Source of the DNA: Thermanaeromonas sp. C210
GTDB lineage: Bacteria; Bacillota; DSM-521; Neomoorellales; Neomoorellaceae
DNA: 64,000 bases
Assembly (NCBI RefSeq): GCF_013167955.1
Contig: NZ_BLWF01000003.1
Location: 310,001 to 374,000, forward strand
Direction: 5' to 3'
The translations under genes were made by a program, and so were the position numbers. Each line of letters begins with the position of its first letter. Position 1 is the stretch's first letter. This document shows positions 1 through 64,000 of the stretch, piece after piece. Under the pieces are notes generated by a model. That model was not told where the DNA came from. It made no database searches and worked only from the letters and a program-made list of their open reading frames with translations.

Positions 1-432
1 CTTTGGGGGGCGGAGGCCGCCGGCAAGGGTCTGGAAACAGGGTTGCATGCTGCTACCCTTACAGCCGGAAGACCGGGGGTGCTCCACGGTTTTTACAGCT
101 ACCTGCTCCAGGATGAGGCCGGGCAAATTTTGCCCGCTCACTCCGTCTCTGCCGGGCTGGACTATCCAGGCGTGGGGCCCGAACACAGTTACCTTAAGGA
201 TACCGGGCGGGCGACTTATCAGGCCATTAGCGACGCGGAAGCCTTAGAAGCTTTTCAACTGCTGAGCCGCACAGAAGGCATTTTACCGGCTTTGGAGAGC
301 GCCCATGCCGTGGCCCTGGCAGCCAAGCTGGCTCCACGTTTGAAGGCGGAGGAGATTATGGTTATCAATCTTTCAGGCCGGGGAGACAAGGACGTGCAGC
401 AGGTAGCGGAGATTCTGGGAAGGGAGGCATAA
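1..432 (+). CDS. trpB: Tryptophan synthase beta chain, C-terminal part (runs off left edge)
   Basis: The last 143 residues of the beta subunit, which condenses indole with serine on PLP. The frame is open to base 1, so the gene starts outside the window. Recognisable beta-subunit C-terminal signatures are [32 protein letters not shown] and NLSGRGDKD, the last lying near the PLP phosphate/serine site. trpA begins 4 bases after its stop with a short ribosome binding site between, so the two form the usual trpBA pair and probably end a trp operon that starts to the left. Identity is not in doubt; only the N-terminal half is missing. Confidence 0.95.
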
Positions 433-436
433 GAAT

Positions 437-1222
437 ATGGGAAAAGAAAGGCTGGCCGTCCCCTTTGAAAACGGCCGCAAGGCTTTAATCATTTATGTGT
501 GCGCCGGGGATCCGTCCCTAGAAGTGACCGCCGAACTCGTACCGGCGCTGGCGGATGCCGGGGCCGACATCATCGAACTGGGAGTTCCCTTTTCTGACCC
601 GGTAGCCGACGGCCCGGTGATTCAGGCTGCCGGCCAGCGGGCTCTGGCGTCCGGCACCACTCTGGCTCGTGTTTTGGATTTGACGGCTGCTCTACGGGCG
701 AAGATGAAGATGGGAACACCGCTGGTTTTAATGAGTTACTATAATCCTATACTGCGCTACGGCCTGGCGGATTTCGGCAAAGAATTGGCGGCGGCCGGGG
801 GGGATGGAGTTATCGTTCCCGACCTTCCATGGGAGGAAGCAGGTCTCCTGCAGAAGATCCTGGAAGGGAAAGGGTTGGCCCTCATCCCCCTGGTAGCACC
901 TACTACCCCTGAAGGGCGGCTGCGGCGGATTGCGTCCAGGGCCGCAGGCTTTATCTATTGTGTTTCCCTTACCGGGGTCACGGGAGCCCGGGAAGAGCTG
1001 CCCCCGGACCTGTTGTCCTACATGGAAAGGGTGCGAAGGGTTACTTCTTTGCCCCTGGCCTTGGGCTTCGGCATCGGTAGCCCCGGGCAGCTCAAACATC
1101 TGGCACCCTTGGGCGACGGCTTTGTAGTGGGCAGCGCGGTGGTCCAGGCCCTGGCCGAGGGCGGAGTAGCCCGGGCGGCCGCCCTGGTTAAGGCTATGCG
1201 CGAGGCTCTGGATTCTATTTAG
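437..1222 (+). CDS. trpA: Tryptophan synthase alpha chain
   Basis: 261 residues, normal family length. TIM-barrel enzyme that cleaves indole-3-glycerol phosphate to indole and glyceraldehyde 3-phosphate and channels indole to TrpB. The catalytic Glu/Asp signature ELGVPFSDPVADGPVIQ lies near residues 45-62, the loop MSYYNPILRYG near 100, and the phosphate-binding GFGIGSP and GSAVV motifs in the C-terminal part. The ATG is preceded by GGGAGGCATAAGA. It is the last gene of the trp operon; the next gene has its own promoter. Confidence 0.96.
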   Translation: MGKERLAVPFENGRKALIIYVCAGDPSLEVTAELVPALADAGADIIELGVPFSDPVADGPVIQAAGQRALASGTTLARVLDLTAALRAKMKMGTPLVLMSYYNPILRYGLADFGKELAAAGGDGVIVPDLPWEEAGLLQKILEGKGLALIPLVAPTTPEGRLRRIASRAAGFIYCVSLTGVTGAREELPPDLLSYMERVRRVTSLPLALGFGIGSPGQLKHLAPLGDGFVVGSAVVQALAEGGVARAAALVKAMREALDSI

Positions 1223-1258
1223 CAAGGGATGCTCTCGGCCCAGATGCCTGGTTACCCC

Positions 1259-1287
1259 TTGCCAGGAGGGGGTAGCTATGGTATAGT
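1259..1287 (+). promoter_or_regulatory. Sigma-A promoter for the aroF-pheA-tyrA operon
   Basis: TTGCCA (1259-1264), 17-base spacer, TATAGT (1282-1287). It lies just after trpA and about 200 bases before aroF, leaving a leader that contains the hairpins listed next. Found by eye; spacing and hexamers are good. Confidence 0.65.
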
Positions 1288-1330
1288 TTACAATAAGCCC
1301 AAGTCGTACGGTAGGATGGTAGTTTTATAG

Positions 1331-1421
1331 CCGGAGTTTTCCGGAGGAGAGCAGGATGGTAGCACGGCAGGAGGGTGGGCAGCAAAAGAGAGCATCACTC
1401 CTGGCGGGGTGATGCTTTTTT
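1331..1421 (+). promoter_or_regulatory. Attenuator-like leader with intrinsic terminator before aroF
   Basis: An upstream hairpin CCGGA-GTTT-TCCGG (1331-1344) is followed by a strong terminator: GCATCAC (1392-1398), a ten-base loop, GTGATGC (1409-1415), then six T. CAGGAG (1368-1373) could pair with CTCCTG (1398-1403) in the terminator, which would act as an antiterminator. Position between promoter and aroF suggests transcription attenuation of aromatic amino acid synthesis. The sensing ligand is unknown: I see no T-box stem I, no leader peptide and no evenly spaced TRAP triplets. Confidence 0.55.
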
Positions 1422-1483
1422 CTATCACCTCCTGGCGGTTGCCTGACCATTCGGAAGGTGAACTGTGAGGGGGCAGGGTAAGA

Positions 1484-2512
1484 ATGATAGTGGTAATGCA
1501 GGGCGGAGCCAAGGAAGAAGAGATTGAGGCCGTAATAAAAAGGCTGGAGGAGGCGGGGTTTAAAGTCCACCTTTCCCGCGGGGTAGTACGCACCCTCATC
1601 GGTGCCATTGGGGACAAGAGCCGCCTGGAACTGCAGTCCCTGGAGGCCATGCCGGGGGTAGAAAAGGTAGTTCCCATCCTCAAGCCCTATAAACTCGCCG
1701 GCCGGGAGTTTAAACCTGATGATACGGTGGTGCAGGTAGGAAAACTTCGTATCGGCGGGCCGGAGATACACCTCATCGCCGGTCCATGCGCCGTGGAAAG
1801 CCGGGAACAACTCTTGGAAACGGCTCACGCGGTGCGGGAAGCCGGCGCTACCATGTTGCGGGGTGGCGCCTTCAAGCCCCGTACCTCGCCCTATTCCTTT
1901 CAGGGGCTGGGCGAACGCGGATTGGAAATATTGGCTGAAGCCCGGGAGCAGACGGGTTTGGCCGTCGTCACTGAGGTAACGGATCAGGCCATGGCCAGGG
2001 ATGTGGCGGAGGTAGCCGATGTGTTGCAGATCGGTTCCCGCAACATGCAGAACTTTGCTCTGCTGCAGGCGGTAGGGAAGTTGGGTAAACCCATACTGTT
2101 GAAGCGGGGGCTTTCGTCTACCATAGAGGAATGGCTGCTGGCGTCTGAATACATTTTGGCGGAGGGCAATTTTAACGTTATTCTCTGTGAGCGGGGTATA
2201 CGGACCTTTGAAACCTATACCCGCAACACTCTAGACTTGAGCGCAGTGGCGGCGGTGAAACAACTCTCCCACCTGCCGGTGGTAGCCGATCCCAGCCACG
2301 GAACCGGGAAGAGGGCCCTGGTGCTTCCCCTGGCCCGGGCAGCCATCGCCGCCGGAGCCGATGGGTTGTTGATAGAAGTCCATCCCAATCCGGAAAACGC
2401 CCTGTCCGATGGGCCGCAGAGCATTAAACCCGAGCAGTTTTCCACCTTGGTGGGTGAGGTGGCCGAAATGGCAAGAGTGCTGGGAAGGAGCCTGGCACGG
2501 ATACAAGAATGA
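1484..2512 (+). CDS. aroF: 3-deoxy-7-phosphoheptulonate (DAHP) synthase, regulated type
   Basis: 342 residues. Catalyses PEP plus erythrose 4-phosphate to DAHP, the first shikimate step. Residues 1-70 form the ferredoxin-like regulatory domain (start MIVVMQGGAKEEEIEAVIKR) seen in the Thermotoga-type enzyme, where it mediates Phe/Tyr feedback. The barrel follows with IAGPCAVES (metal/PEP site), RGGAFKPRTSPYSFQG, LLKRGLSSTIEEW and VADPSHGTGKR. First gene of the promoter at 1259; its stop overlaps the pheA start (ATGA). Feedback control is inferred from the domain, not shown by sequence. Confidence 0.95.
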   Translation: MIVVMQGGAKEEEIEAVIKRLEEAGFKVHLSRGVVRTLIGAIGDKSRLELQSLEAMPGVEKVVPILKPYKLAGREFKPDDTVVQVGKLRIGGPEIHLIAGPCAVESREQLLETAHAVREAGATMLRGGAFKPRTSPYSFQGLGERGLEILAEAREQTGLAVVTEVTDQAMARDVAEVADVLQIGSRNMQNFALLQAVGKLGKPILLKRGLSSTIEEWLLASEYILAEGNFNVILCERGIRTFETYTRNTLDLSAVAAVKQLSHLPVVADPSHGTGKRALVLPLARAAIAAGADGLLIEVHPNPENALSDGPQSIKPEQFSTLVGEVAEMARVLGRSLARIQE

Positions 2513-3348
2513 AATCAGTAGCCTATTTAGGTCCTGAAGGAACCTATTCCCACCAGGCCGCCGTGGCCTGGGGATCCCTGGTAGGGGCCGTTACCTTTCT
2601 TCCTGCCGATAGCCTCCCCGACGTCATCCAGGCGGTGCACCGGGGCGAGGGTGAAGCTGGGGTCTTGCCCCTGGAAAACTCCATCGAGGGAAGCGTCAAT
2701 CTGACCCTCGACCTGCTTTTAGAGGAACCGGAGCTTCGCATCATCGGCGAAGTGGTGCTCGAAGTTCACCACTGCCTGGCCACCCGGGCGCAGCAATTGG
2801 CCCGAATAGAAGAAGTGTGGTCCCATCCCCACGCCCTGGCCCAGTGCCGCCGCTTCCTGGCCGAAAATTTGCCCGGGGTTCGCGTGTGTACGGTGAACAG
2901 CACGGCAGAGGCCATGCGCGTGGCGGCCGGCCGGGAGAAGGGGGCGGCCATAGGTTCTCCTTTCGCAGCCGCCCTATACCGCGTACCGGTTCTCTACCGG
3001 GCAATTGAAGACTACCCTGGTAATAAAACCCGCTTTGTCATAATCGGCCGGGAGGCCCCCGGAGGGGACGGGCCCTACAAGACCTCCCTGGTCCTGGCTG
3101 TGCCGGAGAACCGTCCTGGGGGCCTCTACGAAGTGCTGCGCTATTTTGCAGAGGCCGGGATTAATTTAACCCGTATCGAGTCTCGCCCGACCAAGAAAGA
3201 GCTGGGCGAGTATCTTTTTTTCCTCGATTGCGAAGGACACGCGGACTTGCAACCCCTGTCCGGCGTGCTGGCGGAACTGAAGCCCCGGACGGCCCTCCTG
3301 AAGGTACTGGGTTCCTATCCGTGCCATAGAGAGGTTGGGAGACCATGA
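2509..3348 (+). CDS. pheA: Prephenate dehydratase with ACT domain
   Basis: 279 residues. Converts prephenate to phenylpyruvate in Phe synthesis. N-terminal YLGPEGTYSHQA, LPLENSIEGSVN and the catalytic NKTRFVIIG motif place the catalytic domain at residues 1-180. The C-terminal part (about 185-265, with ENRPGGLYEVLRYFAEAGIN and IESRPTKKELGEY) is the Phe-binding ACT domain. No fused chorismate mutase is present. Starts inside the aroF stop codon and its own stop overlaps the tyrA ATG, so the three genes are translationally coupled. Confidence 0.95.
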   Translation: MKSVAYLGPEGTYSHQAAVAWGSLVGAVTFLPADSLPDVIQAVHRGEGEAGVLPLENSIEGSVNLTLDLLLEEPELRIIGEVVLEVHHCLATRAQQLARIEEVWSHPHALAQCRRFLAENLPGVRVCTVNSTAEAMRVAAGREKGAAIGSPFAAALYRVPVLYRAIEDYPGNKTRFVIIGREAPGGDGPYKTSLVLAVPENRPGGLYEVLRYFAEAGINLTRIESRPTKKELGEYLFFLDCEGHADLQPLSGVLAELKPRTALLKVLGSYPCHREVGRP

Positions 3349-4448
3349 TCGAACAGGCGGCTATTATCGGCCTGGGGTTAATGGGAGGTTCCATGGGGAT
3401 GGCCCTCCTTAAAGGCGGGGTGGCCCGGGAAGTCGTGGGTTATGACCGGCAGGTCCGCGCGGTGGAAATGGCCCTGGAGGTCGGGGCCATAAGCCGAGGA
3501 GCGGACGGCGCGGCGGAGGCTGTCCAAGGAGCCCAACTGGTGATCCTGGCCCTGCCCGTGGGCTCGCTACCTGCCGTGGCCCGCCAAATAGTTCCCCACT
3601 TGCAGCCCGGAGCGGTGGTTACCGATACGGGCAGCACCAAGGGCGGGTTGGTGGCCATTCTGGAGGACATCTTCGCTGCCCGGGCACATTATATCGGCGG
3701 ACACCCCATGACCGGATCGGAACGGGCCGGCATAGGGGCGGCAGATCCCTATCTCTTCGAGAACGCCGTTTACGTTTTAACCCCCACCCCGAGGACCAAT
3801 CGGGACGCCCTCCGGCGGTTGGAAGCAGTCCTTAAAGCCCTGGGAGCCAGGATCCTTCACCTTTCCCCCGCGGACCACGACCGGATCGTGGGCGCTGTGA
3901 GCCATCTGCCCCATTTGTTGGCGGTATCCCTTATGCGGGTAGCGTCCAGGCTTTCCCAGGAGTATCCAGAGCTGTTAATGTTTGCTGCCGGCGGTTTCCG
4001 GGATACCACCCGTGTAGCGGCGGGAAATCCCGTAATGTGGCGAGATATATATTTAAACAATAGCGAGGCCGTTCTTCAAGTGCTGGAATTGTGGCGATGG
4101 GAAATAGGGGTGCTGGAAGATTTAATAAGGGCCGGAGAGGGAGAAGGCCTGGAACGGGCGTTGGAGGCCGCCCGGGAACTCCGCGCCCAAATACCCGGGA
4201 AGCAGAAGGGCCTGCTACCCGCCCTCCATGAAATTGTGATTACCGTTCCCGACAAACCCGGAATCATTGGCTTTATAGGCCAGGTGCTCGGGAGCGAGGG
4301 AATCAACATTAGTGATATTGAAATCTTAAGGGTGAGGGAGGGAGAAGGGGGCACCATACGTCTGGGCTTTACCGATGCGTCCGCCGCCGAGCAAGCCTTA
4401 GCCGTTTTGCGCCGACACGGCGTCACCGCCCGCTGGCGGGATGGCTAG
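3345..4448 (+). CDS. tyrA: Prephenate dehydrogenase with C-terminal ACT domain
   Basis: 367 residues. NAD(P)-dependent oxidative decarboxylation of prephenate to 4-hydroxyphenylpyruvate (Tyr branch). Rossmann motif IIGLGLMGGSMGMAL at residues 7-21, TDTGSTKG near 95, the catalytic-region GGHPMTGSERAG near 120 and SHLPHLLAVSL near 185. Residues about 290-365 form an ACT domain, probably for Tyr feedback. Overlaps pheA by the ATGA arrangement. Confidence 0.94.
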   Translation: MIEQAAIIGLGLMGGSMGMALLKGGVAREVVGYDRQVRAVEMALEVGAISRGADGAAEAVQGAQLVILALPVGSLPAVARQIVPHLQPGAVVTDTGSTKGGLVAILEDIFAARAHYIGGHPMTGSERAGIGAADPYLFENAVYVLTPTPRTNRDALRRLEAVLKALGARILHLSPADHDRIVGAVSHLPHLLAVSLMRVASRLSQEYPELLMFAAGGFRDTTRVAAGNPVMWRDIYLNNSEAVLQVLELWRWEIGVLEDLIRAGEGEGLERALEAARELRAQIPGKQKGLLPALHEIVITVPDKPGIIGFIGQVLGSEGINISDIEILRVREGEGGTIRLGFTDASAAEQALAVLRRHGVTARWRDG

Positions 4449-4552
4449 GCGCTAAACCTGATTGGATACGGGTTTCGTCCGCGAGGGCCATAGCGGGAGG
4501 AAAGCCGCATTACGCCCGGCTACGGGCCGGTGCGGCCGGGCAAAACCTAACC

Positions 4553-4581
4553 TTGACAGGCCGAGGCTTTCCTGCTAACTT
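4553..4581 (+). promoter_or_regulatory. Possible sigma-A promoter before aroA
   Basis: TTGACA (4553-4558), 17 bases, TAACTT (4576-4581). The predicted transcript start lies only about 15 bases before the TTG start of aroA, leaving just the GGGAGG ribosome binding site. The 154-base tyrA-aroA gap makes an internal promoter plausible. The -10 is imperfect. Confidence 0.5.
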
Positions 4582-4602
4582 TGGTGTCGGGAGGAAAAAA
4601 GG

Positions 4603-5886
4603 TTGGACTTAAGGGTGAGGCCCACACAGGCTTTAAAGGGTGAAATTATTCCGCCGGGGGACAAATCTATTTCCCACCGGGCTGCCATTTTCGCCGCTCT
4701 GGCCGACGGACTTTCGGAAGTAACCGGTTTTCTGGAAGCCGACGACTGCCGGAGCACCCTACGCTGCTTGGAAGGCCTGGGGGTTGAAGTAGAGAGGTGC
4801 GGTGAGGGCACCCTTAAGATCCGGGGGCAGGGACCGGAGGGTTTAAGGGAACCGGAAGATGTGCTGGATGCCGGGAATTCGGGTACTACCATGCGGCTCC
4901 TGATGGGGGTCCTGGCGGGACAACCCTTTTACTCAGTCCTCACAGGGGATAGGTCCTTGCGGCGCAGGCCCATGGCCCGGGTGGCCGACCCCTTGAGGCA
5001 AATGGGAGCCCAGATTTGGGGACGGGAGGGGGGCAACCTGGCCCCTTTAAGCATAAAGGGGGGCGGCCTGCGGCCTATAGATTACAGCCTGCCGGTGGCC
5101 AGCGCCCAGGTTAAATCGGCCATTTTGCTGGCCGGCCTTGCGGCCGAAGGGGAAACGGTAGTGAGGGAGCCCGTACCTGCCCGGGACCATAGTGAGCGCT
5201 TGCTGGAATTCTGCGGAGTGAGAATAAAAAAAGAAGATTGGAAAATTAGCCTTTGGGGAAGGCAGAGGTTACGCCCTTTTCAAATAAGGATTCCGGGAGA
5301 TTTCTCGGCCGCGGCCTTCTTCTTAGTGGCCGCTTGTGTGCACCCCCGGGCGGAAATAGTGGTGCGCAACGTGGGCCTGAATACCACGCGGACGGGACTG
5401 CTCACCGTACTTACCGATATGGGAGCCGAGATCCGGGTTTACCCGGAAGGGACGAGCGCAGGCGAGCCTTATGGGGTGGTAAGCGCCAGGAGCAGTAACC
5501 TGCGGGGAACCAAAATCGGGGGCCCCCTTATCCCGCGTTTAATAGACGAGATACCCGTGTTGGCCGTGGCCGCTGCGGTGGCCGAGGGCCAGACGGTGAT
5601 CCAGGATGCGGCCGAGTTAAAGGTCAAGGAAAGCGACCGCATCGCTACCCTGGCCATGGAACTGCGCAAAATGGGAGCTCGAATAGAAACCTTGCCCGAT
5701 GGGATGATTTTAGAGGGGGGCACTCTGCACGGGGCGGTGGTGGACAGCCATGGCGACCACCGCTTGGCCATGGCCCTGGTAGTGGCAGGTCTCATCGCCG
5801 AGGGCGAAACAGTTGTTCGTGGTGCCGAATGTATGGCCGTTTCCTACCCCGGTTTTATGTCGGATCTGGAGGCTCTGCTAAAGTGA
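4603..5886 (+). CDS. aroA: 3-phosphoshikimate 1-carboxyvinyltransferase (EPSP synthase)
   Basis: 427 residues, full length. Transfers the enolpyruvyl group of PEP to shikimate 3-phosphate. Visible signatures: PGDKSISHRAAIFAAL near residue 20, LDAGNSGTTMRLLMGVLAG near 90, QVKSAILLAGL near 170, LIDEIPVLAVAAA near 310 and DHRLAMALVVAGL near 385. The start is a TTG preceded by GGGAGGAAAAAAGG with good spacing, and no better in-frame start exists. Next gene cmk starts inside its stop codon (GTGA). Confidence 0.95.
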   Translation: MDLRVRPTQALKGEIIPPGDKSISHRAAIFAALADGLSEVTGFLEADDCRSTLRCLEGLGVEVERCGEGTLKIRGQGPEGLREPEDVLDAGNSGTTMRLLMGVLAGQPFYSVLTGDRSLRRRPMARVADPLRQMGAQIWGREGGNLAPLSIKGGGLRPIDYSLPVASAQVKSAILLAGLAAEGETVVREPVPARDHSERLLEFCGVRIKKEDWKISLWGRQRLRPFQIRIPGDFSAAAFFLVAACVHPRAEIVVRNVGLNTTRTGLLTVLTDMGAEIRVYPEGTSAGEPYGVVSARSSNLRGTKIGGPLIPRLIDEIPVLAVAAAVAEGQTVIQDAAELKVKESDRIATLAMELRKMGARIETLPDGMILEGGTLHGAVVDSHGDHRLAMALVVAGLIAEGETVVRGAECMAVSYPGFMSDLEALLK

Positions 5887-6551
5887 GGGACAATGTAGCT
5901 ATAGATGGGCCCGCTGGAGCGGGTAAAAGTACGGTAGCCCGGCAGGTGGCGGAAAAGCTGGGCTATTTATATATCGATACAGGAGCTATGTACCGCGCCC
6001 TCACATGGAAGGCCCTGTCTCAGGGTCTGAACCTGGCCGACGAGGAAGGGTTATCCGCCCTGGCCGCGAGCACTTCCCTTGAGTTTAAACCCCTTGCTTC
6101 GGGGGTCACGGCGGTCTTCTGCGACGGGCGCGACGTAACGATGGAGATCCGCAGCCCCGAGGTTTCTCAGAAGGTGTCGCGGGTGGCTGCCATACCCGGC
6201 GTACGGCGAGAACTGGTCAAACACCAGCGAAAAATGGCCGCCGGCGGCGGAGTAGTAATGGACGGCAGAGATATCGGTACCTATGTACTGCCGGAGGCTC
6301 CCCACAAGTTCTTTTTAACCGCTTCCCTGGAGGAGCGGGCCAGGCGCCGATGGAGAGAACTGGTAAACCAGGGCCAGGGGGTTACCATGGAACAGGTGAG
6401 AGAAGAAATCGCGGAGCGTGACCGGCGGGACAGCCAGCGTTCTGTGGCTCCCTTGAGGCCGGCACCGGATGCCGTGGTGATCGACACTACCAACCTGTCA
6501 CCGGAGGAAGTAACTACACATATTTTATGTATAATTAGGCAAACTTCCTAA
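5883..6551 (+). CDS. cmk: Cytidylate kinase
   Basis: 222 residues with the GTG start at 5883, which overlaps the aroA stop. A longer in-frame start at 5829 would overlap aroA by 58 bases and add a tail without family character. Phosphorylates CMP/dCMP. P-loop IDGPAGAGKST at residues 7-17, then YIDTGAMYRALTWKAL, VVMDGRDIGTYVLPEA and RRWRELVNQG (LID-like arginines). aroA-cmk-plsC-ispH is a common clostridial gene order. Confidence 0.95.
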   Translation: MRDNVAIDGPAGAGKSTVARQVAEKLGYLYIDTGAMYRALTWKALSQGLNLADEEGLSALAASTSLEFKPLASGVTAVFCDGRDVTMEIRSPEVSQKVSRVAAIPGVRRELVKHQRKMAAGGGVVMDGRDIGTYVLPEAPHKFFLTASLEERARRRWRELVNQGQGVTMEQVREEIAERDRRDSQRSVAPLRPAPDAVVIDTTNLSPEEVTTHILCIIRQTS

Positions 6552-6570
6552 GGAGGGAGATAACCCCGTC

Positions 6571-7164
6571 TTGTTTTACCGTTTTGCCAAGTTCGTGTGC
6601 TACCTCTTTTTTCGTTACATCTGCCGCTGGCAGGTGAGGGGTCAGGAGCTATTTCCCCGAGAGGGGCCGGCCATAGTCGTCGCCAACCACCGCTCTCTGT
6701 GGGACCCGGTAGCGGTGGGGGTGGCTGTTCCGCGGCAGGTGCGTTTTATGGCCAAGGAAGAGCTCTTTAAAATACCTGGACTGGGGGCTCTCTTACGGGC
6801 TTTAGGGGCCTTTCCCGTCAAACGGGGAAGATCGGATCGGGCGGCCCTCCAGGCCAGCTTGGATATACTGCGTCAAGATCAGGTGGTGGGTATGTTTCCC
6901 GAGGGTACGCGGGTCCGGACGGGTGAGCTCGGCCGCTTCTACGGCGGGGCGGCCCTCTTGTCCCTGAAGACCGGTGCTCCCCTGGTTCCGGTGGCCCTCA
7001 AGGGTACCGATAGGATCTTTTGCCGGGGGTGGTTCCGCCCTTTTTGCGTTGCCATCGGCAGGCCGCTGTTTCCCCGGCACAGCGGCCGTTACAGCCCTCA
7101 GGAGGTGGACGAATTGACCAGTATGGCCAGGGAGGCCCTGGCTAAATTGCTGGAGGAATTATAG
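6571..7164 (+). CDS. plsC: 1-acyl-sn-glycerol-3-phosphate acyltransferase
   Basis: 197 residues, short single-domain type. Acylates lysophosphatidate in phospholipid synthesis at the inner membrane face. The HX4D motif NHRSLWDP lies near residue 39 and FPEGTR near 110; the hydrophobic N-terminus could be an interfacial helix. The start is TTG with GGAGGGA about 13 bases upstream, rather distant; I see no better start. Lies 19 bases after cmk. Confidence 0.92.
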   Translation: MFYRFAKFVCYLFFRYICRWQVRGQELFPREGPAIVVANHRSLWDPVAVGVAVPRQVRFMAKEELFKIPGLGALLRALGAFPVKRGRSDRAALQASLDILRQDQVVGMFPEGTRVRTGELGRFYGGAALLSLKTGAPLVPVALKGTDRIFCRGWFRPFCVAIGRPLFPRHSGRYSPQEVDELTSMAREALAKLLEEL

Positions 7165-7240
7165 GTTTTTCGTCCTATAAGCAGGAATTAGCCGATTTTT
7201 CGCGAACTCTTAATAACGTTGTTTGGGAGAAGATGACCCG

Positions 7241-9331
7241 GTGGATGTGATCGTCGCCGACTATGCGGGGTTCTGTTCCGGTGTCGCGCGGGCCGTAAAA
7301 ATGGCGGAGAGAGCTCCGAAGCCACTCGCTTCCCTGGGGCCCTTAATCCACAACCGGCAGGTGGTAGAAGACCTGGCAGCTAAAGGCGTGCGACCGGTCG
7401 TCTCCCTGGACGAAGTAACAGAGCGGACGGTTCTGTTGCGCTCCCACGGGGTACCGCCTCAGGTTGTGGAGGAAGCAGGCGAGCGGGGGCTGGAAATAAT
7501 TGACGCTACCTGCCCTTTTGTGCGGAGGGCCCAGCAATTGGCTGCGGAGCTTGCTGCTGCTGGTTTTGAAGTAATCATAGTCGGCGAGCCGGAACATGCC
7601 GAGGTCAGAGGACTGGTAGAGTGGGCAAAAGGCAAGGCGGTGGTGGTTCCTTCGGCTGCGGAAGCTGCAGGTTTACCCTGGCATCCGCGGCGGGCGGTGC
7701 TCGCCCAAACTACCCAGTCGCGGGCCACTTTGGAAGAGGTGGTAACGGCTTTACGCCCTATTTCCGGCGAGGTGGTCGTGCACAATACTATTTGCGATGC
7801 CACCCGCCGGCGGCAGGAGGCGGCCGTGGAAGTGGCTCGGCAGGTAGATGTAATGATAGTAGTAGGGGGTAAGGACAGCGCCAACACCCGCCGCCTCGCA
7901 GAACTTTGCCGGCAGACAGGGACGCCCACCTACCATGTGGAGCAGGCCGGAGAGATTGACCTCCGGTGGTTTAATAACGCCCGGCGGGTGGGCGTCACCG
8001 CTGGAGCATCCACTCCGGCGTGGATTATTGAGGAGGTTGTGCACATGCTGGAAAAAGAGCAGGTCCAAGTTATGGAAGAAGAAAAGGCCCCGGAAGGCGG
8101 CGAGGTGCTGGAACTCCAGGAGGAAGCAAACGGGCAGGAAGCCTTGGCCTCTGAGGAGCCGACCGCTGAGGAGGAAATGAATACCGACCAAGTGGAAAAG
8201 AGTCTGCCTAGGCTGCGTCGCGGCAGTATCGTTACCGGCACGGTGGTCCAGGTACGGGACAACGAGGTTTTGGTAGACGTAGGGGCTAAGGCGGAGGGGG
8301 TAATTCCCTTAAACGAGCTGTCTTACCGTCCCTTTACCGACCCCTCTGAGGTGGTGTCTGTGGGCCAGGAGATCCAGGTTATGGTGTTGCGGCCCGAAAA
8401 CGAAGAGGGCAACCCCCTGCTCTCGAAAAAACGAGCAGACCGCCGTGCGGCTTGGGACAGGCTGGAGACCGCCTTTGCCAGTGGGGAAGAAATCGAGGGC
8501 GAGGTTACCGGAGTGGTGAAGGGCGGGCTCCTGGTGGATGTGGGCGCCCGCGGTTTTGTGCCGGCTTCCTTGGTGGAACGCGGTTATGTGGAGGATTTGA
8601 ATGCGTATCTGGGCAAAAAGCTGCGCCTGCGGGTGATCGAGCTCGACCGGGCGAAGAATAAATTGGTCTTGTCCCAGAGGGCCATACTGGAAGAGGAATA
8701 TGAGAAACAGCGCCAGGCCACGTGGGATAGCCTAGAGCCGGGACAGATCAGGAAGGGGATCGTGCGGCGGTTGACTAACTTTGGAGCCTTTGTGGACCTG
8801 GGAGGGGTGGACGGCCTGCTCCACGTTTCCGAACTGTCGTGGGGGCGGGTGGAGCACCCCCAGGATGTCCTCACTGAGGGACAGGAGATAGAGGTCAAGG
8901 TGCTGGGAGTCAACCGCGAGGAGGGAAAAGTTTCCCTCGGCCGCAAGCAGCTGCTACCCAATCCTTGGGATACTGCCGAAGAACATTATCCGGTGGGCAG
9001 TATTGTAGAGGGCAAAGTGTTACGTTTTGCGCCCTTCGGCGTGTTTGTGGAAGTAGAACCGGGCATCGAAGGTCTCGTCCATATCTCCCAGCTGGCCGAT
9101 TACCATGTGGAGAAGCCCGAAGAAGTGGTAAGGATAGGACAAACCATCCCCGTGAAGGTCCTCAAGGTGGATCAAGAGGCCCAGCGCATGAGCCTCAGCT
9201 TGCGGCAGGCCCTGAGGGAAAAGAGGAGGCAGGAGAATCCCAAACCTGCCGGGAAGCGCCAGGAAGAGGGCGGCGGCGAAACAGGTGTAAAACTGGGGGA
9301 TTTGTTTGGTGACCTCTTCGGAACACAATAG
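7241..9331 (+). CDS. ispH: Fusion: HMBPP reductase (IspH) with four S1 RNA-binding domains
   Basis: 696 residues from GTG 7241 (an in-frame TTG at 7223 is also possible; IspH proteins usually begin just before the first cysteine motif, which favours 7241). Residues 1-280 are IspH: cluster cysteines in AGFCSGV, IDATCPFV and HNTICDATRRRQ, the last step of the MEP isoprenoid pathway. An acidic linker (about 282-330) joins four S1 repeats, as in ribosomal protein S1 (for example GSIVTGTVVQVRDNEVLVDVG and GSIVEGKVLRFAPFGVFVEV). The fusion is known in clostridia. Whether the S1 half serves translation or is processed off cannot be told here. fni overlaps its end. Confidence 0.93.
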   Translation: MDVIVADYAGFCSGVARAVKMAERAPKPLASLGPLIHNRQVVEDLAAKGVRPVVSLDEVTERTVLLRSHGVPPQVVEEAGERGLEIIDATCPFVRRAQQLAAELAAAGFEVIIVGEPEHAEVRGLVEWAKGKAVVVPSAAEAAGLPWHPRRAVLAQTTQSRATLEEVVTALRPISGEVVVHNTICDATRRRQEAAVEVARQVDVMIVVGGKDSANTRRLAELCRQTGTPTYHVEQAGEIDLRWFNNARRVGVTAGASTPAWIIEEVVHMLEKEQVQVMEEEKAPEGGEVLELQEEANGQEALASEEPTAEEEMNTDQVEKSLPRLRRGSIVTGTVVQVRDNEVLVDVGAKAEGVIPLNELSYRPFTDPSEVVSVGQEIQVMVLRPENEEGNPLLSKKRADRRAAWDRLETAFASGEEIEGEVTGVVKGGLLVDVGARGFVPASLVERGYVEDLNAYLGKKLRLRVIELDRAKNKLVLSQRAILEEEYEKQRQATWDSLEPGQIRKGIVRRLTNFGAFVDLGGVDGLLHVSELSWGRVEHPQDVLTEGQEIEVKVLGVNREEGKVSLGRKQLLPNPWDTAEEHYPVGSIVEGKVLRFAPFGVFVEVEPGIEGLVHISQLADYHVEKPEEVVRIGQTIPVKVLKVDQEAQRMSLSLRQALREKRRQENPKPAGKRQEEGGGETGVKLGDLFGDLFGTQ

Positions 9332-10376
9332 CGAGAGATTCCGGCGCAAACTCGATCACCTCCGACTTTACCAGGAAGGTTGGGGCGCGCAGTCCAACGC
9401 GTTCCACGATGTTTATCTGGTGCACCAGGCATTGCCGGAATTTGATTTGAAGGATATCGATTTATCCATCCGGTGGCTGGGGAAGACCCTGGCCGCCCCT
9501 TTTATTATTAACGCCATGACGGGAGGAACGCCGGCCAGCCTGGACATTAACCGCTCCCTGGCCCGGGCGGCTGCCAGGACGGGCGTGGCCATGGCCGTTG
9601 GTTCTCAGCACATTGCCCTGGAGGCTCCTGAGGTCCGGGAAACTTTTGCCATAGTCCGGCGGGAGAACCCGGGCGGGGTTATCCTGGCCAACGTGAGTGC
9701 CGGCGCCTCTGTGGACGAGGCGGCGAGGGCCGTCGAAATGATTGCCGCCGACGGGTTGCAGCTCCACCTTAATGTGGTCCAGGAACTTTTAATGCCCGAG
9801 GGAGACCGAACCTTTCATCACTACCGGGATCGCATCCGCGACGTGGCAGCAGGCCTTCCGGTGCCGGTGATAGTGAAGGAAGTAGGCAACGGCCTTTCCC
9901 GGGAAGTCGCCTTGGTCCTGTACGGCTGTGGGGTGCGACGCCTCGATGTTGGTGGGGGCGGCGGTACTAACTTTGCCGCCATCGAAAGCCGGCGTGCCGG
10001 AAGGGATAATAATGCTTATTGTAAGTGGGGCCTGCCCACAGCCTTAAGCTTGATGGAGGTGGCAACCTCAGGCCTTCCCCTGGAAATTGTAGCCACCGGC
10101 GGCATAGAGAGTCCGTTGGAGGCGGCTAAGGCCTTGGCCCTGGGTGCAAGCCTGGTGGGGGTGGCGGGACATTTTCTCAAGGTCTGCTTAGATGAAGGCG
10201 AGGAAGGATTGGTGGCGGAGATTGAGAGGTGGAAGAAGGACCTCCGAAACTTCTGCCTGATGTGCGGAGCCCGTAACATAAAGGAACTCAAGAAGAAGCC
10301 GGTAATCATCACGGGCCGCGCCCATGAGTGGCTGCTAAACAGGGGCATTGATCCTACCTCCTTCGCCCGACGCTAA
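9309..10376 (+). CDS. fni: Type 2 isopentenyl-diphosphate delta-isomerase
   Basis: 355 residues from GTG 9309 (spacing to GGGGGA is better than for TTG 9306). FMN- and NADPH-dependent isomerisation of IPP and DMAPP. Visible: RRKLDHLRLYQE near the N-terminus, INAMTGGTPASLDINRSLA, AVGSQHIAL, the VKEVGNGLSREVA segment, and the FMN-phosphate loop VGGGGGTNFAAIESRRA. Overlaps the ispH/S1 gene by 23 bases, so the isoprenoid genes are coupled. Confidence 0.93.
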   Translation: MTSSEHNSERFRRKLDHLRLYQEGWGAQSNAFHDVYLVHQALPEFDLKDIDLSIRWLGKTLAAPFIINAMTGGTPASLDINRSLARAAARTGVAMAVGSQHIALEAPEVRETFAIVRRENPGGVILANVSAGASVDEAARAVEMIAADGLQLHLNVVQELLMPEGDRTFHHYRDRIRDVAAGLPVPVIVKEVGNGLSREVALVLYGCGVRRLDVGGGGGTNFAAIESRRAGRDNNAYCKWGLPTALSLMEVATSGLPLEIVATGGIESPLEAAKALALGASLVGVAGHFLKVCLDEGEEGLVAEIERWKKDLRNFCLMCGARNIKELKKKPVIITGRAHEWLLNRGIDPTSFARR

Positions 10377-10403
10377 GGGAAGGGGCCCGTGGCTCAGCAT
10401 ATT

Positions 10404-10450
10404 TCTCCCCTTTTCAGCGCAACCTATAAGCTGAAAAGGGGAGATTTTTT
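10404..10450 (+). terminator. Perfect 15-bp terminator hairpin touching the next start codon
   Basis: TCTCCCCTTTTCAGC (10404-10418) pairs perfectly with 10430-10444, followed by six T that end directly at the ATG of the next gene (10451). It is a good intrinsic terminator for fni. The 3' arm contains the AAAGGGGAGA that must serve as ribosome binding site for the next gene, so the hairpin also hides that site. Confidence 0.85.
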
Positions 10451-11182
10451 ATGGCCGGTTATCCTTTGGGAGTTATCGTCCTGGTCGTCTTATTCCTCTT
10501 AATCTATTTTGGCCTGGCCCAGAGGGTGCTGGACCGCCTTTACCTGAGCGATAAGGCTGCCCTGGCCCTGCTGGCCGCCATCATTATAGGCAGTTTTATC
10601 AACCTCCCACTTTCCCGGGGAAGGATTGTCAGTTCCATTAACGTAGGTGGTGGTCTGATTCCCCTGGGACTGGCTGTTTACGTGTTGTACCGGTGTGGTA
10701 CCCGAAAGGAAGTGGGTCGGGCTCTACTGGCGGCGGCCGTCACAGCCGGAGTAATCTTCGCCCTGAACAGCTGGCTGATGCGGGGAAAAGAACCCTGGGA
10801 TTTTGCCATGAACATTCTTGATCCGTTGTACTACTACCCCCTGGTGGCCGGCGTTACGGCCTATCTAGTGGGCCGGTCACGGCGGGCGGCCTTCGTAGCC
10901 GCTATTTTGGGGGTTCTGCTGCTGGATCTTATCGATTACTTCATGTTGGCCGCGTCGGGCGTGAGGGGCACGGTGGCCGTGGGCGGTGCGGGTGTCCTCG
11001 ATGTGAGCCTGCTGTCCGGTATTGTGGCCGTCCTCTTGGCGGAACTCATAGGAGAAAGTCGAGAGCGCCTGCAGGGGGGACCTGCGGTGGAAGGAAAACC
11101 CAAATCTCTTGTCGAGGGTCTGCGTCTGAAACCGGTCAAGAAGGCCTTGCCGGAGGAGAGAAGGAGCGATGAAGGTGAATAA
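10451..11182 (+). CDS. DUF1614-like membrane protein
   Basis: 243 residues with about seven hydrophobic segments (near residues 5-22, 36-50, 66-82, 92-108, 127-143, 148-168, 175-197) and a basic, polar C-terminal tail from about 200. I recognise the DUF1614 type from the SFINLPLSRG region and its place next to a SpoIIP-like gene, a neighbourhood I recall from Moorella-like genomes. Function unknown; a role in sporulation or the envelope is only inferred. The ATG is fixed by the ribosome binding site in the preceding hairpin arm. It overlaps the next gene by 14 bases. Confidence 0.75.
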   Translation: MAGYPLGVIVLVVLFLLIYFGLAQRVLDRLYLSDKAALALLAAIIIGSFINLPLSRGRIVSSINVGGGLIPLGLAVYVLYRCGTRKEVGRALLAAAVTAGVIFALNSWLMRGKEPWDFAMNILDPLYYYPLVAGVTAYLVGRSRRAAFVAAILGVLLLDLIDYFMLAASGVRGTVAVGGAGVLDVSLLSGIVAVLLAELIGESRERLQGGPAVEGKPKSLVEGLRLKPVKKALPEERRSDEGE

Positions 11183-12431
11183 AAGAATCGCCGGAAGTGT
11201 GTACTTGGGTCTGCTGCTGGCCGCACTCCTAGCCTCCGTCGCAATTTATAGAGCATGGAACACGGGGGCAAACCTGCTCCCGGCCTTCAGTCTGGGCGAA
11301 CTCGATCTGAAGGAGCATACTGTCGGCACCTACACAACTTTGGTGGACGAGGAAGGGCGGGTACTGGATAAGATGGCCCGCCCGGTTTATAAAGATGACG
11401 AATTCATCGCCGAGGATAACTACCGCTACCGGGTAACCGAGATACAGGGGGACAAAGCCATATGTACCCGTGTAGGCCGGGAAGAGGTTGTGGTGGAGTG
11501 GCAGTCCTCCTCCAGGGCTTTTGGCGAAGCCACCCCGGCCCAGGCCGGAGGAGCCAAGAATCTCGTGGCCATTTACCATACCCATAGCGATGAATCCTAT
11601 ATACCCACCGATGGCAGTGAGAGCATCCCCGGGCAGGGGGGGATCCTTAAGGTAGGCGAGGTTTTCGCCGGCAAATTGCGGAGCCTCGGCGTAAACGTGT
11701 ACCACGATGTTTCCGCCCACGAGCCCCACGACAACAACTCCTATAAGCGCTCCCGCCGCACAGCGGCTCAACTCATGCAGAAGGGGCCCGCGGCCATTTT
11801 CGACATCCACCGTGATGGGGTGCCTGATCCCGATTTTTATCGGCAGGTAGTGGCCGGTGAGAGTATTAGTAAAATCCGCCTGGTAGTGGGCCGGGAAAAC
11901 CAGAACATGAATGCCAATCTGGATTTTGCTAAAAAAATTAAAGCCGCTGCCGATGCCAAATATCCGGGCCTCATAAGGGGAATATTCATCGGAGCAGGAA
12001 GCTACAATCAGGATCTCTCACCCCGGGCCGTCCTCTTAGAGATGGGTACCCATACCAATAGCCGGGAAGAGGCCCAGCGAGGGGCTGGCCTCCTGGCCGA
12101 AGTTATACCCACAGTGCTGGGTATCACGGCCCAGGCGGGGCCGGCCGCTCCCGGTACGGCCGGCGACTGGAAGGGCGTCGCCTTTGTTATCTTGGCCTTT
12201 CTCATCGGCGGAGCGGCATTCCTGGTATTAAGCTCCGGTGGTTGGGATAAGGCCCTGGCCAGGTTGCGCCAATATACTTCAGTAGAATGGATGAACCTCC
12301 TCGGCCAGAGGCGGGGCAGGACGGGTGGGCCGGGCAGGGGGCCAGAGGAAGGGAACGTCCTGGGTAAGAAGACCGTGCCTGCCGAAAAACTGCCACCCAA
12401 TGACGCAAGGAAAGACTGGCAGAAGGATTGA
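11169..12431 (+). CDS. spoIIP: Stage II sporulation protein P-like cell-wall hydrolase
   Basis: 420 residues. N-terminal membrane anchor (about 8-26), SpoIIP catalytic region (about 130-320) with IYHTHSDESYIP, a His/Glu zinc-site type motif, FDIHRDGVP, VVGRENQN and LLEMGTHTNSREEA, then a second hydrophobic segment (337-357) and a basic tail. SpoIIP is an amidase/endopeptidase that acts with SpoIID and SpoIIM in engulfment. The second membrane segment and tail, and company with YIEGIA rather than gpr, suggest a paralogue rather than the canonical spoIIP. Overlaps the upstream gene; YIEGIA follows after 3 bases. Confidence 0.85.
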   Translation: MKVNKRIAGSVYLGLLLAALLASVAIYRAWNTGANLLPAFSLGELDLKEHTVGTYTTLVDEEGRVLDKMARPVYKDDEFIAEDNYRYRVTEIQGDKAICTRVGREEVVVEWQSSSRAFGEATPAQAGGAKNLVAIYHTHSDESYIPTDGSESIPGQGGILKVGEVFAGKLRSLGVNVYHDVSAHEPHDNNSYKRSRRTAAQLMQKGPAAIFDIHRDGVPDPDFYRQVVAGESISKIRLVVGRENQNMNANLDFAKKIKAAADAKYPGLIRGIFIGAGSYNQDLSPRAVLLEMGTHTNSREEAQRGAGLLAEVIPTVLGITAQAGPAAPGTAGDWKGVAFVILAFLIGGAAFLVLSSGGWDKALARLRQYTSVEWMNLLGQRRGRTGGPGRGPEEGNVLGKKTVPAEKLPPNDARKDWQKD

Positions 12432-12434
12432 TTT

Positions 12435-13325
12435 ATGGATGTTCTGACGCAAACCTTACTCATCGGCCTGATCGCCGGCTTACTCTGCCGGGTTTACCTT
12501 CTGCAGAGCGACTACCGGCGCTATCCAGGCTATCCCCATAGCGTGGTAACCCACCTTTCCCTGGCGGCCATAGCCTCCTTAATCGGAGCTGTGGCGGTTC
12601 CGGCTCTGGCGGCCCGGGAGTATACCGCAGTCACCTTCCTAGCCCTGGTTGCTCAGCAGTTCCGGGAAATACGCAACCTGGAACGCCAGTCCCTGGCGGA
12701 ATTGGAAGAGAAGGAGCTGGTACCCCGGGGTCGCGATTACATCGAGGGTATAGCCCGGGTTTTTGAGTCACGGAACTATTTGGTGATGTTCACCTCCCTG
12801 GGCGCCAGTTTGGCGGCTTTTTACTTTCACTGGTCGGCAGGCATAGCCCTGGGTGTTCTCCTAACGTATATAAGCGGACATTTTAAAAGGGGGCAATACT
12901 TAGGGGAAATTGCTGTAGTGGAACCGGCAGAAATAACCTTCCGTGGCCCCTTTCTCACCGTCAACGGCGTAGTGCTTATGAACGTAGGATTAAAGAAATC
13001 CAGGGAGAAAATCTTGCGGGAGGGTCTGGCCGCCGTAATCAAACCTAAAAACGATGATGCGCGGGCCGTCCTCCATGATGCCGGGCAGCGGCAGGCCATA
13101 CTCCACACAGTGGCCACCCTTTTAGGCACCAAACTGGATATCGGAGAACAAGAGTGGACTCCTATTATACGCAAGAACATCGATACCGGGGAACTCGTCC
13201 TTTACATCTTGCCCAACGAACCTGATATGGAGTGCCTGTTGCAGGCCGTGCGCATGACACCGGTCCTGGAAAGCGCGGTTACCCGCCCCTTGAAAAGCCG
13301 GGTGGGGAGGGCGGCTGCCGATTAA
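12435..13325 (+). CDS. YIEGIA family membrane protein
   Basis: 296 residues. The signature YIEGIARVFESRNYLVMFTS that names the family lies near residues 97-116. Four or more hydrophobic segments occupy the N-terminal half (about 5-20, 38-62, 117-131, 136-150); the C-terminal half is soluble. Known from spore-forming Firmicutes; biochemical role unknown as far as I recall. Its small partner follows directly. Starts 3 bases after the SpoIIP-like gene. Confidence 0.85.
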   Translation: MDVLTQTLLIGLIAGLLCRVYLLQSDYRRYPGYPHSVVTHLSLAAIASLIGAVAVPALAAREYTAVTFLALVAQQFREIRNLERQSLAELEEKELVPRGRDYIEGIARVFESRNYLVMFTSLGASLAAFYFHWSAGIALGVLLTYISGHFKRGQYLGEIAVVEPAEITFRGPFLTVNGVVLMNVGLKKSREKILREGLAAVIKPKNDDARAVLHDAGQRQAILHTVATLLGTKLDIGEQEWTPIIRKNIDTGELVLYILPNEPDMECLLQAVRMTPVLESAVTRPLKSRVGRAAAD

Positions 13326-13352
13326 AGGGGGGAGAAGCTGCTGCTGGAGGAA

Positions 13353-13541
13353 ATGCGGGGCAGTATCCTAGCCGTTATCGCCACGCGTGGTGCCAGGGAT
13401 AAGGTGGCCGGTGGGGGAGCCCCCATATTTTTCGTCGAAGACGAAAACGAGCAGCAAAAACTGGGGCTAACCCTTAGCCGGGTGCTGGATGCCATGGCCC
13501 ACGACCTGGAAAACGGCGTGCTGGTAATCGTGCGGCACTGA
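13353..13541 (+). CDS. Small capping-complex subunit for YIEGIA
   Basis: 62 residues from ATG 13353; an in-frame CTG at 13338 has a better-spaced GGGGGGAG and would add five residues. The sequence has the short beta-strand/Ala-rich pattern (ILAVIATRG, LSRVLDAMAHDLENGVLVIV) of the small protein that regularly follows YIEGIA genes. No membrane segment. Function unknown; partnership is inferred from conserved adjacency. Confidence 0.7.
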   Translation: MRGSILAVIATRGARDKVAGGGAPIFFVEDENEQQKLGLTLSRVLDAMAHDLENGVLVIVRH

Positions 13542-13559
13542 AGGCGCCGGGTATCAGGG

Positions 13560-14024
13560 ATGAAGATAATTTATCACTGCTTTGGCGGAACCCATTCTTC
13601 TGTTGTAGCGGCTGCCCTTCACCTCGGCTGGATCGACCCGCACCGGTTGCCCGCCCCGGATGAACTACGATCCCTACCTTATTTTGATCGCCGCTCCCCG
13701 GGGATGGAGGGCTGGATTCTGTTCCTGGGAAGGGACCGGTACAACAACGAAGTTTACGTAGTAGGAAAGCGGGGGATGGGGGAAACCTTTGAGAACCTGA
13801 TCGGCGGTTTGACGCAGGCATTGGATCTGCCGCGGGAAGAGGTCCTCCTCCTGAACACTTCTCCCCTGGTCAACTGGCTTATGGCCGTGGGCGGTTTTCT
13901 GTCCCGAAGGCTGGGTATCACCCTCCTCGGGCGTCCCCTGGTAATATGGGGGGTAAGACGCATTTTTACACGCCTGGTAACCTTTGTGCAGGAATGTCGC
14001 CTATTATGGGAAATAAACCGGTAA
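13560..14024 (+). CDS. DUF3189 family protein, first copy
   Basis: 154 residues. Begins MKIIYHCFGGTHSSVVAAAL, the DUF3189 start with a Gly/Thr-rich loop, followed by RLPAPDELRSLPYFD and a C-terminal GRPLVIWGVRRIF. No catalytic function is known to me. Paralogous to the next gene, which overlaps its end. Usually found beside spore genes in this type of organism. Confidence 0.8.
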   Translation: MKIIYHCFGGTHSSVVAAALHLGWIDPHRLPAPDELRSLPYFDRRSPGMEGWILFLGRDRYNNEVYVVGKRGMGETFENLIGGLTQALDLPREEVLLLNTSPLVNWLMAVGGFLSRRLGITLLGRPLVIWGVRRIFTRLVTFVQECRLLWEINR

Positions 14025-14446
14025 TTTTCATCTATACTTGCTTCAGCGGGGCAGCGGCCGCCCTGGCGGCGGCACTGCACTTAGAACAATTGCCGCCGGA
14101 CGAATGCCCTCCGTGGGAAGAGTTCCTTACCTTGCCCTACCTTAACCGAAAAATAGATAGGGGCAAGCTTTTTTTTAGGGGGCAAGATTCCTGCGGCCGC
14201 CGCATATATATTGCGGCTGTTGGACCTCATGGTAAACTGGTCCGCCAAATCATAACCAGCTTTCTCCCCTTATGGGGTTTGCCCGGCGAAGCCGTCAAGG
14301 TCGTGGATGCAGGGGAAAGGGTTTCTCCCCTTGTTTTTTTGGGTTGCCGCCTTAAGGCTCCCCTCCTGGTCTATTGGGGCCTGCGAAGGAGCTACCGGGA
14401 GCTCTCCCGGTGGGTCTACCAGGTGAGGGGTGATGGCCGGGGTTAA
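14006..14446 (+). CDS. DUF3189 family protein, second copy
   Basis: 146 residues from ATG 14006; ATG 13994 is an alternative with a ribosome binding site too close. Same plan as the preceding protein: FIYTCFSGAAAALAAALHL, then LPPDECPPWEEFLTLPYLNR and APLLVYWGLRRSY at the end. The two copies have diverged strongly yet keep the loop and the closing motif, so this is an old tandem duplication. Its start lies within the end of the first copy. Confidence 0.75.
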   Translation: MGNKPVIFIYTCFSGAAAALAAALHLEQLPPDECPPWEEFLTLPYLNRKIDRGKLFFRGQDSCGRRIYIAAVGPHGKLVRQIITSFLPLWGLPGEAVKVVDAGERVSPLVFLGCRLKAPLLVYWGLRRSYRELSRWVYQVRGDGRG

Positions 14447-14520
14447 AAGGGCGGCGCTTGCCCCTGAAGGCTCGGGCCACCCCCTGCTCCGGGCCCGGCT
14501 TGAGGCTTGACGCCCTTTCC
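14447..14520 (+). terminator. Long GC-rich stem-loop after the DUF3189 pair
   Basis: AAAAGGGCG (14447-14455) can pair with CGCCCTTTCC near 14511-14520 around a GC-rich middle that folds further. There is no real T run, so termination is only possible. The remaining bases to 14593 show nothing I recognise. Confidence 0.35.
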
Positions 14521-14593
14521 CCATTAAGGGAGATTTCGCCCCGGGGTTGTAAGGGCGGGTTGGGAAGGGCCAGAGCTTGAGTTCTCTTAAAGC

Positions 14594-14622
14594 TTGACGC
14601 TACCGGTAAAATATTGGATAAT
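14594..14622 (+). promoter_or_regulatory. Sigma-A promoter for the DUF512-der-plsY-gpsA genes
   Basis: TTGACG (14594-14599), 17 bases, GATAAT (14617-14622). The predicted transcript start near 14629 lies about 25 bases before the TTG start chosen for the next gene and rules out the longer in-frame start at 14594, which would lie in the -35 box. Confidence 0.75.
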
Positions 14623-14653
14623 GGGGGCGAAAAACCGAAGGAGCGAAGGAATT

Positions 14654-15988
14654 TTGCCGAAGACGCGGGGAGCGAAAATCGCTGCGGTAATTCCTGGCAG
14701 TATAGCTGCCCAAATAGGGCTGGAGGCCGGTGATCTTCTGGTTTCCATTAACAGCGAGGAAGTGGAGGATATTATTGCCTACAGGTATTTAACGGCCGAT
14801 GAAAACCTGGTAGTGGAAGTTATTAAGGCTGGAGGAGAACGGTGGGTTCTAGAGATCGAAAAGGATTACGGTGAGGACCTGGGGCTGGAATTCGCCGAAG
14901 CTGCCTTTAATGGGATGCGGCGGTGCAGCAACAAATGCGTCTTCTGTTTTGTGGACCAAATGCCCCCGGGTTTGCGTTCCAGCCTTTACTTCAAGGACGA
15001 TGACTACCGGTTCTCCTTTTTGCACGGTAACTTCATAACTCTGACCAATCTGCGGGAGAAGGATTGGGAGCGCATCTTCCGCCAGCGCCTGAGCCCCCTT
15101 TATATATCAGTGCATACTACCAACCCGGCCCTGCGGGCCGGGTTGCTCGGCAATCGGGAGGCCGGGCTCATCCTCGAACAGCTGGCTCGGCTGCAGAAAG
15201 GGGGCATAGAGTTCCACACCCAGATCGTCCTTTGCCCCGGTGTCAACGATGGGAAGGAACTGGACAGGACTTTATCCGATCTGGCCGTTTTTTTCCCGGC
15301 CCTGGCATCCATAGCCGTGGTGCCGGTAGGCTTGACCGCCTACCGGGAGAAACTGTATCCCCTCCGGCGTTATACCCCGGAGGAAGCCCGGGAGGTAATA
15401 AGGCAGGTAGAAGAATGGCAGAGGGAATTTCGTTCCCGTTTCGGGCGAGGGCTGGTCTATGCAGCTGACGAATTTTATCTCTTAAGTGGTTGGCCGTTAC
15501 CCGAGGCCCCGGCTTACGATGGTTTTCCCCAGGAGGAGAACGGGGTAGGTCTAACTCGCATATTTATGGATGAATTTTACCGGGAAGTTAAGGATGAACC
15601 CCTAAAAACCCCCGGGCGGGAGGGGACCGGGCGGCGGGTGGTAGTTGCCACGGGAGAGCTGGCGGTTCCTGTCTTGGAGGAACTGATAACGGCAGCTAAG
15701 GCTAGAGCCCGAGGCCTGGAGGTCAGGGTGGTTGGCATAGCCAATTCCTTCTTTGGCTCCCAGGTCACGGTGGCCGGGCTCCTGACAGGACAAGACTTAG
15801 TGCGCGGTTTAAGTGAAGGGAAGGTGGCGCCGGAGGAAAGGATTCTCCTTCCGGACGTCATGCTAAGAAAAGGGCACCAGGTTTTTTTAGACGACTGGAC
15901 GGTGGATGATCTCCGGGTCCGGCTGGGCCGGGAGATAGAAGTAATTCCCACCAGCGGTGCGGCCCTGGCCCGGGCCCTGCTGGGTTAA
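14654..15988 (+). CDS. DUF512 family radical SAM protein with PDZ-like N-terminus
   Basis: 444 residues from TTG 14654, preceded by AAGGAG at ten bases. Residues 1-70 are PDZ-like (AAVIPGSIAAQIGLEAGDLL), followed by the radical SAM cluster motif RRCSNKCVFCFVDQMP (CxxxCxxC) near 100, the HTQIVLCPGVNDG region, and a C-terminal DUF512 part (VVVATGELAVPVLEEL to VIPTSGAALARAL). The family is conserved next to der in clostridia and its substrate is unknown. Own promoter at 14594; der follows with a 64-base gap. Confidence 0.88.
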   Translation: MPKTRGAKIAAVIPGSIAAQIGLEAGDLLVSINSEEVEDIIAYRYLTADENLVVEVIKAGGERWVLEIEKDYGEDLGLEFAEAAFNGMRRCSNKCVFCFVDQMPPGLRSSLYFKDDDYRFSFLHGNFITLTNLREKDWERIFRQRLSPLYISVHTTNPALRAGLLGNREAGLILEQLARLQKGGIEFHTQIVLCPGVNDGKELDRTLSDLAVFFPALASIAVVPVGLTAYREKLYPLRRYTPEEAREVIRQVEEWQREFRSRFGRGLVYAADEFYLLSGWPLPEAPAYDGFPQEENGVGLTRIFMDEFYREVKDEPLKTPGREGTGRRVVVATGELAVPVLEELITAAKARARGLEVRVVGIANSFFGSQVTVAGLLTGQDLVRGLSEGKVAPEERILLPDVMLRKGHQVFLDDWTVDDLRVRLGREIEVIPTSGAALARALLG

Positions 15989-16052
15989 GGTGTCCGCGTT
16001 CAGGTGGCAAAGGTTGCCTTGGAAGGCAGATCACCTTGTGGGAGGTACAGCA

Positions 16053-17375
16053 GTGAAAAAGCCAGTGGTGGCCATTGTAGGGCGGCCCAATGTAGGTAAG
16101 TCTACTTTGTTTAATCGCCTGGTGGGCGGGCGGGTAGCCATTGTGGAAAACGTGCCCGGCGTTACCCGGGACCGCTTATACCGGGACACCGATTGGCGGG
16201 GCTACGAGTTCACCGTGGTGGATACCGGGGGTATCACGGATGATCCTGAGGGCCTGGAGGGCGAAGTGAGGCGGCAGGCGGAGCAGGCCGTGGCCGAGGC
16301 GGCCGTGATCTTGTTCCTGGTCGATGCCCGGCAGGGACTGACGTCGGATGATTTCATCATCGCCGACATCCTGCGCCGCGCAGAAAGGCCTGTTATTTTG
16401 GTGGCCAACAAGGTAGAGGATTTCCGGGACCCGTACCTTTTGCAGGAATTTTACCGGCTGGGCCTGGGCGATCCCTTTCCCATTTCGGCGGCCCACGGTT
16501 TCAATGTGGGAGACCTTCTGGATAAAGTGGTGGAGCTGTTACCTCCGGAGGCCGGGGAAGAGGAGCGACAAGGTACAAGGGTGGCAATAGTGGGGCGGCC
16601 CAATGTAGGGAAGTCTTCCCTGGTTAACCGGCTTTTGGGGCAGGAACGGGTGATTGTCAGCGCTACTCCCGGCACCACTAGGGATGCCGTCGATACTTAT
16701 TTTGAGGTGGCGGGAAAAGAGTATGTATTAATAGATACGGCAGGTATACGGAGGCGTAGCCGGATAGCAGAGTCTACCGAGCTTTACAGTGTGCAGCGGG
16801 CCTTCCGGGCCATCGACCGGGCGGACGTGGTTTTGCTGGTGCTGGATGCTACAGAGGGAGCAACGGCCCAGGACAAAAGAATCGGCGGCTACGGTCATGG
16901 GAGGGGTAAAGCGGCTATAATAGTAGTAAACAAGTGGGACCTGGTAGCCAAGGACAGTATGACCTTGGAAGCCTACCGACGGGCTCTGCGGCAAGAATTA
17001 TCCTTTATGGATTATGCTCCTGTACTGTTCGTCTCTGCCCTGACCGGCCAGCGGGTCAGGGAGCTCCTGCCGGCCGTGGATGAGGCCGTGGAGCAGGCCA
17101 GGCGCCGGATAAGCACCGGAGTTCTCAATGCAGTTGTCCGGGAAAGCGTCCTGCTTACGCCCCCGCCTACCGTTAAGGGCCGGCCAGTCAAAATTTATTA
17201 CGCCACGCAGGTAGACGTGCAGCCGCCCACCTTCGTCTTTTTTGCCAGCGATCCGGAAGCCATCCATTTTTCTTACCGCCGCTATTTGGAGAATCAGCTG
17301 CGCCGGACCTTCGGCTTTCAAGGGACCCCCCTTAAACTAATCTTCCGCGCCCGCAAAGGAGGAAGGGAGGCATGA
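16053..17375 (+). CDS. der: Ribosome assembly GTPase Der (EngA)
   Basis: 440 residues from GTG 16053, the family's usual length; an open frame extends to 15957 but overlaps the upstream gene and lacks family character. Two tandem GTPase domains: G1 motifs GRPNVGKST and GRPNVGKSS, G3 DTGG and DTAG, G4 NKVE and NKWD. The C-terminal KH-like domain includes RGRPVKIYYATQ-type residues. Needed for 50S subunit maturation. plsY starts inside its stop codon. Confidence 0.96.
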   Translation: MKKPVVAIVGRPNVGKSTLFNRLVGGRVAIVENVPGVTRDRLYRDTDWRGYEFTVVDTGGITDDPEGLEGEVRRQAEQAVAEAAVILFLVDARQGLTSDDFIIADILRRAERPVILVANKVEDFRDPYLLQEFYRLGLGDPFPISAAHGFNVGDLLDKVVELLPPEAGEEERQGTRVAIVGRPNVGKSSLVNRLLGQERVIVSATPGTTRDAVDTYFEVAGKEYVLIDTAGIRRRSRIAESTELYSVQRAFRAIDRADVVLLVLDATEGATAQDKRIGGYGHGRGKAAIIVVNKWDLVAKDSMTLEAYRRALRQELSFMDYAPVLFVSALTGQRVRELLPAVDEAVEQARRRISTGVLNAVVRESVLLTPPPTVKGRPVKIYYATQVDVQPPTFVFFASDPEAIHFSYRRYLENQLRRTFGFQGTPLKLIFRARKGGREA

Positions 17376-17959
17376 AGTGGTTACTCGTTTTGCTGGTGTC
17401 TTACTTGCTGGGTTCCGTACCAACGGCCTATGTGGTGGCCAGATACCTTAAGGGCTTTGACATACGCCGCCGGGGGAGCGGGAATATAGGCGCCACCAAT
17501 GCCTTTCGCACCATGGGTACCGGACCGGGCCTGGCGGTGTTGGCCGTAGACGTGTTGAAGGGCACTATTCCGGTTCTCTTAGGCCGAGCGGTGGGCGGAG
17601 ACTGGTTGGCCGTGTTGGCGGGGCTGGCGGCCATGGCCGGCCATAACTGGTCTGTTTTTCTGTCCTTCCATGGTGGCCGCGGCGTGGCCACGGCCGCTGG
17701 GGTATTTCTGGGCCTGGCTCCTGCGGCCCTCTTTTGGGCTTTCCTCCTTTGGTTATTGGTGCTCCTCGCCACCCGCTATGTATCTTTGAGTTCTGTGGTG
17801 GCTGCCGCCTCGGCGCCGGTGCTCTTGTTGCTCCTTCACGGCCCCCTGCCTTACTTTCTCTTCACCCTCGTGGCCGCGGCCATTATTATTTATCGGCATA
17901 AGCCCAACATCAAGCGCTTGCTGGCGGGCAGGGAACCCAAAATAGGGGAGCGGAGTTAA
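17372..17959 (+). CDS. plsY: Glycerol-3-phosphate acyltransferase PlsY
   Basis: 195 residues, five or more membrane helices. Acylates glycerol 3-phosphate from acyl-phosphate. The three PlsY motifs are visible: GSGNIGATNAFRTMG near residue 35, GHNWSVFLSFHGGRGVATAAG near 90, and RHKPNIKRLLAGRE near the end. ATG overlaps the der stop; GGAGGGAGG precedes. gpsA, which makes its substrate, follows after one base. Confidence 0.95.
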   Translation: MKWLLVLLVSYLLGSVPTAYVVARYLKGFDIRRRGSGNIGATNAFRTMGTGPGLAVLAVDVLKGTIPVLLGRAVGGDWLAVLAGLAAMAGHNWSVFLSFHGGRGVATAAGVFLGLAPAALFWAFLLWLLVLLATRYVSLSSVVAAASAPVLLLLLHGPLPYFLFTLVAAAIIIYRHKPNIKRLLAGREPKIGERS

Positions 17960-17960
17960 A

Positions 17961-18980
17961 ATGGGTCTTAAATTAACGGTGCTGGGAGCCGGTAGTTGGG
18001 GAACTGCTCTCGCTGCGTTGCTGGCCCGGAAGGGTTACCACGTGGTCCTTTGGGCCCGCAGATCCGAGGTAGCCCACGCCATCCGGGAGAAGAAAGAAAA
18101 TACTAATTACCTACCCGGCGTTATCCTGCCGGACTCTTTGGTGGTAGAAACCGATTTGGCCCGGGCTCTGCATGAGGCGGGTGTAGTGGTCTTCAGCGTA
18201 CCCTCCCAGGCCGTACGGGAAACGGCACGCCTGGTGAAACCCTATCTCCAACCCGAAACTGTGGTAGTGAATACCGCTAAGGGGCTGGAACTAGATAGCG
18301 GGCTCCGGCTTTCCCAGGTACTGAAGGAAGAAGGTCTGCATACATTGGCGGTGTTGTCCGGCCCCAGCCATGCAGAAGAAGTCGGCCGGGGCCTGCCTGC
18401 CACCGTAGTGGTGGCTTCTGAACGCCGGAAAATTGCGGAATACGTCCAGAATATTTTTATGGGCCCTTCCTTTCGCGTGTACACCAATCCGGACCTGGTA
18501 GGGGTCGAACTGGGCGGAGCCTTGAAAAATATCATCGCCCTGGCCACGGGCATGTCCGATGGACTGGGGTTGGGAGATAATGCCAGAGCCGCCCTCATGA
18601 CCCGGGGCTTGGCCGAAATAGCCAGGCTGGGGGTGGCCATGGGGGCCAGCCCCCTGACCTTTGCAGGGCTGGCCGGAGTGGGCGACCTCATTGTAACGTG
18701 TTCCAGTATGTACAGCCGGAACCGCCAGGCCGGCATTGGCCTGGGGCGGGGGCTGCCCCTGGATGAGGTTTTGGCCCAGGTGGGTATGGTGGTAGAGGGA
18801 GTGCGGACCACGGCAGCCGCCAGGCGGCTGGCCCGCCAGTTGGGGGTGCCGATGCCCGTCACCGAGGAGGTGTACCAGGTCCTTTACCATCGGAAGCCGG
18901 CCCGTGAATGTGTGGGAGCCCTTATGGAGCGGAAGCCCACCATGGAGACCAACTTTTTGGGCGCAGGATGGAGTGATTAA
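17961..18980 (+). CDS. gpsA: Glycerol-3-phosphate dehydrogenase (NAD(P)+)
   Basis: 339 residues. Reduces dihydroxyacetone phosphate to glycerol 3-phosphate for phospholipids. Rossmann motif VLGAGSWGTALAALLARKG at the N-terminus, NTAKGLE near 97, LSGPSHAEEV near 130, and the catalytic lysine region GVELGGALKNIIALATG near 185. Forms a plsY-gpsA lipid pair downstream of der. Confidence 0.95.
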   Translation: MGLKLTVLGAGSWGTALAALLARKGYHVVLWARRSEVAHAIREKKENTNYLPGVILPDSLVVETDLARALHEAGVVVFSVPSQAVRETARLVKPYLQPETVVVNTAKGLELDSGLRLSQVLKEEGLHTLAVLSGPSHAEEVGRGLPATVVVASERRKIAEYVQNIFMGPSFRVYTNPDLVGVELGGALKNIIALATGMSDGLGLGDNARAALMTRGLAEIARLGVAMGASPLTFAGLAGVGDLIVTCSSMYSRNRQAGIGLGRGLPLDEVLAQVGMVVEGVRTTAAARRLARQLGVPMPVTEEVYQVLYHRKPARECVGALMERKPTMETNFLGAGWSD

Positions 18981-19022
18981 GAACCACCCCACAGGTAATA
19001 ATCCTCAAGCTTGGGCATATAT

Positions 19023-19039
19023 ATGTATTGTTAATACAT
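19023..19039 (+). promoter_or_regulatory. AT-rich dyad upstream of spoIVA
   Basis: ATGTATT-GTT-AATACAT, a perfect seven-base dyad inside the only AT-rich stretch of the gpsA-spoIVA gap. spoIVA is sigma-E-transcribed in other spore formers, so a promoter is expected here; GCATATAT followed by AATACATGCC resembles the sigma-E pattern loosely. Operator or promoter part, not settled. Confidence 0.35.
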
Positions 19040-19083
19040 GCCAGGAGGGGCGGTAGAAATTCCAGGCTTGGGGAGGGAGAAGG

Positions 19084-20562
19084 GTGGAGAACAGGGATAT
19101 CTTTCGCGATATAGCTGAACGCACCGGCGGCGAGATTTATCTAGGGGTCGTGGGACCGGTGCGTACGGGCAAATCGACTTTTATAACAAAGTTTATGGAC
19201 AAAATGGTTTTGCCCCACATTAAAAATCCCAACGAACGAGACCGGGCCAAGGACGAACTGCCACAGAGCGGCGCCGGGCGCATGATCATGACCACCGAAC
19301 CCAAATTCATCCCCCAGGAAGCAGTGGAAATTACCGTACGTGAAGGGCTCAAAATGCGGGTGCGGCTGGTGGACTGTGTCGGCTATACGGTGGAAGGAGC
19401 CCAGGGATACGAAGGAGCCCAGGGGCCGCGCATGGTGCGTACACCCTGGTTCGAGCATGAGATACCCTTTCAGGAAGCGGCTGAAATCGGGACGCGCAAG
19501 GTCATTGCCGATCACGCCACCATAGGTATTGTGGTAACTACCGACGGCAGCATTACCCAGATACCGCGGGAGAACTATGTAGATGCAGAAGAGCGGGTGG
19601 TGTGGGAGCTCAAGGAGATGGGTAAGCCCTTTGTGGTCCTGCTCAATTCCGTCCATCCTTTAGATGAAGAGACTATCAGCCTGGCCGGCCAGCTTGAAGC
19701 AGAGTATAACGTCCCCGTTTTGCCGGTGGATTGCCTCCACCTGGAGGAAGAAGACCTGTTGAATATCCTGGAAGAAGCCCTGTACGAGTTTCCGGTGGCC
19801 GAAGTCAACGTCAATGTGCCCCCCTGGATCGAGGAATTGGACGGCAGCCACTGGCTGCGCCAGCAGTTGGAAGAGGCGGTCCGCGATGCCGTCGGCAAAG
19901 TAAAGCGCCTGCGGGATATAGAAGATGCCGTACAACAGCTTATGGGCTTCAGCCACGCTTCCCGTGTAACCCTGCGGGATATGGATTTGGGAACCGGTAC
20001 GGCTCATATAGACATGTCTATAAGGGAGGGACTCTTCCACCAGGTCATCAAGGAGGTTACGGGTCTGGATATCAATAACGACAGAGAGCTTTTGCGGTGG
20101 CTGCGGGACCTGGCCGGTATTAAACGGGAGTGGGACAAATTCGCCTACGGCATCCAGGAAGTCCGCAACACGGGGTACGGCATGGTTACCCCGACGGAGG
20201 ATGAAATGGAGCTGGCGGAACCCGAACTCATCAAGCAAGGGGGGCGTTTTGGGGTCAAGCTGAAGGCCACGGCCCCTTCGTACCATTTTATCCGCGCCAA
20301 CATTACCACGGAGGTCACCCCGCTCATCGGTACGGAGAAACAGTGCGAGGACCTAGTAAAGTACATCATGGAGGAATTTGAAGAAAATCCTCAGAGCCTG
20401 TGGCAGACCAACATTTTCGGTAAGTCCTTGAGCGAACTAGTGAGGGAGGGCATCCAGAGCAAACTTTATCGCATGCCGGAAAACGCCCAGCTGAAACTTC
20501 AGGAAACGGTAGAGCGGATCGTCAACGAGGGTGGCGGCGGCCTGATCTGTATCATCATCTAG
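19084..20562 (+). CDS. spoIVA: Stage IV sporulation protein A (spore coat ATPase)
   Basis: 492 residues, the family's exact size. Polymerises by ATP hydrolysis into the basement layer on which the spore coat is built. Walker A GVVGPVRTGKSTFITKF near residue 21, Walker B-type RLVDCVGY near 96, TTDGSITQIPRENYVDAEER, and the conserved end IVNEGGGGLICIII. GTG start with GGGAGGGAGAAGG upstream. Stands alone after a 103-base gap and ends in a terminator. Confidence 0.97.
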   Translation: MENRDIFRDIAERTGGEIYLGVVGPVRTGKSTFITKFMDKMVLPHIKNPNERDRAKDELPQSGAGRMIMTTEPKFIPQEAVEITVREGLKMRVRLVDCVGYTVEGAQGYEGAQGPRMVRTPWFEHEIPFQEAAEIGTRKVIADHATIGIVVTTDGSITQIPRENYVDAEERVVWELKEMGKPFVVLLNSVHPLDEETISLAGQLEAEYNVPVLPVDCLHLEEEDLLNILEEALYEFPVAEVNVNVPPWIEELDGSHWLRQQLEEAVRDAVGKVKRLRDIEDAVQQLMGFSHASRVTLRDMDLGTGTAHIDMSIREGLFHQVIKEVTGLDINNDRELLRWLRDLAGIKREWDKFAYGIQEVRNTGYGMVTPTEDEMELAEPELIKQGGRFGVKLKATAPSYHFIRANITTEVTPLIGTEKQCEDLVKYIMEEFEENPQSLWQTNIFGKSLSELVREGIQSKLYRMPENAQLKLQETVERIVNEGGGGLICIII

Positions 20563-20599
20563 ATCTGGCCACCCGCAACATTATAGAGTCAAATCCAGG

Positions 20600-20626
20600 A
20601 AACCGGTTTTTATGGCCGGTTTTCTT
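20600..20626 (+). terminator. Intrinsic terminator after spoIVA
   Basis: AAACCGG (20600-20606) and CCGGTTT (20616-20622) form a stem with a nine-base loop, followed by TCTTTT. Separates spoIVA from the accessory island. Confidence 0.75.
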
Positions 20627-20668
20627 TTGTGTAGGGACACCTTTGGCCCAGCCTTTTACCCCTCCGGG

Positions 20669-20692
20669 GCCGGTGGAAAACTTCCCACCGGC
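20669..20692. promoter_or_regulatory. 24-base inverted repeat, candidate activator site
   Basis: GCCGGTGG (20669-20676) is the perfect inverse of CCACCGGC (20685-20692). It lies about 190-215 bases before the predicted sigma-54 transcript start, a distance typical of enhancer sites for sigma-54 activators. No second copy was found near module C, so the role is a guess. Confidence 0.3.
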
Positions 20693-20854
20693 AAGGCGGC
20701 CCGGAAGACTTCTCCAGGGCCTTACCTTTTTGAAACAGGATTCTCTAATTTGGAAAATCCCTCAGATCAGGCAAAAATGAAGAGCCCTTAGGAAGGGCCG
20801 GGTACCGGCGCGATTTCCGGCCGGGCCGGATCCGCGTATTTCGTCCCGGAAGTT

Positions 20855-20871
20855 TTGGCACGAATCTTGCT
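20855..20871 (+). promoter_or_regulatory. Sigma-54 (-24/-12) promoter of module A
   Basis: TTGGCACGAATCTTGCT: the GG of the -24 element and the GC of the -12 element are twelve bases apart, matching TGGCAC-N5-TTGC exactly. Transcription would start near 20883 and run through a 220-base leader into the zinc-ribbon gene and the molybdopterin oxidoreductase. An activator of the right class is encoded at 41036. Confidence 0.85.
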
Positions 20872-21101
20872 AAAGTGTTCACATGAAGCTGACGACGGGT
20901 GCCGGATGGACAGGGGCCTAAGGTCAAAGAGTAATCTTCGGGGTAACCTGCGGTCCTTTGGCGGCGAAGGGATCAGGGATCGGGGTAAAGGAGAGACCGG
21001 GTTAGAACGGTCAGGGTACAATAACAGCGGTGGAACCCCACCGGCTACCCCACGTAACCCATGGGTGACGCCTTATTTTACCGCCGAGGAGGTAAAAGCT
21101 G
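20872..21101 (+). other. Leader of module A, no gene seen
   Basis: About 230 bases between the sigma-54 promoter and the zinc-ribbon gene. It holds a perfect hairpin CGGTGG-AACC-CCACCG close to 21030-21045 and several GC-rich dyads. I looked for a molybdenum-cofactor riboswitch and saw no match to its conserved segments. Confidence 0.4.
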
Positions 21102-21242
21102 ATGTGCTTCCGACCTACTGCCATATCCAGAAAGATACAGTGTCCTAATTGTGGAAAACAGATAACCATTTTTCAAGGAGTTAAACAGCCTAAATGTCCC
21201 CACTGTAAGGCCGACCTGGGCGAAGCGGGCAAAAAACAGTGA
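21102..21242 (+). CDS. Small zinc-ribbon protein, 46 residues
   Basis: ATG at 21102 follows a textbook GAGGAGG (21086-21092) at nine bases. The product begins MCFRPTAISRKIQCPNCGKQ and ends with PKCPHCKADLGEAGKKQ: two CPxC knuckles (CPNC, CPHC) 16 residues apart, a zinc ribbon. No signal or membrane segment. It is the first gene after the sigma-54 promoter and precedes the molybdopterin oxidoreductase by about 220 bases. I recall similar short MCFRP-type zinc ribbons beside anaerobic oxidoreductases in related genomes but cannot verify this. Function unknown; an assembly or RNA-binding role is speculative. Confidence 0.75.
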   Translation: MCFRPTAISRKIQCPNCGKQITIFQGVKQPKCPHCKADLGEAGKKQ

Positions 21243-21461
21243 GAGGGGGAGGGGAAGGCCCTTCAGGAAGGGAACACTGGCCCTCTAGCTCCCAGGGGCC
21301 CTTTGCCCGGAGGCCGGGGCATAGGGAGTGTGGCATGGGGACGCCCAATAACCGGGGAGCAGATCTTTCCTCGGCCCCGCTGCGGAAGGCTTATCCGGTG
21401 TTATTGTTGGACAGTAAGGAGGCCGGCGGAAGAAATTTTGCAGAAAGAGGGGGAAGTTAAC

Positions 21462-23702
21462 ATGAGTACCTGCAAGAAGGACTGGACTTGGGAAGAGGAT
21501 GGCTGCACCGTCGTGAGGACCTGCGCATGGTCGCCTCCCGGTTGTCACCCCGTGGGCTGCGGGCTCCGTCTGTATGTAAAGGACAACCGGCTGGTTAAAG
21601 TGGAGGGGGACCCGGAGCATCCCATAAGCCAGGGCAGACTTTGCATCAGGTGCCTCTCCCTTCCTGAATACGTGCACCATCCCCAGAGGATTATCTACCC
21701 CATGAAAAGAGTAGGTGAGCGGGGAGAAAATAAGTGGAAACGTATTTCCTGGGATGAAGCTTGGGACATCATAGTCGATAAAGTTAACGAGATAAAGGAA
21801 AAGTACGGACCGGAGTCCATAGTGGTATACGGCGGGACGGGGAGGCAGGCCTGCCTGTACTACTATCCCCTGGGCTTTGCCGTCCTGGGCACCCCCAACG
21901 TGTGCTATTCTCTGAGCGGTTGGTCCTGCTACGGACCGCGGTGCGCCATCACCCAGTACGTCCTGGGAACCGGTTATCCGGAGATCGACTTCGCGGGGTA
22001 CTATCCCGACCGCTATGACCACCCAGGCTGGAAACTTCCGGAGTGCATAATCATTTGGGGCAAGGATCCCATTAAATCCAACCCCGATGGCCTGTACGGC
22101 CATGCCATCGTGGACATGATGAAGCGGGGCACCAAGATTATCGTGGTGGACCCCAGGCTGACCTGGCTGGCCTCCCGGGCCGAATACTGGCTCCAGCTCA
22201 GACCCGGTACGGACGCTGCCCTTGCCCTGGGTATGCTCCATGTAATAATCAACGAAGGGCTCTACGACGGGGACTTTGTGGAGAAATGGTGCTCAGGATT
22301 TGAAGATCTCAAGCAGCGGGTCCAGGACTACCCGCCCGAGAAGGTGGCGGAAATAACCTGGGTACCGAAGGAGAAAATTGTCGAGGCCGCGAGATTTTTC
22401 GCCCGGAGCAAGCCGGCCAGTATTACCTGGGGCCTGGCGGTGGACGAGAATCCCAACGGCGTCCAGATCGGTCACGCCATCCTGGCCCTGGCGGCCATAA
22501 CCGGCAATATCGACGTGCCGGGCGGGATTACCGTGGGACCGCCGGCTGTACTGCTGGGCAAATGGCGTATAGAAACCAGGATGGAGCTCTCGGACGAGCT
22601 GTGGAACAAGAGGTTGGGGGCGGAGGAATACCCGGCCCTGGCCAATGCCTTGGCCACGACCCATCCCGATATAACCCTCGATGCCCTGGAGACCGGCAAA
22701 CCGTATCCCCTGAAAATGGCCTGGTTCAACAGCACTAACCTCATATCACCTACCAACACCGCTGCGCCGGACAGGTGGTACCGGGCCCTCAAGAATATGG
22801 AGTTCGCCGTAGCCACTGATACCTTTATGACCCCTACGGCCATGGCCTTCGCCGACATATTCCTGCCCCTCTCTACCTTTGCCGAGCACGACGGTATAGT
22901 AGTTACCCACTTCGGACGCAATGCCATATTCGTGGGGGCCATAAACAAGGCCCTGCAGGTCGGAGAATGTAAATCGGATATCGAGATCTGCCTTGAGCTC
23001 GGCAAACGCCTTAATCCGAAGGCGTGGCCCTGGAACGATGTTAAGGAATTCTTTACTGATCAGCTCAAACCCGAGCTGGGCATAACCTTCGACGAGCTGA
23101 AGGAGCGGGTAGTCGTTCACCCGCCCTACGAATACCGGAAGTACGAAACAGGAAAGCTCCGGCCCGATAACGAACCCGGCTTTTTAACTCCCTCGGGTAA
23201 GATCGAACTGTATTCGGTCCTGTTTGAAGCGTGGGGCGACGATCCCTTACCCTACTATGAAGAGCCGCCCTACAGCCCCTACAGCACTCCCGAACTGGCG
23301 CGCGAATATCCCTTCATACTCACCACCGGCGCCAGGCTGTGGGGCATGTTCCACTCGGAGCACCGGCAGATCCGGACCATACGCGAAATACACCCCGATC
23401 CCATTGTGGAGATCCACCCGGAAACCGCAGCCGAACTGGGCATCAAGGACGGGGATTGGGTTTACATTGAGAACATGTACGGCAGGTGCAAACAAAAGGC
23501 TAAACTGACGGTGGGAATTCACCCCAAGGTGATCCATGCCCAGCACGGCTGGTGGTTCCCGGAGAAGGCCGCCGACGAACCCGGCCTATTCGGTGTGTGG
23601 GAGGCCAACGTTAACCTGCTGGTGCCGCACAAGCACATCGGCAGGCTGGGCTTCGGTGCTCCCTTTAAGTGTATCATATGTAAAGTGTACAAAGCCGAGT
23701 AG
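21462..23702 (+). CDS. Molybdopterin oxidoreductase, module A catalytic subunit
   Basis: 746 residues from ATG 21462 (GAAAGAGGGGGAAGTT upstream); the open frame extends further left without family character. DMSO-reductase superfamily: N-terminal [4Fe-4S] domain with unusual spacing CAWSPPGCHPVGC (Cx6Cx4C) and a fourth Cys in GRLCIRC, then YPMKRVGERGENKW, the SGWSCYGPR segment at the Mo-ligand position, VVDPRLTWLASRAEYWLQLR and a C-terminal molydopterin-binding domain (TTGARLWGMFHSEHRQIR; HPETAAELGIKDGDWVYI). No Tat signal, so cytoplasmic. Partner Fe-S protein follows. Substrate unknown; related to polysulfide/thiosulfate reductases, acetylene hydratase and catechol dehydroxylases only at superfamily level. 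Confidence 0.85.
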   Translation: MSTCKKDWTWEEDGCTVVRTCAWSPPGCHPVGCGLRLYVKDNRLVKVEGDPEHPISQGRLCIRCLSLPEYVHHPQRIIYPMKRVGERGENKWKRISWDEAWDIIVDKVNEIKEKYGPESIVVYGGTGRQACLYYYPLGFAVLGTPNVCYSLSGWSCYGPRCAITQYVLGTGYPEIDFAGYYPDRYDHPGWKLPECIIIWGKDPIKSNPDGLYGHAIVDMMKRGTKIIVVDPRLTWLASRAEYWLQLRPGTDAALALGMLHVIINEGLYDGDFVEKWCSGFEDLKQRVQDYPPEKVAEITWVPKEKIVEAARFFARSKPASITWGLAVDENPNGVQIGHAILALAAITGNIDVPGGITVGPPAVLLGKWRIETRMELSDELWNKRLGAEEYPALANALATTHPDITLDALETGKPYPLKMAWFNSTNLISPTNTAAPDRWYRALKNMEFAVATDTFMTPTAMAFADIFLPLSTFAEHDGIVVTHFGRNAIFVGAINKALQVGECKSDIEICLELGKRLNPKAWPWNDVKEFFTDQLKPELGITFDELKERVVVHPPYEYRKYETGKLRPDNEPGFLTPSGKIELYSVLFEAWGDDPLPYYEEPPYSPYSTPELAREYPFILTTGARLWGMFHSEHRQIRTIREIHPDPIVEIHPETAAELGIKDGDWVYIENMYGRCKQKAKLTVGIHPKVIHAQHGWWFPEKAADEPGLFGVWEANVNLLVPHKHIGRLGFGAPFKCIICKVYKAE

Positions 23703-23832
23703 GGCGGGACACGGCTGGCCTAGCACGGTCCCGGCCCCGAAGAGGTCTTCTGGCGAGGGGAGGGCCGGGGGATGGGGAGAGGATGTACTGGGCGAGAAGG
23801 GTCCTTAAGAACAGAGATGGGAGGGGATGGAG

Positions 23833-24168
23833 ATGTTGCGCAACGGTCTATTGATCGATTACGAGTACTGTACCGGCTGCCATAGCTGTGAAGTGGCCTG
23901 CAAAAAGGAGAGAAATCTTCCCGTCGGAAAATGGGGGATCAAGCTTTCCGAAGTGGGCCCCATGCAGATATCTCCCGATAGGTGGGAATTGGACTATGTA
24001 CCCATTCCCACCGAATTCTGCGATCTTTGCGAGGAGCGAGTAGCCCAAGGGAAGCAGCCGGCCTGTGTCCATCACTGCCTGGGCAAGGCCATGGAGTACG
24101 GGCCGGTGGAAGAGCTGGCGGCCAAAATGGCGGCCAAGGGCAAGAAAATGGTGCTGTTCGTCCCTTAG
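23833..24168 (+). CDS. Short ferredoxin-type electron-transfer subunit of module A
   Basis: 111 residues from ATG 23833 (ATG 23827 sits right against the GGGAGGGG site). Two cysteine groups: CTGCHSCEVAC near residue 13 and CDLCEERVAQGKQPACVHHC near 62. This matches the first and last cluster groups of DmsB/PhsB-type subunits with the middle two clusters missing, so at most two [4Fe-4S] clusters. Likely passes electrons to or from the upstream molybdopterin protein, 130 bases away. No membrane anchor gene follows in this module. Confidence 0.82.
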   Translation: MLRNGLLIDYEYCTGCHSCEVACKKERNLPVGKWGIKLSEVGPMQISPDRWELDYVPIPTEFCDLCEERVAQGKQPACVHHCLGKAMEYGPVEELAAKMAAKGKKMVLFVP

Positions 24169-24381
24169 AGCAACCGCCTTAGGGTTGACAGGAGTAAAGG
24201 GAGTGCTTGGATTGGCTGCGGGTAATGCACCGGGGGTTAATGCTCGTGCTCCGGGGCTGGTCCCAAGGGGTGCGTGCACCACCCCCTAAGGATTAAAGAG
24301 AAGGGGGAGAGGGAAAACACGGCGGGACGCCTGCCGTAAACCAAGTCAAGTTACGCAGGATGGTAATCTAGGGGGGATACC
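24169..24381 (+). other. Gap before module B with hairpins
   Basis: Holds a TTGACA (24185-24190) without a convincing -10, a perfect hairpin GGTGC-GT-GCACC near 24270-24282 inside a longer GGGGG/CCCCC pairing, and CGGC/GCCG near 24325. Sigma-54 spacing was tested on TTGGCTGCGGGTAATGCA and fails by one base. How module B is transcribed is unclear. Confidence 0.35.
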
Positions 24382-26964
24382 ATGTCTGAAAAGGGCTTGA
24401 ATGCTAAAGGAGGCGTCCGAACCTATATTAAGGGACTTGGCCTTTGTGCCTTTGGGGTCGGTGCCAATGCGGCAGAAGTAGACGTAAAGGACGGCAAAAT
24501 CCTTCGCATCCGCCCGCTGCGGTACGATAAAAAATATAAGCCCGAACACATGAACCCCTGGAAAATACAGGCCCGCGGGAAGACCCTTGAACCGACCATG
24601 AAGTCCCTCTTGTCGCCTTTTAACTATGTGTACAAAAAACGGGCCTATTCGCCTAATCGTATTCCTTATCCCTTAAAGAGGGTGGACTGGGACCCTGACG
24701 GCGAGCGCAATCCCCAGAACCGGGGGAAGAGCAAGTTCGTGCGCATCACCTGGGATGAGGCTGCCGAACTGATAGCCAAGGAGCTAAAACGCGTATGCGA
24801 CAAGTACGGTCCGACTGCGGTTCTGGTACAGGGTGATGGCCACGGAGAGACCAAGGCGATTCACGGTCCTCACGGTTGCCAAATACGCTTGATGGAACTG
24901 CTGGGAGGTTACACCATCCAGGCGCGCCAACCGGATAGCTGGGAAGGCTGGTACTGGGGGGCCAAGCACGTCTGGGGGCAGGATCCCGTCGGCCAGGGGA
25001 AACAGACCAACTTAGTAAAGGATATTTCGGAAAACACCCAGATGATGCTTTTCTGGGGTTGTGACCCGGAAACCACTCCCTGGGGTTGGGGCGGACAGCA
25101 GGCCAGCCGCCTATGTTTCTGGTTTAGAGAGCTGGGGATTAAATCAATATATATCTGTCCCGACCTTAACTACGGCGCGGCGGTACACGCAGATAAGTGG
25201 ATACCGGTGCGGCCCAATACAGATGCGGCACTGCAACTGGCCATTGCCTATACCTGGATTACCGAGGATACCTACGACAAGGAGTATGTGGCTACCCATA
25301 CTTACGGCTTTGACGAGTTTAAGAAATACGTCCTCGGCGAAGAAGACGGCATCCCGAAGACTCCTAAGTGGGCAGAAGAGATTTGCGGCGTACCGGCCAG
25401 GGTCATCAAGGCTTTGGCCAGAAAGTGGGCCCGGGAAGCCACGAGCATCGGTCATTGCAATGGCGGATCTTATATTAGGTCCTGCTACGCGACGGAGCCG
25501 GGGCGCCTGGAAATACTCCTCCTGGCCATGCAGGGGCTGGGCAAGCCTGGTCGGGGCCAGCTTAAATTCATTGAGTGGCAGTTGTTTAGCATGCACGAGC
25601 AGAACCCCATGCCTCGCAGTTCAGTTATACCTACTGTTGAGGGCGCCTACCAAGGTTTTGAGTATCCGGTTCCCCAGCAGTTCATTCCCAAGACCCTTAT
25701 ACCCAAGGCCATCCTGAGCGACGAACCCATTACCTGGTACGGTATAACCTATGCCGGGTGGCCCCGGGAGACCCAGTTTGTGCAGTACAAGTATCCCGCC
25801 GACGGTTGTTCGGAGATTCATATGATTTGGAGCGATAGCCCGTGCTGGTCTACCTGCTGGAACGGCGGTAATATGTGGATAGAGGCCCTCCGCAGTCCCA
25901 AGATAGAATGCGTAGTGGTCCAGCATCCATGGATGGAGAACGACTGCCTGTTTGCCGACATCATTTTACCTATTAACACGAAATTTGAAGAAGACGACAT
26001 TGGGGTAGACATATTGAGCGGGAATTTCAATCTCCTTTTCTATGAGGGTCAGTGTATCGAGCCCATTGGCGAATCCAAGAGCGACTACGAAGCAGTGGCG
26101 GAAGTGGCCAAAAAACTCGGCCTCTATGAAGAATATACCCGGGGTAAGAGCGTAGAGGACTTGATCAGGGCCGGGTTCGAGCAGTCCGGGGTAAGTGAGA
26201 TGATAAGCTATGAGGAGTTCCGGCAGAAAGAATATTTTGTAGTGCCCACGGCACCGGACTGGGAAAAGGATGCCCCCGGCTTTAGCGACTTCTACACAGA
26301 CCCGGAAAACAATCCCTTGGACACGCCCACAGGTAAGATCGAATTTTATGCCACCGGTCTGGCCGAGAACTTCCCGGATGATAAGGAGCGTCCGCCGGTG
26401 CCCCATTGGATACCTTACGGGGAGAGCCATCAAGAAAGCCTGCTGCATCCCCGAGCCCAGAAGTATCCTTTCCTTATAGTTTCCAACCATCCCCGGTGGC
26501 GGGTACATGCCCAGCTGGATGACGTACCCTGGCTGCGGGAGATTCCCACCTGCAAGGTTAAGGGGCCCGATGGATATTTATACGAACCTGTGTGGATCAA
26601 TCCGGTGGATGCGGAGAGGTTGGGGATCAAGAGCGGAGACGTGGTCAGGATATATAACGATCGCGGTTGGGTGCTCGGCGGGGCATATGTTACCGAGCGC
26701 ATAATGCCGGGGGTAGTTTATCAGGATCATGGTGCGAGATTGGATCCGATAGTACCCGGTGAAAGTGACCGCGGTGGCGCTAATAACTTGATTTGCCCTA
26801 CTAACACGACCTCCAAAAACTGTGCCGGAGAAGTTACCAGCGGTTACCTTGTAGGCGTAGAAAAGGTGGACATCGAGGAGCTGAAGAAGCAGTATCCGGA
26901 CGCCTTCAACCGGCCCTACGATCCGTACTATGGAGTTCGCCTGGAAGCATGGATTGAGGGGTGA
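24382..26964 (+). CDS. Transhydroxylase-like molybdopterin enzyme, large subunit
   Basis: 860 residues. Strongly resembles the large subunit of Pelobacter pyrogallol-phloroglucinol transhydroxylase (recalled, about 875 residues): ARGKTLEP, RIPYPLKRVDWDPDGERNPQ, QPDSWEGWYWG, ADKWIPVRPNTDAALQLAIA, AYTWITEDTYDKEYVATH and the end motif SDRGGANNLICP. As in that enzyme the N-terminal Fe-S cysteine motif is absent. Asp185-Ser186 match the Asp-Ser pair at the Mo site, and His154 may match the active-site His; the catalytic Tyr region (LDYEFYFPGY in Pelobacter) reads IEWQLFSMHE here and lacks the Tyr by eye. Catechol dehydroxylases are distant relatives. Likely reaction: hydroxyl transfer or dehydroxylation of an aromatic; substrate unknown. 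No Tat signal. Confidence 0.88.
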   Translation: MSEKGLNAKGGVRTYIKGLGLCAFGVGANAAEVDVKDGKILRIRPLRYDKKYKPEHMNPWKIQARGKTLEPTMKSLLSPFNYVYKKRAYSPNRIPYPLKRVDWDPDGERNPQNRGKSKFVRITWDEAAELIAKELKRVCDKYGPTAVLVQGDGHGETKAIHGPHGCQIRLMELLGGYTIQARQPDSWEGWYWGAKHVWGQDPVGQGKQTNLVKDISENTQMMLFWGCDPETTPWGWGGQQASRLCFWFRELGIKSIYICPDLNYGAAVHADKWIPVRPNTDAALQLAIAYTWITEDTYDKEYVATHTYGFDEFKKYVLGEEDGIPKTPKWAEEICGVPARVIKALARKWAREATSIGHCNGGSYIRSCYATEPGRLEILLLAMQGLGKPGRGQLKFIEWQLFSMHEQNPMPRSSVIPTVEGAYQGFEYPVPQQFIPKTLIPKAILSDEPITWYGITYAGWPRETQFVQYKYPADGCSEIHMIWSDSPCWSTCWNGGNMWIEALRSPKIECVVVQHPWMENDCLFADIILPINTKFEEDDIGVDILSGNFNLLFYEGQCIEPIGESKSDYEAVAEVAKKLGLYEEYTRGKSVEDLIRAGFEQSGVSEMISYEEFRQKEYFVVPTAPDWEKDAPGFSDFYTDPENNPLDTPTGKIEFYATGLAENFPDDKERPPVPHWIPYGESHQESLLHPRAQKYPFLIVSNHPRWRVHAQLDDVPWLREIPTCKVKGPDGYLYEPVWINPVDAERLGIKSGDVVRIYNDRGWVLGGAYVTERIMPGVVYQDHGARLDPIVPGESDRGGANNLICPTNTTSKNCAGEVTSGYLVGVEKVDIEELKKQYPDAFNRPYDPYYGVRLEAWIEG

Positions 26965-26970
26965 TCCAGA

Positions 26971-27789
26971 ATGAAGGTATTTGTGATCGATGTGGCCAGG
27001 TGTAACGGGTGCTACAGTTGCCAGTTGGTCTGCAAGGACGAACATGTCGGCAACGATTGGTCGCCCTATGCCAAACCCCAGCCGGATACGGGCCATTTTT
27101 GGATGAAGATAAAGGAGACGGAGCACGGCAGCGTTCCCAAAGTCAAGATTGAATATCGCCCGACGCCCTGCATGCATTGCGACAACGCTCCTTGTATTAA
27201 GGCGGCCGGGGACGGGGCGGTATACAAGAGAAGGGACGGCCTGGTTATTATCGATCCAGAAAAGGCTAAAGGGCGTAAGGATCTGGTGGCGTCCTGCCCC
27301 TACGGCGCTATTTACTGGAATGGGGAATTAAACCTCCCGCAGAAATGCACGGGATGTGCCCACCTGATAGATGCAGGCGAAGTACCCCGCTGCGTAGACG
27401 CTTGCGGGGTGGAAGCCATTAAGTTTGGCGAAGAAGAAGAATTAAGAGGTCTGATCGCCCAGGCTGAGGTTTTACAGCCCGAGATGGGGCTAAAACCCAA
27501 GGTATACTATCTAAACCTCCCCAAATTCTTTGTAGCAGGAGATGTTTATGATCCGGTGCTCGATGAAGTCCTCGAGGGAGCCCAGGTAACCCTCATAAAT
27601 GAGGAAACCGGCCGTACATGGACGGAGACCACGGACGATTTCGGGGACTTCTGGTTCAGGCGCTTAGGACCCGGCAGTTATACCCTTAAGGTTGAGAAGA
27701 ACGGCTACCGCCCCTACATGGTGCAGCAGCTAAAAGTTGATAGGAGCCTTAACGTCGGCAGTATCGGCCTGGAGCGGGCGCAAGGGTGA
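26971..27789 (+). CDS. Transhydroxylase-like Fe-S small subunit with C-terminal beta domain
   Basis: 272 residues, six bases after the large subunit. Twelve cysteines for three [4Fe-4S] clusters: CNGCYSCQLVC, CMHCDNAPC, SCPYG, CTGCAHLIDAGEVPRCVDAC. The spacing, RPTPCMHCDNAPC and GLKPKVYYLNLPKF match the Pelobacter small subunit as I recall it. From about residue 187 a domain GDVYDPVLDEVLEGAQVTL to DDFGDFWFRRLGPGSYTL has the carboxypeptidase-regulatory/Cna-B beta-sandwich pattern, also present in the Pelobacter protein. This shared rare domain strongly supports the assignment. Cytoplasmic. Confidence 0.9.
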   Translation: MKVFVIDVARCNGCYSCQLVCKDEHVGNDWSPYAKPQPDTGHFWMKIKETEHGSVPKVKIEYRPTPCMHCDNAPCIKAAGDGAVYKRRDGLVIIDPEKAKGRKDLVASCPYGAIYWNGELNLPQKCTGCAHLIDAGEVPRCVDACGVEAIKFGEEEELRGLIAQAEVLQPEMGLKPKVYYLNLPKFFVAGDVYDPVLDEVLEGAQVTLINEETGRTWTETTDDFGDFWFRRLGPGSYTLKVEKNGYRPYMVQQLKVDRSLNVGSIGLERAQG

Positions 27790-27843
27790 TGCCTCTGACC
27801 CTTAATCACCTTTAACGGGTCTCTTCGCCCCGCGAGCGGGAAC

Positions 27844-27896
27844 GCCTGGGGGTACCAGGGTAAGCCCTTATTAAAGGGCCACTGGTACCCCCAGGC
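27844..27896. repeat. Long nested stem-loop between small subunit and MFS gene
   Basis: GCCTGGGGGTACCAG (27844-27858) pairs perfectly with 27882-27896; inside, GCCCTT-ATTA-AAGGGC (27864-27879) forms a second perfect hairpin. No T run follows, so it may be a processing or stability element, a rho-type terminator, or a remnant palindromic repeat. I saw no second copy in the window. Confidence 0.75.
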
Positions 27897-28037
27897 TTAC
27901 TAGGGGCCATTCTTGAAACTCCTGGTATTTATAAGAAGCAAGGAACCTGCTAAAAGATGGGGTTGCTCTGTCCCGGGTACAGCATATATATTCTCAGGAA
28001 CTCGGAGAGATATAGCCGCATGAGAGGAGGTCTTGGG

Positions 28038-29222
28038 GTGAAGAGGAAAGCCTGGGCGGTTATGTGGGCGGCCTATCTGGGAGGCGTGGCCGTGGCTATG
28101 AACCAGGTTAAAGTCCCGCCGGTGATGGGAATCCTCATGGAGAGTCTTAACGTAAACATGGCCACGGCCGGATGGCTAATGTCGGTTTTTTCGGTCGCCG
28201 GGGTTATCCTAGCCTTTCCGGCGGCGTTGCTTCTTGCTCGGTGGGGCCCCAAAGTAAGCGGACTAATAGGTCTTGGCTGTTGCATCTTAGGTTCGATCAT
28301 GGGGGCCTTGGCCCAGGGACCGGAGGCCATGCTGGTGGGCAGGGCCATCGAAGGCATAAGCCTGGCCTTAATTGCGGTGGCGGCTCCGGCAGTAATCGGC
28401 GTGTGGTTTGAACCTCAGGAACGGGGATTGCCCATGGGAATCTGGTCCACATGGATGCCCGTGGGAACTTTCCTTATGTATAACGTGGCCAATCCCATGG
28501 AGAAGCTTTGGGGTTGGGCGAGCATCTGGTGGTTTGGAGCCGCCTTTGCCCTGCTGGCATTCATAATGTACGGTGCTGTAGTAACTCTGCCGGATAGAGC
28601 AGAGAGCGTAGACGTGGCCCAGGATAACCTAGGGCTATCCTTAGGTTTAGGCTTAAGAAGCGCCAGCAGCTGGTTACTGGCCTTCTCCTTTACCGGGTTC
28701 AACTTTAGTTTCATAGGTTACGCTACGTGGGCTCCTTTGTTTTGAAACCAGGTGCATAACATAGACCCGACGGCGGCCAGTTTTTATGTCAGCTTAACAA
28801 CATTAGTATGTATACCTGGCGGTATAGTAGCCGGTTGGGTATTGGACCATACGGGAAATCGTAAGGGTGTATTGGCCACAGCCTTCGTGATAGCCGCTAT
28901 CCTGCTCCTTGGAGCCTTCAAATTGGGGAGCAATGTTTTGACCATAGTTCTGTACTTTGTTGCCCTGGGTTTGACCATCAGTTTTATTCCTACCACAATT
29001 TATACTTTGGCACCGGAGACGGTTCCGGATCCGCGCCTGGCCGGGGTGGCTCTGGCTACCCTGGCCTTGGGACAGAATGGTGGCATGCTTCTGGGCCCTC
29101 CTGTAATTGGTCGGGCAGTCGCAGGTGGGAGCTGGGCGGACGGAACCTATCCTATGGTAATCGGCAGTATTGTGGCTCTGATAGCTGCTTTGCTGGTGCG
29201 CACCCGGGCCAAAGGGGAATAG
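28038..29222 (+). pseudogene. MFS transporter interrupted by one in-frame TGA
   Basis: GTG 28038 follows AGGAGG at seven bases. The frame gives a normal-size major facilitator of 394 codons with about twelve hydrophobic segments, but codon 236 is TGA (28743-28745). Sequence on both sides is intact and continuous: SFIGYATWAPLF, stop, NQVHNIDPTAASFYVS, where relatives have an ordinary hydrophobic residue. TTA (Leu) to TGA is one change. Either a recent nonsense mutation, a sequencing error, or recoding. Motif RWGPK in the 2-3 loop and LDHTGNRKG in the 8-9 loop are MFS-typical. Position after the transhydroxylase pair suggests substrate uptake or product export. Confidence 0.8.
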
Positions 29223-29289
29223 AGCAGCAGATGAGGGTCCCCCAACGAACCTCACCCTGCCTAACTCCCGGGATCTTGTGGCTCTAAAA

Positions 29290-29310
29290 GAGAGAGTCCT
29301 CTCTCGTTTT
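29290..29310 (+). terminator. Weak terminator after MFS gene
   Basis: GAGAGAG (29290-29296) faces CTCTCTC (29299-29305), then GTTTT. The loop is very short, so the stem must open at the top; strength is doubtful. Confidence 0.4.
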
Positions 29311-29403
29311 GGGAAAAGTCTTTAAACAACAAGGTAGCCCCTGGCAAGGGGATCAGCGCTCTTTCTTTTATCTCAAGGCTTTGATCCTATATAAGGTGCG
29401 GGA

Positions 29404-29419
29404 TGGCATGTTTCTTGCA
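29404..29419 (+). promoter_or_regulatory. Sigma-54 (-24/-12) promoter of module C
   Basis: TGGCATGTTTCTTGCA: GG and GC are twelve bases apart, as required. Predicted start near 29431, about 220 bases before the module C catalytic gene, the same layout as module A. A possible activator site is the imperfect palindrome CCCCTGGCAAGGGG (29339-29352), 80-90 bases upstream of the start. Confidence 0.78.
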
Positions 29420-29484
29420 TAGAAATCAAGGACCGGTGAGGTGGAGAGCTTGGTTTGTGATTCTGAAGTAGGGGAAGGAAGCAT

Positions 29485-29577
29485 ATGGGAGTTATGTACG
29501 GCCCGCGGAGACCGGAAAACCCGGATAAGGTATCCAACCTAGCTGGGGGGACGGGAAAAGGGACCACAGGAGTCTAG
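29485..29577 (+). CDS. Possible 30-residue leader peptide in module C
   Basis: ATG 29485 follows GGGGAAGGAAGC. The reading MGVMYGPRRPENPDKVSNLA continues ten more residues to TAG. It lies in the leader of the sigma-54 transcript where module A has its zinc-ribbon gene, but has no cysteine and no family I know. Chance ORF is quite possible. Confidence 0.25.
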   Translation: MGVMYGPRRPENPDKVSNLAGGTGKGTTGV

Positions 29578-29653
29578 AGAAGGCGTTGCCAAGGGTTCCG
29601 AACTTCCCAGGAAAGCGATAATAAAAAAATAGTCTTCAGGAGAGGTAGGACCG

Positions 29654-31834
29654 ATGGAGGAACTCAAAAAGGCAGCTTGTTTTTTCTGCCACATGAACTG
29701 CGGGATGCTGGTAAAGGTGGTAGACGGCCGGCCGGTGGCGGTCTACGGCGATCCCGAGCATCCCTTCAACCAGGGAGCCCAGTGCCCCCGTGGGGCATCG
29801 GCTCTGGATCACCTCTATCACCCCAACAGGCTGAACTATCCCCTTAAGAGGGTCGGGGCCCGCGGGGAAGGTCGTTGGCAGAGGATAAGCTGGGAACAGG
29901 CCATTACCGAGATAGCGGCCAAGCTCCAGGAATTGAGGCAGAAATACGGCCCGGAAAGTGTCGCCTCCGCGGGCGGCACGAACCGGACCGACGACTGGGC
30001 GCGGCGGAGGTTTTTCAACCTGTTCGGCAGCCCCAACGTTACCCATACCGCTCCGGTGTGCTGGATACCCAACTTTCTGGTGGAAACCGCCATGTACGGC
30101 TGGAGCGCCTTTGATTCCGAGGTCATGGGCAGCCGGTGCGTGATCGTTTGGGGCCATAATCCTGCCGCCTCCTATCTTCCGGAGATGCGCGCCCTGCTGG
30201 AAGCGAGGCAGAGTAACGGCACGAAAATAATCGTGGTGGATCCCCGCTTGAGTGAGACGGCCGCCAAGGCGGACTTGTGGTTGCCCATCCGTCCGGGAAC
30301 GGACGTGGCCCTGGCTTTGGGCTTCCTGAACGTCATAATAAACGAGGAGCTCTACGACCACGATTTCGTTGAGAACTGGACGGTGGGCTTTGAGGAGCTG
30401 CGGAAACGCGTCCAGGAGTACACCCCGGAGTGGGCCGAGGAAAAGACGGGTGTCCCGGCGGACAAGATCGTCCTGGCAGCCCGCATGTACGCGACCCTCA
30501 AGCCTGCCTGCATCCAATGGGGCGTGGCTACGGACCAGCTTGGCCGGGCCACCAGCGCAGGAGCCCAGGCCCGGGCAACCCTGCGGGCCATCTGCGGCAA
30601 CCTGGATGTACCGGGCGGGGATGTGATGCCCGGTCCCCATCCAACTCTCATAACAGATGTGGAAATGGAGCTGAACGAACTCCTAAGTGAAGAGCAGAGG
30701 GCCAAGCAGCTGGGCAGCGACCGCTTCAAGCTCAACTCCTGGCCGGGTTACCGCCTGCTCCAGGAAAACCTGGTGAGGGTCTGGGGCAAGGGCATACCGG
30801 CCGAGTGGTTCTGCGAAGCCCATCCCCCTACCCTATGGCGGGCCATCAGGTACGGGCAGCCTTACGCCGTTAAGGGGCTTATAGTCCTGGCCGACAACCC
30901 CCTGACTTCCTACGGCAACAGCCGGCTTGTGTATGAGGCCTTAATGGAGCTCGAGCTTTTGGTGGTAATGGACTACTGGGTAACGCCCACGGCCATGCTG
31001 GCTGACTATGTGCTGCCTGCGGCGTCCTGGCTGGAGAGGCCGGTGCTCACCAGCACCTACGGAGTGTCCGATTGGATCATCGCTTCCGAGCGTTCCACGG
31101 CTCCCCTTTTTGAACGTAAGACGGACTATGAATTCTGGCGGGCTTTGGCCCTTAAGTTGGGCCAGGGGGAATACTGGCCGTGGGAAAGCCTGGAGGAAGC
31201 AGCCCTTCACCGGCTGGAGCCCCTGGGTTACGAGCTTACTTCCTATGAAGACTTCGTCCACCAGATAAGATTCGACTTTGCCCCCCGGGAGTACTACAAG
31301 TATCTCAATCAGGGTTTTGCCACGCCTTCAGGCAAGGTAGAGCTTAAGAGCTCCATATTAGAGAAGCTGGGATACGACCCCCTGCCCCATTACGTAGAAC
31401 CCTTGCCTCCTTCCACGAACGCCTCGGAGTACCCCCTGATACTGGTGGCCGGCGGTGGATTTATGCCCTACTTTCACTCCGAGCACCGTCAGATTACCAG
31501 ACTCCGTTTGCTGCATACCGAGCCGAAGGTATCTATTAATCCGGAGACGGCCAAAGAATTGGGTATAAGAGAGGGGGAGTGGGTATGGATCGAAACCGCC
31601 AGGGGTCGGGTGAAACAGAAGGCCTGGCTCACCACCCAGGTACCCTCCGGTGTTATCCAGGCCGAGCGGGGATGGTGGTACCCGGAAAAGGACCCACGGG
31701 AGCCGGTCCTCTACGGGGTTTGGGAGTCCAACATTAACGTATGCGTAGACGACGAACCGGACACCTGCGACCCGTTATGCGGGAGCTGGTGCACCCGGTC
31801 TATACCCTGCCGGGTGTACCGGGTAGAGGGGTGA
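29654..31834 (+). CDS. Molybdopterin oxidoreductase, module C catalytic subunit
   Basis: 726 residues. N-terminal [4Fe-4S] motif CFFCHMNC (Cx2Cx3C) with a fourth Cys in AQCPRG; YPLKRVGARGEGRW; PVCWIPNF places a Cys at the usual Mo-ligand position; VVDPRLSETAAKADLWLPIR; C-terminal pterin domain with FHSEHRQITR and a Cys-rich tail (CDPLCGSWCTRSIPC). Closest in feel to the PhsA/PsrA and acetylene hydratase branch; the residue next to the second cluster Cys is His, not the Asp essential in acetylene hydratase, so that function is unlikely. No Tat signal, so it would face the cytoplasm. Followed by four-cluster Fe-S and NrfD subunits. Confidence 0.86.
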   Translation: MEELKKAACFFCHMNCGMLVKVVDGRPVAVYGDPEHPFNQGAQCPRGASALDHLYHPNRLNYPLKRVGARGEGRWQRISWEQAITEIAAKLQELRQKYGPESVASAGGTNRTDDWARRRFFNLFGSPNVTHTAPVCWIPNFLVETAMYGWSAFDSEVMGSRCVIVWGHNPAASYLPEMRALLEARQSNGTKIIVVDPRLSETAAKADLWLPIRPGTDVALALGFLNVIINEELYDHDFVENWTVGFEELRKRVQEYTPEWAEEKTGVPADKIVLAARMYATLKPACIQWGVATDQLGRATSAGAQARATLRAICGNLDVPGGDVMPGPHPTLITDVEMELNELLSEEQRAKQLGSDRFKLNSWPGYRLLQENLVRVWGKGIPAEWFCEAHPPTLWRAIRYGQPYAVKGLIVLADNPLTSYGNSRLVYEALMELELLVVMDYWVTPTAMLADYVLPAASWLERPVLTSTYGVSDWIIASERSTAPLFERKTDYEFWRALALKLGQGEYWPWESLEEAALHRLEPLGYELTSYEDFVHQIRFDFAPREYYKYLNQGFATPSGKVELKSSILEKLGYDPLPHYVEPLPPSTNASEYPLILVAGGGFMPYFHSEHRQITRLRLLHTEPKVSINPETAKELGIREGEWVWIETARGRVKQKAWLTTQVPSGVIQAERGWWYPEKDPREPVLYGVWESNINVCVDDEPDTCDPLCGSWCTRSIPCRVYRVEG

Positions 31835-32382
31835 TGAAGTTGCAGTGGGGTATGGTGATTGACCTTCGCCGGTGCGTCGGCTGCCACGCCTGCACCGTGG
31901 CGTGCCAGATAGAGAACGGGCTGGAGCTGCAGGAGAGATGGAACAAGGTATTTAAGGTGGGGCCGGAGGGGCACTTCCCCTACCTCACCTATTACAATTT
32001 CACCGCTGCCTGCATGCACTGTCAGGAAGCCCCCTGTGTTGAGGGGTGCCCGACGGGCGCCAGCAGAAGGGAAGACAACGGCATTGTGGTGGTCGATGAG
32101 ACTCGATGTATAGGCTGCAAATTCTGCGTTCTCGTGTGCCCCTATGAGGCCAGGAGATTTGACCATAAGAGGGGCGTAGTGCGCAAGTGCACTCTGTGTA
32201 TTGAACGGCTCAACAACGGGCAACTTCCCCGGTGCGTCGAAACCTGCCAGCTAAAGGCCAGGCATGTGGGGGATCTTGATGACCCCGAGGGTGAGGTGGT
32301 GCAGTTGATACGCAGGGAAAACGCCCAACCCCTTTTTCCTCACCTGGGTACGAAGCCTTCGGTCTATTATATAGTCCCGTAG
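31834..32382 (+). CDS. Four-cluster Fe-S electron-transfer subunit (PhsB/DmsB type)
   Basis: 182 residues from ATG 31834, which overlaps the upstream stop codon (GTG 31831 is also possible). Four complete cysteine groups for [4Fe-4S] clusters: CVGCHACTVAC, CMHCQEAPCVEGCPTGA, CIGCKFCVLVCPYEA, CTLCIERLNNGQLPRCVETC. Carries electrons between the molybdopterin subunit and the membrane subunit encoded next. No signal peptide. Confidence 0.93.
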   Translation: MKLQWGMVIDLRRCVGCHACTVACQIENGLELQERWNKVFKVGPEGHFPYLTYYNFTAACMHCQEAPCVEGCPTGASRREDNGIVVVDETRCIGCKFCVLVCPYEARRFDHKRGVVRKCTLCIERLNNGQLPRCVETCQLKARHVGDLDDPEGEVVQLIRRENAQPLFPHLGTKPSVYYIVP

Positions 32383-32396
32383 GGGGTTCATAGGTC

Positions 32397-33335
32397 ATGG
32401 AAAGGCGTCAAAGGATATGGGGTTCTTTGGCCGTCGGGTACTTCTTTTTGGCTTCCGTGGGCGCCGGTTGTCTGATAACAGGCTTAATCTTAGATTGGTG
32501 GTGGGCCTTCCCGGAGGATGGAAGGCCACCGGAATGGCTCGGCCTCTGCGGGCTGGTGCTGGCCGGAACGGGCGGGATGCTCTTGCTGGCCGAACTGGGC
32601 CAAAAAATGCGGTTTCCTATGGTTTTCCTGCGGCCGCGTTCGGTCATGTCCCTAGGCGCATGGGCCCTGGGAGCTTTTCTTCTGTTTTCCTTTGCCTATT
32701 TCCTCGCCGGCCTGGTGTTCCCCGGGTGGGGAGGGCTCCGGATGGTGGCCGGTGCAGGCGGATGCATCGCCGCCGTGGTCCTGGTGGTTTATCCCGGGTT
32801 GGAACTGGGAGAGGCTAGGGGCAGGCCCTTCTGGCAGCCGGCCGGGTTGGTCCCTCTATGGGTGGTGAGTTCTGCCGTAGGCGGCGTGGCCGTTGGCGGT
32901 CTGGTGGTTGCCGCCCTGGACGGCCCTTATGCTGCCTTGCTCTCCGCCCTCCAGGCATGGGGGTTATTCTTGAGCGTTTTGCAGTTGATCTTTGCGGCCG
33001 GCTACGTGCTGGGAATGCTGAGGAGCGGCGTTCGGGAGGCCAGGGAAAGTGCAGAAATGCTGGTCCGCGGCCCGCTGAAGGCATGGTTCTGGGGCGGCCT
33101 AATTTTCCTGGGACACGTTATCCCGTGGATCCTCCTCGTAACCCCCGCGGCCGGATGGGCGTGGGCCTTCTTCCTCGTGGGTGTGCTGGGGCTGCGCCAT
33201 GTAGTGGTGGCGGCGGGTTTGTCCCTGGCTCTGCCGGGGAACCGGCATGAATACCCGGAGGAGGAAGAACTGGCTTCCTGGGCCGCTAGACTGGAAGAGG
33301 CCTGGGCGCGGCAGTCGCAGACCTTGAATTTATAG
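32397..33335 (+). CDS. NrfD/PsrC-family quinone-interacting membrane subunit
   Basis: 312 residues with eight or so hydrophobic helices, beginning GSLAVGYFFLASVGAGCLITG, the typical NrfD/PsrC first helix. Anchors the Fe-S and molybdopterin subunits and exchanges electrons with menaquinone. The polar tail from about 285 is cytoplasmic. Third gene of module C, 14 bases after the Fe-S gene. Family is clear; whether it is quinol-oxidising or quinone-reducing is unknown. Confidence 0.88.
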   Translation: MERRQRIWGSLAVGYFFLASVGAGCLITGLILDWWWAFPEDGRPPEWLGLCGLVLAGTGGMLLLAELGQKMRFPMVFLRPRSVMSLGAWALGAFLLFSFAYFLAGLVFPGWGGLRMVAGAGGCIAAVVLVVYPGLELGEARGRPFWQPAGLVPLWVVSSAVGGVAVGGLVVAALDGPYAALLSALQAWGLFLSVLQLIFAAGYVLGMLRSGVREARESAEMLVRGPLKAWFWGGLIFLGHVIPWILLVTPAAGWAWAFFLVGVLGLRHVVVAAGLSLALPGNRHEYPEEEELASWAARLEEAWARQSQTLNL

Positions 33336-33442
33336 GGTGGTCGAAGTTCAGGGCCGGGGCAGGTTTCCGGGCGCGAGGACCAGGTGGTCTGTCGGGCTGC
33401 TTAGGAATATCCGGGGGCCGGCGCAGGCGGTTTTAGAGCGAG

Positions 33443-33958
33443 GTGAATTCGGAAGCCTTGGTCGCAAAAGGCATATCGGGGCTGATGGTAATAGAATTTG
33501 CTAAACCCGAAGAGACGGCCGAAGTTGAGGAACTGCTGGCGGGCGCGGGCATGGGTTTGTGGGGTTCCACAGAAGAATATGTGATCGTCAGGGAGTCCTC
33601 GCGCCTTTTGGGGTGTGCCAAATTGGTGCGAACCGCCCCTGACGCTTTCCATTTGGAAACCCTGGTCGTAGGACCCCAAGGAAGGGGGCGCGGCTTAGGA
33701 GGGAGGTTCATCGAAGAGCTTCTTAAGCGGCCTTGGGCCTACTGCCGTTCTCTAGCCTCTGCGGCTCCTCCGGTGGGAGACACCTACAGCATCACAGTGG
33801 TTTCCCGGGGAGGGGCGGCCGGCTTCTACCGCCGGTACGGCTTCCGGGATCATACCTTTAAGGCTTTGCCCAGTCCCTACCGGGAGCAGTGTGACGGCTG
33901 CGAGGAGTTTAACATCTGCAGGCCGATACCTCTAAGGTTCACGGGGAGGGTGCGCTGA
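33443..33958 (+). CDS. GNAT family N-acetyltransferase
   Basis: 171 residues from GTG 33443; ATG 33485 gives a start (MVIEFAKPEET) more like the family. The acetyl-CoA site is LETLVVGPQGRGRGLGGRFI, followed by GAAGFYRRYGF, the usual beta6-beta7 region. The tail holds CDGCEEFNIC, two CxxC-like pairs that might bind metal. Substrate unknown. First of four tightly packed genes (to 36933) of which the next starts two bases after it. Confidence 0.75.
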   Translation: MNSEALVAKGISGLMVIEFAKPEETAEVEELLAGAGMGLWGSTEEYVIVRESSRLLGCAKLVRTAPDAFHLETLVVGPQGRGRGLGGRFIEELLKRPWAYCRSLASAAPPVGDTYSITVVSRGGAAGFYRRYGFRDHTFKALPSPYREQCDGCEEFNICRPIPLRFTGRVR

Positions 33959-33959
33959 T

Positions 33960-34823
33960 TTGCGAATAGGTATAGTGGTCTTCACCAAAGTACCCGCCAG
34001 GGGACGTACTAAGACGCGGTTATGCATCTCCCATGGAGGAATTTTGACGGAGGAAGAAGCGGAGGAATTATACACCTCCTGTCTTCTCGACGTGTGTGAG
34101 GCATGTATAGCGGCCGCAGAAGATCCGGAGGTAGATCTGTGGGTTTGTCACGATAGGGAGGGGGACCCCGAGAAGATTCTGGACCTGCTCAAAGAAACCT
34201 CGGCGCCCGGCCGCTTCTGTGGGGTCTTCAGCGACCGGGGGGGAACCTTCGACGACCGGATGCAGTATGCGGCCGACCGTGTCCTCAGGGGCGAGGGGGG
34301 AGTGCCTTGCCCCGACGGGGTAGTGATCATCGGGGGAGATCTGCCCTCCCTGCAGGCGGCTACGCTCCGCCTGGCCGCGGAACGGCTTCGGACACTGAGC
34401 CGGGCCGAAGGAGGCTTAAGGGTAGAGGCTGCGACCTTGGAGGCGGGAGGGCGGAACTCCCCGGGGGCCGCCATGGTAGTAGGGCCTTGCCAGGAGGGGG
34501 GGTTCTCCCTTGTAGGGTTTACGAAGGAGACGCCCTTTGATTTTTCGGGAGTGTTCTACAACCCTACGGGGAGGACCGCCCTGGACATGCTGGTAGACAA
34601 AGCGGCGGCCGCCTCTATCCCTTTGGCGGTGCTGGATACGGTGCCCGATGTGGACGTACCATCGGATCTGGCCGGCATAATCCCGGTTCTGCGAGGGCTG
34701 GAGCTGGCGGGACACACGGATTCCGGAGTCACGGTGCCGCGGCGCACCCTGGACCTGGTGCGCCGGTGGGGATTCGAGTCCGTTGCCTTGATCGGCGAGG
34801 GTTCCGGAGGTGGAAAGCCGTGA
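33960..34823 (+). CDS. DUF2064 (TIGR04282-type) glycosyltransferase-like protein
   Basis: 287 residues, TTG start with GGGGAGGG about ten bases upstream. N-terminal IGIVVFTKVPARGRTKTRL is the nucleotide-binding signature of this GT-A-like family; GVVIIGGDLPSL holds the acidic metal-binding residues. The family is often called rSAM/selenodomain-associated transferase 1; its real substrate is rarely known. The start of the next gene lies within its stop codon (GTGA). Confidence 0.8.
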   Translation: MRIGIVVFTKVPARGRTKTRLCISHGGILTEEEAEELYTSCLLDVCEACIAAAEDPEVDLWVCHDREGDPEKILDLLKETSAPGRFCGVFSDRGGTFDDRMQYAADRVLRGEGGVPCPDGVVIIGGDLPSLQAATLRLAAERLRTLSRAEGGLRVEAATLEAGGRNSPGAAMVVGPCQEGGFSLVGFTKETPFDFSGVFYNPTGRTALDMLVDKAAAASIPLAVLDTVPDVDVPSDLAGIIPVLRGLELAGHTDSGVTVPRRTLDLVRRWGFESVALIGEGSGGGKP

Positions 34824-35887
34824 GGGAGAGCTTTTCCACACCGCAGTGCGCCGGCTGCCTGGCGTGTGCCGAAGATTGCGCCCTACTCCGGGGTTACGGG
34901 CGGCCTATCTTCCAGGTTCCCCTCCATGAAATCACCGCAGAGCAGGCCTTTGCCTGTCTGCAGTGTGGGCTCTGCGCGGCGGCCTGTCCCCTGGGCTTGG
35001 ATCCGGCAGATCCCCTCAGGGTAAAGCGGCAAGAGCTGGTAGAGGTAGGTGTCGTGAACCTCGGGGATTACCGTTACCTTTGCCCGGACGAGCACGACAA
35101 CATGTGGGCTCTGTGCAGGGCCGCGCTGGGTATCGATTACGACGACATAGAACCCCGGGAAGCTACCTCCACCCTGTTCTTCCCGGGGTGCACCATCGCC
35201 ACCTATTCGCCCCGCCTCACGCGGGCCTTTTTGGAGTTCCTGGATGGGATTTACCCCGGTGCCAAGGCGGTCGTAGACTGTTGCGGCAAGCCACTGAGAT
35301 ACATGGGACTGAACGACCGCGCCCAGCAACACCTGAAGCGGCTGGAGGCTAAGTTGGAACAGTGGTGCGTTTCGAGGTTGGTGGTGGGCTGTCCCAATTG
35401 TTATTACGAGCTCCTTGAAGGGTTAGGAGGGAACGCGATAGAGGTAGTAGATGTTTACAGCTTGCTATATTCCCACCGTTCTCTCCTGCCGGTGGAGGAT
35501 CGCAGGCCTTCCGTCCCTTATACCGTTCATGATCCTTGCCCCGACAGGGAGGCGGGAGTTTTCGGCAAGCAGGTGCGGGCGCTGCTGGAGTATCTGGAGG
35601 TGCCTGTAAGGGAAATGCGGCACCACGGAAGATACACCATATGCTGTGGTACCGGGGGAATGGCCAAGCACTTCGTGCCGGGCGCCGGGGATTGGTCGGC
35701 GCAGCTCCGGGCCGAAGAAGCCCGGGCTAGCGGTGCCCAGGGGATGTTCGCCTACTGTATGAGCTGCCTCTTTAACCTGGCCGATAGCTGCACGCCACTG
35801 CCGGTGGTGCATGCCCTCTCCTTTTTCCTTAACGTCCAAGATGAGGCCCTGGACAACCGGCGCAAGAGCCGGGAGGCCCTCTCCTGA
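34820..35887 (+). CDS. Fe-S protein with ferredoxin and two CCG domains (HdrD/GlpC-like)
   Basis: 355 residues from GTG 34820. Residues 1-60 hold two ferredoxin cluster groups, CAGCLACAEDC and CLQCGLCAAACP. Two CCG (cysteine-rich) domains follow: FFPGCTIATYSPR with VDCCGKPLRYMG and GCPNCYYE, then VHDPCPDREA with TICCGTGGMAKHF and YCMSCLFN. This is the HdrD/GlpC/LutA architecture for electron transfer or disulfide-type reduction. Soluble; its electron partner may be module C or the next protein. Exact role unknown. Confidence 0.85.
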   Translation: MRESFSTPQCAGCLACAEDCALLRGYGRPIFQVPLHEITAEQAFACLQCGLCAAACPLGLDPADPLRVKRQELVEVGVVNLGDYRYLCPDEHDNMWALCRAALGIDYDDIEPREATSTLFFPGCTIATYSPRLTRAFLEFLDGIYPGAKAVVDCCGKPLRYMGLNDRAQQHLKRLEAKLEQWCVSRLVVGCPNCYYELLEGLGGNAIEVVDVYSLLYSHRSLLPVEDRRPSVPYTVHDPCPDREAGVFGKQVRALLEYLEVPVREMRHHGRYTICCGTGGMAKHFVPGAGDWSAQLRAEEARASGAQGMFAYCMSCLFNLADSCTPLPVVHALSFFLNVQDEALDNRRKSREALS

Positions 35888-35964
35888 ATGTGGTAAGTAG
35901 ACTCTCCTGAAACTTCGTGGACCGAAAATGGGCAGGTCCAAAAACTTCTGAGGGGAGATGGTCC

Positions 35965-36933
35965 ATGGTTGCCGAGAACAAGGCGAAGGCGTTGAAATTC
36001 AAAGAATTATTGTCCCTGCGGTGGGAACCGGTGGCAGTACGGCTGCTCCGCAGGGGGGAAAAGGTGCCGGAGGGCCTGGGCGAACCCCATATCAGATTAA
36101 GGTACTGCCAGGCGGTGGTTGCTGCGCGGAGGGGCTATTCTCTCCTCCTGGCGCCCAAGTGGCATGCTTGCCCCGACGGCGCGGCCATACTCGGTTTGAT
36201 AGAAATGTCGCCGAAATTGAAGTCCGGGGAACTTTACCTGCGGTTTCGGAAACTGCCCGATCTAAAGGTCGCCAGGCGGATGATCGAGGAGCGGCCTGTC
36301 TGGGAAGCAGGTGAGTATTCGGCGGTGGCCATAGCACCGCTGGCCCAGGCTAACTTTGAGCCCCACGTAATAATATTTACCCTTTGGCCCGAACAAGCCA
36401 TGTGGCTCTGCAGTGCGGACAGTTATTTTACCGGGGAGAGACAGATATTTGAGACGTCATCTTATAATTCGGTTTGTGCCGAACTGACGGTCCGCCCCGT
36501 GAAGACCGGACGCATAAACACCTCCTTCGGTTGCTACGGAAGCCGGGCCTCCAGCGACATGGACGATTTTGAGACCTTCCTTTCCATCCCGGCCCAGCGT
36601 GTGGATAATGTCCTTAGTGCCCTGGAAGAACTAGCCCGCAAGGCAATGGCGGAAGAGCGGAAAAAGATTTATGCTCCCCCGGTGGTGGGCTTCGGCGAGG
36701 CCGGGGAAGAAGCGGACTGCCAGGTACAGAAGACCGTCACCATCATGATCAACAAAGATAAGTGCCAGGGTGACGGGAACTGCGTAGATTTCTGTCCCCA
36801 CGGTGTTTTGCAACTAATCCCCGGGGAAAGGGGGCGCCTGGTGGCTTCCGCCGTGCGGCCGGATCTTTGCACCGCCTGCTATACCTGTGTGGGCCAGTGC
36901 CCGTCAAGGGCCATCACCCTGGTGGAAAGTTAG
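35965..36933 (+). CDS. DUF169 protein with C-terminal 2[4Fe-4S] ferredoxin
   Basis: 322 residues from ATG 35965 (GAGGGGAGATGGTCC before it). Residues 1-235 are DUF169 (KFKELLSLRWEPVAVRLL; GCYGSRASSDMDDFETFLSIP), whose chemistry is unknown to me. Residues 245-320 are a ferredoxin: KDKCQGDGNCVDFCPHG and RPDLCTACYTCVGQCPSRA. The combination suggests a redox partner protein. Follows the HdrD-like gene after 77 bases and may share its transcript. Confidence 0.8.
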   Translation: MVAENKAKALKFKELLSLRWEPVAVRLLRRGEKVPEGLGEPHIRLRYCQAVVAARRGYSLLLAPKWHACPDGAAILGLIEMSPKLKSGELYLRFRKLPDLKVARRMIEERPVWEAGEYSAVAIAPLAQANFEPHVIIFTLWPEQAMWLCSADSYFTGERQIFETSSYNSVCAELTVRPVKTGRINTSFGCYGSRASSDMDDFETFLSIPAQRVDNVLSALEELARKAMAEERKKIYAPPVVGFGEAGEEADCQVQKTVTIMINKDKCQGDGNCVDFCPHGVLQLIPGERGRLVASAVRPDLCTACYTCVGQCPSRAITLVES

Positions 36934-37104
36934 TATGGGGGACACGGGTCCTAGGGAGGAAATGGTCCGGCGCCTTTAACCTATGACAGGCCTGTCCGAA
37001 CGGGAGAGGTTGACGGCTTAAGGCCATACCGGGGATAAGAAGACTCTTATAGCTAGCCTTAGTATATTATGTAGCTTAATACCGTAGTGGAGGTTGACCG
37101 ATAT

Positions 37105-37899
37105 ATGGCTGGGGTGGAAATCAAGTTATTGGGTACCGGAGCAGGGCCGGGGGTCCCGGCCTTCTTTTGCGAATGTGCGGCCTGCCGAGAAGCCAGGACC
37201 AATCCATCGGCCGCCAGGACGCGGAGTACGGCCCTGCTCACCATGGACGACAAAGGAGTTTTAATAGACGCTTCGCCCGATCTCAGGGTACAGTTGTGCC
37301 GGGAAGGAATCCAGGATATCCATACTGTGTTCCTCACCCACTGGCACCACGACCATTTTGCCGGGTTGGGGGAACTGGAGTACTACCTGAGATTGAAAGA
37401 TAAAGGCCGCCGGCTTCCCATTTACCTGCCGCCTGGCTACACCGGAGAGTTTACTTCCACCTTCTGTCGTCTGATAGACGTAGTGGACTTGAGAGAATGG
37501 GAGTACGGGCGGCGGTACGATTTTGGAATGACCAGCGTTATATTGTTACGAGCCAATCACGGCATCGAAACAGGCGGGGTCCTCATCGAAGCTGGCAAGA
37601 AGCTGGCTTATTTCCCCGACACTTCGTGGCTCCCGGAGGAAACCCTACTCTCCTTGCAAGGGATAGATTACTTGGTGTGCGATGCCACCTTTTACGGAGA
37701 GAACTGGTATCCTGATACCCATATGTCGGTGGCCGAGGCCATAGAATTGGGGAAGAGGGTGGGCGCAGGGCAGACCATTCTTACCCACCTTTCCATGCAC
37801 TACAGCTCTCCGGTGACGGTGGAAGAGCTGAACCGGGAGCTAGCTGGGTTAGACGGGGTCCTGGCCAGCTATGACGGGTTAAAGGTTGAACTGTATTAA
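37105..37899 (+). CDS. PhnP-like metallo-beta-lactamase fold hydrolase
   Basis: 264 residues from ATG 37105, with GGAGG at ten bases; GTG 37087 is less likely. LLGTGAGPGVPAFFCECAACREA is the PhnP-type N-terminus with an extra Cys pair; LTHWHHDHFAGL is the dinuclear metal site; CDATFYG and LTHLSMHYS supply further ligands. PhnP relatives are cyclic phosphodiesterases. No phn genes are nearby, so the substrate is open. A TTGACG at 37010-37015 with GATAAG 18 bases on could be its promoter. Confidence 0.82.
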   Translation: MAGVEIKLLGTGAGPGVPAFFCECAACREARTNPSAARTRSTALLTMDDKGVLIDASPDLRVQLCREGIQDIHTVFLTHWHHDHFAGLGELEYYLRLKDKGRRLPIYLPPGYTGEFTSTFCRLIDVVDLREWEYGRRYDFGMTSVILLRANHGIETGGVLIEAGKKLAYFPDTSWLPEETLLSLQGIDYLVCDATFYGENWYPDTHMSVAEAIELGKRVGAGQTILTHLSMHYSSPVTVEELNRELAGLDGVLASYDGLKVELY

Positions 37900-38052
37900 G
37901 TATTAAGGAAGGACGATAAAAACACGGGTATTCCCGCAGGGATCCCCCGCTCCAGAAGAAGTTCGGCTACTAAGTAAATGGGGTGTTTTCGTGCTAACGT
38001 GAGGGCGGGCGTGCTAAGGGAGTTCCAATTTCGGGGGAGGAGTTGAGGGAAG

Positions 38053-39087
38053 TTGCTGCGGAAAGAGATCCTTTATCTAGTGGATAAGGCGAAGTCGGGA
38101 GAGCTGCTTAACCGCGAAGAGATGGCGATGCTTTTTGAAATAGACCCTTTCACACCCGAGTCAGCCTATATTCGATATGCCTCCCGAGAAATCAGTTCGA
38201 AGGTCAGCAATAATACGGCAGAGGTCCATGCGCAAGTCGGCATCAACGTGGGATGCTGCGCCCGCAACTGTAAGTGGTGTTCCTTTGCCGCAGCCAGTAA
38301 AGTGTTCGGGCGCATGAGCGTAATGAGCACCGAAGAGATAGTAAGGCGGTGCCGGCAGGCCGAAGAACAGGGCGCCAACGCCGTCTACCTCATGGCTACA
38401 GGGGCTTTTCCCTTCGGGCACCTGCTGGAAATCATCCGGGAAGTGCGTCGCGCTTTGACGCCGGATGCGGTACTGATCGGGAACGTCGATGATTTCACAG
38501 TGAAAGAAGCGTACGCCTTGAAGGACGCCGGCTTAGACGGGGTGTACCATGCCCTTCGCCTGAGGGAAGGGAAGGATTCGAGTATCGAGCCTGCCAGAAG
38601 GATGGCCACCATGCGAGCCGCCCGGGAGGCCGGCCTTGCCCTGGGAACGTGCGTCGAGCCCGTGGGGCCCGAGCATACCACCGAGGAGCTGGTAGAGGCC
38701 ACCATCGTAGCCCGGGAGTGCGGCGCTGTCTACAGCGGCTGTATGCGCCGGGTCGCCGTGCCGGGTACCGAGCTGGGGGAACGTGGAATGATTACCGAGG
38801 CCCGGCAGGCGCATCTTCTCGCCGTGATCCGTTTGGCCACTCAGCAGGAAATCGTCGGCATGTGCTGGCATGAGCCGAGCACCCTCGGTCCCCTGGTCGG
38901 GGTCAATGTCATGTGGGCGGAAACAGGATCCAACCCGCGGGATACCCATGAGGATTGCGAGAGAACGCGTGGACGCTCGGTGGGCGAAGTTAAGAGGATG
39001 TATTGGGAGGCCGGCTGGAGGGTGCTAGAAGGCCCTTCGGTGATTTGGCGGCCCAAAGCCGGCGGGCTACAGAAAAAGGTGGTATGA
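38053..39087 (+). CDS. BioB/PylB-like radical SAM protein
   Basis: 344 residues, TTG start with GGGGGAGGAG ten bases upstream. Radical SAM motif CARNCKWCSF (CxxxCxxC) near residue 75, then NAVYLMATGAFPFG, GNVDDFTVKEAYALKDAG and a C-terminal BATS-like half with MCWHEPSTLGPLVGVNVMWAETGSNPRD. Similar in plan to biotin synthase, HydE and methylornithine synthase. No biotin, hydrogenase-maturation or pyrrolysine genes are near, so the product is unknown. Confidence 0.8.
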   Translation: MLRKEILYLVDKAKSGELLNREEMAMLFEIDPFTPESAYIRYASREISSKVSNNTAEVHAQVGINVGCCARNCKWCSFAAASKVFGRMSVMSTEEIVRRCRQAEEQGANAVYLMATGAFPFGHLLEIIREVRRALTPDAVLIGNVDDFTVKEAYALKDAGLDGVYHALRLREGKDSSIEPARRMATMRAAREAGLALGTCVEPVGPEHTTEELVEATIVARECGAVYSGCMRRVAVPGTELGERGMITEARQAHLLAVIRLATQQEIVGMCWHEPSTLGPLVGVNVMWAETGSNPRDTHEDCERTRGRSVGEVKRMYWEAGWRVLEGPSVIWRPKAGGLQKKVV

Positions 39088-39088
39088 G

Positions 39089-39310
39089 GTGTGGCGTCAG
39101 ATGTACCAGGAGCTGGTGGAGGAATCGAGGGAGGCCCTTGGGTTAAGGATTTTGGGCCCCAAGGGGAAACGTAGTAATAATCCCTTGGGGAAGGGACACG
39201 ACGGCCGGAGAATCAAGTATTTGGCCATGGGCACGCCCACCCAGCAGGAGGCCTCGAGGCGGAGGGCCCCGAAAGGTGAAGCCGGCCGGGATAGGCTTCC
39301 CAAGGGATAA
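39089..39310 (+). CDS. Doubtful small ORF after the radical SAM gene
   Basis: 73 residues, very basic and low in hydrophobics (KGKRSNNPLGKGHDGRRIKY). GTG start one base after the radical SAM stop, without a clear ribosome binding site. No family recognised. May be a non-coding tail. Confidence 0.2.
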   Translation: MWRQMYQELVEESREALGLRILGPKGKRSNNPLGKGHDGRRIKYLAMGTPTQQEASRRRAPKGEAGRDRLPKG

Positions 39311-39401
39311 AAGGGGTCGGCTAGGTTAAAGGCTTCACGCCAGGAGTGCCCCGGCGGGCCGGTTTTTCGTCACGGCGACAACCTTTTTGCACATTTATGC
39401 G

Positions 39402-39458
39402 GGATGGAGGCCTCTTTACCGGCTTTTCCCGGTAAGAGGCCACCATCCATTTTTGTCA
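39402..39458 (+). terminator. Strong terminator before the MATE remnant
   Basis: GGATGG and CCATCC enclose GGCCTCTTTACCGG and CCGGTAAGAGGCC (one bulged base), with loop CTTTTC, followed by ATTTTTG. The rest of 39311-39610 shows a smaller CCGG hairpin with five T near 39360 and a TATAAT at 39520-39525 lacking a good -35. Confidence 0.8.
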
Positions 39459-39610
39459 AGTCTGTTGGTGGGGGGAAATACAATTGATCCGGAGAGGCCC
39501 CCTATGTTAGAATTCATACTATAATATTTCTAACCAAAGAGCGGGGGAGGAGAGAAGGGCCAATAATTATCCTACCGATCGGGCGCCTGCAAGAGGAGGG
39601 TATTAACATA

Positions 39611-40567
39611 ATGGATGAGCGTTCACGGCAGCTTGGGTCGGCCCCTCTAGGCCGCTTATTGTGGAACTTCTCCTGGCCGGCTACCGTGGGCATGCTGTGT
39701 AATGCCCTTTACAATGTGGTGGACCGGGCCTTCGTTGGTCGTGGAGTCGGCCCCCTGGCCATTGCCGCCACGACCGTAGCCTTTCCCCTGATGGTAATAT
39801 TGAGGGCTATTTCCCTGTTGATCGGGGTAGGAGCCACCGCCCTGATTTCCCTCCGCCTGGGGGAACAAAAAAAGGAAGAGGCAGAAGTGGTGGCCGCTAA
39901 CGGTGCAGCCTTGCTGGTCTTAATGCCCCTGTGTTTTGCCCTTATTTATCTTACGTTTCCGGAGCCACTCCTGAGACTCTTCGGCGCCGACGATGAGGCG
40001 ATGCCATATGCCCGTGATTTCCTGCACATCATTATGCTCGGTTCCGTCTTCGGAAGCCTGGGCATGGGAATGAACAATTTTATCCGGGCCGAAGGGAACC
40101 CTATGAGGGCCATGTCCACCCAGGTACTGGGGGCTTTAATCAACGGGATTTTAAACTATATATTCATTTTCCACTTCGGCAAGGGGATCAGGGGCTCGGC
40201 CCTGGCAACGGTCATAGGTCAACTCTTTGCCACCCGGCCCTCACCGGCATGACCGCCCATGCCATGACCGTGTTCTTCGCAATGGGTTTTGTAGTCGGTT
40301 TTCAGGTGGTGTGTTCCCAATATTTCCAGGCCGTCGGCAAGGCGGTAAAGGCAGCTATTCTTAGCCTGTCCCGCCAATTCCTGTTTTTCATTCCGCTGCT
40401 CGTCATTTCTTCCCCACTTCTGGGGCATAGAAGGTGTCTGGAGAGCCGCCCCCATTGCCGACGCTCTTTCCGCTACAGTAACGGCTTCTTTCATTTTCCG
40501 CGAAGTGAGGCTGCTATCAAAGGAGGGAACCGTACCCGAAACCGAAATGGCGGCCGGGAAGATTTAA
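39611..40567 (+). pseudogene. MATE family efflux transporter remnant
   Basis: The first 205 codons read as a normal MATE N-terminal half (LLWNFSWPATVGMLCNALYNV; VDRAFVGRGVGPLAIAATT; NNFIRAEGNPMRAMSTQVLG). After GSALATVIGQL the frame breaks near 40230. The downstream TAHAMTVFFAMGFVVGFQVV, two frames away, belongs to a later part of the protein, so roughly 190 residues are deleted. A second shift near 40425 restores WGIEGVWRAAPIADALSATV to the stop at 40567. Intact MATE proteins have about 450 residues. Nonfunctional unless the first half folds alone, which is unlikely. Confidence 0.85.
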
Positions 40568-40571
40568 GGGT

Positions 40572-40685
40572 TTAAACGGGCGAGGAGGAAGGGCCTAAGA
40601 TAACCCGGTCGCCCTTCTTTATCCGGCCGTCTTTTATTACTCGATAATAAATACCCTCAGTCTTCAAGGGCGCGTACTGAGGTTA
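40572..40685 (-). pseudogene. Possible MOSC-domain remnant
   Basis: The minus strand reads APLKTEGIYYRVIKDGRIKK then GDRVILGPSSSPV to a TAA at 40574. This resembles the closing strand of MOSC (Mo-cofactor sulfurase C-terminal) proteins. An upstream TAA closes the frame, and only about 36 codons remain. By-eye identification from a short piece. Confidence 0.3.
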
Positions 40686-40839
40686 ACGCCTACCACTATG
40701 GCTTGGGACAGTTGTTACCCTCCTTACTGGTCCGGGATGGCTCCGAGGTATTTCCAAGCCGGGTGCCGGCGTATTACCCCGGGGCCCTGGCGCCTATCTC
40801 TTACGCGAGCTACGACATATTATAATACATAATTGGCGG

Positions 40840-40869
40840 TTGACATGGCCCGGGCGGCGGGTCCATAAT
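40840..40869 (+). promoter_or_regulatory. Sigma-A promoter for the sigma-54 activator gene
   Basis: TTGACA (40840-40845), 18 bases, CATAAT (40864-40869). The leader to ATG 41036 is about 160 bases and contains the GTACAT-ATGA-ATGTAC dyad (40937-40952), a candidate autoregulation site. Confidence 0.55.
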
Positions 40870-40936
40870 AAAACTAGGTGAAAACCTGGGAGGCTCCACC
40901 GCGAAGGCCTGGGTGATGTTTCAGGGGGATGTTTTT

Positions 40937-40952
40937 GTACATATGAATGTAC
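40937..40952. promoter_or_regulatory. Perfect 16-base dyad upstream of the activator gene
   Basis: GTACAT-ATGA-ATGTAC, 84 bases before the activator start codon and downstream of its likely promoter, so a bound protein would block transcription. I found no copy near the two sigma-54 promoters. Confidence 0.35.
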
Positions 40953-41035
40953 TCTCCGGCACAAAGATAGGGCCTGCCGGGATTTTGGATACGGCTGGTA
41001 GGGCATTGTGACCCGTTCGCGGGGGGTAGGCGGAT

Positions 41036-43213
41036 ATGAAATCTTTAGAGAATCTTTTGAGTTGTGTATCCCTGACCACGTCTCGCCTCTCCCGAGCTCG
41101 TATTTCCCTGCTGAAAGAAACGGTCAGGAAACAGCGCGATTTGGCCGAACAAATCCGCCGACTAAAACATGAGGTGGTATACCGGGGCGCCGAGGATTGC
41201 GACCTTTCCCTGGTGCGGGCCGAAGTTGTACGGTCTTGGATACGGTCCAAGAAGTACGGCCTCGAAACTTCGTGCTTCTACTATGGCCCGGTCCTGGAAA
41301 ACAGCGTGCTACGGGGGCTGCTGGAAGAGAAGAGACTGCTCCTTAAGGCCGCGGACGGGTACTTGGAACGGCTGGTCGAGATGTTTTCTAACCGCCGCTC
41401 TTCGGTGCTCTTGTCCGACGAAAATGGTATTATGCTGCGAGTACTGCACAGCGAGGACGGGTCGACTAGAAGAAGGATAAGGGAAAGACTGCGGCTGGTT
41501 CCCGGCTCGGTGTGGACCGAAGCCACAGTAGGAACTTGCTCCCACGTCCTGTGTACCCTTCACCAAGAGCCCATCCAGTTATGGGGACCCGAGCACTACA
41601 GTGACGTGGGGTGGGACCAGATTACGTGTTCCTCGGCACCCATTTTCGACGCTGCCGGGAACCTGGCGGGCACCCTCAGCATCGGCGCTGACTGCTACCT
41701 GCGCCAGAATCCCTACGCCTTGGGTATGGCGATCTCCGCGGCCTGGGCCATTCAAAACCGCCTCCAGAACCTGGAGAGGACCGAACAGCGATCCTTCCTG
41801 GAAAAGGCGGAGAGCGGCCTCCAGGCCTATTTCATAACTAACAGGCAGGGCGTCATTACCCAGGCTAACGATAAAGCCCGTGCGGTGCTGGTGGGGGTTG
41901 GTAAGGAGCTGGTAGGCCAGCCCTTCGAGGTTTTACTGGGAAAGCAGCCGGTTATCGAAGCGGTTCTCCAACGCGGGGAAGCCTTTGAAGACGTGGAGTT
42001 GAGGCTGGAAGAGTCTGACCGGGTGCTGGCAGGTTGCTCTGCTTTACCCATAAAGGACGGGGCGGGGAAAATATACGGTTGTCTGGTTACCCTCGGGGGC
42101 GCGAAGCAAAACGGCAGGCGAACCGGTATTCCGGAAACCCGGAGGGACAGTGGGACTTCCGGCATGGCCTGGGTGCTTAAAGATCGGGAGAATGGTTCCG
42201 GCTTTGAATCCCTAGTGGGCAGCTCGCCCGCCCTGCTCCAGACCATAGAGGTTAGCCGCAAGGCTGCCCTCAGCAGTGCGAATATTCTGCTCCAAGGCGA
42301 GAGCGGAGTGGGCAAGGAAGTTTTCGCCCGCTGCATCCACAACCTCAGCCGACCGTGGGGGCCTTTTGTGGCCGTTAATTGTGCCGCCCTTCCCAAGAGC
42401 CTCATAGAAAGCGAACTTTTCGGGTATGAGGGTGGAGCCTTTACCGGCGCGGATCGCAAGGGGCGGCCCGGAAAAATCGAGCTGGCCCACGGGGGCACTC
42501 TGTTCTTGGACGAAATAAGTGATATGCCCCTGGAGATCCAGCCGGTCCTGCTGCGGGTATTGGAAGAGAAGCAATTTATGCGTGTGGGCGGTAGCCGCCC
42601 CGTACGGGTTGATTTCCGGCTGATCGCGGCGACCAACAGGGACCTGTTGGAGCTCACCCGGAAGCAGGAGTTTAGATTGGATCTGTACTACAGGATTGCG
42701 GTATTTAAAATAATCATTCCCCCTCTCCGGGAACGGGGCCTGGACATCCTTGAACTGGCCAGGTATTTTATAATGGCCATCGCCCGCAGGGAGGGGCTCC
42801 CGGCACCGGCTCTGAGCAGGGAAGCAGAAGAGATTTTGCTAACCTACGACTGGCCCGGCAACGTAAGGCAACTGGAGAACGCCATGCTCTACGCGATGAC
42901 CATGTGCAGGAGGGGGATAATTTATCCGGAGGACCTGCCGGCGGAGATTCGAGAGGGGGGGAGGACGGAGGACGGCGGCTCCGTCGGCGGGAGGCCGGGG
43001 ATGGTAATTGGTGCCGGCGGTTCCGGGGAAGACCAGGCGGCGGAGAAAGCCCTGGAGGTAAGACCCCTACCCATGAAGGAACTCGAAAAGAGGGCCATTA
43101 AGCAGGCCCTGGCCCAGACGAACTACAACGTGCGCAAGGCGGCGGCCCTTTTGGGTTTGGGCCAATCTACCTTGTACCGCAAGATCCGGGACTACAATCT
43201 CTCCAAGGGATAG
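41036..43213 (+). CDS. Sigma-54-dependent transcriptional activator (GAF-PAS-AAA-Fis)
   Basis: 725 residues. N-terminal GAF-like sensor region about 100-245, as in AcoR-type activators; PAS domain about 255-355; AAA+ domain about 393-625 with Walker A GESGVGKE (421-428), the sigma-54 contact GAFTGA (467-472), Walker B GGTLFLDEIS and the arginine-finger region; Fis-type HTH at the end (NVRKAAALLGLGQSTLYRKI). A Gly-rich linker (about 635-670) precedes the HTH. Only sigma-54 activator in the window, and the two sigma-54 promoters lie about 20 and 12 kb upstream. The signal is probably a small molecule bound by the GAF or PAS domain. Confidence 0.93.
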   Translation: MKSLENLLSCVSLTTSRLSRARISLLKETVRKQRDLAEQIRRLKHEVVYRGAEDCDLSLVRAEVVRSWIRSKKYGLETSCFYYGPVLENSVLRGLLEEKRLLLKAADGYLERLVEMFSNRRSSVLLSDENGIMLRVLHSEDGSTRRRIRERLRLVPGSVWTEATVGTCSHVLCTLHQEPIQLWGPEHYSDVGWDQITCSSAPIFDAAGNLAGTLSIGADCYLRQNPYALGMAISAAWAIQNRLQNLERTEQRSFLEKAESGLQAYFITNRQGVITQANDKARAVLVGVGKELVGQPFEVLLGKQPVIEAVLQRGEAFEDVELRLEESDRVLAGCSALPIKDGAGKIYGCLVTLGGAKQNGRRTGIPETRRDSGTSGMAWVLKDRENGSGFESLVGSSPALLQTIEVSRKAALSSANILLQGESGVGKEVFARCIHNLSRPWGPFVAVNCAALPKSLIESELFGYEGGAFTGADRKGRPGKIELAHGGTLFLDEISDMPLEIQPVLLRVLEEKQFMRVGGSRPVRVDFRLIAATNRDLLELTRKQEFRLDLYYRIAVFKIIIPPLRERGLDILELARYFIMAIARREGLPAPALSREAEEILLTYDWPGNVRQLENAMLYAMTMCRRGIIYPEDLPAEIREGGRTEDGGSVGGRPGMVIGAGGSGEDQAAEKALEVRPLPMKELEKRAIKQALAQTNYNVRKAAALLGLGQSTLYRKIRDYNLSKG

Positions 43214-43227
43214 ACGTGCAGTTAACC

Positions 43228-43252
43228 GCCGGGAAGTCCTCCCCGGTAGGGT
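43228..43252 (+). terminator. Weak hairpin after the activator gene
   Basis: CCGGG and CCCGG around AAGTCCT, then TAGGGTTTCTT. Modest stem and poor T run. Nothing else is seen up to 43458. Confidence 0.35.
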
Positions 43253-43458
43253 TTCTTGGTTGTGTCGTGTAAAGTTTCAGCAGGTAGCGGCAGGGGTAAC
43301 GTATGGGCGGCTTGAAATCCAACTTTCCTGGATACTCAAAGCTCATGGTGAAAAACAGTGTCTAGAAAGCCGGAAGTAGGATCCTAGTAAGTGCGATACG
43401 GGAGGAATTTCCAGTAAATCATCAGCACTTTGGCCAGGTAAATCCAACAATATTCAGC

Positions 43459-43800
43459 TCAATCCAGGACATCCCTGTCCTTAAACCAGCGCAGGCTGGC
43501 CAAAGACAGTGCCGAGAAAATCAGCAATCCCGCCGCGAAGGGGAAATATGTCTTTTCAAAGAAATCTCCTCCCAAGGCCGCCATGATGGGGTATGTCCAG
43601 GGGTAGAAAACCCAGTATCTGGTATTGGCCACCAACAGCGAGGGGAGGGTAAACCCGATACCGGTACCCAGGGGTATACCCATCTGGGAAATGTTTATGC
43701 TCAAAAGAAAAGTGATTATCATTAGGGGCAGCGAGGCTATATACGCCATAAGGGGCCTTCCCAGTATGAGGTCATAGGGTATGCTGCCGGGAGCGTCTAT
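43459..43800 (-). pseudogene. ABC-2 type permease, C-terminal remnant
   Basis: On the minus strand the frame opens without a start beside the kinase remnant and reads IPYDLILGRPLMAYIASLPL, then TFLLSINISQMG, ANTRYWVFYPWTYPIMAALG, ending SLASLRWFKDRDVLD. Three hydrophobic segments, typical of the end of lantibiotic/bacitracin-type ABC permeases. The first half of the gene and any ATPase are gone. Confidence 0.7.
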
Positions 43801-43801
43801 A

Positions 43802-44986
43802 TTACTTTTCCCGCCACCAGCAGGCTTTGCCGGGCTCGCTTTCGGCCAGGATCCGGCCCTTATGGGCTTCTACTATTCTCTTTGCAATGGCCATGCCCAG
43901 CCCGCTGCCCCGGGGATTTTCTCCGGTGCCGGTGCCCCTATAGTATCTCTCGAATAGATTTTCCAGCTCTTCGGGCGGGATGCCCCGGCCGTTGTCCTTT
44001 ATTTCCAGCACCACGACACCGGCCTCCTTTTATAGCGATACCCGTATAATCGTTTCGGGAGGGTTATGCACCAGGCCATTGTAGATGATATTTCCCACCG
44101 CCCTGGAACAGGAGCTTGTCTACACAAAGCTCGATATATTTTTGCTCGCACTGAAAGTCAACCTTTCGCCCCTCAAACTCCGGATGGTTTAAAATATCTA
44201 TGATTATTTCGGCCACTTCATCCACCAGGTTTACCCTTTCCAGCTTGAGGGGGACCATGTCGTTTTTTAGCCTGTAGGTGAGCCTCAGGTCTTCAGCAGC
44301 TGTTCTATATAGTCGGCTTTTTCCTTTGTCACCTTCAAGTACCGGGTCTTTTCTTCGGAAGTTTTACGGTAGGAATCCTCCAGCAGGATTTCCGCGTATC
44401 CCTTTATGGAGGTGAGGGGGGTCTTCAAGTCGTGGGATATGTTTTCGATCCACTCTTCCCGTAGGCGGTCCAGTTTTCTTTTTTGAAGTTCGCCTTCCTG
44501 CAGCTCCCGGGAAAGGGCGTTCAGCTGGCCGTACACTTCTTTGTACAGGCCCTTTTCCGGGTAAAGTTTTCCGTATTCCCCCTCAGAGAGGGTTTTGATG
44601 CCGTCCATGATTTTAAAAAGGGGAGCGGCCAGCTTCCTGCCGAAAAGGTAACTGATGAGGATGGTGACGAGAGCCGTGCTCAAAAACGCCGAAATCATCA
44701 CCCATTTCCAGGAGCTAAACAGCCTGGAGACATTTAGATAGAACACGAACCTCGACACGTATTTGTAGGGAAAACCTATGACGTAACTCCACTCCCGCCC
44801 GCCGACATTTGAAACACTTATAAAAATATTGTAATCTCCTATAACTCCTGAGTATTTGTACGCGTGGACTATATCCACGGGAGTATAGTGGGAAGGGGCT
44901 TGCGGAGGTTTGAAGCGGCTGTTTTCTAGAGGTAGCTGGTCTCCCTGGGATACCCACCCTTTGCAATACCTGTTTGACCCTCTCAA
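43802..44986 (-). pseudogene. Sensor histidine kinase, frameshifted
   Basis: Minus strand. Intact first part: sensor region, membrane segment WKWVMISAFLSTALVTILIS, HAMP-like linker and the phosphorylation box ENISHDLKTPLTSIKGYAEI. A frameshift near 44288 moves the reading to EDLRLTYRLKND and VPLKLERVNLVDEV. A second near 44105 moves it to AVGNIIYNGLVHNPPE (N box), which meets an in-frame stop near 44033. The last piece has EIKDNGRGIPPEELENLFER and RGSGLGMAIAKRI (G boxes). At least three lesions: not functional. Its response regulator is absent. Confidence 0.85.
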
Positions 44987-45037
44987 AGTACTGTGAACGA
45001 AACTCTGGCCTATCTACAACCTGATAATTCTTTTTTC

Positions 45038-45066
45038 TTGACAACCTCCTGGGAAAACGGTATAGT
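45038..45066 (+). promoter_or_regulatory. Sigma-A promoter of the SAM-riboswitch operon
   Basis: TTGACA (45038-45043), 17 bases, TATAGT (45061-45066). One of the best promoters in the window; transcription would start about 30 bases before the riboswitch P1 helix. Confidence 0.85.
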
Positions 45067-45104
45067 ATATCACAGGCTTGCAACAAAAGAATAAAGGCGC
45101 TGCA

Positions 45105-45219
45105 ACTCTTATCGAGAGTGGTGGAGGGACTGGCCCGATGAAACCCGGCAACCTGCTCCTGAAGGTCAGGGGTAAAGGTGCCAATTCCTGCAGGGCGTTT
45201 TGCTCTGAGAGATAAGAGG
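45105..45219 (+). promoter_or_regulatory. SAM-I (S-box) riboswitch
   Basis: Contains the conserved S-box core: CTTATCGAGAGTGGTGGAGG, then GACTGGCCCGATGAAACCCG, GGCAACC, GGTGCCAATTCCTGC and the closing GAGAGATAAG. P1 forms between CTCTTATC (45106-45113) and GATAAGAG (45211-45218). When SAM binds, P1 holds and the terminator downstream forms; without SAM, GATAAG can pair with CTTATC (45238-45243) in the terminator. Controls metY and metX. Confidence 0.96.
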
Positions 45220-45228
45220 GGTAATAAA

Positions 45229-45257
45229 AAGCCTCTTCTTATCGGAGAGGCTTTTTT
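45229..45257 (+). terminator. SAM-riboswitch expression-platform terminator
   Basis: AAGCCTCT (45229-45236) pairs with AGAGGCTT (45246-45253), followed by a T run. The loop includes CTTATC, which competes for pairing with the riboswitch P1 strand. Confidence 0.9.
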
Positions 45258-45298
45258 CATACCTAAATTAAATCCCAGTAAGGAGAGGGGAAAAATAA

Positions 45299-46585
<1,287 letters not shown>

Positions 46586-46616
46586 CTCTACCTCAACCGA
46601 AAAAGGTGAAGGAAAA

Positions 46617-47759
46617 GTGCCGGATGTTGGGCTGGTGAAGACACAATATTACACCTTTGCCGCCCCCCCTCAGGAACTGGTCCTGGAGTGCGGAAAGAAG
46701 CTGGGGCCCATCACTGTGGCTTATGAAACCTACGGTCGGCTTAACTCCGCGGGGGATAACGCCATCTTGGTCCTCCACGCCCTTACCGGAAGCGCCCATG
46801 TAGCAGGCTGGCACCGGATAGGTGAGAGGAAACCCGGGTGGTGGGATCCCATGGTGGGCCCTGGCCGCCCCCTGGATACGGATCGCTTCTTCGTTGTTTG
46901 TTCTAACGTATTGGGGGGCTGCTACGGAACCACCGGGCCAGCTTCCCTTAATCCGGCTACGGGGAAACCCTACGGTTTGGATTTTCCCCTGGTCACCATC
47001 CGGGATATGGTCAGGGTCCAGAAGGCCTTGCTGGACCATTTGGGGGTAAAGCACCTGGTCACCGCCGTAGGCGGCTCCATGGGGGGAATGCAGGCCCTGG
47101 AATGGGGAGTCCTTTATCCCGACTTTATGTCTTCGGTCATCGTGATTGCGGCACCGGGTCGTACTTCGGCCATGAACATAGCCTTTAACGCTGTGCAACG
47201 GGAGGCCATTTATAACGACCCGGCCTGGCGGGGGGGCGACTACTACGGCACTCCCGGACCGGAGAGGGGCCTGGCCCTGGCCCGCATGATCGGGACCATT
47301 ACTTATAAAAGCGACGAGTCCTGGTCTTTTAAGTTTGCCCGGGCCATGAACGGCAGGCCAGGCGACCTCTTTTGCCTCGACGGCAGGTTTGAGGTAGAGA
47401 ACTATCTCCACTACCAGGGCCGCAAGCTGGTAGAACGATTCGACGCTAACTGTTATCTTTACTTAACCAAGGCCATGGATCTCCACGACGTGGGCAGGGG
47501 CTTTAACTCCTATGAGGAAGCCCTGGCGCGCATCAAATGCCCGTGTTTGGCCATCGGCATCTCCAGTGATATCCTCTTTCCGACCTATCAGGTAAAGGAG
47601 ATTGCCGAGATCATTAATCAAGGGGGCGGACGGGCTTTTTACTGGGAATTGAATTCGCCGTATGGCCATGATGCCTTTCTTATCGAGTTTGCCAAGCTGG
47701 GGGCCATGCTTAGAGAGTTTTTGGCCCAAATCGATAAGCGTCCCCAGGAGAAGGTTTAA
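46617..47759 (+). CDS. metX: Homoserine O-acetyltransferase
   Basis: 380 residues from GTG 46617; an upstream open frame overlaps metY and has no family character. Alpha/beta hydrolase fold: LVLHALTGSAHVAGWHR, SNVLGGCYGTTGP, nucleophile Ser in GGSMGGMQALEW, and catalytic His in YGHDAFLIE near the end. Uses acetyl-CoA, or succinyl-CoA in some relatives, which cannot be told from these motifs. Completes the metY-metX transsulfhydrylation pair. Confidence 0.93.
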   Translation: MPDVGLVKTQYYTFAAPPQELVLECGKKLGPITVAYETYGRLNSAGDNAILVLHALTGSAHVAGWHRIGERKPGWWDPMVGPGRPLDTDRFFVVCSNVLGGCYGTTGPASLNPATGKPYGLDFPLVTIRDMVRVQKALLDHLGVKHLVTAVGGSMGGMQALEWGVLYPDFMSSVIVIAAPGRTSAMNIAFNAVQREAIYNDPAWRGGDYYGTPGPERGLALARMIGTITYKSDESWSFKFARAMNGRPGDLFCLDGRFEVENYLHYQGRKLVERFDANCYLYLTKAMDLHDVGRGFNSYEEALARIKCPCLAIGISSDILFPTYQVKEIAEIINQGGGRAFYWELNSPYGHDAFLIEFAKLGAMLREFLAQIDKRPQEKV

Positions 47760-47944
47760 GGGGAGATTGGGGACGCAGGCGGGCCGAGGCTGTGGACGGG
47801 GCCGCGGCCGGCAATGGAAGACGGGACGTCCGATTTGCCGGGAATTCTGCCTTGAGCTTTTAAGCCTGGCGCTAGTTGGCCCGGGAGGGTTTCCGGGGCG
47901 GCTATAATTCAAGCAGGCCTGGAGGCGAGACTGGGATGCGCCAG

Positions 47945-47986
47945 GGCGCTAGGGTATTGCCCCTTTAGCGCCGATAGTGCTACAAT
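47945..47986 (+). promoter_or_regulatory. Promoter with overlapping dyad before hom
   Basis: TTGCCC (47957-47962), 18 bases, TACAAT (47981-47986), 34 bases before hom. GGCGCTAGGG (47945-47954) and CCCTTTAGCGCC (about 47961-47972) form a dyad across the -35, so a repressor could act here. A TATAAT at 47904 lacks a -35 at correct distance. The rest of 47760-47940 is GC-rich and unassigned. Confidence 0.55.
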
Positions 47987-48019
47987 AAAGCAGATGCAAG
48001 TCTGCGGGGAGGAGCCTGA

Positions 48020-49318
48020 GTGAGGAGAACGGTAAATATCGGCCTACTGGGTTTAGGTACCGTGGGCGGAGGAGTGGTTAAGCTTCTGGAACAGAACGGC
48101 CGGGCCATAGCGCAGAAGCTGGGCCGGCCTTTAGAAATAAGAAGGATCCTGGTCAGGGACTTAAACCGTTCCCGGGCGGTGAAGGTCCCGCCCGAACTGC
48201 TAACCGCCCGGGCGGAGACAATTCTAGAGGATCCCGACATCCACATCATAGTGGAAGTGATGGGCGGTCTGGAACCTGCCAGGGAGTATATCCTTAAGGC
48301 CCTCCGGCAGGGGAAGAGCGTGGTAACCGCCAATAAGGATCTCCTGGCCCTTTACGGCAAGGAACTCTTTGCGGCTGCCGATGCGGGAGGAGCCGATCTT
48401 TTCTTTGAAGCCAGTGTCGGCGGCGGCATTCCTATTGTGCACTCTTTGAAGGAATGCCTGGCAGGGAACAGAATTAGCCGGGTTATGGGTATTGTTAACG
48501 GTACTACTAACTACATCCTCACCAAGATGAGCCGGGAGGAACGGGAATTTGCCGAAGTTTTGGCCGAAGCCCAGCGTTTGGGTTATGCCGAAGCGGACCC
48601 CCGGTCCGATATCGAGGGTGACGATGCGGCCCGCAAGATGGCCATCCTGGCCTCCATCGCGTTCGGCACGCGTGTTACCTACCCGGAAGTTTATCATGAA
48701 GGGATAGCCAACCTCCATCCCCAGGATATCAAGTATGCTGCCGATCTAGGATATGCCATCAAACTTCTAGGTATTGCCTGGGATGACGGGGAAGCGGTGG
48801 AAGTCAGGGTACACCCGGCTCTGGTGCCTTTAACCCATCCCCTGGCCTCGGTCGGCGGAGCTTTTAATGCCATTTTTGTGGAAGGTGACGCAGTAGGGGA
48901 AGCCATGTTTTACGGCCAAGGAGCGGGTGAGATGCCCACGGCCAGCGCCGTGGTAGGGGACATTATGGAAGCCGCCCGTAACCTTATCCACGGCACCAGG
49001 GGCCGCATCTCCTGCACTTGTTTTACCCAGAAGCCCATCAAGCCTATAGAAGACATCGTAACCCGCTATTACCTCAGGATGATAGTAAAAGACCGGCCTG
49101 GGGTCCTGGCGGCCATCGCGGGCGTCTTTGGCGAGCGACAGGTTAGCCTGGCCTCCGTCATTCAAGTAGGAATGGTGGGGGAACAAGCGGAGTTGGTCTT
49201 TATCACCCACCTGGTCCGGGAACGAAATCTAAGGGAGGCGCTGGAGATTCTGGAAGGCCTTCCGGTAGTGAATCAAATTGCCTGCGTTATTCGTGTAGAA
49301 GGGGGAACGGCCCATTGA
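48020..49318 (+). CDS. hom: Homoserine dehydrogenase with ACT domain
   Basis: 432 residues, GTG start with GGGGAGGAG. Reduces aspartate semialdehyde to homoserine. [19 protein letters not shown] at the N-terminus, [13 protein letters not shown] near 103, the [14 protein letters not shown] substrate-site segment near 157, [20 protein letters not shown] near 193, and a C-terminal ACT domain from about 350 ([21 protein letters not shown]), the likely threonine sensor. First gene of hom-thrC-thrB-lysC. Confidence 0.96.
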
Positions 49319-50361
49319 GGTGGCCCGGTGTCATCGCCGCATATAAAGAATTCCTGCCCGTGAATGAGAAGACTCCTTTTATTACCCTTTTGGAAGGAAA
49401 CACCCCCCTCATTCCGGCCCCCAATCTTTCCCGGGACCTGGGCATAAAGCTGTACTTTAAATACGAAGGACTTAATCCAACGGGATCGTTTAAAGACCGG
49501 GGCATGGTAATGGCGGTGGCCAAGGCCGTGGAGAGCGGTTCGCGGGCCATCATGTGTGCTTCCACCGGCAATACTTCTGCCTCCGCCGCCGCCTACGCTG
49601 CCCGGTGCGGGCTGAAATGCAGCGTGCTGATACCCGAGGGGAACATCGCCTTAGGAAAGCTGGCCCAGGCTCTGTTTTACGGTGCCCAGGTTATAGCCGT
49701 TCAAGGGAATTTTGACGCTGCCCTGAACCTTGTACGTAAAATCACAGCCGAACATCCTATCACCCTGGTGAATTCCCTGAATCCCTACCGCCTCGAAGGC
49801 CAAAAAACTGCAGCTTTTGAAGTTTGCGATGCCTTAGGGGAAGCCCCCGACTACCTGGCCATCCCCGTAGGCAATGCTGGCAATATAACCGCCTACTGGC
49901 GGGGATTTAAGGAATACCGGGCCGCCGGGAAAACGGAGAGGCTGCCGCGGATGATCGGTTTTCAGGCCGAGGGAGCTGCTCCCATCGTAAGGGGGGAGGT
50001 AGTACCCAATCCCGAGACGGTGGCCACCGCCATCCGTATTGGAAACCCTGCCAGCTGGAAGCCCGCAGTAGAGGCGGCCAGGGAATCGGGCGGGTTTATT
50101 GATTGCGTGAGCGATGAGGAGATCCTGTCGGCCCAGCGCCTTTTGGCAACGGTGGAGGGGATTTTTGCGGAGCCGGCTTCGGCCGCCTCCCTGGCAGGGG
50201 TGCTTAAATACAGGCAGAAAGGCCTCTTCAGGCCCGGGGACCGCGTAGTTTGCGTCCTTACCGGCCATGGGCTTAAGGACCCCAATATCGCCATCCAGCA
50301 GGTGGCAGAGCCCCTTTCGCTACCGGCCGACGAGCAGGCTGTACTGGATGTTGTTTTGTAG
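49315..50361 (+). CDS. thrC: Threonine synthase
   Basis: 348 residues, TTG start inside the hom stop codon (TTGA). PLP enzyme converting phosphohomoserine to threonine. [12 protein letters not shown] near residue 25, the PLP lysine in [13 protein letters not shown] near 57, and [18 protein letters not shown]. Short form typical of Firmicutes. Confidence 0.95.
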
Positions 50362-50379
50362 GAAGGCGGGAAAAAGGTT

Positions 50380-51270
50380 ATGCCCCGAGTGCGGGTGCCG
50401 GCTACGACGGCCAACCTGGGCCCTGGTTTTGATGCCTTAGGGCTGGCCCTAAATCTATATGATTATATTTCGGTAGAAGAAGCGCCTGGATTGGAGATAA
50501 CAGTCCGGGGAGAGGGTGAGGGAAGCATCCCGCGGGGACCGGAAAATATCGCCTACCGGGCAGTACGGGCGGTTTATGCGCGGGTAGGACGGGAGGCTCC
50601 GGGTTTCCGCATTACATTTGACAACAGCATCCCGGTGGCCCGCGGGCTGGGTTCCAGCGCCGCGGCGGTAGTGGGCGGCCTGGTAGGAGCCAATGCCCTG
50701 TTGGGTTGTCCCCTTGGGGAGGAAGAACTCGTCTCCCTGGCCGCCGAGCTGGAAGGCCATCCCGACAATGTTGTGCCCGCCCTGGTCGGGGGTTTGGTGG
50801 TAGCGGCCCTAAACGGGAGACAAGTGTACTATCAGAGGCTAGAGCCGCCCGAGGGTCTTTGTTTGCAGGTGGCCGTACCGCACTTCAGCCTCTCCACCAG
50901 GGTTTCCCGCGGTGTACTGCCATCAATGGTTTCCGTCGAGGATGCAGTCTTCAATCTCAGCCGCACAGCCCTTCTAATTGCAGCCGCCCAGGTGGGGAAC
51001 CTGGAATTGATGGGCAAGGCCATGGAAGACCGCCTGCACCAGCCCTATCGGCTCCCTCTGGTACCGGGAATGGCACGTGTTTTTGCCGCGGCCATGGAAG
51101 CAGGCGCCTTGGCGGTAACCCTGAGCGGTTCCGGGCCTACGGTCATCGCCTACTGTCGCGGTAGCTGTCCCCGGGTGGGGGAGGCCATGAAAAAGGCCTT
51201 TCAAAAACACGGGGTGGATTGCCAGATTAAAGAACTGCAACCTTGCCGCGAAGGAGCTACCCTGTGTTAA
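50380..51270 (+). CDS. thrB: Homoserine kinase
   Basis: 296 residues. GHMP kinase making phosphohomoserine for ThrC. RVPATTANLGPGFDALGLAL at the N-terminus, ATP loop IPVARGLGSSAAAVVGGLVG near 90, and the C-terminal AVTLSGSGPTVIAY. GGAAGGCGGGAAAAAGG precedes the ATG. Lies 18 bases after thrC. Confidence 0.95.
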   Translation: MPRVRVPATTANLGPGFDALGLALNLYDYISVEEAPGLEITVRGEGEGSIPRGPENIAYRAVRAVYARVGREAPGFRITFDNSIPVARGLGSSAAAVVGGLVGANALLGCPLGEEELVSLAAELEGHPDNVVPALVGGLVVAALNGRQVYYQRLEPPEGLCLQVAVPHFSLSTRVSRGVLPSMVSVEDAVFNLSRTALLIAAAQVGNLELMGKAMEDRLHQPYRLPLVPGMARVFAAAMEAGALAVTLSGSGPTVIAYCRGSCPRVGEAMKKAFQKHGVDCQIKELQPCREGATLC

Positions 51271-51322
51271 AGAAAAGTCTAAAAAGATATAGGAAGAAGT
51301 TAGAGTGGGAGAGGATTAATCC

Positions 51323-52534
51323 ATGGCACTTATCGTGCAAAAATACGGCGGTACGTCGGTGGATGGGCCAGAAAGAGTAAAGAACGTGGCCAGGAGGGTA
51401 GTGGAAACCAAACGGGCCGGCAACCAGGTAGTCGTAGTGGTCTCTGCCCCGGGAGACACCACCGATAAGCTCATTGCCATGGCCAAGGAAATTACCTCCA
51501 ATCCGCCGGCCCGCGAGCTGGATATGCTTATGGCCACGGGAGAACAAATGTCCATTGCCCTCTTGGCCATGGCCATCCAGGAGCTGGGTGAACCTGTAAT
51601 CTCTCTCACCGGAGCGCAGGTCGGCATTCTTACCGACGGCGTCCATACCAAAGCGCGGATCCTGGAGGTGAGCTGTGATCGCCTGAGGAGGGAACTCGAC
51701 GCGGGCAGGATCGTAATCGTGGCGGGTTTTCAGGGCGTCACCTGTGACAACGAGATCACCACCCTGGGCCGGGGAGGTTCCGACACTACAGCAGTGGCCG
51801 TAGCGGCAGCCTTGAAGGCCGAAGTATGTCAGATCTACACCGACGTAGACGGGGTTTATACCGCTGACCCGCGAATTGTTCCCGGCGCCCGCAAGCTGGC
51901 GACCATATCCTACGATGAAATGTTAGAGCTGGCCAGTTTGGGAGCCCAGGTCTTGCAGCCGCGTTCGGTAGAATTTGCCAAATTACACGGGGTGGTGCTG
52001 GAAGTCCGGTCCAGCTTTAATTACCATGAAGGTACCCTGGTAAAAGAGGTGAACGATATGGAGAGGCAAATGGTGGTGACCGGGGTCGCCGGTGACCGGA
52101 ATGTGGCCAGGATAGCAATCTACGACGTACCCGACCGTCCCGGGATTGCTAAAGTTCTTTTTGAAGCCCTGGCCCGGGAGAGCATTAACGTAGATATGAT
52201 CGTCCAGAGCGCCATGCGGGACGGCGTTAACGACATCGCCTTTACCGTAGCAAGGGATGATTTGGCCAAGGCCCTGGAAGTCACCCAAAAGGCAAAGGAA
52301 GAGATCGGGGCCACCTCCGTGGCCTATGATGATAAGGTGGCCAAGGTATCCATTGTAGGCGCCGGCATGATTACCAACCCGGGTGTGGCCGCGGGCATGT
52401 TCGCCTGCCTGGCGGAAGAAGGCATCAATATCCATATGATCAGTACTTCCGAGATTAAAGTATCCTGTATTATCGACGAAGAACATCTCGCCAGGGCCAT
52501 GCGAGCTTTGCATAAATGGTTCGGACTGGACTAA
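51323..52534 (+). CDS. lysC: Aspartokinase
   Basis: 403 residues. Phosphorylates aspartate, the entry to the Lys/Thr/Met family. [51 protein letters not shown], then two ACT domains from about residue 265 ([20 protein letters not shown] and [18 protein letters not shown]) for feedback by Lys and Thr. Last gene of the threonine operon, ends at a terminator. Confidence 0.95.
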
Positions 52535-52573
52535 ACCCGAAGGTAATTGCCGGTGAACCTAAATATTAACAAG

Positions 52574-52604
52574 CCCGGGGTCCATTCAGTTACCCCGGGT
52601 TTGG
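52574..52604. terminator. Bidirectional terminator between lysC and convergent gene
   Basis: CCCGGGGT (52574-52581) and ACCCCGGG (52592-52599), followed by TTTGGACTTTTT on the plus strand. The stop of the minus-strand gene lies within this hairpin. Confidence 0.75.
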
Positions 52605-53026
52605 ACTTTTTCGGAAGGGGTTTGGCTCGAGCTAAATTCTGAGACCTGGTTGCGGATGCGAATACTGCGCTTGAATTCTATCAGTATATCCAATATCTCG
52701 TGCAAGAAGGGGCTACCAAAGGTAGACATTAAACCCACAGCGATCATGTTAAGCAACAGATACAGGCCGGGGTAGGATGTTTTTATACCGGCAAAGGCGG
52801 CGCCCAATCCTAAGAGGCCAAAGACGTCCACGGCTGCTATACCTGCCAGAAGAGCGGAAACGATGGCATTGGCTAGCAAGACCCTTAGTTGCCGCCTTTT
52901 TTCCAGCACGGGGTCGTCTAGTTTCTGCCCCAGCCACGGCCATCGCCCCTTGAGCTGTTCTACTATTCCCTGGGCAGCAGCAAAGATGGCCCCCAGGATC
53001 CCCAGGAGTTGGCTCAGATCATCCAT
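52586..53026 (-). CDS. Hypothetical membrane protein
   Basis: 146 residues. A charged, amphipathic N-terminus (MDDLSQLLGILGAIFAAAQG, then KGRWPWLGQKLDDPVLEKRR) is followed by two hydrophobic segments at about residues 48-80 and 86-106, and a polar tail. The ATG has AGGGGTGAACGG upstream. No family recognised. It stands alone on the minus strand between the threonine operon and the cobalamin riboswitch. Confidence 0.6.
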   Translation of the reverse strand: MDDLSQLLGILGAIFAAAQGIVEQLKGRWPWLGQKLDDPVLEKRRQLRVLLANAIVSALLAGIAAVDVFGLLGLGAAFAGIKTSYPGLYLLLNMIAVGLMSTFGSPFLHEILDILIEFKRSIRIRNQVSEFSSSQTPSEKVQTRGN

Positions 53027-53088
53027 GGCCGTTCACCCCTGACTTTAATAATATGCTTTATAATCAGGATATTAATGCGGCCGGGGCC

Positions 53089-53117
53089 TTGCTACTTCGG
53101 GGAGGTTCCGGTATAAT
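53089..53117 (+). promoter_or_regulatory. Sigma-A promoter of the cobalt-uptake operon
   Basis: TTGCTA (53089-53094), 17 bases, TATAAT (53112-53117). The transcript would start at the 5' end of the cobalamin riboswitch. Confidence 0.8.
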
Positions 53118-53123
53118 AGAACC

Positions 53124-53320
53124 AGCCACAACTTACCTACTAGGGGACGAGTTAAGCTGCCTGACGGCAGCGAGGGGAAGTCAGTGAGATTCTGACGCGG
53201 TCCCGCCACTGTGACAGGGAGCGAGCCCACAAACTAAAGACTAAAGAGCCACTGGGCCTTGGCCTGGGAAGGCGTGGGCAAGCGAGGAACTGGAGCCAGG
53301 AGACCCGCTCGTTCCCGTAT
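53124..53320 (+). promoter_or_regulatory. Cobalamin (AdoCbl) riboswitch
   Basis: The conserved core is plain: GCGGTCCCGCCACTGTGA near 53197-53214, preceded by GGGAAGTCAGTGAGATTCTG, and the B12 box GCCAGGAGACC near 53295-53305. Directly upstream of cbiM, so it shuts off cobalt uptake when cobalamin is plentiful. The expression platform is the terminator at 53471. Confidence 0.95.
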
Positions 53321-53470
53321 GGTACCATATCCCTACGGCGGATAGGGGGTGGTGCGGGTTAGCTACCTTCCGTGATCATGTAGGGCGGAAGGTTTTAATT
53401 TTATTTGGGAGGAAAGCCCTCAAAACTTAAACGGGGTGCCTAGTTGGCAGGTAAGGAGGGCTCGCCTAAG

Positions 53471-53493
53471 AATCCCCTTGTGAAGGGATTTTT
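53471..53493 (+). terminator. Terminator between cobalamin riboswitch and cbiM
   Basis: AATCCC and GGGATT around CTTGTGAA, then TTTTT. A second hairpin GGCCGGC/GCCGG follows at about 53496-53514. Together they could provide the off-state. The remaining bases to 53607 hold only the cbiM ribosome binding site. Confidence 0.7.
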
Positions 53494-53607
53494 GAGGCCG
53501 GCCTTTTAAGCCGGGGCGGTGGAAACTCGCCGACAGGGTTCGCGAGAGGAATTTTAAGGATTATCCGGCAAGGGATGTCCATGGAATTTTATCAAAGGAG
53601 GAAGAGT

Positions 53608-54351
53608 ATGTACCGGCGCACCTCTTTAATAGGGATATTAGGAACATACCTTATGTTAATTTCTTTAATCCTGCCGCGCCCGGCCTATGCCATGCACATT
53701 ATGGAAGGCTTTTTGCCCCTGGGGTGGGCAGGCTTCTGGTTCCTGGCAGTAATTCCCTTCTGGGTGGCAGGCTTGCTCGCCGTAAAGGCTAAAGTGCAGG
53801 GGAACCCCTCCTTAAAGCTATTGCTGGGCCTGGCCGGCGCTTTCGCCTTTGTGCTTTCGGCGTTAAAACTCCCTTCAGTGACGGGAAGCTGCTCGCATCC
53901 CACGGGAGTAGGGCTGGGCGCTATACTCTTTGGGCCCTTAGTAATGAGCCTTTTAGGAGCCATTGTGCTGCTATTTCAGGCTCTGCTATTAGCCCACGGG
54001 GGTCTTACCACCCTGGGAGCCAATACTTTTTCCATGGCGGTGGTTGGCCCCCTGGTATCTTACGGTACTTACAAGCTATTGCAGAAAGTGAAAGCTCCCC
54101 TGTGGCTGGCCACCTTCCTGGCTGCCGCCCTGGGCGACCTGTTAACGTATGTTACTACGGCCTTCCAGTTAGCCCTGGCTTTCCCGGCTCAGCAAGGAGG
54201 AATTAGTGCTTCCTTTATAAAGTTCATGGGTATTTTTGCCCTGACCCAGATACCCTTGACCGTCATTGAGGGATTGTTGACGGTTGTGGTGTTTAACTTC
54301 CTGGTCGCCTATAGCAGGCAAGAATTGAAAGATTTGGCCGTGCTCAGCTAA
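53608..54351 (+). CDS. cbiM: Cobalt ECF transporter substrate component CbiM
   Basis: 247 residues from ATG 53608 with AAAGGAGG at six bases; 53575 is a worse start. A signal peptide (about 1-28, ending RPAYA) precedes the family's mature start MHIMEGFLP, whose free amino terminus and His2 bind Co(II). Six or so membrane segments, SGSCSHPTG-type [20 protein letters not shown] and [13 protein letters not shown] motifs. First of cbiMNQO. Confidence 0.94.
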
Positions 54352-54368
54352 GAGAGGGGGAAAAGCAG

Positions 54369-54662
54369 GTGAATATAACCCACAAGAATGTTATCCTCCT
54401 CTTACTTGCTTTGGCGCTAATATTAACCCCCTTTATTGTTCAACAAGGAGCCGACTTCGCCGGAGCCGACGGGAAGGCCCAAGAAATTATCGGGGAGGTC
54501 CAGCCCGGATATCAGCCCTGGTTTTCCTCTTTATGGGAACCCCCCAGCGGCGAGGTAGAGAGTTTCCTGTTTGCAGTGCAGGCGGCGCTGGGCAGTGGGT
54601 TTGTTTGTTACTACCTGGGCTACCTGAAGGGCAAGGCTGTAAGTGAGAAAAGACAGGGGTAG
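54369..54662 (+). CDS. cbiN: Cobalt transport protein CbiN
   Basis: 97 residues, GTG start 17 bases after cbiM. Membrane helix at about 7-24, an outside loop with FAGADGKAQEIIGEVQPGYQ and WFSSLWEPPSGEVESFLF, and a second helix at about 67-87. This is the standard CbiN plan; it assists CbiM in metal loading. Confidence 0.93.
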   Translation: MNITHKNVILLLLALALILTPFIVQQGADFAGADGKAQEIIGEVQPGYQPWFSSLWEPPSGEVESFLFAVQAALGSGFVCYYLGYLKGKAVSEKRQG

Positions 54663-54730
54663 AACCAGGGGCGTAGGTTATTCCCGGGGGCGGGACCCTT
54701 ACCGAGACCCGGCAAGGAAGCGACCGGAGT

Positions 54731-55537
54731 ATGCTTAGTATAGAGCGATACGCCTACAGCAATAAATGGCGGAAGGTCCACCCGGGAGAAAAAGTGGCCC
54801 TAGCCGTAGGCACCTTGGTCCTGGCTTTGAACGCCGGGTGCCTGTGGACCTCTCTAGCCATCTTGGCTTTAACGGCCTGGCTCTTGGTCGCCGTAGCCGG
54901 CGTCCCCCTCCGCTTCTACCTCCGCTTGCTGGTGATACCCCTTGCTTTCTTAGCGGCCGGCGTTATAGCCTTAGTAATTACCGTGACGTGGGAAGGATCT
55001 CGGGAGATGCTCTACAGCGTGAGCATCGGAAGTTTAACGGTAGGAATAGCCGGGCAGGATGTGGTCAGGGCGGGGAGGCTCTTATTACGCGTCCTCTCCG
55101 GCGTTTCCTGTCTCTACTTCCTGGCCCTTACTACACCGGTAACAGAAATTATGCGGGTGTTCCGCCGGGTGGGGATACCGTCCCTTTTCCTGGAACTGAT
55201 GGCCCTGGTCTATCGCTTTACTTTTGTGTTATGGGAGACAGCTGCAAGTATGTATGTGTCCCAAGCTTCCCGGCTGGGATACAGCTCGTGGTGCAGATCC
55301 TTATCGTCACTAGGCCAATTGGTCGCCAACCTGTTTCTAAAAAGCTTTCAGAGGTCACAAATGCTGAATGCCGCCCTCCTTGCGCGGGGATTCGACGGTG
55401 AGTTTAGGGTGCTGGAGCCCGCCTACTGCTTCTCCAAGCGCCGTATACTCCTTATTGTTCTCTGGTTGGTGTTCCTGGTAGTCCTGGACCGGTACGGCGG
55501 AGGTGAAGGATTTGGAGGCTATTTTGGCCGCCCGTGA
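54731..55537 (+). CDS. cbiQ: Cobalt ECF transporter T component CbiQ
   Basis: 268 residues with about five membrane segments. LSIERYAYSNKWRKVHPGEK start, TTPVTEIMRVFRRVGIP near residue 136, and AALLARGFDG near 216, the Arg-containing motif that couples to the ATPase. Overlaps cbiO by 35 bases. Confidence 0.93.
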   Translation: MLSIERYAYSNKWRKVHPGEKVALAVGTLVLALNAGCLWTSLAILALTAWLLVAVAGVPLRFYLRLLVIPLAFLAAGVIALVITVTWEGSREMLYSVSIGSLTVGIAGQDVVRAGRLLLRVLSGVSCLYFLALTTPVTEIMRVFRRVGIPSLFLELMALVYRFTFVLWETAASMYVSQASRLGYSSWCRSLSSLGQLVANLFLKSFQRSQMLNAALLARGFDGEFRVLEPAYCFSKRRILLIVLWLVFLVVLDRYGGGEGFGGYFGRP

Positions 55538-56381
55538 CCTTGAGTTTACCTACCCCGATGGAACCGCCGCTTTGCGGGGCCTTTCTCTAGAGATAGAACG
55601 GGGGAGTAAAGTGGCCGTTTTGGGCCCTAATGGGGCGGGCAAGTCGACCCTTTTCTTGCATTTTAACGGTATTTTTCGGCCCCGGCGGGGGAAGATATTC
55701 TGGCAAGGGCAGGAAGTCCACTATGACCGCTCCTCATTGGCCGGTTTGCGCCAGAAGGTGGGGATCGTTTTTCAAGACCCGGACTCCCAGCTTTTTGCGG
55801 CCAGCGTATTCCAGGAGGTCTCCTTTGGCCCCTTAAATGTGGGTCTGCCGTCGGACGAAGTAAAGAGGCGGGTAGAAGAGGCGATGGCTGCCACCGGCAT
55901 AACGGACCTGGCGGATAAGCCCACCCATTTCCTGAGCTATGGACAAAAAAAGAGGGTTTGTATCGCAGCCGTCCTGGCCATGGAACCGGAGGTGATAATC
56001 TTAGACGAGCCCACGGCTTCCCTCGATCCTTACCTTAGCAGTCAGGTTATCGGTCTGATGGATGAAATTAATCGAGCGGGGAAGACGGTGGTCCTTTCCA
56101 CCCATGATGTAGACCTGGCTTACTCCTGGGCCGACCGGATTTTTGTCCTGAAATCGGGGCAATTGCTGGCCGGAGGGCGGCCGGAAGAGGTATTTCTCCA
56201 GTCTCAAATGATCCAGGAAGCCGGGTTGACTTTACCGTGGATACTGGAGGTGTACCTGGAGCTCCAAAAGAGAGGTTGGTCCCTAGGGCCTAGGCCACCC
56301 CGCTGTAAAGAAGCCCTTTGGGCCTGCCTTCCCTCGGCCTCCCAAGCCCCCGGGCCGATGCTCAAACTAGCCAAGGGGTAG
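55503..56381 (+). CDS. cbiO: Cobalt ECF transporter ATPase CbiO
   Basis: 292 residues from GTG 55503; an in-frame TTG at 55512 has better spacing to GGCGGAGG. Walker A GPNGAGKST near residue 43, Q-loop VFQDPDSQLFA, signature LSYGQKKRV, Walker B VIILDEPTASLD, switch His in LSTHDVDL. The tail from about 245 is longer than usual and Pro-rich. Powers CbiMNQ. Confidence 0.94.
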   Translation: MKDLEAILAARDLEFTYPDGTAALRGLSLEIERGSKVAVLGPNGAGKSTLFLHFNGIFRPRRGKIFWQGQEVHYDRSSLAGLRQKVGIVFQDPDSQLFAASVFQEVSFGPLNVGLPSDEVKRRVEEAMAATGITDLADKPTHFLSYGQKKRVCIAAVLAMEPEVIILDEPTASLDPYLSSQVIGLMDEINRAGKTVVLSTHDVDLAYSWADRIFVLKSGQLLAGGRPEEVFLQSQMIQEAGLTLPWILEVYLELQKRGWSLGPRPPRCKEALWACLPSASQAPGPMLKLAKG

Positions 56382-56411
56382 TGCTATAATATATAAAACG
56401 GAGGTGTTAAG

Positions 56412-56696
56412 GTGGGCCGCGAGGTTACTCTTTTCACTTTTCCTTCAACTTATTATGCCTTGAGTGCGGAGAGGGCTTTGAAGGAAGCGGGGTTACAGGG
56501 CCAGCTAATACCCATGCCCCGAGAGCTCAGCTCTTTATGCGGTCTGGCCCTCGAGGTCGAAACTGCGGAAGAAGAAAAGGTCCTGCCTGTGCTGCGTTCT
56601 TCTGTAAAGATAGAAAAAAAGGTAAGGGCCATCAAGTCAAGGGGTTTGGTAGAAAAAATTGTGGAAGTGCAGGAACTGTGCCCTCCCCCAGAGTAA
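56412..56696 (+). CDS. DUF3343 family protein
   Basis: 94 residues, GTG start with GGAGG eleven bases upstream. TFPSTYYALSAERALKEAGL and PMPRELSSLCGLALEVE form the DUF3343 pattern, with one conserved Cys, suggested in the family to carry sulfur or selenium. Ends one base before the convergent mqnC stop. A TATAAT at 56385-56390 lacks a clear -35, so it may be co-transcribed with cbiO. Confidence 0.8.
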   Translation: MGREVTLFTFPSTYYALSAERALKEAGLQGQLIPMPRELSSLCGLALEVETAEEEKVLPVLRSSVKIEKKVRAIKSRGLVEKIVEVQELCPPPE

Positions 56697-56697
56697 A

Positions 56698-57756
56698 TCA
56701 GAAATACCGCAGGATGTTATAGACGTTGTCCCTCTGAGCCGGCCGGAAGCCGGCATTTTTAATCACCCGGATAATTTCCCCTTGGGAGCAGCGGTGATGA
56801 GCTCCCGCAGCCCTGACTACGTTTTCTTCCAGCATGGTGGACCCGAAGTCATTGGCGCCGAAGGATAAGGCTATCTGAGCCACCTTGGGTCCCTGAGTCA
56901 CCCAGGAAACTTGGATATTGGGCACATTGTCCAGGTAGACGCGGCTTACGGCTAGGGTACGGAGGTAGTCCAGGGCCGTAGGCGCTGTACCTCCCAGGGC
57001 GGTATTTCCGGGCTGGTAAGTCCAGGGAATAAAGGCGGTGAAGCCCCCGGTTTTATCCTGCAAAGAGCGAATGGCTTCCAGGTGGGCTATACGGTCGGCT
57101 AGGGTATCCCGGCTCCCGAACATCATGGTAGCCGTAGTCTTAAGGCCTAACCGGTGGGCTGTAGCCATGACCTCCAGCCACCTCTCCGTCCTGGTCTTGC
57201 GGGGGCTTATTACCTGGCGTACACGGTCAACCAAAATCTCCGCTCCGCCGCCCGGCAGGGAGTCCAGACCGCTGGCTATGAGGCGGCGCAGAACTTCCTC
57301 AATGCTCAAGCCGCTCTTCTGGGCCAGGTAATCTATCTCCACTGGAGAAAGGGAATGGAGCTTTATAGGATAACGTTCTTTAATGCTCTTAAACAGGTCT
57401 TCAAAATAAGAAAGGGATAGCTCCGGATGCAGACCGCCTTGCATTAGGATTTGCGTCCCGCCTACAGCTATTGTTTCTTCAATCTTGGCAAAAATTTCTT
57501 CCTTGCTTAAGAAATAGCCTTCCGGGTGTCCCGGCGGGCGGTAGAAGGCACAGAAGCGACAGCCGCAAGTGCATATGTTGGTGTAATTGATATTTCTATC
57601 GATCACAAAGGTCACTATATTCTCCGGGTGAAGGCGCTTGCGGACGGTATCGGCAAGGTGACCCAGGAGCAAGAGATCGGCCGAACGTAAGAGTTCCAGC
57701 CCTTCCTGGGGTGTCAACCGTTCGCCCGCCTGGACTTTAGCCGTTATCCTTTTCAT
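56698..57756 (-). CDS. mqnC: Cyclic dehypoxanthinyl futalosine synthase
   Basis: 352 residues. Radical SAM enzyme that cyclises dehypoxanthine futalosine in the futalosine menaquinone route. Cluster motif CTCGCRFCAF (CxxxCxxC) near residue 62, TQILMQGGLHPEL near 100, SPVEIDYLAQKSG, LDSLPGGGAEIL and TATMMFGS. Last gene of the minus-strand operon; its start overlaps mqnA by 20 bases. Confidence 0.95.
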   Translation of the reverse strand: MKRITAKVQAGERLTPQEGLELLRSADLLLLGHLADTVRKRLHPENIVTFVIDRNINYTNICTCGCRFCAFYRPPGHPEGYFLSKEEIFAKIEETIAVGGTQILMQGGLHPELSLSYFEDLFKSIKERYPIKLHSLSPVEIDYLAQKSGLSIEEVLRRLIASGLDSLPGGGAEILVDRVRQVISPRKTRTERWLEVMATAHRLGLKTTATMMFGSRDTLADRIAHLEAIRSLQDKTGGFTAFIPWTYQPGNTALGGTAPTALDYLRTLAVSRVYLDNVPNIQVSWVTQGPKVAQIALSFGANDFGSTMLEENVVRAAGAHHRCSQGEIIRVIKNAGFRPAQRDNVYNILRYF

Positions 57757-58585
57757 CTTCTGCCCTCCACAATTTGACGTTAACGGGAGCAGGAAGCAAT
57801 CCCTGTTGGTAGGTATATTGATAAAAAGTATGCAGCCCTTCCAGGTGTTTCGGTGTCAAATCGTACTGGAGGTGGTGGAAATAGTCTATAAGGTCTGGAA
57901 GGGGCAATCCGGTAAGGGAAGAAGCCTGGGAAGCCAGCAAGGCCAGATGCTGCCTCCCCCATTCCTTAGCGGCCATTAAGCCCTGCCATATTTCTTTTAA
58001 AAGGCCGGGAGAACTTCGGGCGAATTCTTCTTGCACCACCACCAGGGCGAATACCATATGTTGGCCGGTAAACCGCTGCCACTCCCGGCCCAAGTCGTAT
58101 ATGTATAACCCCTGTTGGCGGTTGACTTGCAACAGGGCCTCATCGCCGATAACGAGGGTGGCTTCCGGGTCCGACCACCAGGGAGAAGTGCCCGGTGGCC
58201 GGGTAAAAAACTTTACTTGAAGGTTATAAAATCTTTCCACCAGGATGGACAATAAAGCCACACTGGTGGCCGAATAGGGCGTAAGGGAAACCCGTTTGCC
58301 TGCTAGTTCCGGCAAGGGCACTTTGCTCAGCAGAGCCACACTTTTTACCGGCCCCCAGGAAGAAATGGACAGGTCGGGGAGTACCAGGAATTTGTCGCAT
58401 TGCTCGGCATAAGCAAAGGACGACACGGCACTGATTTCTATATGGCCCTCGGTCAAAGCCCGGTTTAACTCGCTGGGATGGCCGTAAACTATCTGCGCCG
58501 GAATCTTTACCAGACCTTCTTCCAGTGCATAGAAAATAGGCAGGCAATTAATGTAACTGATCCTGCCTATGCGTGGACGGCTCAT
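57737..58585 (-). CDS. mqnA: Chorismate dehydratase
   Basis: 282 residues. Converts chorismate to 3-enolpyruvyl-benzoate, the first futalosine step. RIGRISYINCLPIFYALEEG start, HPSELNRALTEGHIEISAVS, SISSWGPVKSVALLSKVPL, LTPYSATSVALL and LVIGDEALL all match the periplasmic-binding-like MqnA fold. Lies 24 bases after mqnE in the operon. Confidence 0.94.
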   Translation of the reverse strand: MSRPRIGRISYINCLPIFYALEEGLVKIPAQIVYGHPSELNRALTEGHIEISAVSSFAYAEQCDKFLVLPDLSISSWGPVKSVALLSKVPLPELAGKRVSLTPYSATSVALLSILVERFYNLQVKFFTRPPGTSPWWSDPEATLVIGDEALLQVNRQQGLYIYDLGREWQRFTGQHMVFALVVVQEEFARSSPGLLKEIWQGLMAAKEWGRQHLALLASQASSLTGLPLPDLIDYFHHLQYDLTPKHLEGLHTFYQYTYQQGLLPAPVNVKLWRAEDEKDNG

Positions 58586-58609
58586 CCGGTTCCACTCCTG
58601 GGATTAATT

Positions 58610-59710
58610 TTAGGGGTAGCGGCGTACTATGTTATAAAGGGTGTCCCGCTCCACCGGAACCCTTCCTGCTTCCCGTATCAGACGCAAGAACTCCTCCGCC
58701 GGTTGATATTGGGGAGTCTCAGCTCCGGCGTCGTGGGCGATGCGCTCTTCCCTCACCGTACCATCGAGGTCATCGACTCCAAAGTTCAGGGCAATTTGGG
58801 CCATCTTGGGGGTAAGCATTATCCAGAAGGCCTTTATGTGGTCGAAGTTGTCCAAAAGCAACCTGGCTATGGCCAGGGTTTTTAAATCGTCATAACCGGT
58901 GGTCGGAGGGAGTTCGGACAATCCGGTGTTGGACGGGTGAAAGGGTAGGGGAATAAAGGCGAGAAAGCCTCCCGTTTCGTCCTGGAGGCGGCGGAGGGCC
59001 AGCAAGTGGTCTATCCGGTCGGCCAGGCTTTCAATATGCCCGTAAAGCATGGTGGCGTTAGAGCGGATTCCCAAACTGTGGGCTACGGCGTGAACTTCCA
59101 GCCACTGCTCGCCGCTTATCTTGCGGGGGCAGATTCTCTGACGTATCTCCGGATTAAAGATCTCCGCTCCACCACCGGGCAAAGATCCTAAACCTGCTTC
59201 CCTCAGGCGCACTAAAACTTCCTTAAGGCTCAAACCGGATATTTCGCTCAGAAAAGCTATTTCTACTGCATCAAAGGCCTGCAGATGGGCCTGGGGAAGT
59301 ATTTCTTTTATTATTCTCAGCATGTTTTCGTAATAGCTAAAGGGAATTTCCGGATTAAGCCCACCTACAATGTGAATTTCCGTGGGATTATATTTTTTAA
59401 ATTGCCGGGCTTTCTCGGCTATTTCTTCCAGGCTTAAGGTGTAAGCGCCCTCCGCGTCGGGGGTTCTACCAAAGGCACAGAAGCGGCAGAGGTTGCGGCA
59501 GACGTTGGTGTAGTTAATGTGGGCGTTGTTGATGAAATACACTTCGTCGCCCACCTTCCGGCGGCGGGCGTAGTCGGCCAGATAGCCTATGGCTAAAAGA
59601 TCGTTGGTTTCCATTAGCCGCAGACCGTCTTCCCGATTTAACCTCTCCCCCTGGAACACCTTCTCAGCAATATCACCTAAAGGACCTTTAAGGATGGCTT
59701 CCTCCAGCAT
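58610..59710 (-). CDS. mqnE: Aminodeoxyfutalosine synthase
   Basis: 366 residues from ATG at 59710, preceded by GAGGGGAAAGGC on the minus strand; the open frame extends into the upstream gene. Radical SAM motif CRNLCRFCAF near residue 68, then NPTEIHIVGGLNPEIPFSYY, GLGSLPGGGAEIF and NATMLYGHIES. Joins 3-enolpyruvyl-benzoate to SAM-derived adenosine. Related to MqnC but clearly of the MqnE branch by the HIVGG motif. Confidence 0.94.
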   Translation of the reverse strand: MLEEAILKGPLGDIAEKVFQGERLNREDGLRLMETNDLLAIGYLADYARRRKVGDEVYFINNAHINYTNVCRNLCRFCAFGRTPDAEGAYTLSLEEIAEKARQFKKYNPTEIHIVGGLNPEIPFSYYENMLRIIKEILPQAHLQAFDAVEIAFLSEISGLSLKEVLVRLREAGLGSLPGGGAEIFNPEIRQRICPRKISGEQWLEVHAVAHSLGIRSNATMLYGHIESLADRIDHLLALRRLQDETGGFLAFIPLPFHPSNTGLSELPPTTGYDDLKTLAIARLLLDNFDHIKAFWIMLTPKMAQIALNFGVDDLDGTVREERIAHDAGAETPQYQPAEEFLRLIREAGRVPVERDTLYNIVRRYP

Positions 59711-59723
59711 GCCTTTCCCCTCT

Positions 59724-60608
59724 TTACTGAGAGTTGTCCCCCCGGCGGCGGGCACGGCCGATATTTTCCGGCCGTAGCAGGGTGTCCTTGCGCAGTTCCC
59801 GGCATCCGCAGGAAGAATCCAGATGGATTTCCATCAACGCCTGCAAGATCAGGCGGGCGAAGGGTTCGGCCCCTTCAAAGAAAATGTCCTTTAAAACTTT
59901 GTGTTCCCAGGGTTTGACCGTACCCTCGGCATAATTGACCACCAGATAAATACCCGCAAAACAGGCGCCTATCTCCCGGGCAAGGTACACTTCGGGACAT
60001 AATGTCTGACCCACAATATCGGCTCCCCACTGCCGGAAGACTTTAATCTCCGCCTCGCTTTCAAAATGGCGGCCTTCGGTAACCAGATATGTCCCGCGGC
60101 TGAAAACCCGGTTCAGGGGCTGGGCCCCGGCTACCCTGACCAGGGTTTCATGCAGGGAAGGGCATATGGGCCGCCGCATTATGCACAAATAGTCCTCGCC
60201 CAGGGCCACATCTCGCCGCTGGGAAAAATCTATATAATCAGTAGGGACGACGATATCCAGGGGATCTAAGAGCGGATTGATGCTTCCCACTCCACCTTCG
60301 GCCACGACTTTTCTGACCCCGGCCTGGCGCAAAACCCAGAATAGGCGGCGAGAAGCCTCTCCCCAGGAAACTCCCGGTAACCGGCCGTGCATTTTGACCG
60401 TTAGCACCAGCCGCGGAGGAGTTGTGGGTAGGGAGAAGAGCTTCAAGGCGGGGCTTGGCCCCCACGGGGTGGCGTAAACTAATCCGTCCTCTAATACTTC
60501 CACGCCCGGCCAAGCCAGGTCTTCGGGGAGACGGAGGGAAAAAGTACCTGAACCTCCAATTAAGGCTATGGGCACCTGCGGTATCTCCGTCGGCTGCGTA
60601 CAGCTCAT
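59724..60608 (-). CDS. MTA/purine-nucleoside phosphorylase family enzyme in menaquinone operon
   Basis: 294 residues. MTAP-type fold: IALIGGSGTFSL at the phosphate site, VVAEGGVGSINPLLDPLDIV, VVPTDYIDFSQRR, TYLVTEGRHFESEAEI, GADIVGQTLCPEVYLAREIG and VVNYAEG near the end. First gene of the mqn operon. No mqnB or MTA nucleosidase gene is present here, so it may split aminodeoxyfutalosine, or recycle MTA or the 5'-deoxyadenosine made by MqnE and MqnC. Family call is secure, substrate is not. GAGGAGAGG precedes the ATG. Confidence 0.85.
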   Translation of the reverse strand: MSCTQPTEIPQVPIALIGGSGTFSLRLPEDLAWPGVEVLEDGLVYATPWGPSPALKLFSLPTTPPRLVLTVKMHGRLPGVSWGEASRRLFWVLRQAGVRKVVAEGGVGSINPLLDPLDIVVPTDYIDFSQRRDVALGEDYLCIMRRPICPSLHETLVRVAGAQPLNRVFSRGTYLVTEGRHFESEAEIKVFRQWGADIVGQTLCPEVYLAREIGACFAGIYLVVNYAEGTVKPWEHKVLKDIFFEGAEPFARLILQALMEIHLDSSCGCRELRKDTLLRPENIGRARRRGDNSQ

Positions 60609-60631
60609 ATGACCTCTCCTCTTTAGTAGTT

Positions 60632-60661
60632 ACTGTACCCCTTTTATTGTCGCGGCGTCAA
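60632..60661 (-). promoter_or_regulatory. Promoter 2 of the menaquinone operon, overlapping
   Basis: Minus strand: TTGACG (60656-60661), 18 bases, TACAGT (60632-60637). It overlaps promoter 1, so only one can be used at a time; which is real cannot be settled by eye. Confidence 0.5.
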
Positions 60662-60674
60662 GAGGTCCTGTCAA
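60646..60674 (-). promoter_or_regulatory. Promoter 1 of the menaquinone operon
   Basis: Minus strand: TTGACA (60669-60674), 17 bases, GACAAT (60646-60651). About 35 bases before the MTAP-like start codon. Confidence 0.65.
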
Positions 60675-61020
60675 TGGCTTTGGTCGCTGAGTTATCCCCG
60701 GTTTTTAAGAGCGTGATTTAGCTCGTAAGCGAACGACTTGAGCCAAACGGAACACAGATCTTTTGGGGAATTAAGGCTGGGGGCGGGGTCGAGGCCGGAG
60801 AGGCCTGCAACCGGCCCCTGAAACGCGGAAATCCAATGAGCCGGGAACCCCGCCGGCATAGCAAAATTGAGAACCAGTATCGGCCCGCGAGGCTATTGGT
60901 GCGAGGGGAAACTAAATCACCCATGGCTAAAAAGTGGGGATAGCTCAGCCCTGCACGGTCTCGCTTCCCGGCTTCCTTCCCTCCGGCAACCGTAGGGGTT
61001 ACGCCGGCCGTAAAAGGGCT
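60675..61020. other. GC-rich gap with hairpins, unassigned
   Basis: No credible gene. GGCCGG/CCGGCC (about 60793-60816) and GCCGG/CCGGC (about 60840-60857) are clear hairpins. The stretch starting GGGGATAGCTCAG (60937) looks like a tRNA 5' end but has no matching T arm. No known riboswitch core was recognised on either strand. Confidence 0.4.
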
Positions 61021-61749
61021 TTAAAAGGGAGGTGTGGCCGGAAGCTGCCTCTTATGCCGGCTTCGGGCTATAAGCTCGTCAATGCGCTTGGCAGCCGCCG
61101 GGGGAGCTTCGCCGGTGAGGAGGTAGCGGTCCAGCACGGCATAGGTTAGCCCCATTTCGCCTTCATCGGTTTGACCCTCCCATAAACCGGCAGAAGGGGG
61201 CTTGTTAATAATTGTTTCCGGAATGTTAAGATGGCGGGCCAACTCCCGTACTTGGGCCTTTACCAGATTGGCAAGGGGCAAAATATCAACCCCGCCGTCG
61301 CCGTATTTGGTAAAGTAGCCTACGGTAACCTCACTTTTGTTGCCCGTACCGACCACCAGGTAGTTCAATTGATTGGCCCAGTAGTAGAGGGCAGTCATGC
61401 GCAAGCGGGGCTTAATATTGGCCAGGGCAAGGGAGCGCTCGCCGGGAACATAGGGGCTGCCCCTTAAGGCTTCTACCAAAGCGTTATAAACTCCATCCAA
61501 GACTACCGTCTTAGTGGGGAGGGCCAAGCTTCGGGCCACCAGTTCGGCATCGGCAGCATCCCGGGGATTGCTATGGCAGGGCATGATCAAGCCCAGGCTA
61601 TTTTCCGGGAAGGCCTGTTTACAGAGGGCGGCTACGACTGCGGAATCGAGGCCCCCGCTTAGCCCCAGTACTACACCTTGACAGCCGCTTTCATGCACTT
61701 TCTCCTGGATCCAGGAAACCAACCTGCCGGCTAATTCTTCCACACCCAT
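61021..61749 (-). CDS. nadE: NAD+ synthase, ammonia-dependent type
   Basis: 242 residues from ATG 61749 (GTG 61752 also possible); the longer open frame includes the promoter. Amidates deamido-NAD. PP-loop GLSGGLDSAVVAALC near residue 29, VVGTGNKSEVTVGYFTKYGDG near 140, LPLANLVKAQVRELA and PPSAGLWEGQTDEGEMG. No glutaminase domain, so ammonia is the likely donor. Confidence 0.95.
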   Translation of the reverse strand: MGVEELAGRLVSWIQEKVHESGCQGVVLGLSGGLDSAVVAALCKQAFPENSLGLIMPCHSNPRDAADAELVARSLALPTKTVVLDGVYNALVEALRGSPYVPGERSLALANIKPRLRMTALYYWANQLNYLVVGTGNKSEVTVGYFTKYGDGGVDILPLANLVKAQVRELARHLNIPETIINKPPSAGLWEGQTDEGEMGLTYAVLDRYLLTGEAPPAAAKRIDELIARSRHKRQLPATPPF

Positions 61750-61828
61750 CACCCTATCGCACAAAAATAAGAAAAGGCCGGCGTCCCTAAAAGTGTCAAA
61801 GAGTACCGCGGCCTCGTTGCCTGTTCTT

Positions 61829-61856
61829 ATTATACCGCTCCGCCGCCCCAAGTCAA
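61829..61856 (-). promoter_or_regulatory. Sigma-A promoter of nadE
   Basis: Minus strand: TTGACT (61851-61856), 16 bases, TATAAT (61829-61834). The leader is about 70 bases. It rules out the upstream extension of the nadE frame. Confidence 0.75.
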
Positions 61857-62163
61857 GGTTTGGGTGGCTCCCACACCATCCGTAGAGCCGGTGGTTTGAT
61901 TTTAGGAAATACGGGCCCGCGCAGCAATTACCGGAATAAATCCTCGCGGCCGCCCGGTTTGGCGGTTCGGGGCTTAAAACAGGGATTCTAGGGCCAAGGG
62001 CCGTATTTACGTGCACAAAATACTTTGACGACATACCAGGACTTTTTAGGGACGGCGTCGAATACTTGTCTTACTGCTTTAAGCAGAGTTCGAAGCGCCG
62101 GCCCTTGTTGTTTCTTTAGAGGACGCCGGAGGGTTGAAGAGGTATTTAATCGAGGTGAAGAAA
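61857..62163. other. Divergent gap with a short dyad
   Basis: Between nadE and the CCG-domain gene. Contains CTGCTT-T-AAGCAG (62074-62086), a perfect 13-base dyad that could be an operator for the plus-strand genes. No strong plus-strand promoter was found. Confidence 0.3.
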
Positions 62164-63186
62164 ATGGCGTTAAAGCTAAGGGGAGAAAGCAGCCAGTATC
62201 GTTTACCGCCCACGGTAGAGGTTGTGAGGGGTAATATTATCAAATATGGCAATCCCCTCGGTCTTTCTGGTAAAGAAATTGCCGGTTGGGCCAGCGACTT
62301 AAACCTGCCCCGAGAAGGGGAAGTGCTTTTATACACCGGCGGGGAATATCAATTGGTTCCCTATATCGACGGCCTGGTCGACATGCTCACCAAGGTGGAC
62401 CAAGGCAGTGTGGGTTTCTCCCTGATGATGGGTTTCCGCAACCTAGTGGACAGGGTGGGGGTTAACCCGGAAAAGATCGTTGCCGGTGTGCTTTCAGGAC
62501 AGAGGGAGCGCTACCGGAACGTGAGCCGACAAGCCGCGGCGGTCCTGCAAAGGATGGGTCTACAAATATGTTACCTGGGCGAAGAAGAGCTTTACAGCGG
62601 CGCCTTGCTCTATGAGTATGGCTTCATGGATGACTTACGCCGCCACGCCCGCAAGCTGGCCGGGTTAATTAAAGGGACCGGGGCCAGGACCATCATCTGC
62701 TTGTCACCCCATTCGGCCGAAGTTTTTAAGCTCATTTATCCCCGCATAATCGAGGATTTCCATTACGAGGTAAAAACCTTCACCGAAGCCCTTTGGGATT
62801 TGTGTAACAGCGCCCCCGGGCGGCTGGTCGCGTCCTTTAATGGAAGGGTCACGGTACACGATTCCTGCCGGATGGCCAGGGAACTGGGTATCACAGAAGA
62901 GATCAGGGAAATTTTTAAGAGGATAAAGGGAGTTTCCTTGATAGAGCCGGAGTTCAACCGGCGATGGACCACCTGTTGCGGCGGGCCGGGTAAGGTGCTG
63001 TTTCCCGAACTGGCCGGAAAGATAGCTGCGCGCCGGCTCGATGAACTTATGAGTACCGAAGCCGATGTAGTGGTCACCTTCTGCCCTTATTGCCTGGCTG
63101 CCCTAGACAAAGCCCGGCGGGAGGGACAAAGAAGCATAGAGATTCAGGATATCATCGAGTTTATGTACAGGGGGATGGCCGAGTGA
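62164..63186 (+). CDS. CCG-domain Fe-S protein (LutA/HdrB-like)
   Basis: 340 residues from ATG 62164 with GAGGTGA upstream; TTG 62134 is an alternative. The first CCG-type half has lost most cysteines (YTGGEYQLVPYIDGL in place of the usual Cys motif). The second is complete: VHDSCRMAREL, RRWTTCCGGPGKVLFPE and VVTFCPYCLAALDKA. Such proteins partner a LutB-type Fe-S protein in lactate oxidation or similar two-electron chemistry. The next gene, of that type, starts in its stop codon. Confidence 0.82.
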   Translation: MALKLRGESSQYRLPPTVEVVRGNIIKYGNPLGLSGKEIAGWASDLNLPREGEVLLYTGGEYQLVPYIDGLVDMLTKVDQGSVGFSLMMGFRNLVDRVGVNPEKIVAGVLSGQRERYRNVSRQAAAVLQRMGLQICYLGEEELYSGALLYEYGFMDDLRRHARKLAGLIKGTGARTIICLSPHSAEVFKLIYPRIIEDFHYEVKTFTEALWDLCNSAPGRLVASFNGRVTVHDSCRMARELGITEEIREIFKRIKGVSLIEPEFNRRWTTCCGGPGKVLFPELAGKIAARRLDELMSTEADVVVTFCPYCLAALDKARREGQRSIEIQDIIEFMYRGMAE

Positions 63187-64000
63187 GGAGTCTTGCACGC
63201 GCCTTTCAAAAGTATACGACGGAGCTTAATAGGGCTTCCAACGATCCCAATATCCAGCTGGCCCTGGCCAGGGCCGTCAAATCTTACCGGGAGAACACGG
63301 CAGCCGCCCTCAAACGTTTTCCCCATACTGTCGGGCTGGCAGAGGAAGTACGCGCCATCAAGCAATCGGCCGTTGAACGCATGGATGACCTGGTGGCCCG
63401 GGCCAGGGAAGCTATTGAGGCCAACCATGGACGTGCCTATCTGGCCAGGTCGGCCGAAGAAGCTTTAAACTTGGTGGCTGACATCATTGGTACGGGCAAG
63501 ATAGTAGTAAAGGGCAAGAGTATTTTGGGGGAAGAACTGGAAATAAGGGAGTACCTCCTCGAAAAAGGCAACGAGGTCTGGGAAACAGATCTAGGGGAGT
63601 TTTTGTTGCAGTTGCGCCATGAAAGGCCTATGCATATTGTTTCTCCTTCAATCCATGTGCCGCGGGAGCAGGTTGCGGAGGTGTTCACCGAGTTCTTCGG
63701 CCGGGAAATCCCCCCGGATATTGCTGCCGAAGTGGGGGCCGTTAGGGAATTTATGAGGGAAAAGTATTTTAAGGCCCATTTCGGCCTTAGCGGTGCCAAC
63801 GTGGTGGCCGCCGACTGCGGGGCCCTGGTCATTATCGAAAATGAAGGCAACGCCCGTTTATGCACTGCCGTGCCCCCGGTGCATATAGCCCTGGTGGGTA
63901 TCGAAAAAGTGGTGCCCACTTTTCAGGATGCCATGAAGGTGGCGGAAGTCACCTGGCGTTATGCTAACTACCCCGTTCCCGGTTACGTAAATATAATCAG
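63183..64000 (+). CDS. LutB/LUD-domain protein, N-terminal part (runs off right edge)
   Basis: GTG 63183 overlaps the upstream stop (GTGA); 272 codons are visible before the window ends. LUD-domain features: NPNIQLALARAVKSYRENTA, AEEALNLVADIIGTGKIVVK, WETDLGEFLLQL, HIVSPSIHVPREQVAEVF and GLSGANVVAADCGALVIIEN, as in LutB/LldF of lactate oxidation. The C-terminal ferredoxin expected of LutB would lie outside the window. With the CCG protein it may form a lactate or other 2-hydroxyacid dehydrogenase complex. Confidence 0.88.
   Translation, partial: MRSLARAFQKYTTELNRASNDPNIQLALARAVKSYRENTAAALKRFPHTVGLAEEVRAIKQSAVERMDDLVARAREAIEANHGRAYLARSAEEALNLVADIIGTGKIVVKGKSILGEELEIREYLLEKGNEVWETDLGEFLLQLRHERPMHIVSPSIHVPREQVAEVFTEFFGREIPPDIAAEVGAVREFMREKYFKAHFGLSGANVVAADCGALVIIENEGNARLCTAVPPVHIALVGIEKVVPTFQDAMKVAEVTWRYANYPVPGYVNII

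Follow-up and report, generated by a model that had tools for sequence, protein, structure and literature searches.

The genome of Thermanaeromonas sp. C210 encodes a two-subunit molybdoenzyme resembling pyrogallol transhydroxylase (TH), which raises the question of whether such an enzyme moves, removes or adds an aromatic hydroxyl group, or acts on a different kind of substrate. The window, i.e., the whole 64,000-nucleotide stretch of DNA that was analysed (contig NZ_BLWF01000003.1, positions 310,001 to 374,000, forward strand), contains this TH-like pair among further molybdoenzyme genes (Table 1). The reading favoured here, at a probability of about 0.42, is predicted from sequence: a cytoplasmic two-subunit bis-MGD molybdoenzyme, induced through sigma-54, would reductively dehydroxylate a catechol- or pyrogallol-type phenol as an electron sink. 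In other words, the best guess, unproven, is that the enzyme removes, or less likely moves, an aryl hydroxyl of demethylated lignin-type phenols.

Table 1. Features of the window around the TH-like genes (CDH, catechol dehydroxylase).
Feature	Position	Strand	Remark
Sigma-54-type promoter TGGCACGAATCTTGCT, 5' of CDH-like/TH-like genes	20856..20871	+	perfect consensus match
Acetylene-hydratase/Gordonibacter-type CDH-like catalytic subunit, N-terminal Fe4S4 domain	21462..23702	+	746 aa
Small 4Fe-4S partner of the preceding product	23827..24168	+	113 aa
TH-like large subunit, Mo-bisMGD, without N-terminal Fe-S motif, H154/D185/S186	24382..26964	+	860 aa
TH-like small subunit, 12 Cys and C-terminal beta domain	26971..27789	+	272 aa
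Hairpin, 15-bp arms, between small subunit and MFS gene	27844..27896	+	single copy in genome
MFS transporter gene interrupted by in-frame TGA at 28743-28745	28020..29222	+	homologues intact in closest relatives
Sigma-54-type promoter TGGCATGTTTCTTGCA, 5' of downstream operon	29404..29419	+	perfect consensus match
Second acetylene-hydratase-like molybdoenzyme, neighbouring operon	29654..31834	+	726 aa
Fe-S subunit, neighbouring downstream operon	31741..32382	+	Pfam
NrfD-like membrane subunit, neighbouring downstream operon	32397..33335	+	Pfam
Sigma-54 activator, candidate regulator	41036..43213	+	12 kb away, putative link

A sequence-only reading had described the pair as similar to the Pelobacter transhydroxylase, in a thermophilic clostridium, and both statements hold: the genome and the thermophile Moorella stamsii share a family, and 4v4c is the best solved relative of both subunits by sequence and by structure. 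The two genes are full length and separated by 6 bp. In phmmer searches, the large subunit matches 4v4c_A first (E 3e-147), with DMSO reductase as runner-up (E 8e-82), and it contains the AhtL-like domain 1 (PF21423). The Fe4S4 domain PF04879 was not found in it by Pfam, in agreement with the claimed lack of N-terminal Fe-S cysteines, while both flanking molybdoenzymes have this domain. The Asp-Ser pair proposed for the Mo site is also borne out, as H154, D185 and S186 align with H144, D174 and S175 of TH and are invariant across all clade members. The AF2 model of the large subunit (pLDDT 87.7) has 4v4c_A as its first Foldseek match (E 6e-77, TM 0.86), followed by DMSO/TMAO reductases as the next structural neighbours; confidence is low precisely at the Mo site (185-192, 361-368).

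The small subunit matches 4v4c_B (E 1e-66), which is also ranked first by Foldseek (E 1e-30). Its 12 cysteines, predicted earlier as cluster ligands, are invariant in 14 relatives and would hold three [4Fe-4S] clusters; the expected C-terminal beta domain is present and CarboxypepD_reg-like. Thus, the pair shares with transhydroxylase (PgtL/AthL plus small subunit, a heterodimer of ~875 aa and ~274 aa) the two-subunit organisation, fold, similar sizes, lack of an N-terminal Fe-S motif, His-Asp-Ser at Mo, the 12-Cys Fe-S subunit and its beta domain.

Despite these similarities, identity to transhydroxylase is ~39%, and the large subunit lies within no characterised family but in a separate clade, sister to the PgtL clade (100/100 support for both in a tree rooted with a DmsA-type outgroup). 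Roles in the TH pocket were reportedly assigned to Tyr152, Tyr404 and Cys557/Tyr560 by Messerschmidt in 2004. Tyr152, Tyr404 and the Cys557-Tyr560 loop (TH numbering) are missing in 82/82 clade members; Tyr152, Tyr404 and Tyr560 are kept in all 12 PgtL-type proteins. The suspicion that the catalytic Tyr is replaced was therefore correct for Tyr404 and extends to the other pocket residues. The sister position and the lost pocket rule out membership in the transhydroxylase family proper. The acetylene-hydratase/catechol-dehydroxylase lineage is excluded as well, with E only 4e-18 against acetylene hydratase 2e7z compared to 3e-147 against transhydroxylase. The same applies to the DMSO/TMAO reductases (Dms/Tor group): TH is the best sequence match, and in a tree whose reductase sequences are DmsA-type and include no TorA, the protein and the PgtL clade group together to the exclusion of the outgroup.

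The surroundings of the pair give further indications, several of which the sequence-only reading had passed over: the upstream CDH-like pair, the acetylene-hydratase-like/Fe-S/NrfD operon downstream and the perfect sigma-54 sites ahead of both operons. Gordonibacter-type catechol dehydroxylases (Dodh, Cldh, Gp Hcdh, Eadh1/2) are cytoplasmic two-subunit bis-MGD/Fe-S enzymes, often encoded beside MFS genes (PMC7028382, PMC12771579). They are close to acetylene hydratase, unlike the TH-like large subunit; the sequence-only reading compared their gene layout with that of the TH-like genes, but by lineage it is the adjoining upstream pair that resembles them. The catalytic subunit of that pair has 2e7z as best solved relative (E 1e-103) and is 43-52% identical to Gordonibacter/Eggerthellaceae molybdoenzymes (mostly 740-770 aa), nested in their clade, and its partner is 41-61% identical to ~110 aa Fe-S proteins adjoining Gordonibacter-type enzymes. 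Architecture and clade fit a catechol-dehydroxylase-like function, the clade being represented by homologues and by none of the characterised enzymes. The molybdoenzyme of the downstream operon (E 1e-141 to 2e7z) is 78% identical to a Moorella stamsii copy adjoining that species' TH-like gene. A strong CDH linkage across the whole clade was considered and dropped, since the density of CDH-like genes around clade members is not raised at 0-3 kb relative to 3-9 kb (ratio 1.06, P 0.55). The proposed layout with the enzyme's own MFS transporter stands in part: the MFS gene is adjacent, and the closest relatives have intact homologues (60-63% identity) next to their TH-like genes, but the copy here is interrupted by a stop codon, which could be a sequencing error. 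MFS genes are mildly enriched within 4 kb of clade members (22 vs 7, P 0.013), though not at 3 kb (P 0.11).

Expression is predicted to be under sigma-54 control. Two perfect promoter sites occur in the window against 0.05 expected, and none of 300 Markov simulations reaches two. Such promoters also precede the TH-like gene or the transporter in a Moorella relative, Sporomusa silvacetica and a Peptococcaceae MAG, where activators adjoin the TH-like loci. The candidate activator in the window is 35-38% identical to these activators and 53% identical to one near the CDH-like genes of Moorella stamsii. No Moco riboswitch or other known leader RNA was found 5' of the operon at Rfam gathering scores. 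The Rfam matches comprise only SAM and cobalamin riboswitches, located elsewhere than the operon leader.

An aromatic-hydroxyl setting, also anticipated from the sequence, is supported by genomic context. Recurrent neighbours of the clade include UbiD/UbiX (loci L036 and L052), phloroglucinol clusters, O-demethylase-type genes and PgtL-type paralogues. Corrinoid O-demethylase-type genes adjoin the TH-like locus in the Moorella relative, and the C210 genome has an 81% homologue of the methyltransferase among them. Clade members lie in phloroglucinol-pathway clusters at L024 and L086, the latter in a Spirochaetes MAG with SDR (PGR-like), cyclase (DPGC-like), 3HCDH (TfD-like) and BKACE (TAL-like) genes. 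The C210 genome itself contains no BKACE/triacetate lyase (phloroglucinol lyase family) and a single member of the cyclase family, with only ~31% identity to DPGC-like proteins. BKACE is also missing in 11/17 carrier genomes checked, including all six Eggerthellaceae, and thus the clade cannot in general serve to feed phloroglucinol catabolism.

In the favoured mechanism, Ser186 would be the Mo ligand, with His154 and Asp185 next to the metal. The substrate, a phenol of the catechol or pyrogallol type such as the O-demethylation product of a methoxylated aromatic, would occupy a pocket that differs from the transhydroxylase one, and Mo(IV) would take one hydroxyl oxygen, as in the second half-reaction of transhydroxylase. 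Mo would next be re-reduced by the three clusters of the small subunit, and the overall reaction would therefore be a reductive dehydroxylation serving as an electron sink, with expression induced via a sigma-54 activator. Counted in favour are the TH fold with its Mo-site residues, the 12-Cys subunit, the lost TH pocket, the missing BKACE, the sigma-54 promoters, the O-demethylase-type neighbours and the upstream CDH-like pair. Counted against are the phloroglucinol clusters at L086 and L024, which fit hydroxyl transfer equally, the CDH-like genes, which are not denser nearby, and the low confidence of the AF2 model at the Mo site.

Hydroxyl transfer, an isomerising reaction without net redox change as in transhydroxylase, with another polyphenol and cosubstrate, is unlikely. 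The nearest known relative performs it, the H/D/S triad is kept, and in the Spirochaetes MAG no transhydroxylase-superclade protein other than the clade member was seen beside the phloroglucinol-pathway genes; the loss of all the pocket residues and the missing BKACE in this genome and most carriers speak against it. A non-phenolic substrate (an S-oxide, N-oxide or other), for an enzyme linked to the transhydroxylase/DMSO reductase branch by descent alone, would agree with the replaced pocket and the proximity of DMSO/TMAO reductases in structure, yet the recurrent aromatic-metabolism neighbours make it quite improbable.

Similarly doubtful is an aryl hydroxylase adding a water-derived hydroxyl and passing electrons to a carrier, as resorcinol hydroxylase RhL of Azoarcus does. 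RhL and DbhL (3,5-dihydroxybenzoate hydroxylase of Thauera) are two-subunit enzymes. RhL is a redox-active relative, grouped with PgtL in one RhL/PgtL family by Wells et al. (PMC10100899), and a two-subunit Fe-S architecture would suit electron export. Nevertheless, the organism with the TH-like pair is a member of an anaerobic family, and searches of its genome for the BKACE and cyclase families gave no sign of a ring-cleavage pathway. Decay of the unit, with the enzyme pair as a recent leftover, is suggested by the TGA in the transporter gene; it is very improbable given that both enzyme genes are intact, the large subunit is 81-87% identical to close relatives, and all catalytic and Fe-S residues and the sigma-54 promoter are kept.

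If the enzyme is a dehydroxylase, anaerobes would have a second molybdenum (bis-MGD) route by which hydroxyls are removed from aromatics, one that extends past the gut Coriobacteriia, the group to which catechol dehydroxylases are ascribed (PMC12771579), and there would be a testable fate for catechols left by O-demethylating acetogens. More tentatively, the clade may form a second, independent Mo-dependent aryl dehydroxylase lineage, derived from the transhydroxylase rather than the acetylene-hydratase branch. In thermophilic acetogen relatives it would act as a sigma-54-controlled electron sink that uses demethylated lignin phenols, and it would have expanded in the gut Eggerthellaceae that metabolise polyphenols.

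Clade members carry the transhydroxylase name in annotation. Given their differing pocket and genomic setting, it is probable that many 'pyrogallol hydroxytransferase' labels assigned in genomes from the gut, from sediments and from acetogens imply the wrong reaction. Homologues annotated in this way are known from Desulfitobacterium and Chloroflexi genomes (PMC3306737, PMC3971608, PMC4959651); the name was transferred, and the passages of these papers dealing with the homologues describe no split into two clades with differing pockets. These homologues probably include TH-like clade members, as Chloroflexi MAG members were found here. The clade is widespread, occurring also in Moorella and Sporomusa and as paralogues in gut Eggerthellaceae. 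This uncharacterised TH-like family is common in gut bacteria processing plant polyphenols. Two homologues on proteobacterial plasmids (L112 and L113) fall within the PgtL clade of the tree.

The enzyme pair is built as the sequence-only reading had described it, with a large and a small subunit gene (6 bp apart) resembling the Pelobacter pyrogallol–phloroglucinol transhydroxylase (TH, PDB 4v4c). Against all PDB sequences, the top matches are the large (E 3e-147) and small (E 1e-66) chains of P. acidigallici 4v4c. Pfam detects the transhydroxylase-specific domain PF21423 in the large subunit and no Fe4S4 domain, in agreement with the claimed lack of an N-terminal Fe-S motif; both flanking molybdoenzymes have one. 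AF2 modelled the large subunit with pLDDT 87.7 and pTM 0.89, but with low confidence for the Mo-site residues (185-192, 361-368). The model's first Foldseek match is 4v4c_A (E 6e-77, TM 0.86), and a second look with VIA-align gave Z 37.9 for 4v4c_A (798 residues, rmsd 2.3) and Z 39.5 for TorA (746 residues, rmsd 2.6). The small subunit model matches 4v4c_B first, and the C-terminal beta domain expected for it is well predicted. One clade member, from Clostridiales Family XIII, carries extra cysteines (CxxCxxCxxxCP) in its small subunit (L107:4613-5461), and these could restore a fourth cluster that transhydroxylase has lost.

Molybdoenzyme and regulatory genes in the window
Feature	Position	Size or match
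Catechol-dehydroxylase-like (CDH-like) catalytic subunit, acetylene-hydratase-related	21462-23702	2e7z, E 1e-103
4Fe-4S protein, partner of the CDH-like catalytic subunit	23827-24168	113 aa
TH-like large subunit	24382-26964	860 aa
TH-like small subunit	26971-27789	272 aa
Second acetylene-hydratase-like enzyme, Fe-S and NrfD subunits, downstream of the TH-like pair	29654-33335	
Sigma-54 activator	41036-43213	

A maximum-likelihood tree built from 37 sequences, with DmsA-type enzymes as the root, places the window protein in its own clade, sister to the PgtL clade that includes TH (100/100 support for both). Clade members occur in Moorella stamsii (87% identity to the window protein), Sporomusa acidovorans and S. 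silvacetica (72-73%), and Gordonibacter, Raoultibacter, Adlercreutzia and Ellagibacter species (57-65%; R. timonensis has four or more paralogues), as well as in Chloroflexi, Spirochaetes and Desulfobacteraceae MAGs. Within the host's class, only 3 of the 22 genomes in the collection carry the clade enzyme; the copies in G013, the fourth genome that matched, are of PgtL type. Earlier genome papers give such proteins the plain label 'pyrogallol hydroxytransferase' (PMC4959651, PMC3306737).

By sequence alignment, H154, D185 and S186 correspond to H144, D174 and S175 of TH, which bears out the proposed Asp-Ser pair at the Mo site, and their equivalents are invariant in all 82 clade members. The suspected replacement of the catalytic Tyr extends to the whole clade: Tyr152, Tyr404 and the Cys557 and Tyr560 loop (TH numbering) are missing in 82/82, the alignment being gappy in the Tyr404 region, and Tyr152, Tyr404 and Tyr560 are kept in 12/12 PgtL-type proteins. 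The roles of these residues in TH are those described with its crystal structure. Clade-specific invariant residues include D485, P487, W493, H306 and H783, with C492 nearly invariant.

An enzyme feeding phloroglucinol catabolism should be accompanied by triacetate lyase of the BKACE family (PMC10470551). No BKACE gene was found in the host genome, and the family is missing in 11 of the 17 carrier genomes checked (host counted), including 6/6 Eggerthellaceae. It is present in the PgtL-type-bearing G013, G053 and G111, and absent from G031, which has both types. Reductive dehydroxylation is the likeliest predicted reaction, tentatively at a probability of about 0.4, because it equals one TH half-reaction, puts the conserved Fe-S subunit to use and is consistent with carriers without phloroglucinol lyase. 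The enzyme may instead perform hydroxyl transfer, since the clade members of G031 and of a Spirochaetes MAG lie inside or beside phloroglucinol-pathway genes. Two Firmicutes PgtL-type genes lie in phloroglucinol-pathway-like clusters, one with SDR, cyclase and TRAP transporter genes (L024:11999-14518) and one with SDR, BKACE and TRAP transporter genes (L025:6574-9087); one of these hosts is G013, from the Moorella stamsii genus group.

The MFS gene proposed as the enzyme's own transporter is indeed adjacent, but it is interrupted by a single in-frame TGA (28743-28745), the rest being open. In the closest relatives an intact MFS gene (60-63% identity) adjoins the pair, with a hydrophobic residue at this position; either a recent nonsense mutation or an error in sequencing could explain the TGA. 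The fetched loci show a mild excess of MFS genes up to 4 kb from clade members. A hairpin with 15-bp arms, single-copy in the genome and without a T-run, lies between the small subunit and MFS genes (27844-27896).

Directly upstream of the TH-like pair, 213 bp away, lies the CDH-like pair, and the two pairs may plausibly be co-transcribed. The architecture of the CDH-like pair matches the published one of the acetylene-hydratase-related catechol dehydroxylases of Gordonibacter type (PMC7028382, PMC11585353, PMC11887054), and its catalytic subunit nests among two-subunit enzymes of Gordonibacter and other Eggerthellaceae, mostly ~740-770 aa. The literature ascribes catechol dehydroxylases to gut Coriobacteriia (PMC12771579). 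The host of the pair at 21462-24168 is instead a Moorella relative, and M. stamsii has two CDH-like genes near a sigma-54 activator and O-demethylase-type genes, with products resembling the URO-D methyltransferase and corrinoid proteins. Around clade members in the fetched loci, the density of CDH-like genes is no higher at 0-3 kb than at 3-9 kb.

The acetylene-hydratase-like operon is kept beside the TH-like gene in both Moorella-genus relatives. Corrinoid O-demethylase-type genes precede the TH-like unit in a Moorella relative (G008). In G012, which belongs to the host's family and consists of one contig, the same locus runs from the CDH-like pair (92% and 89%) through a DASS-type transporter and a sigma-54 activator to the acetylene-hydratase-like operon. 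It lacks the TH-like genes, which gives the TH-like unit the look of an exchangeable module.

The window contains two perfect matches to the sigma-54 promoter and no more (20856 and 29404), each intergenic and ahead of one of the two molybdoenzyme operons, against 0.05 expected; none of 300 simulations reached two. Sites ahead of the TH-like gene or its MFS gene also occur in L021, L031 and L032, sigma-54 activator genes lie next door in L021 and L029-L032, and the host has rpoN. We infer that the window's activator would control the TH-like operon. SAM (45106-45218) and cobalamin (53132-53326) riboswitches lie upstream of metabolic or transport genes.
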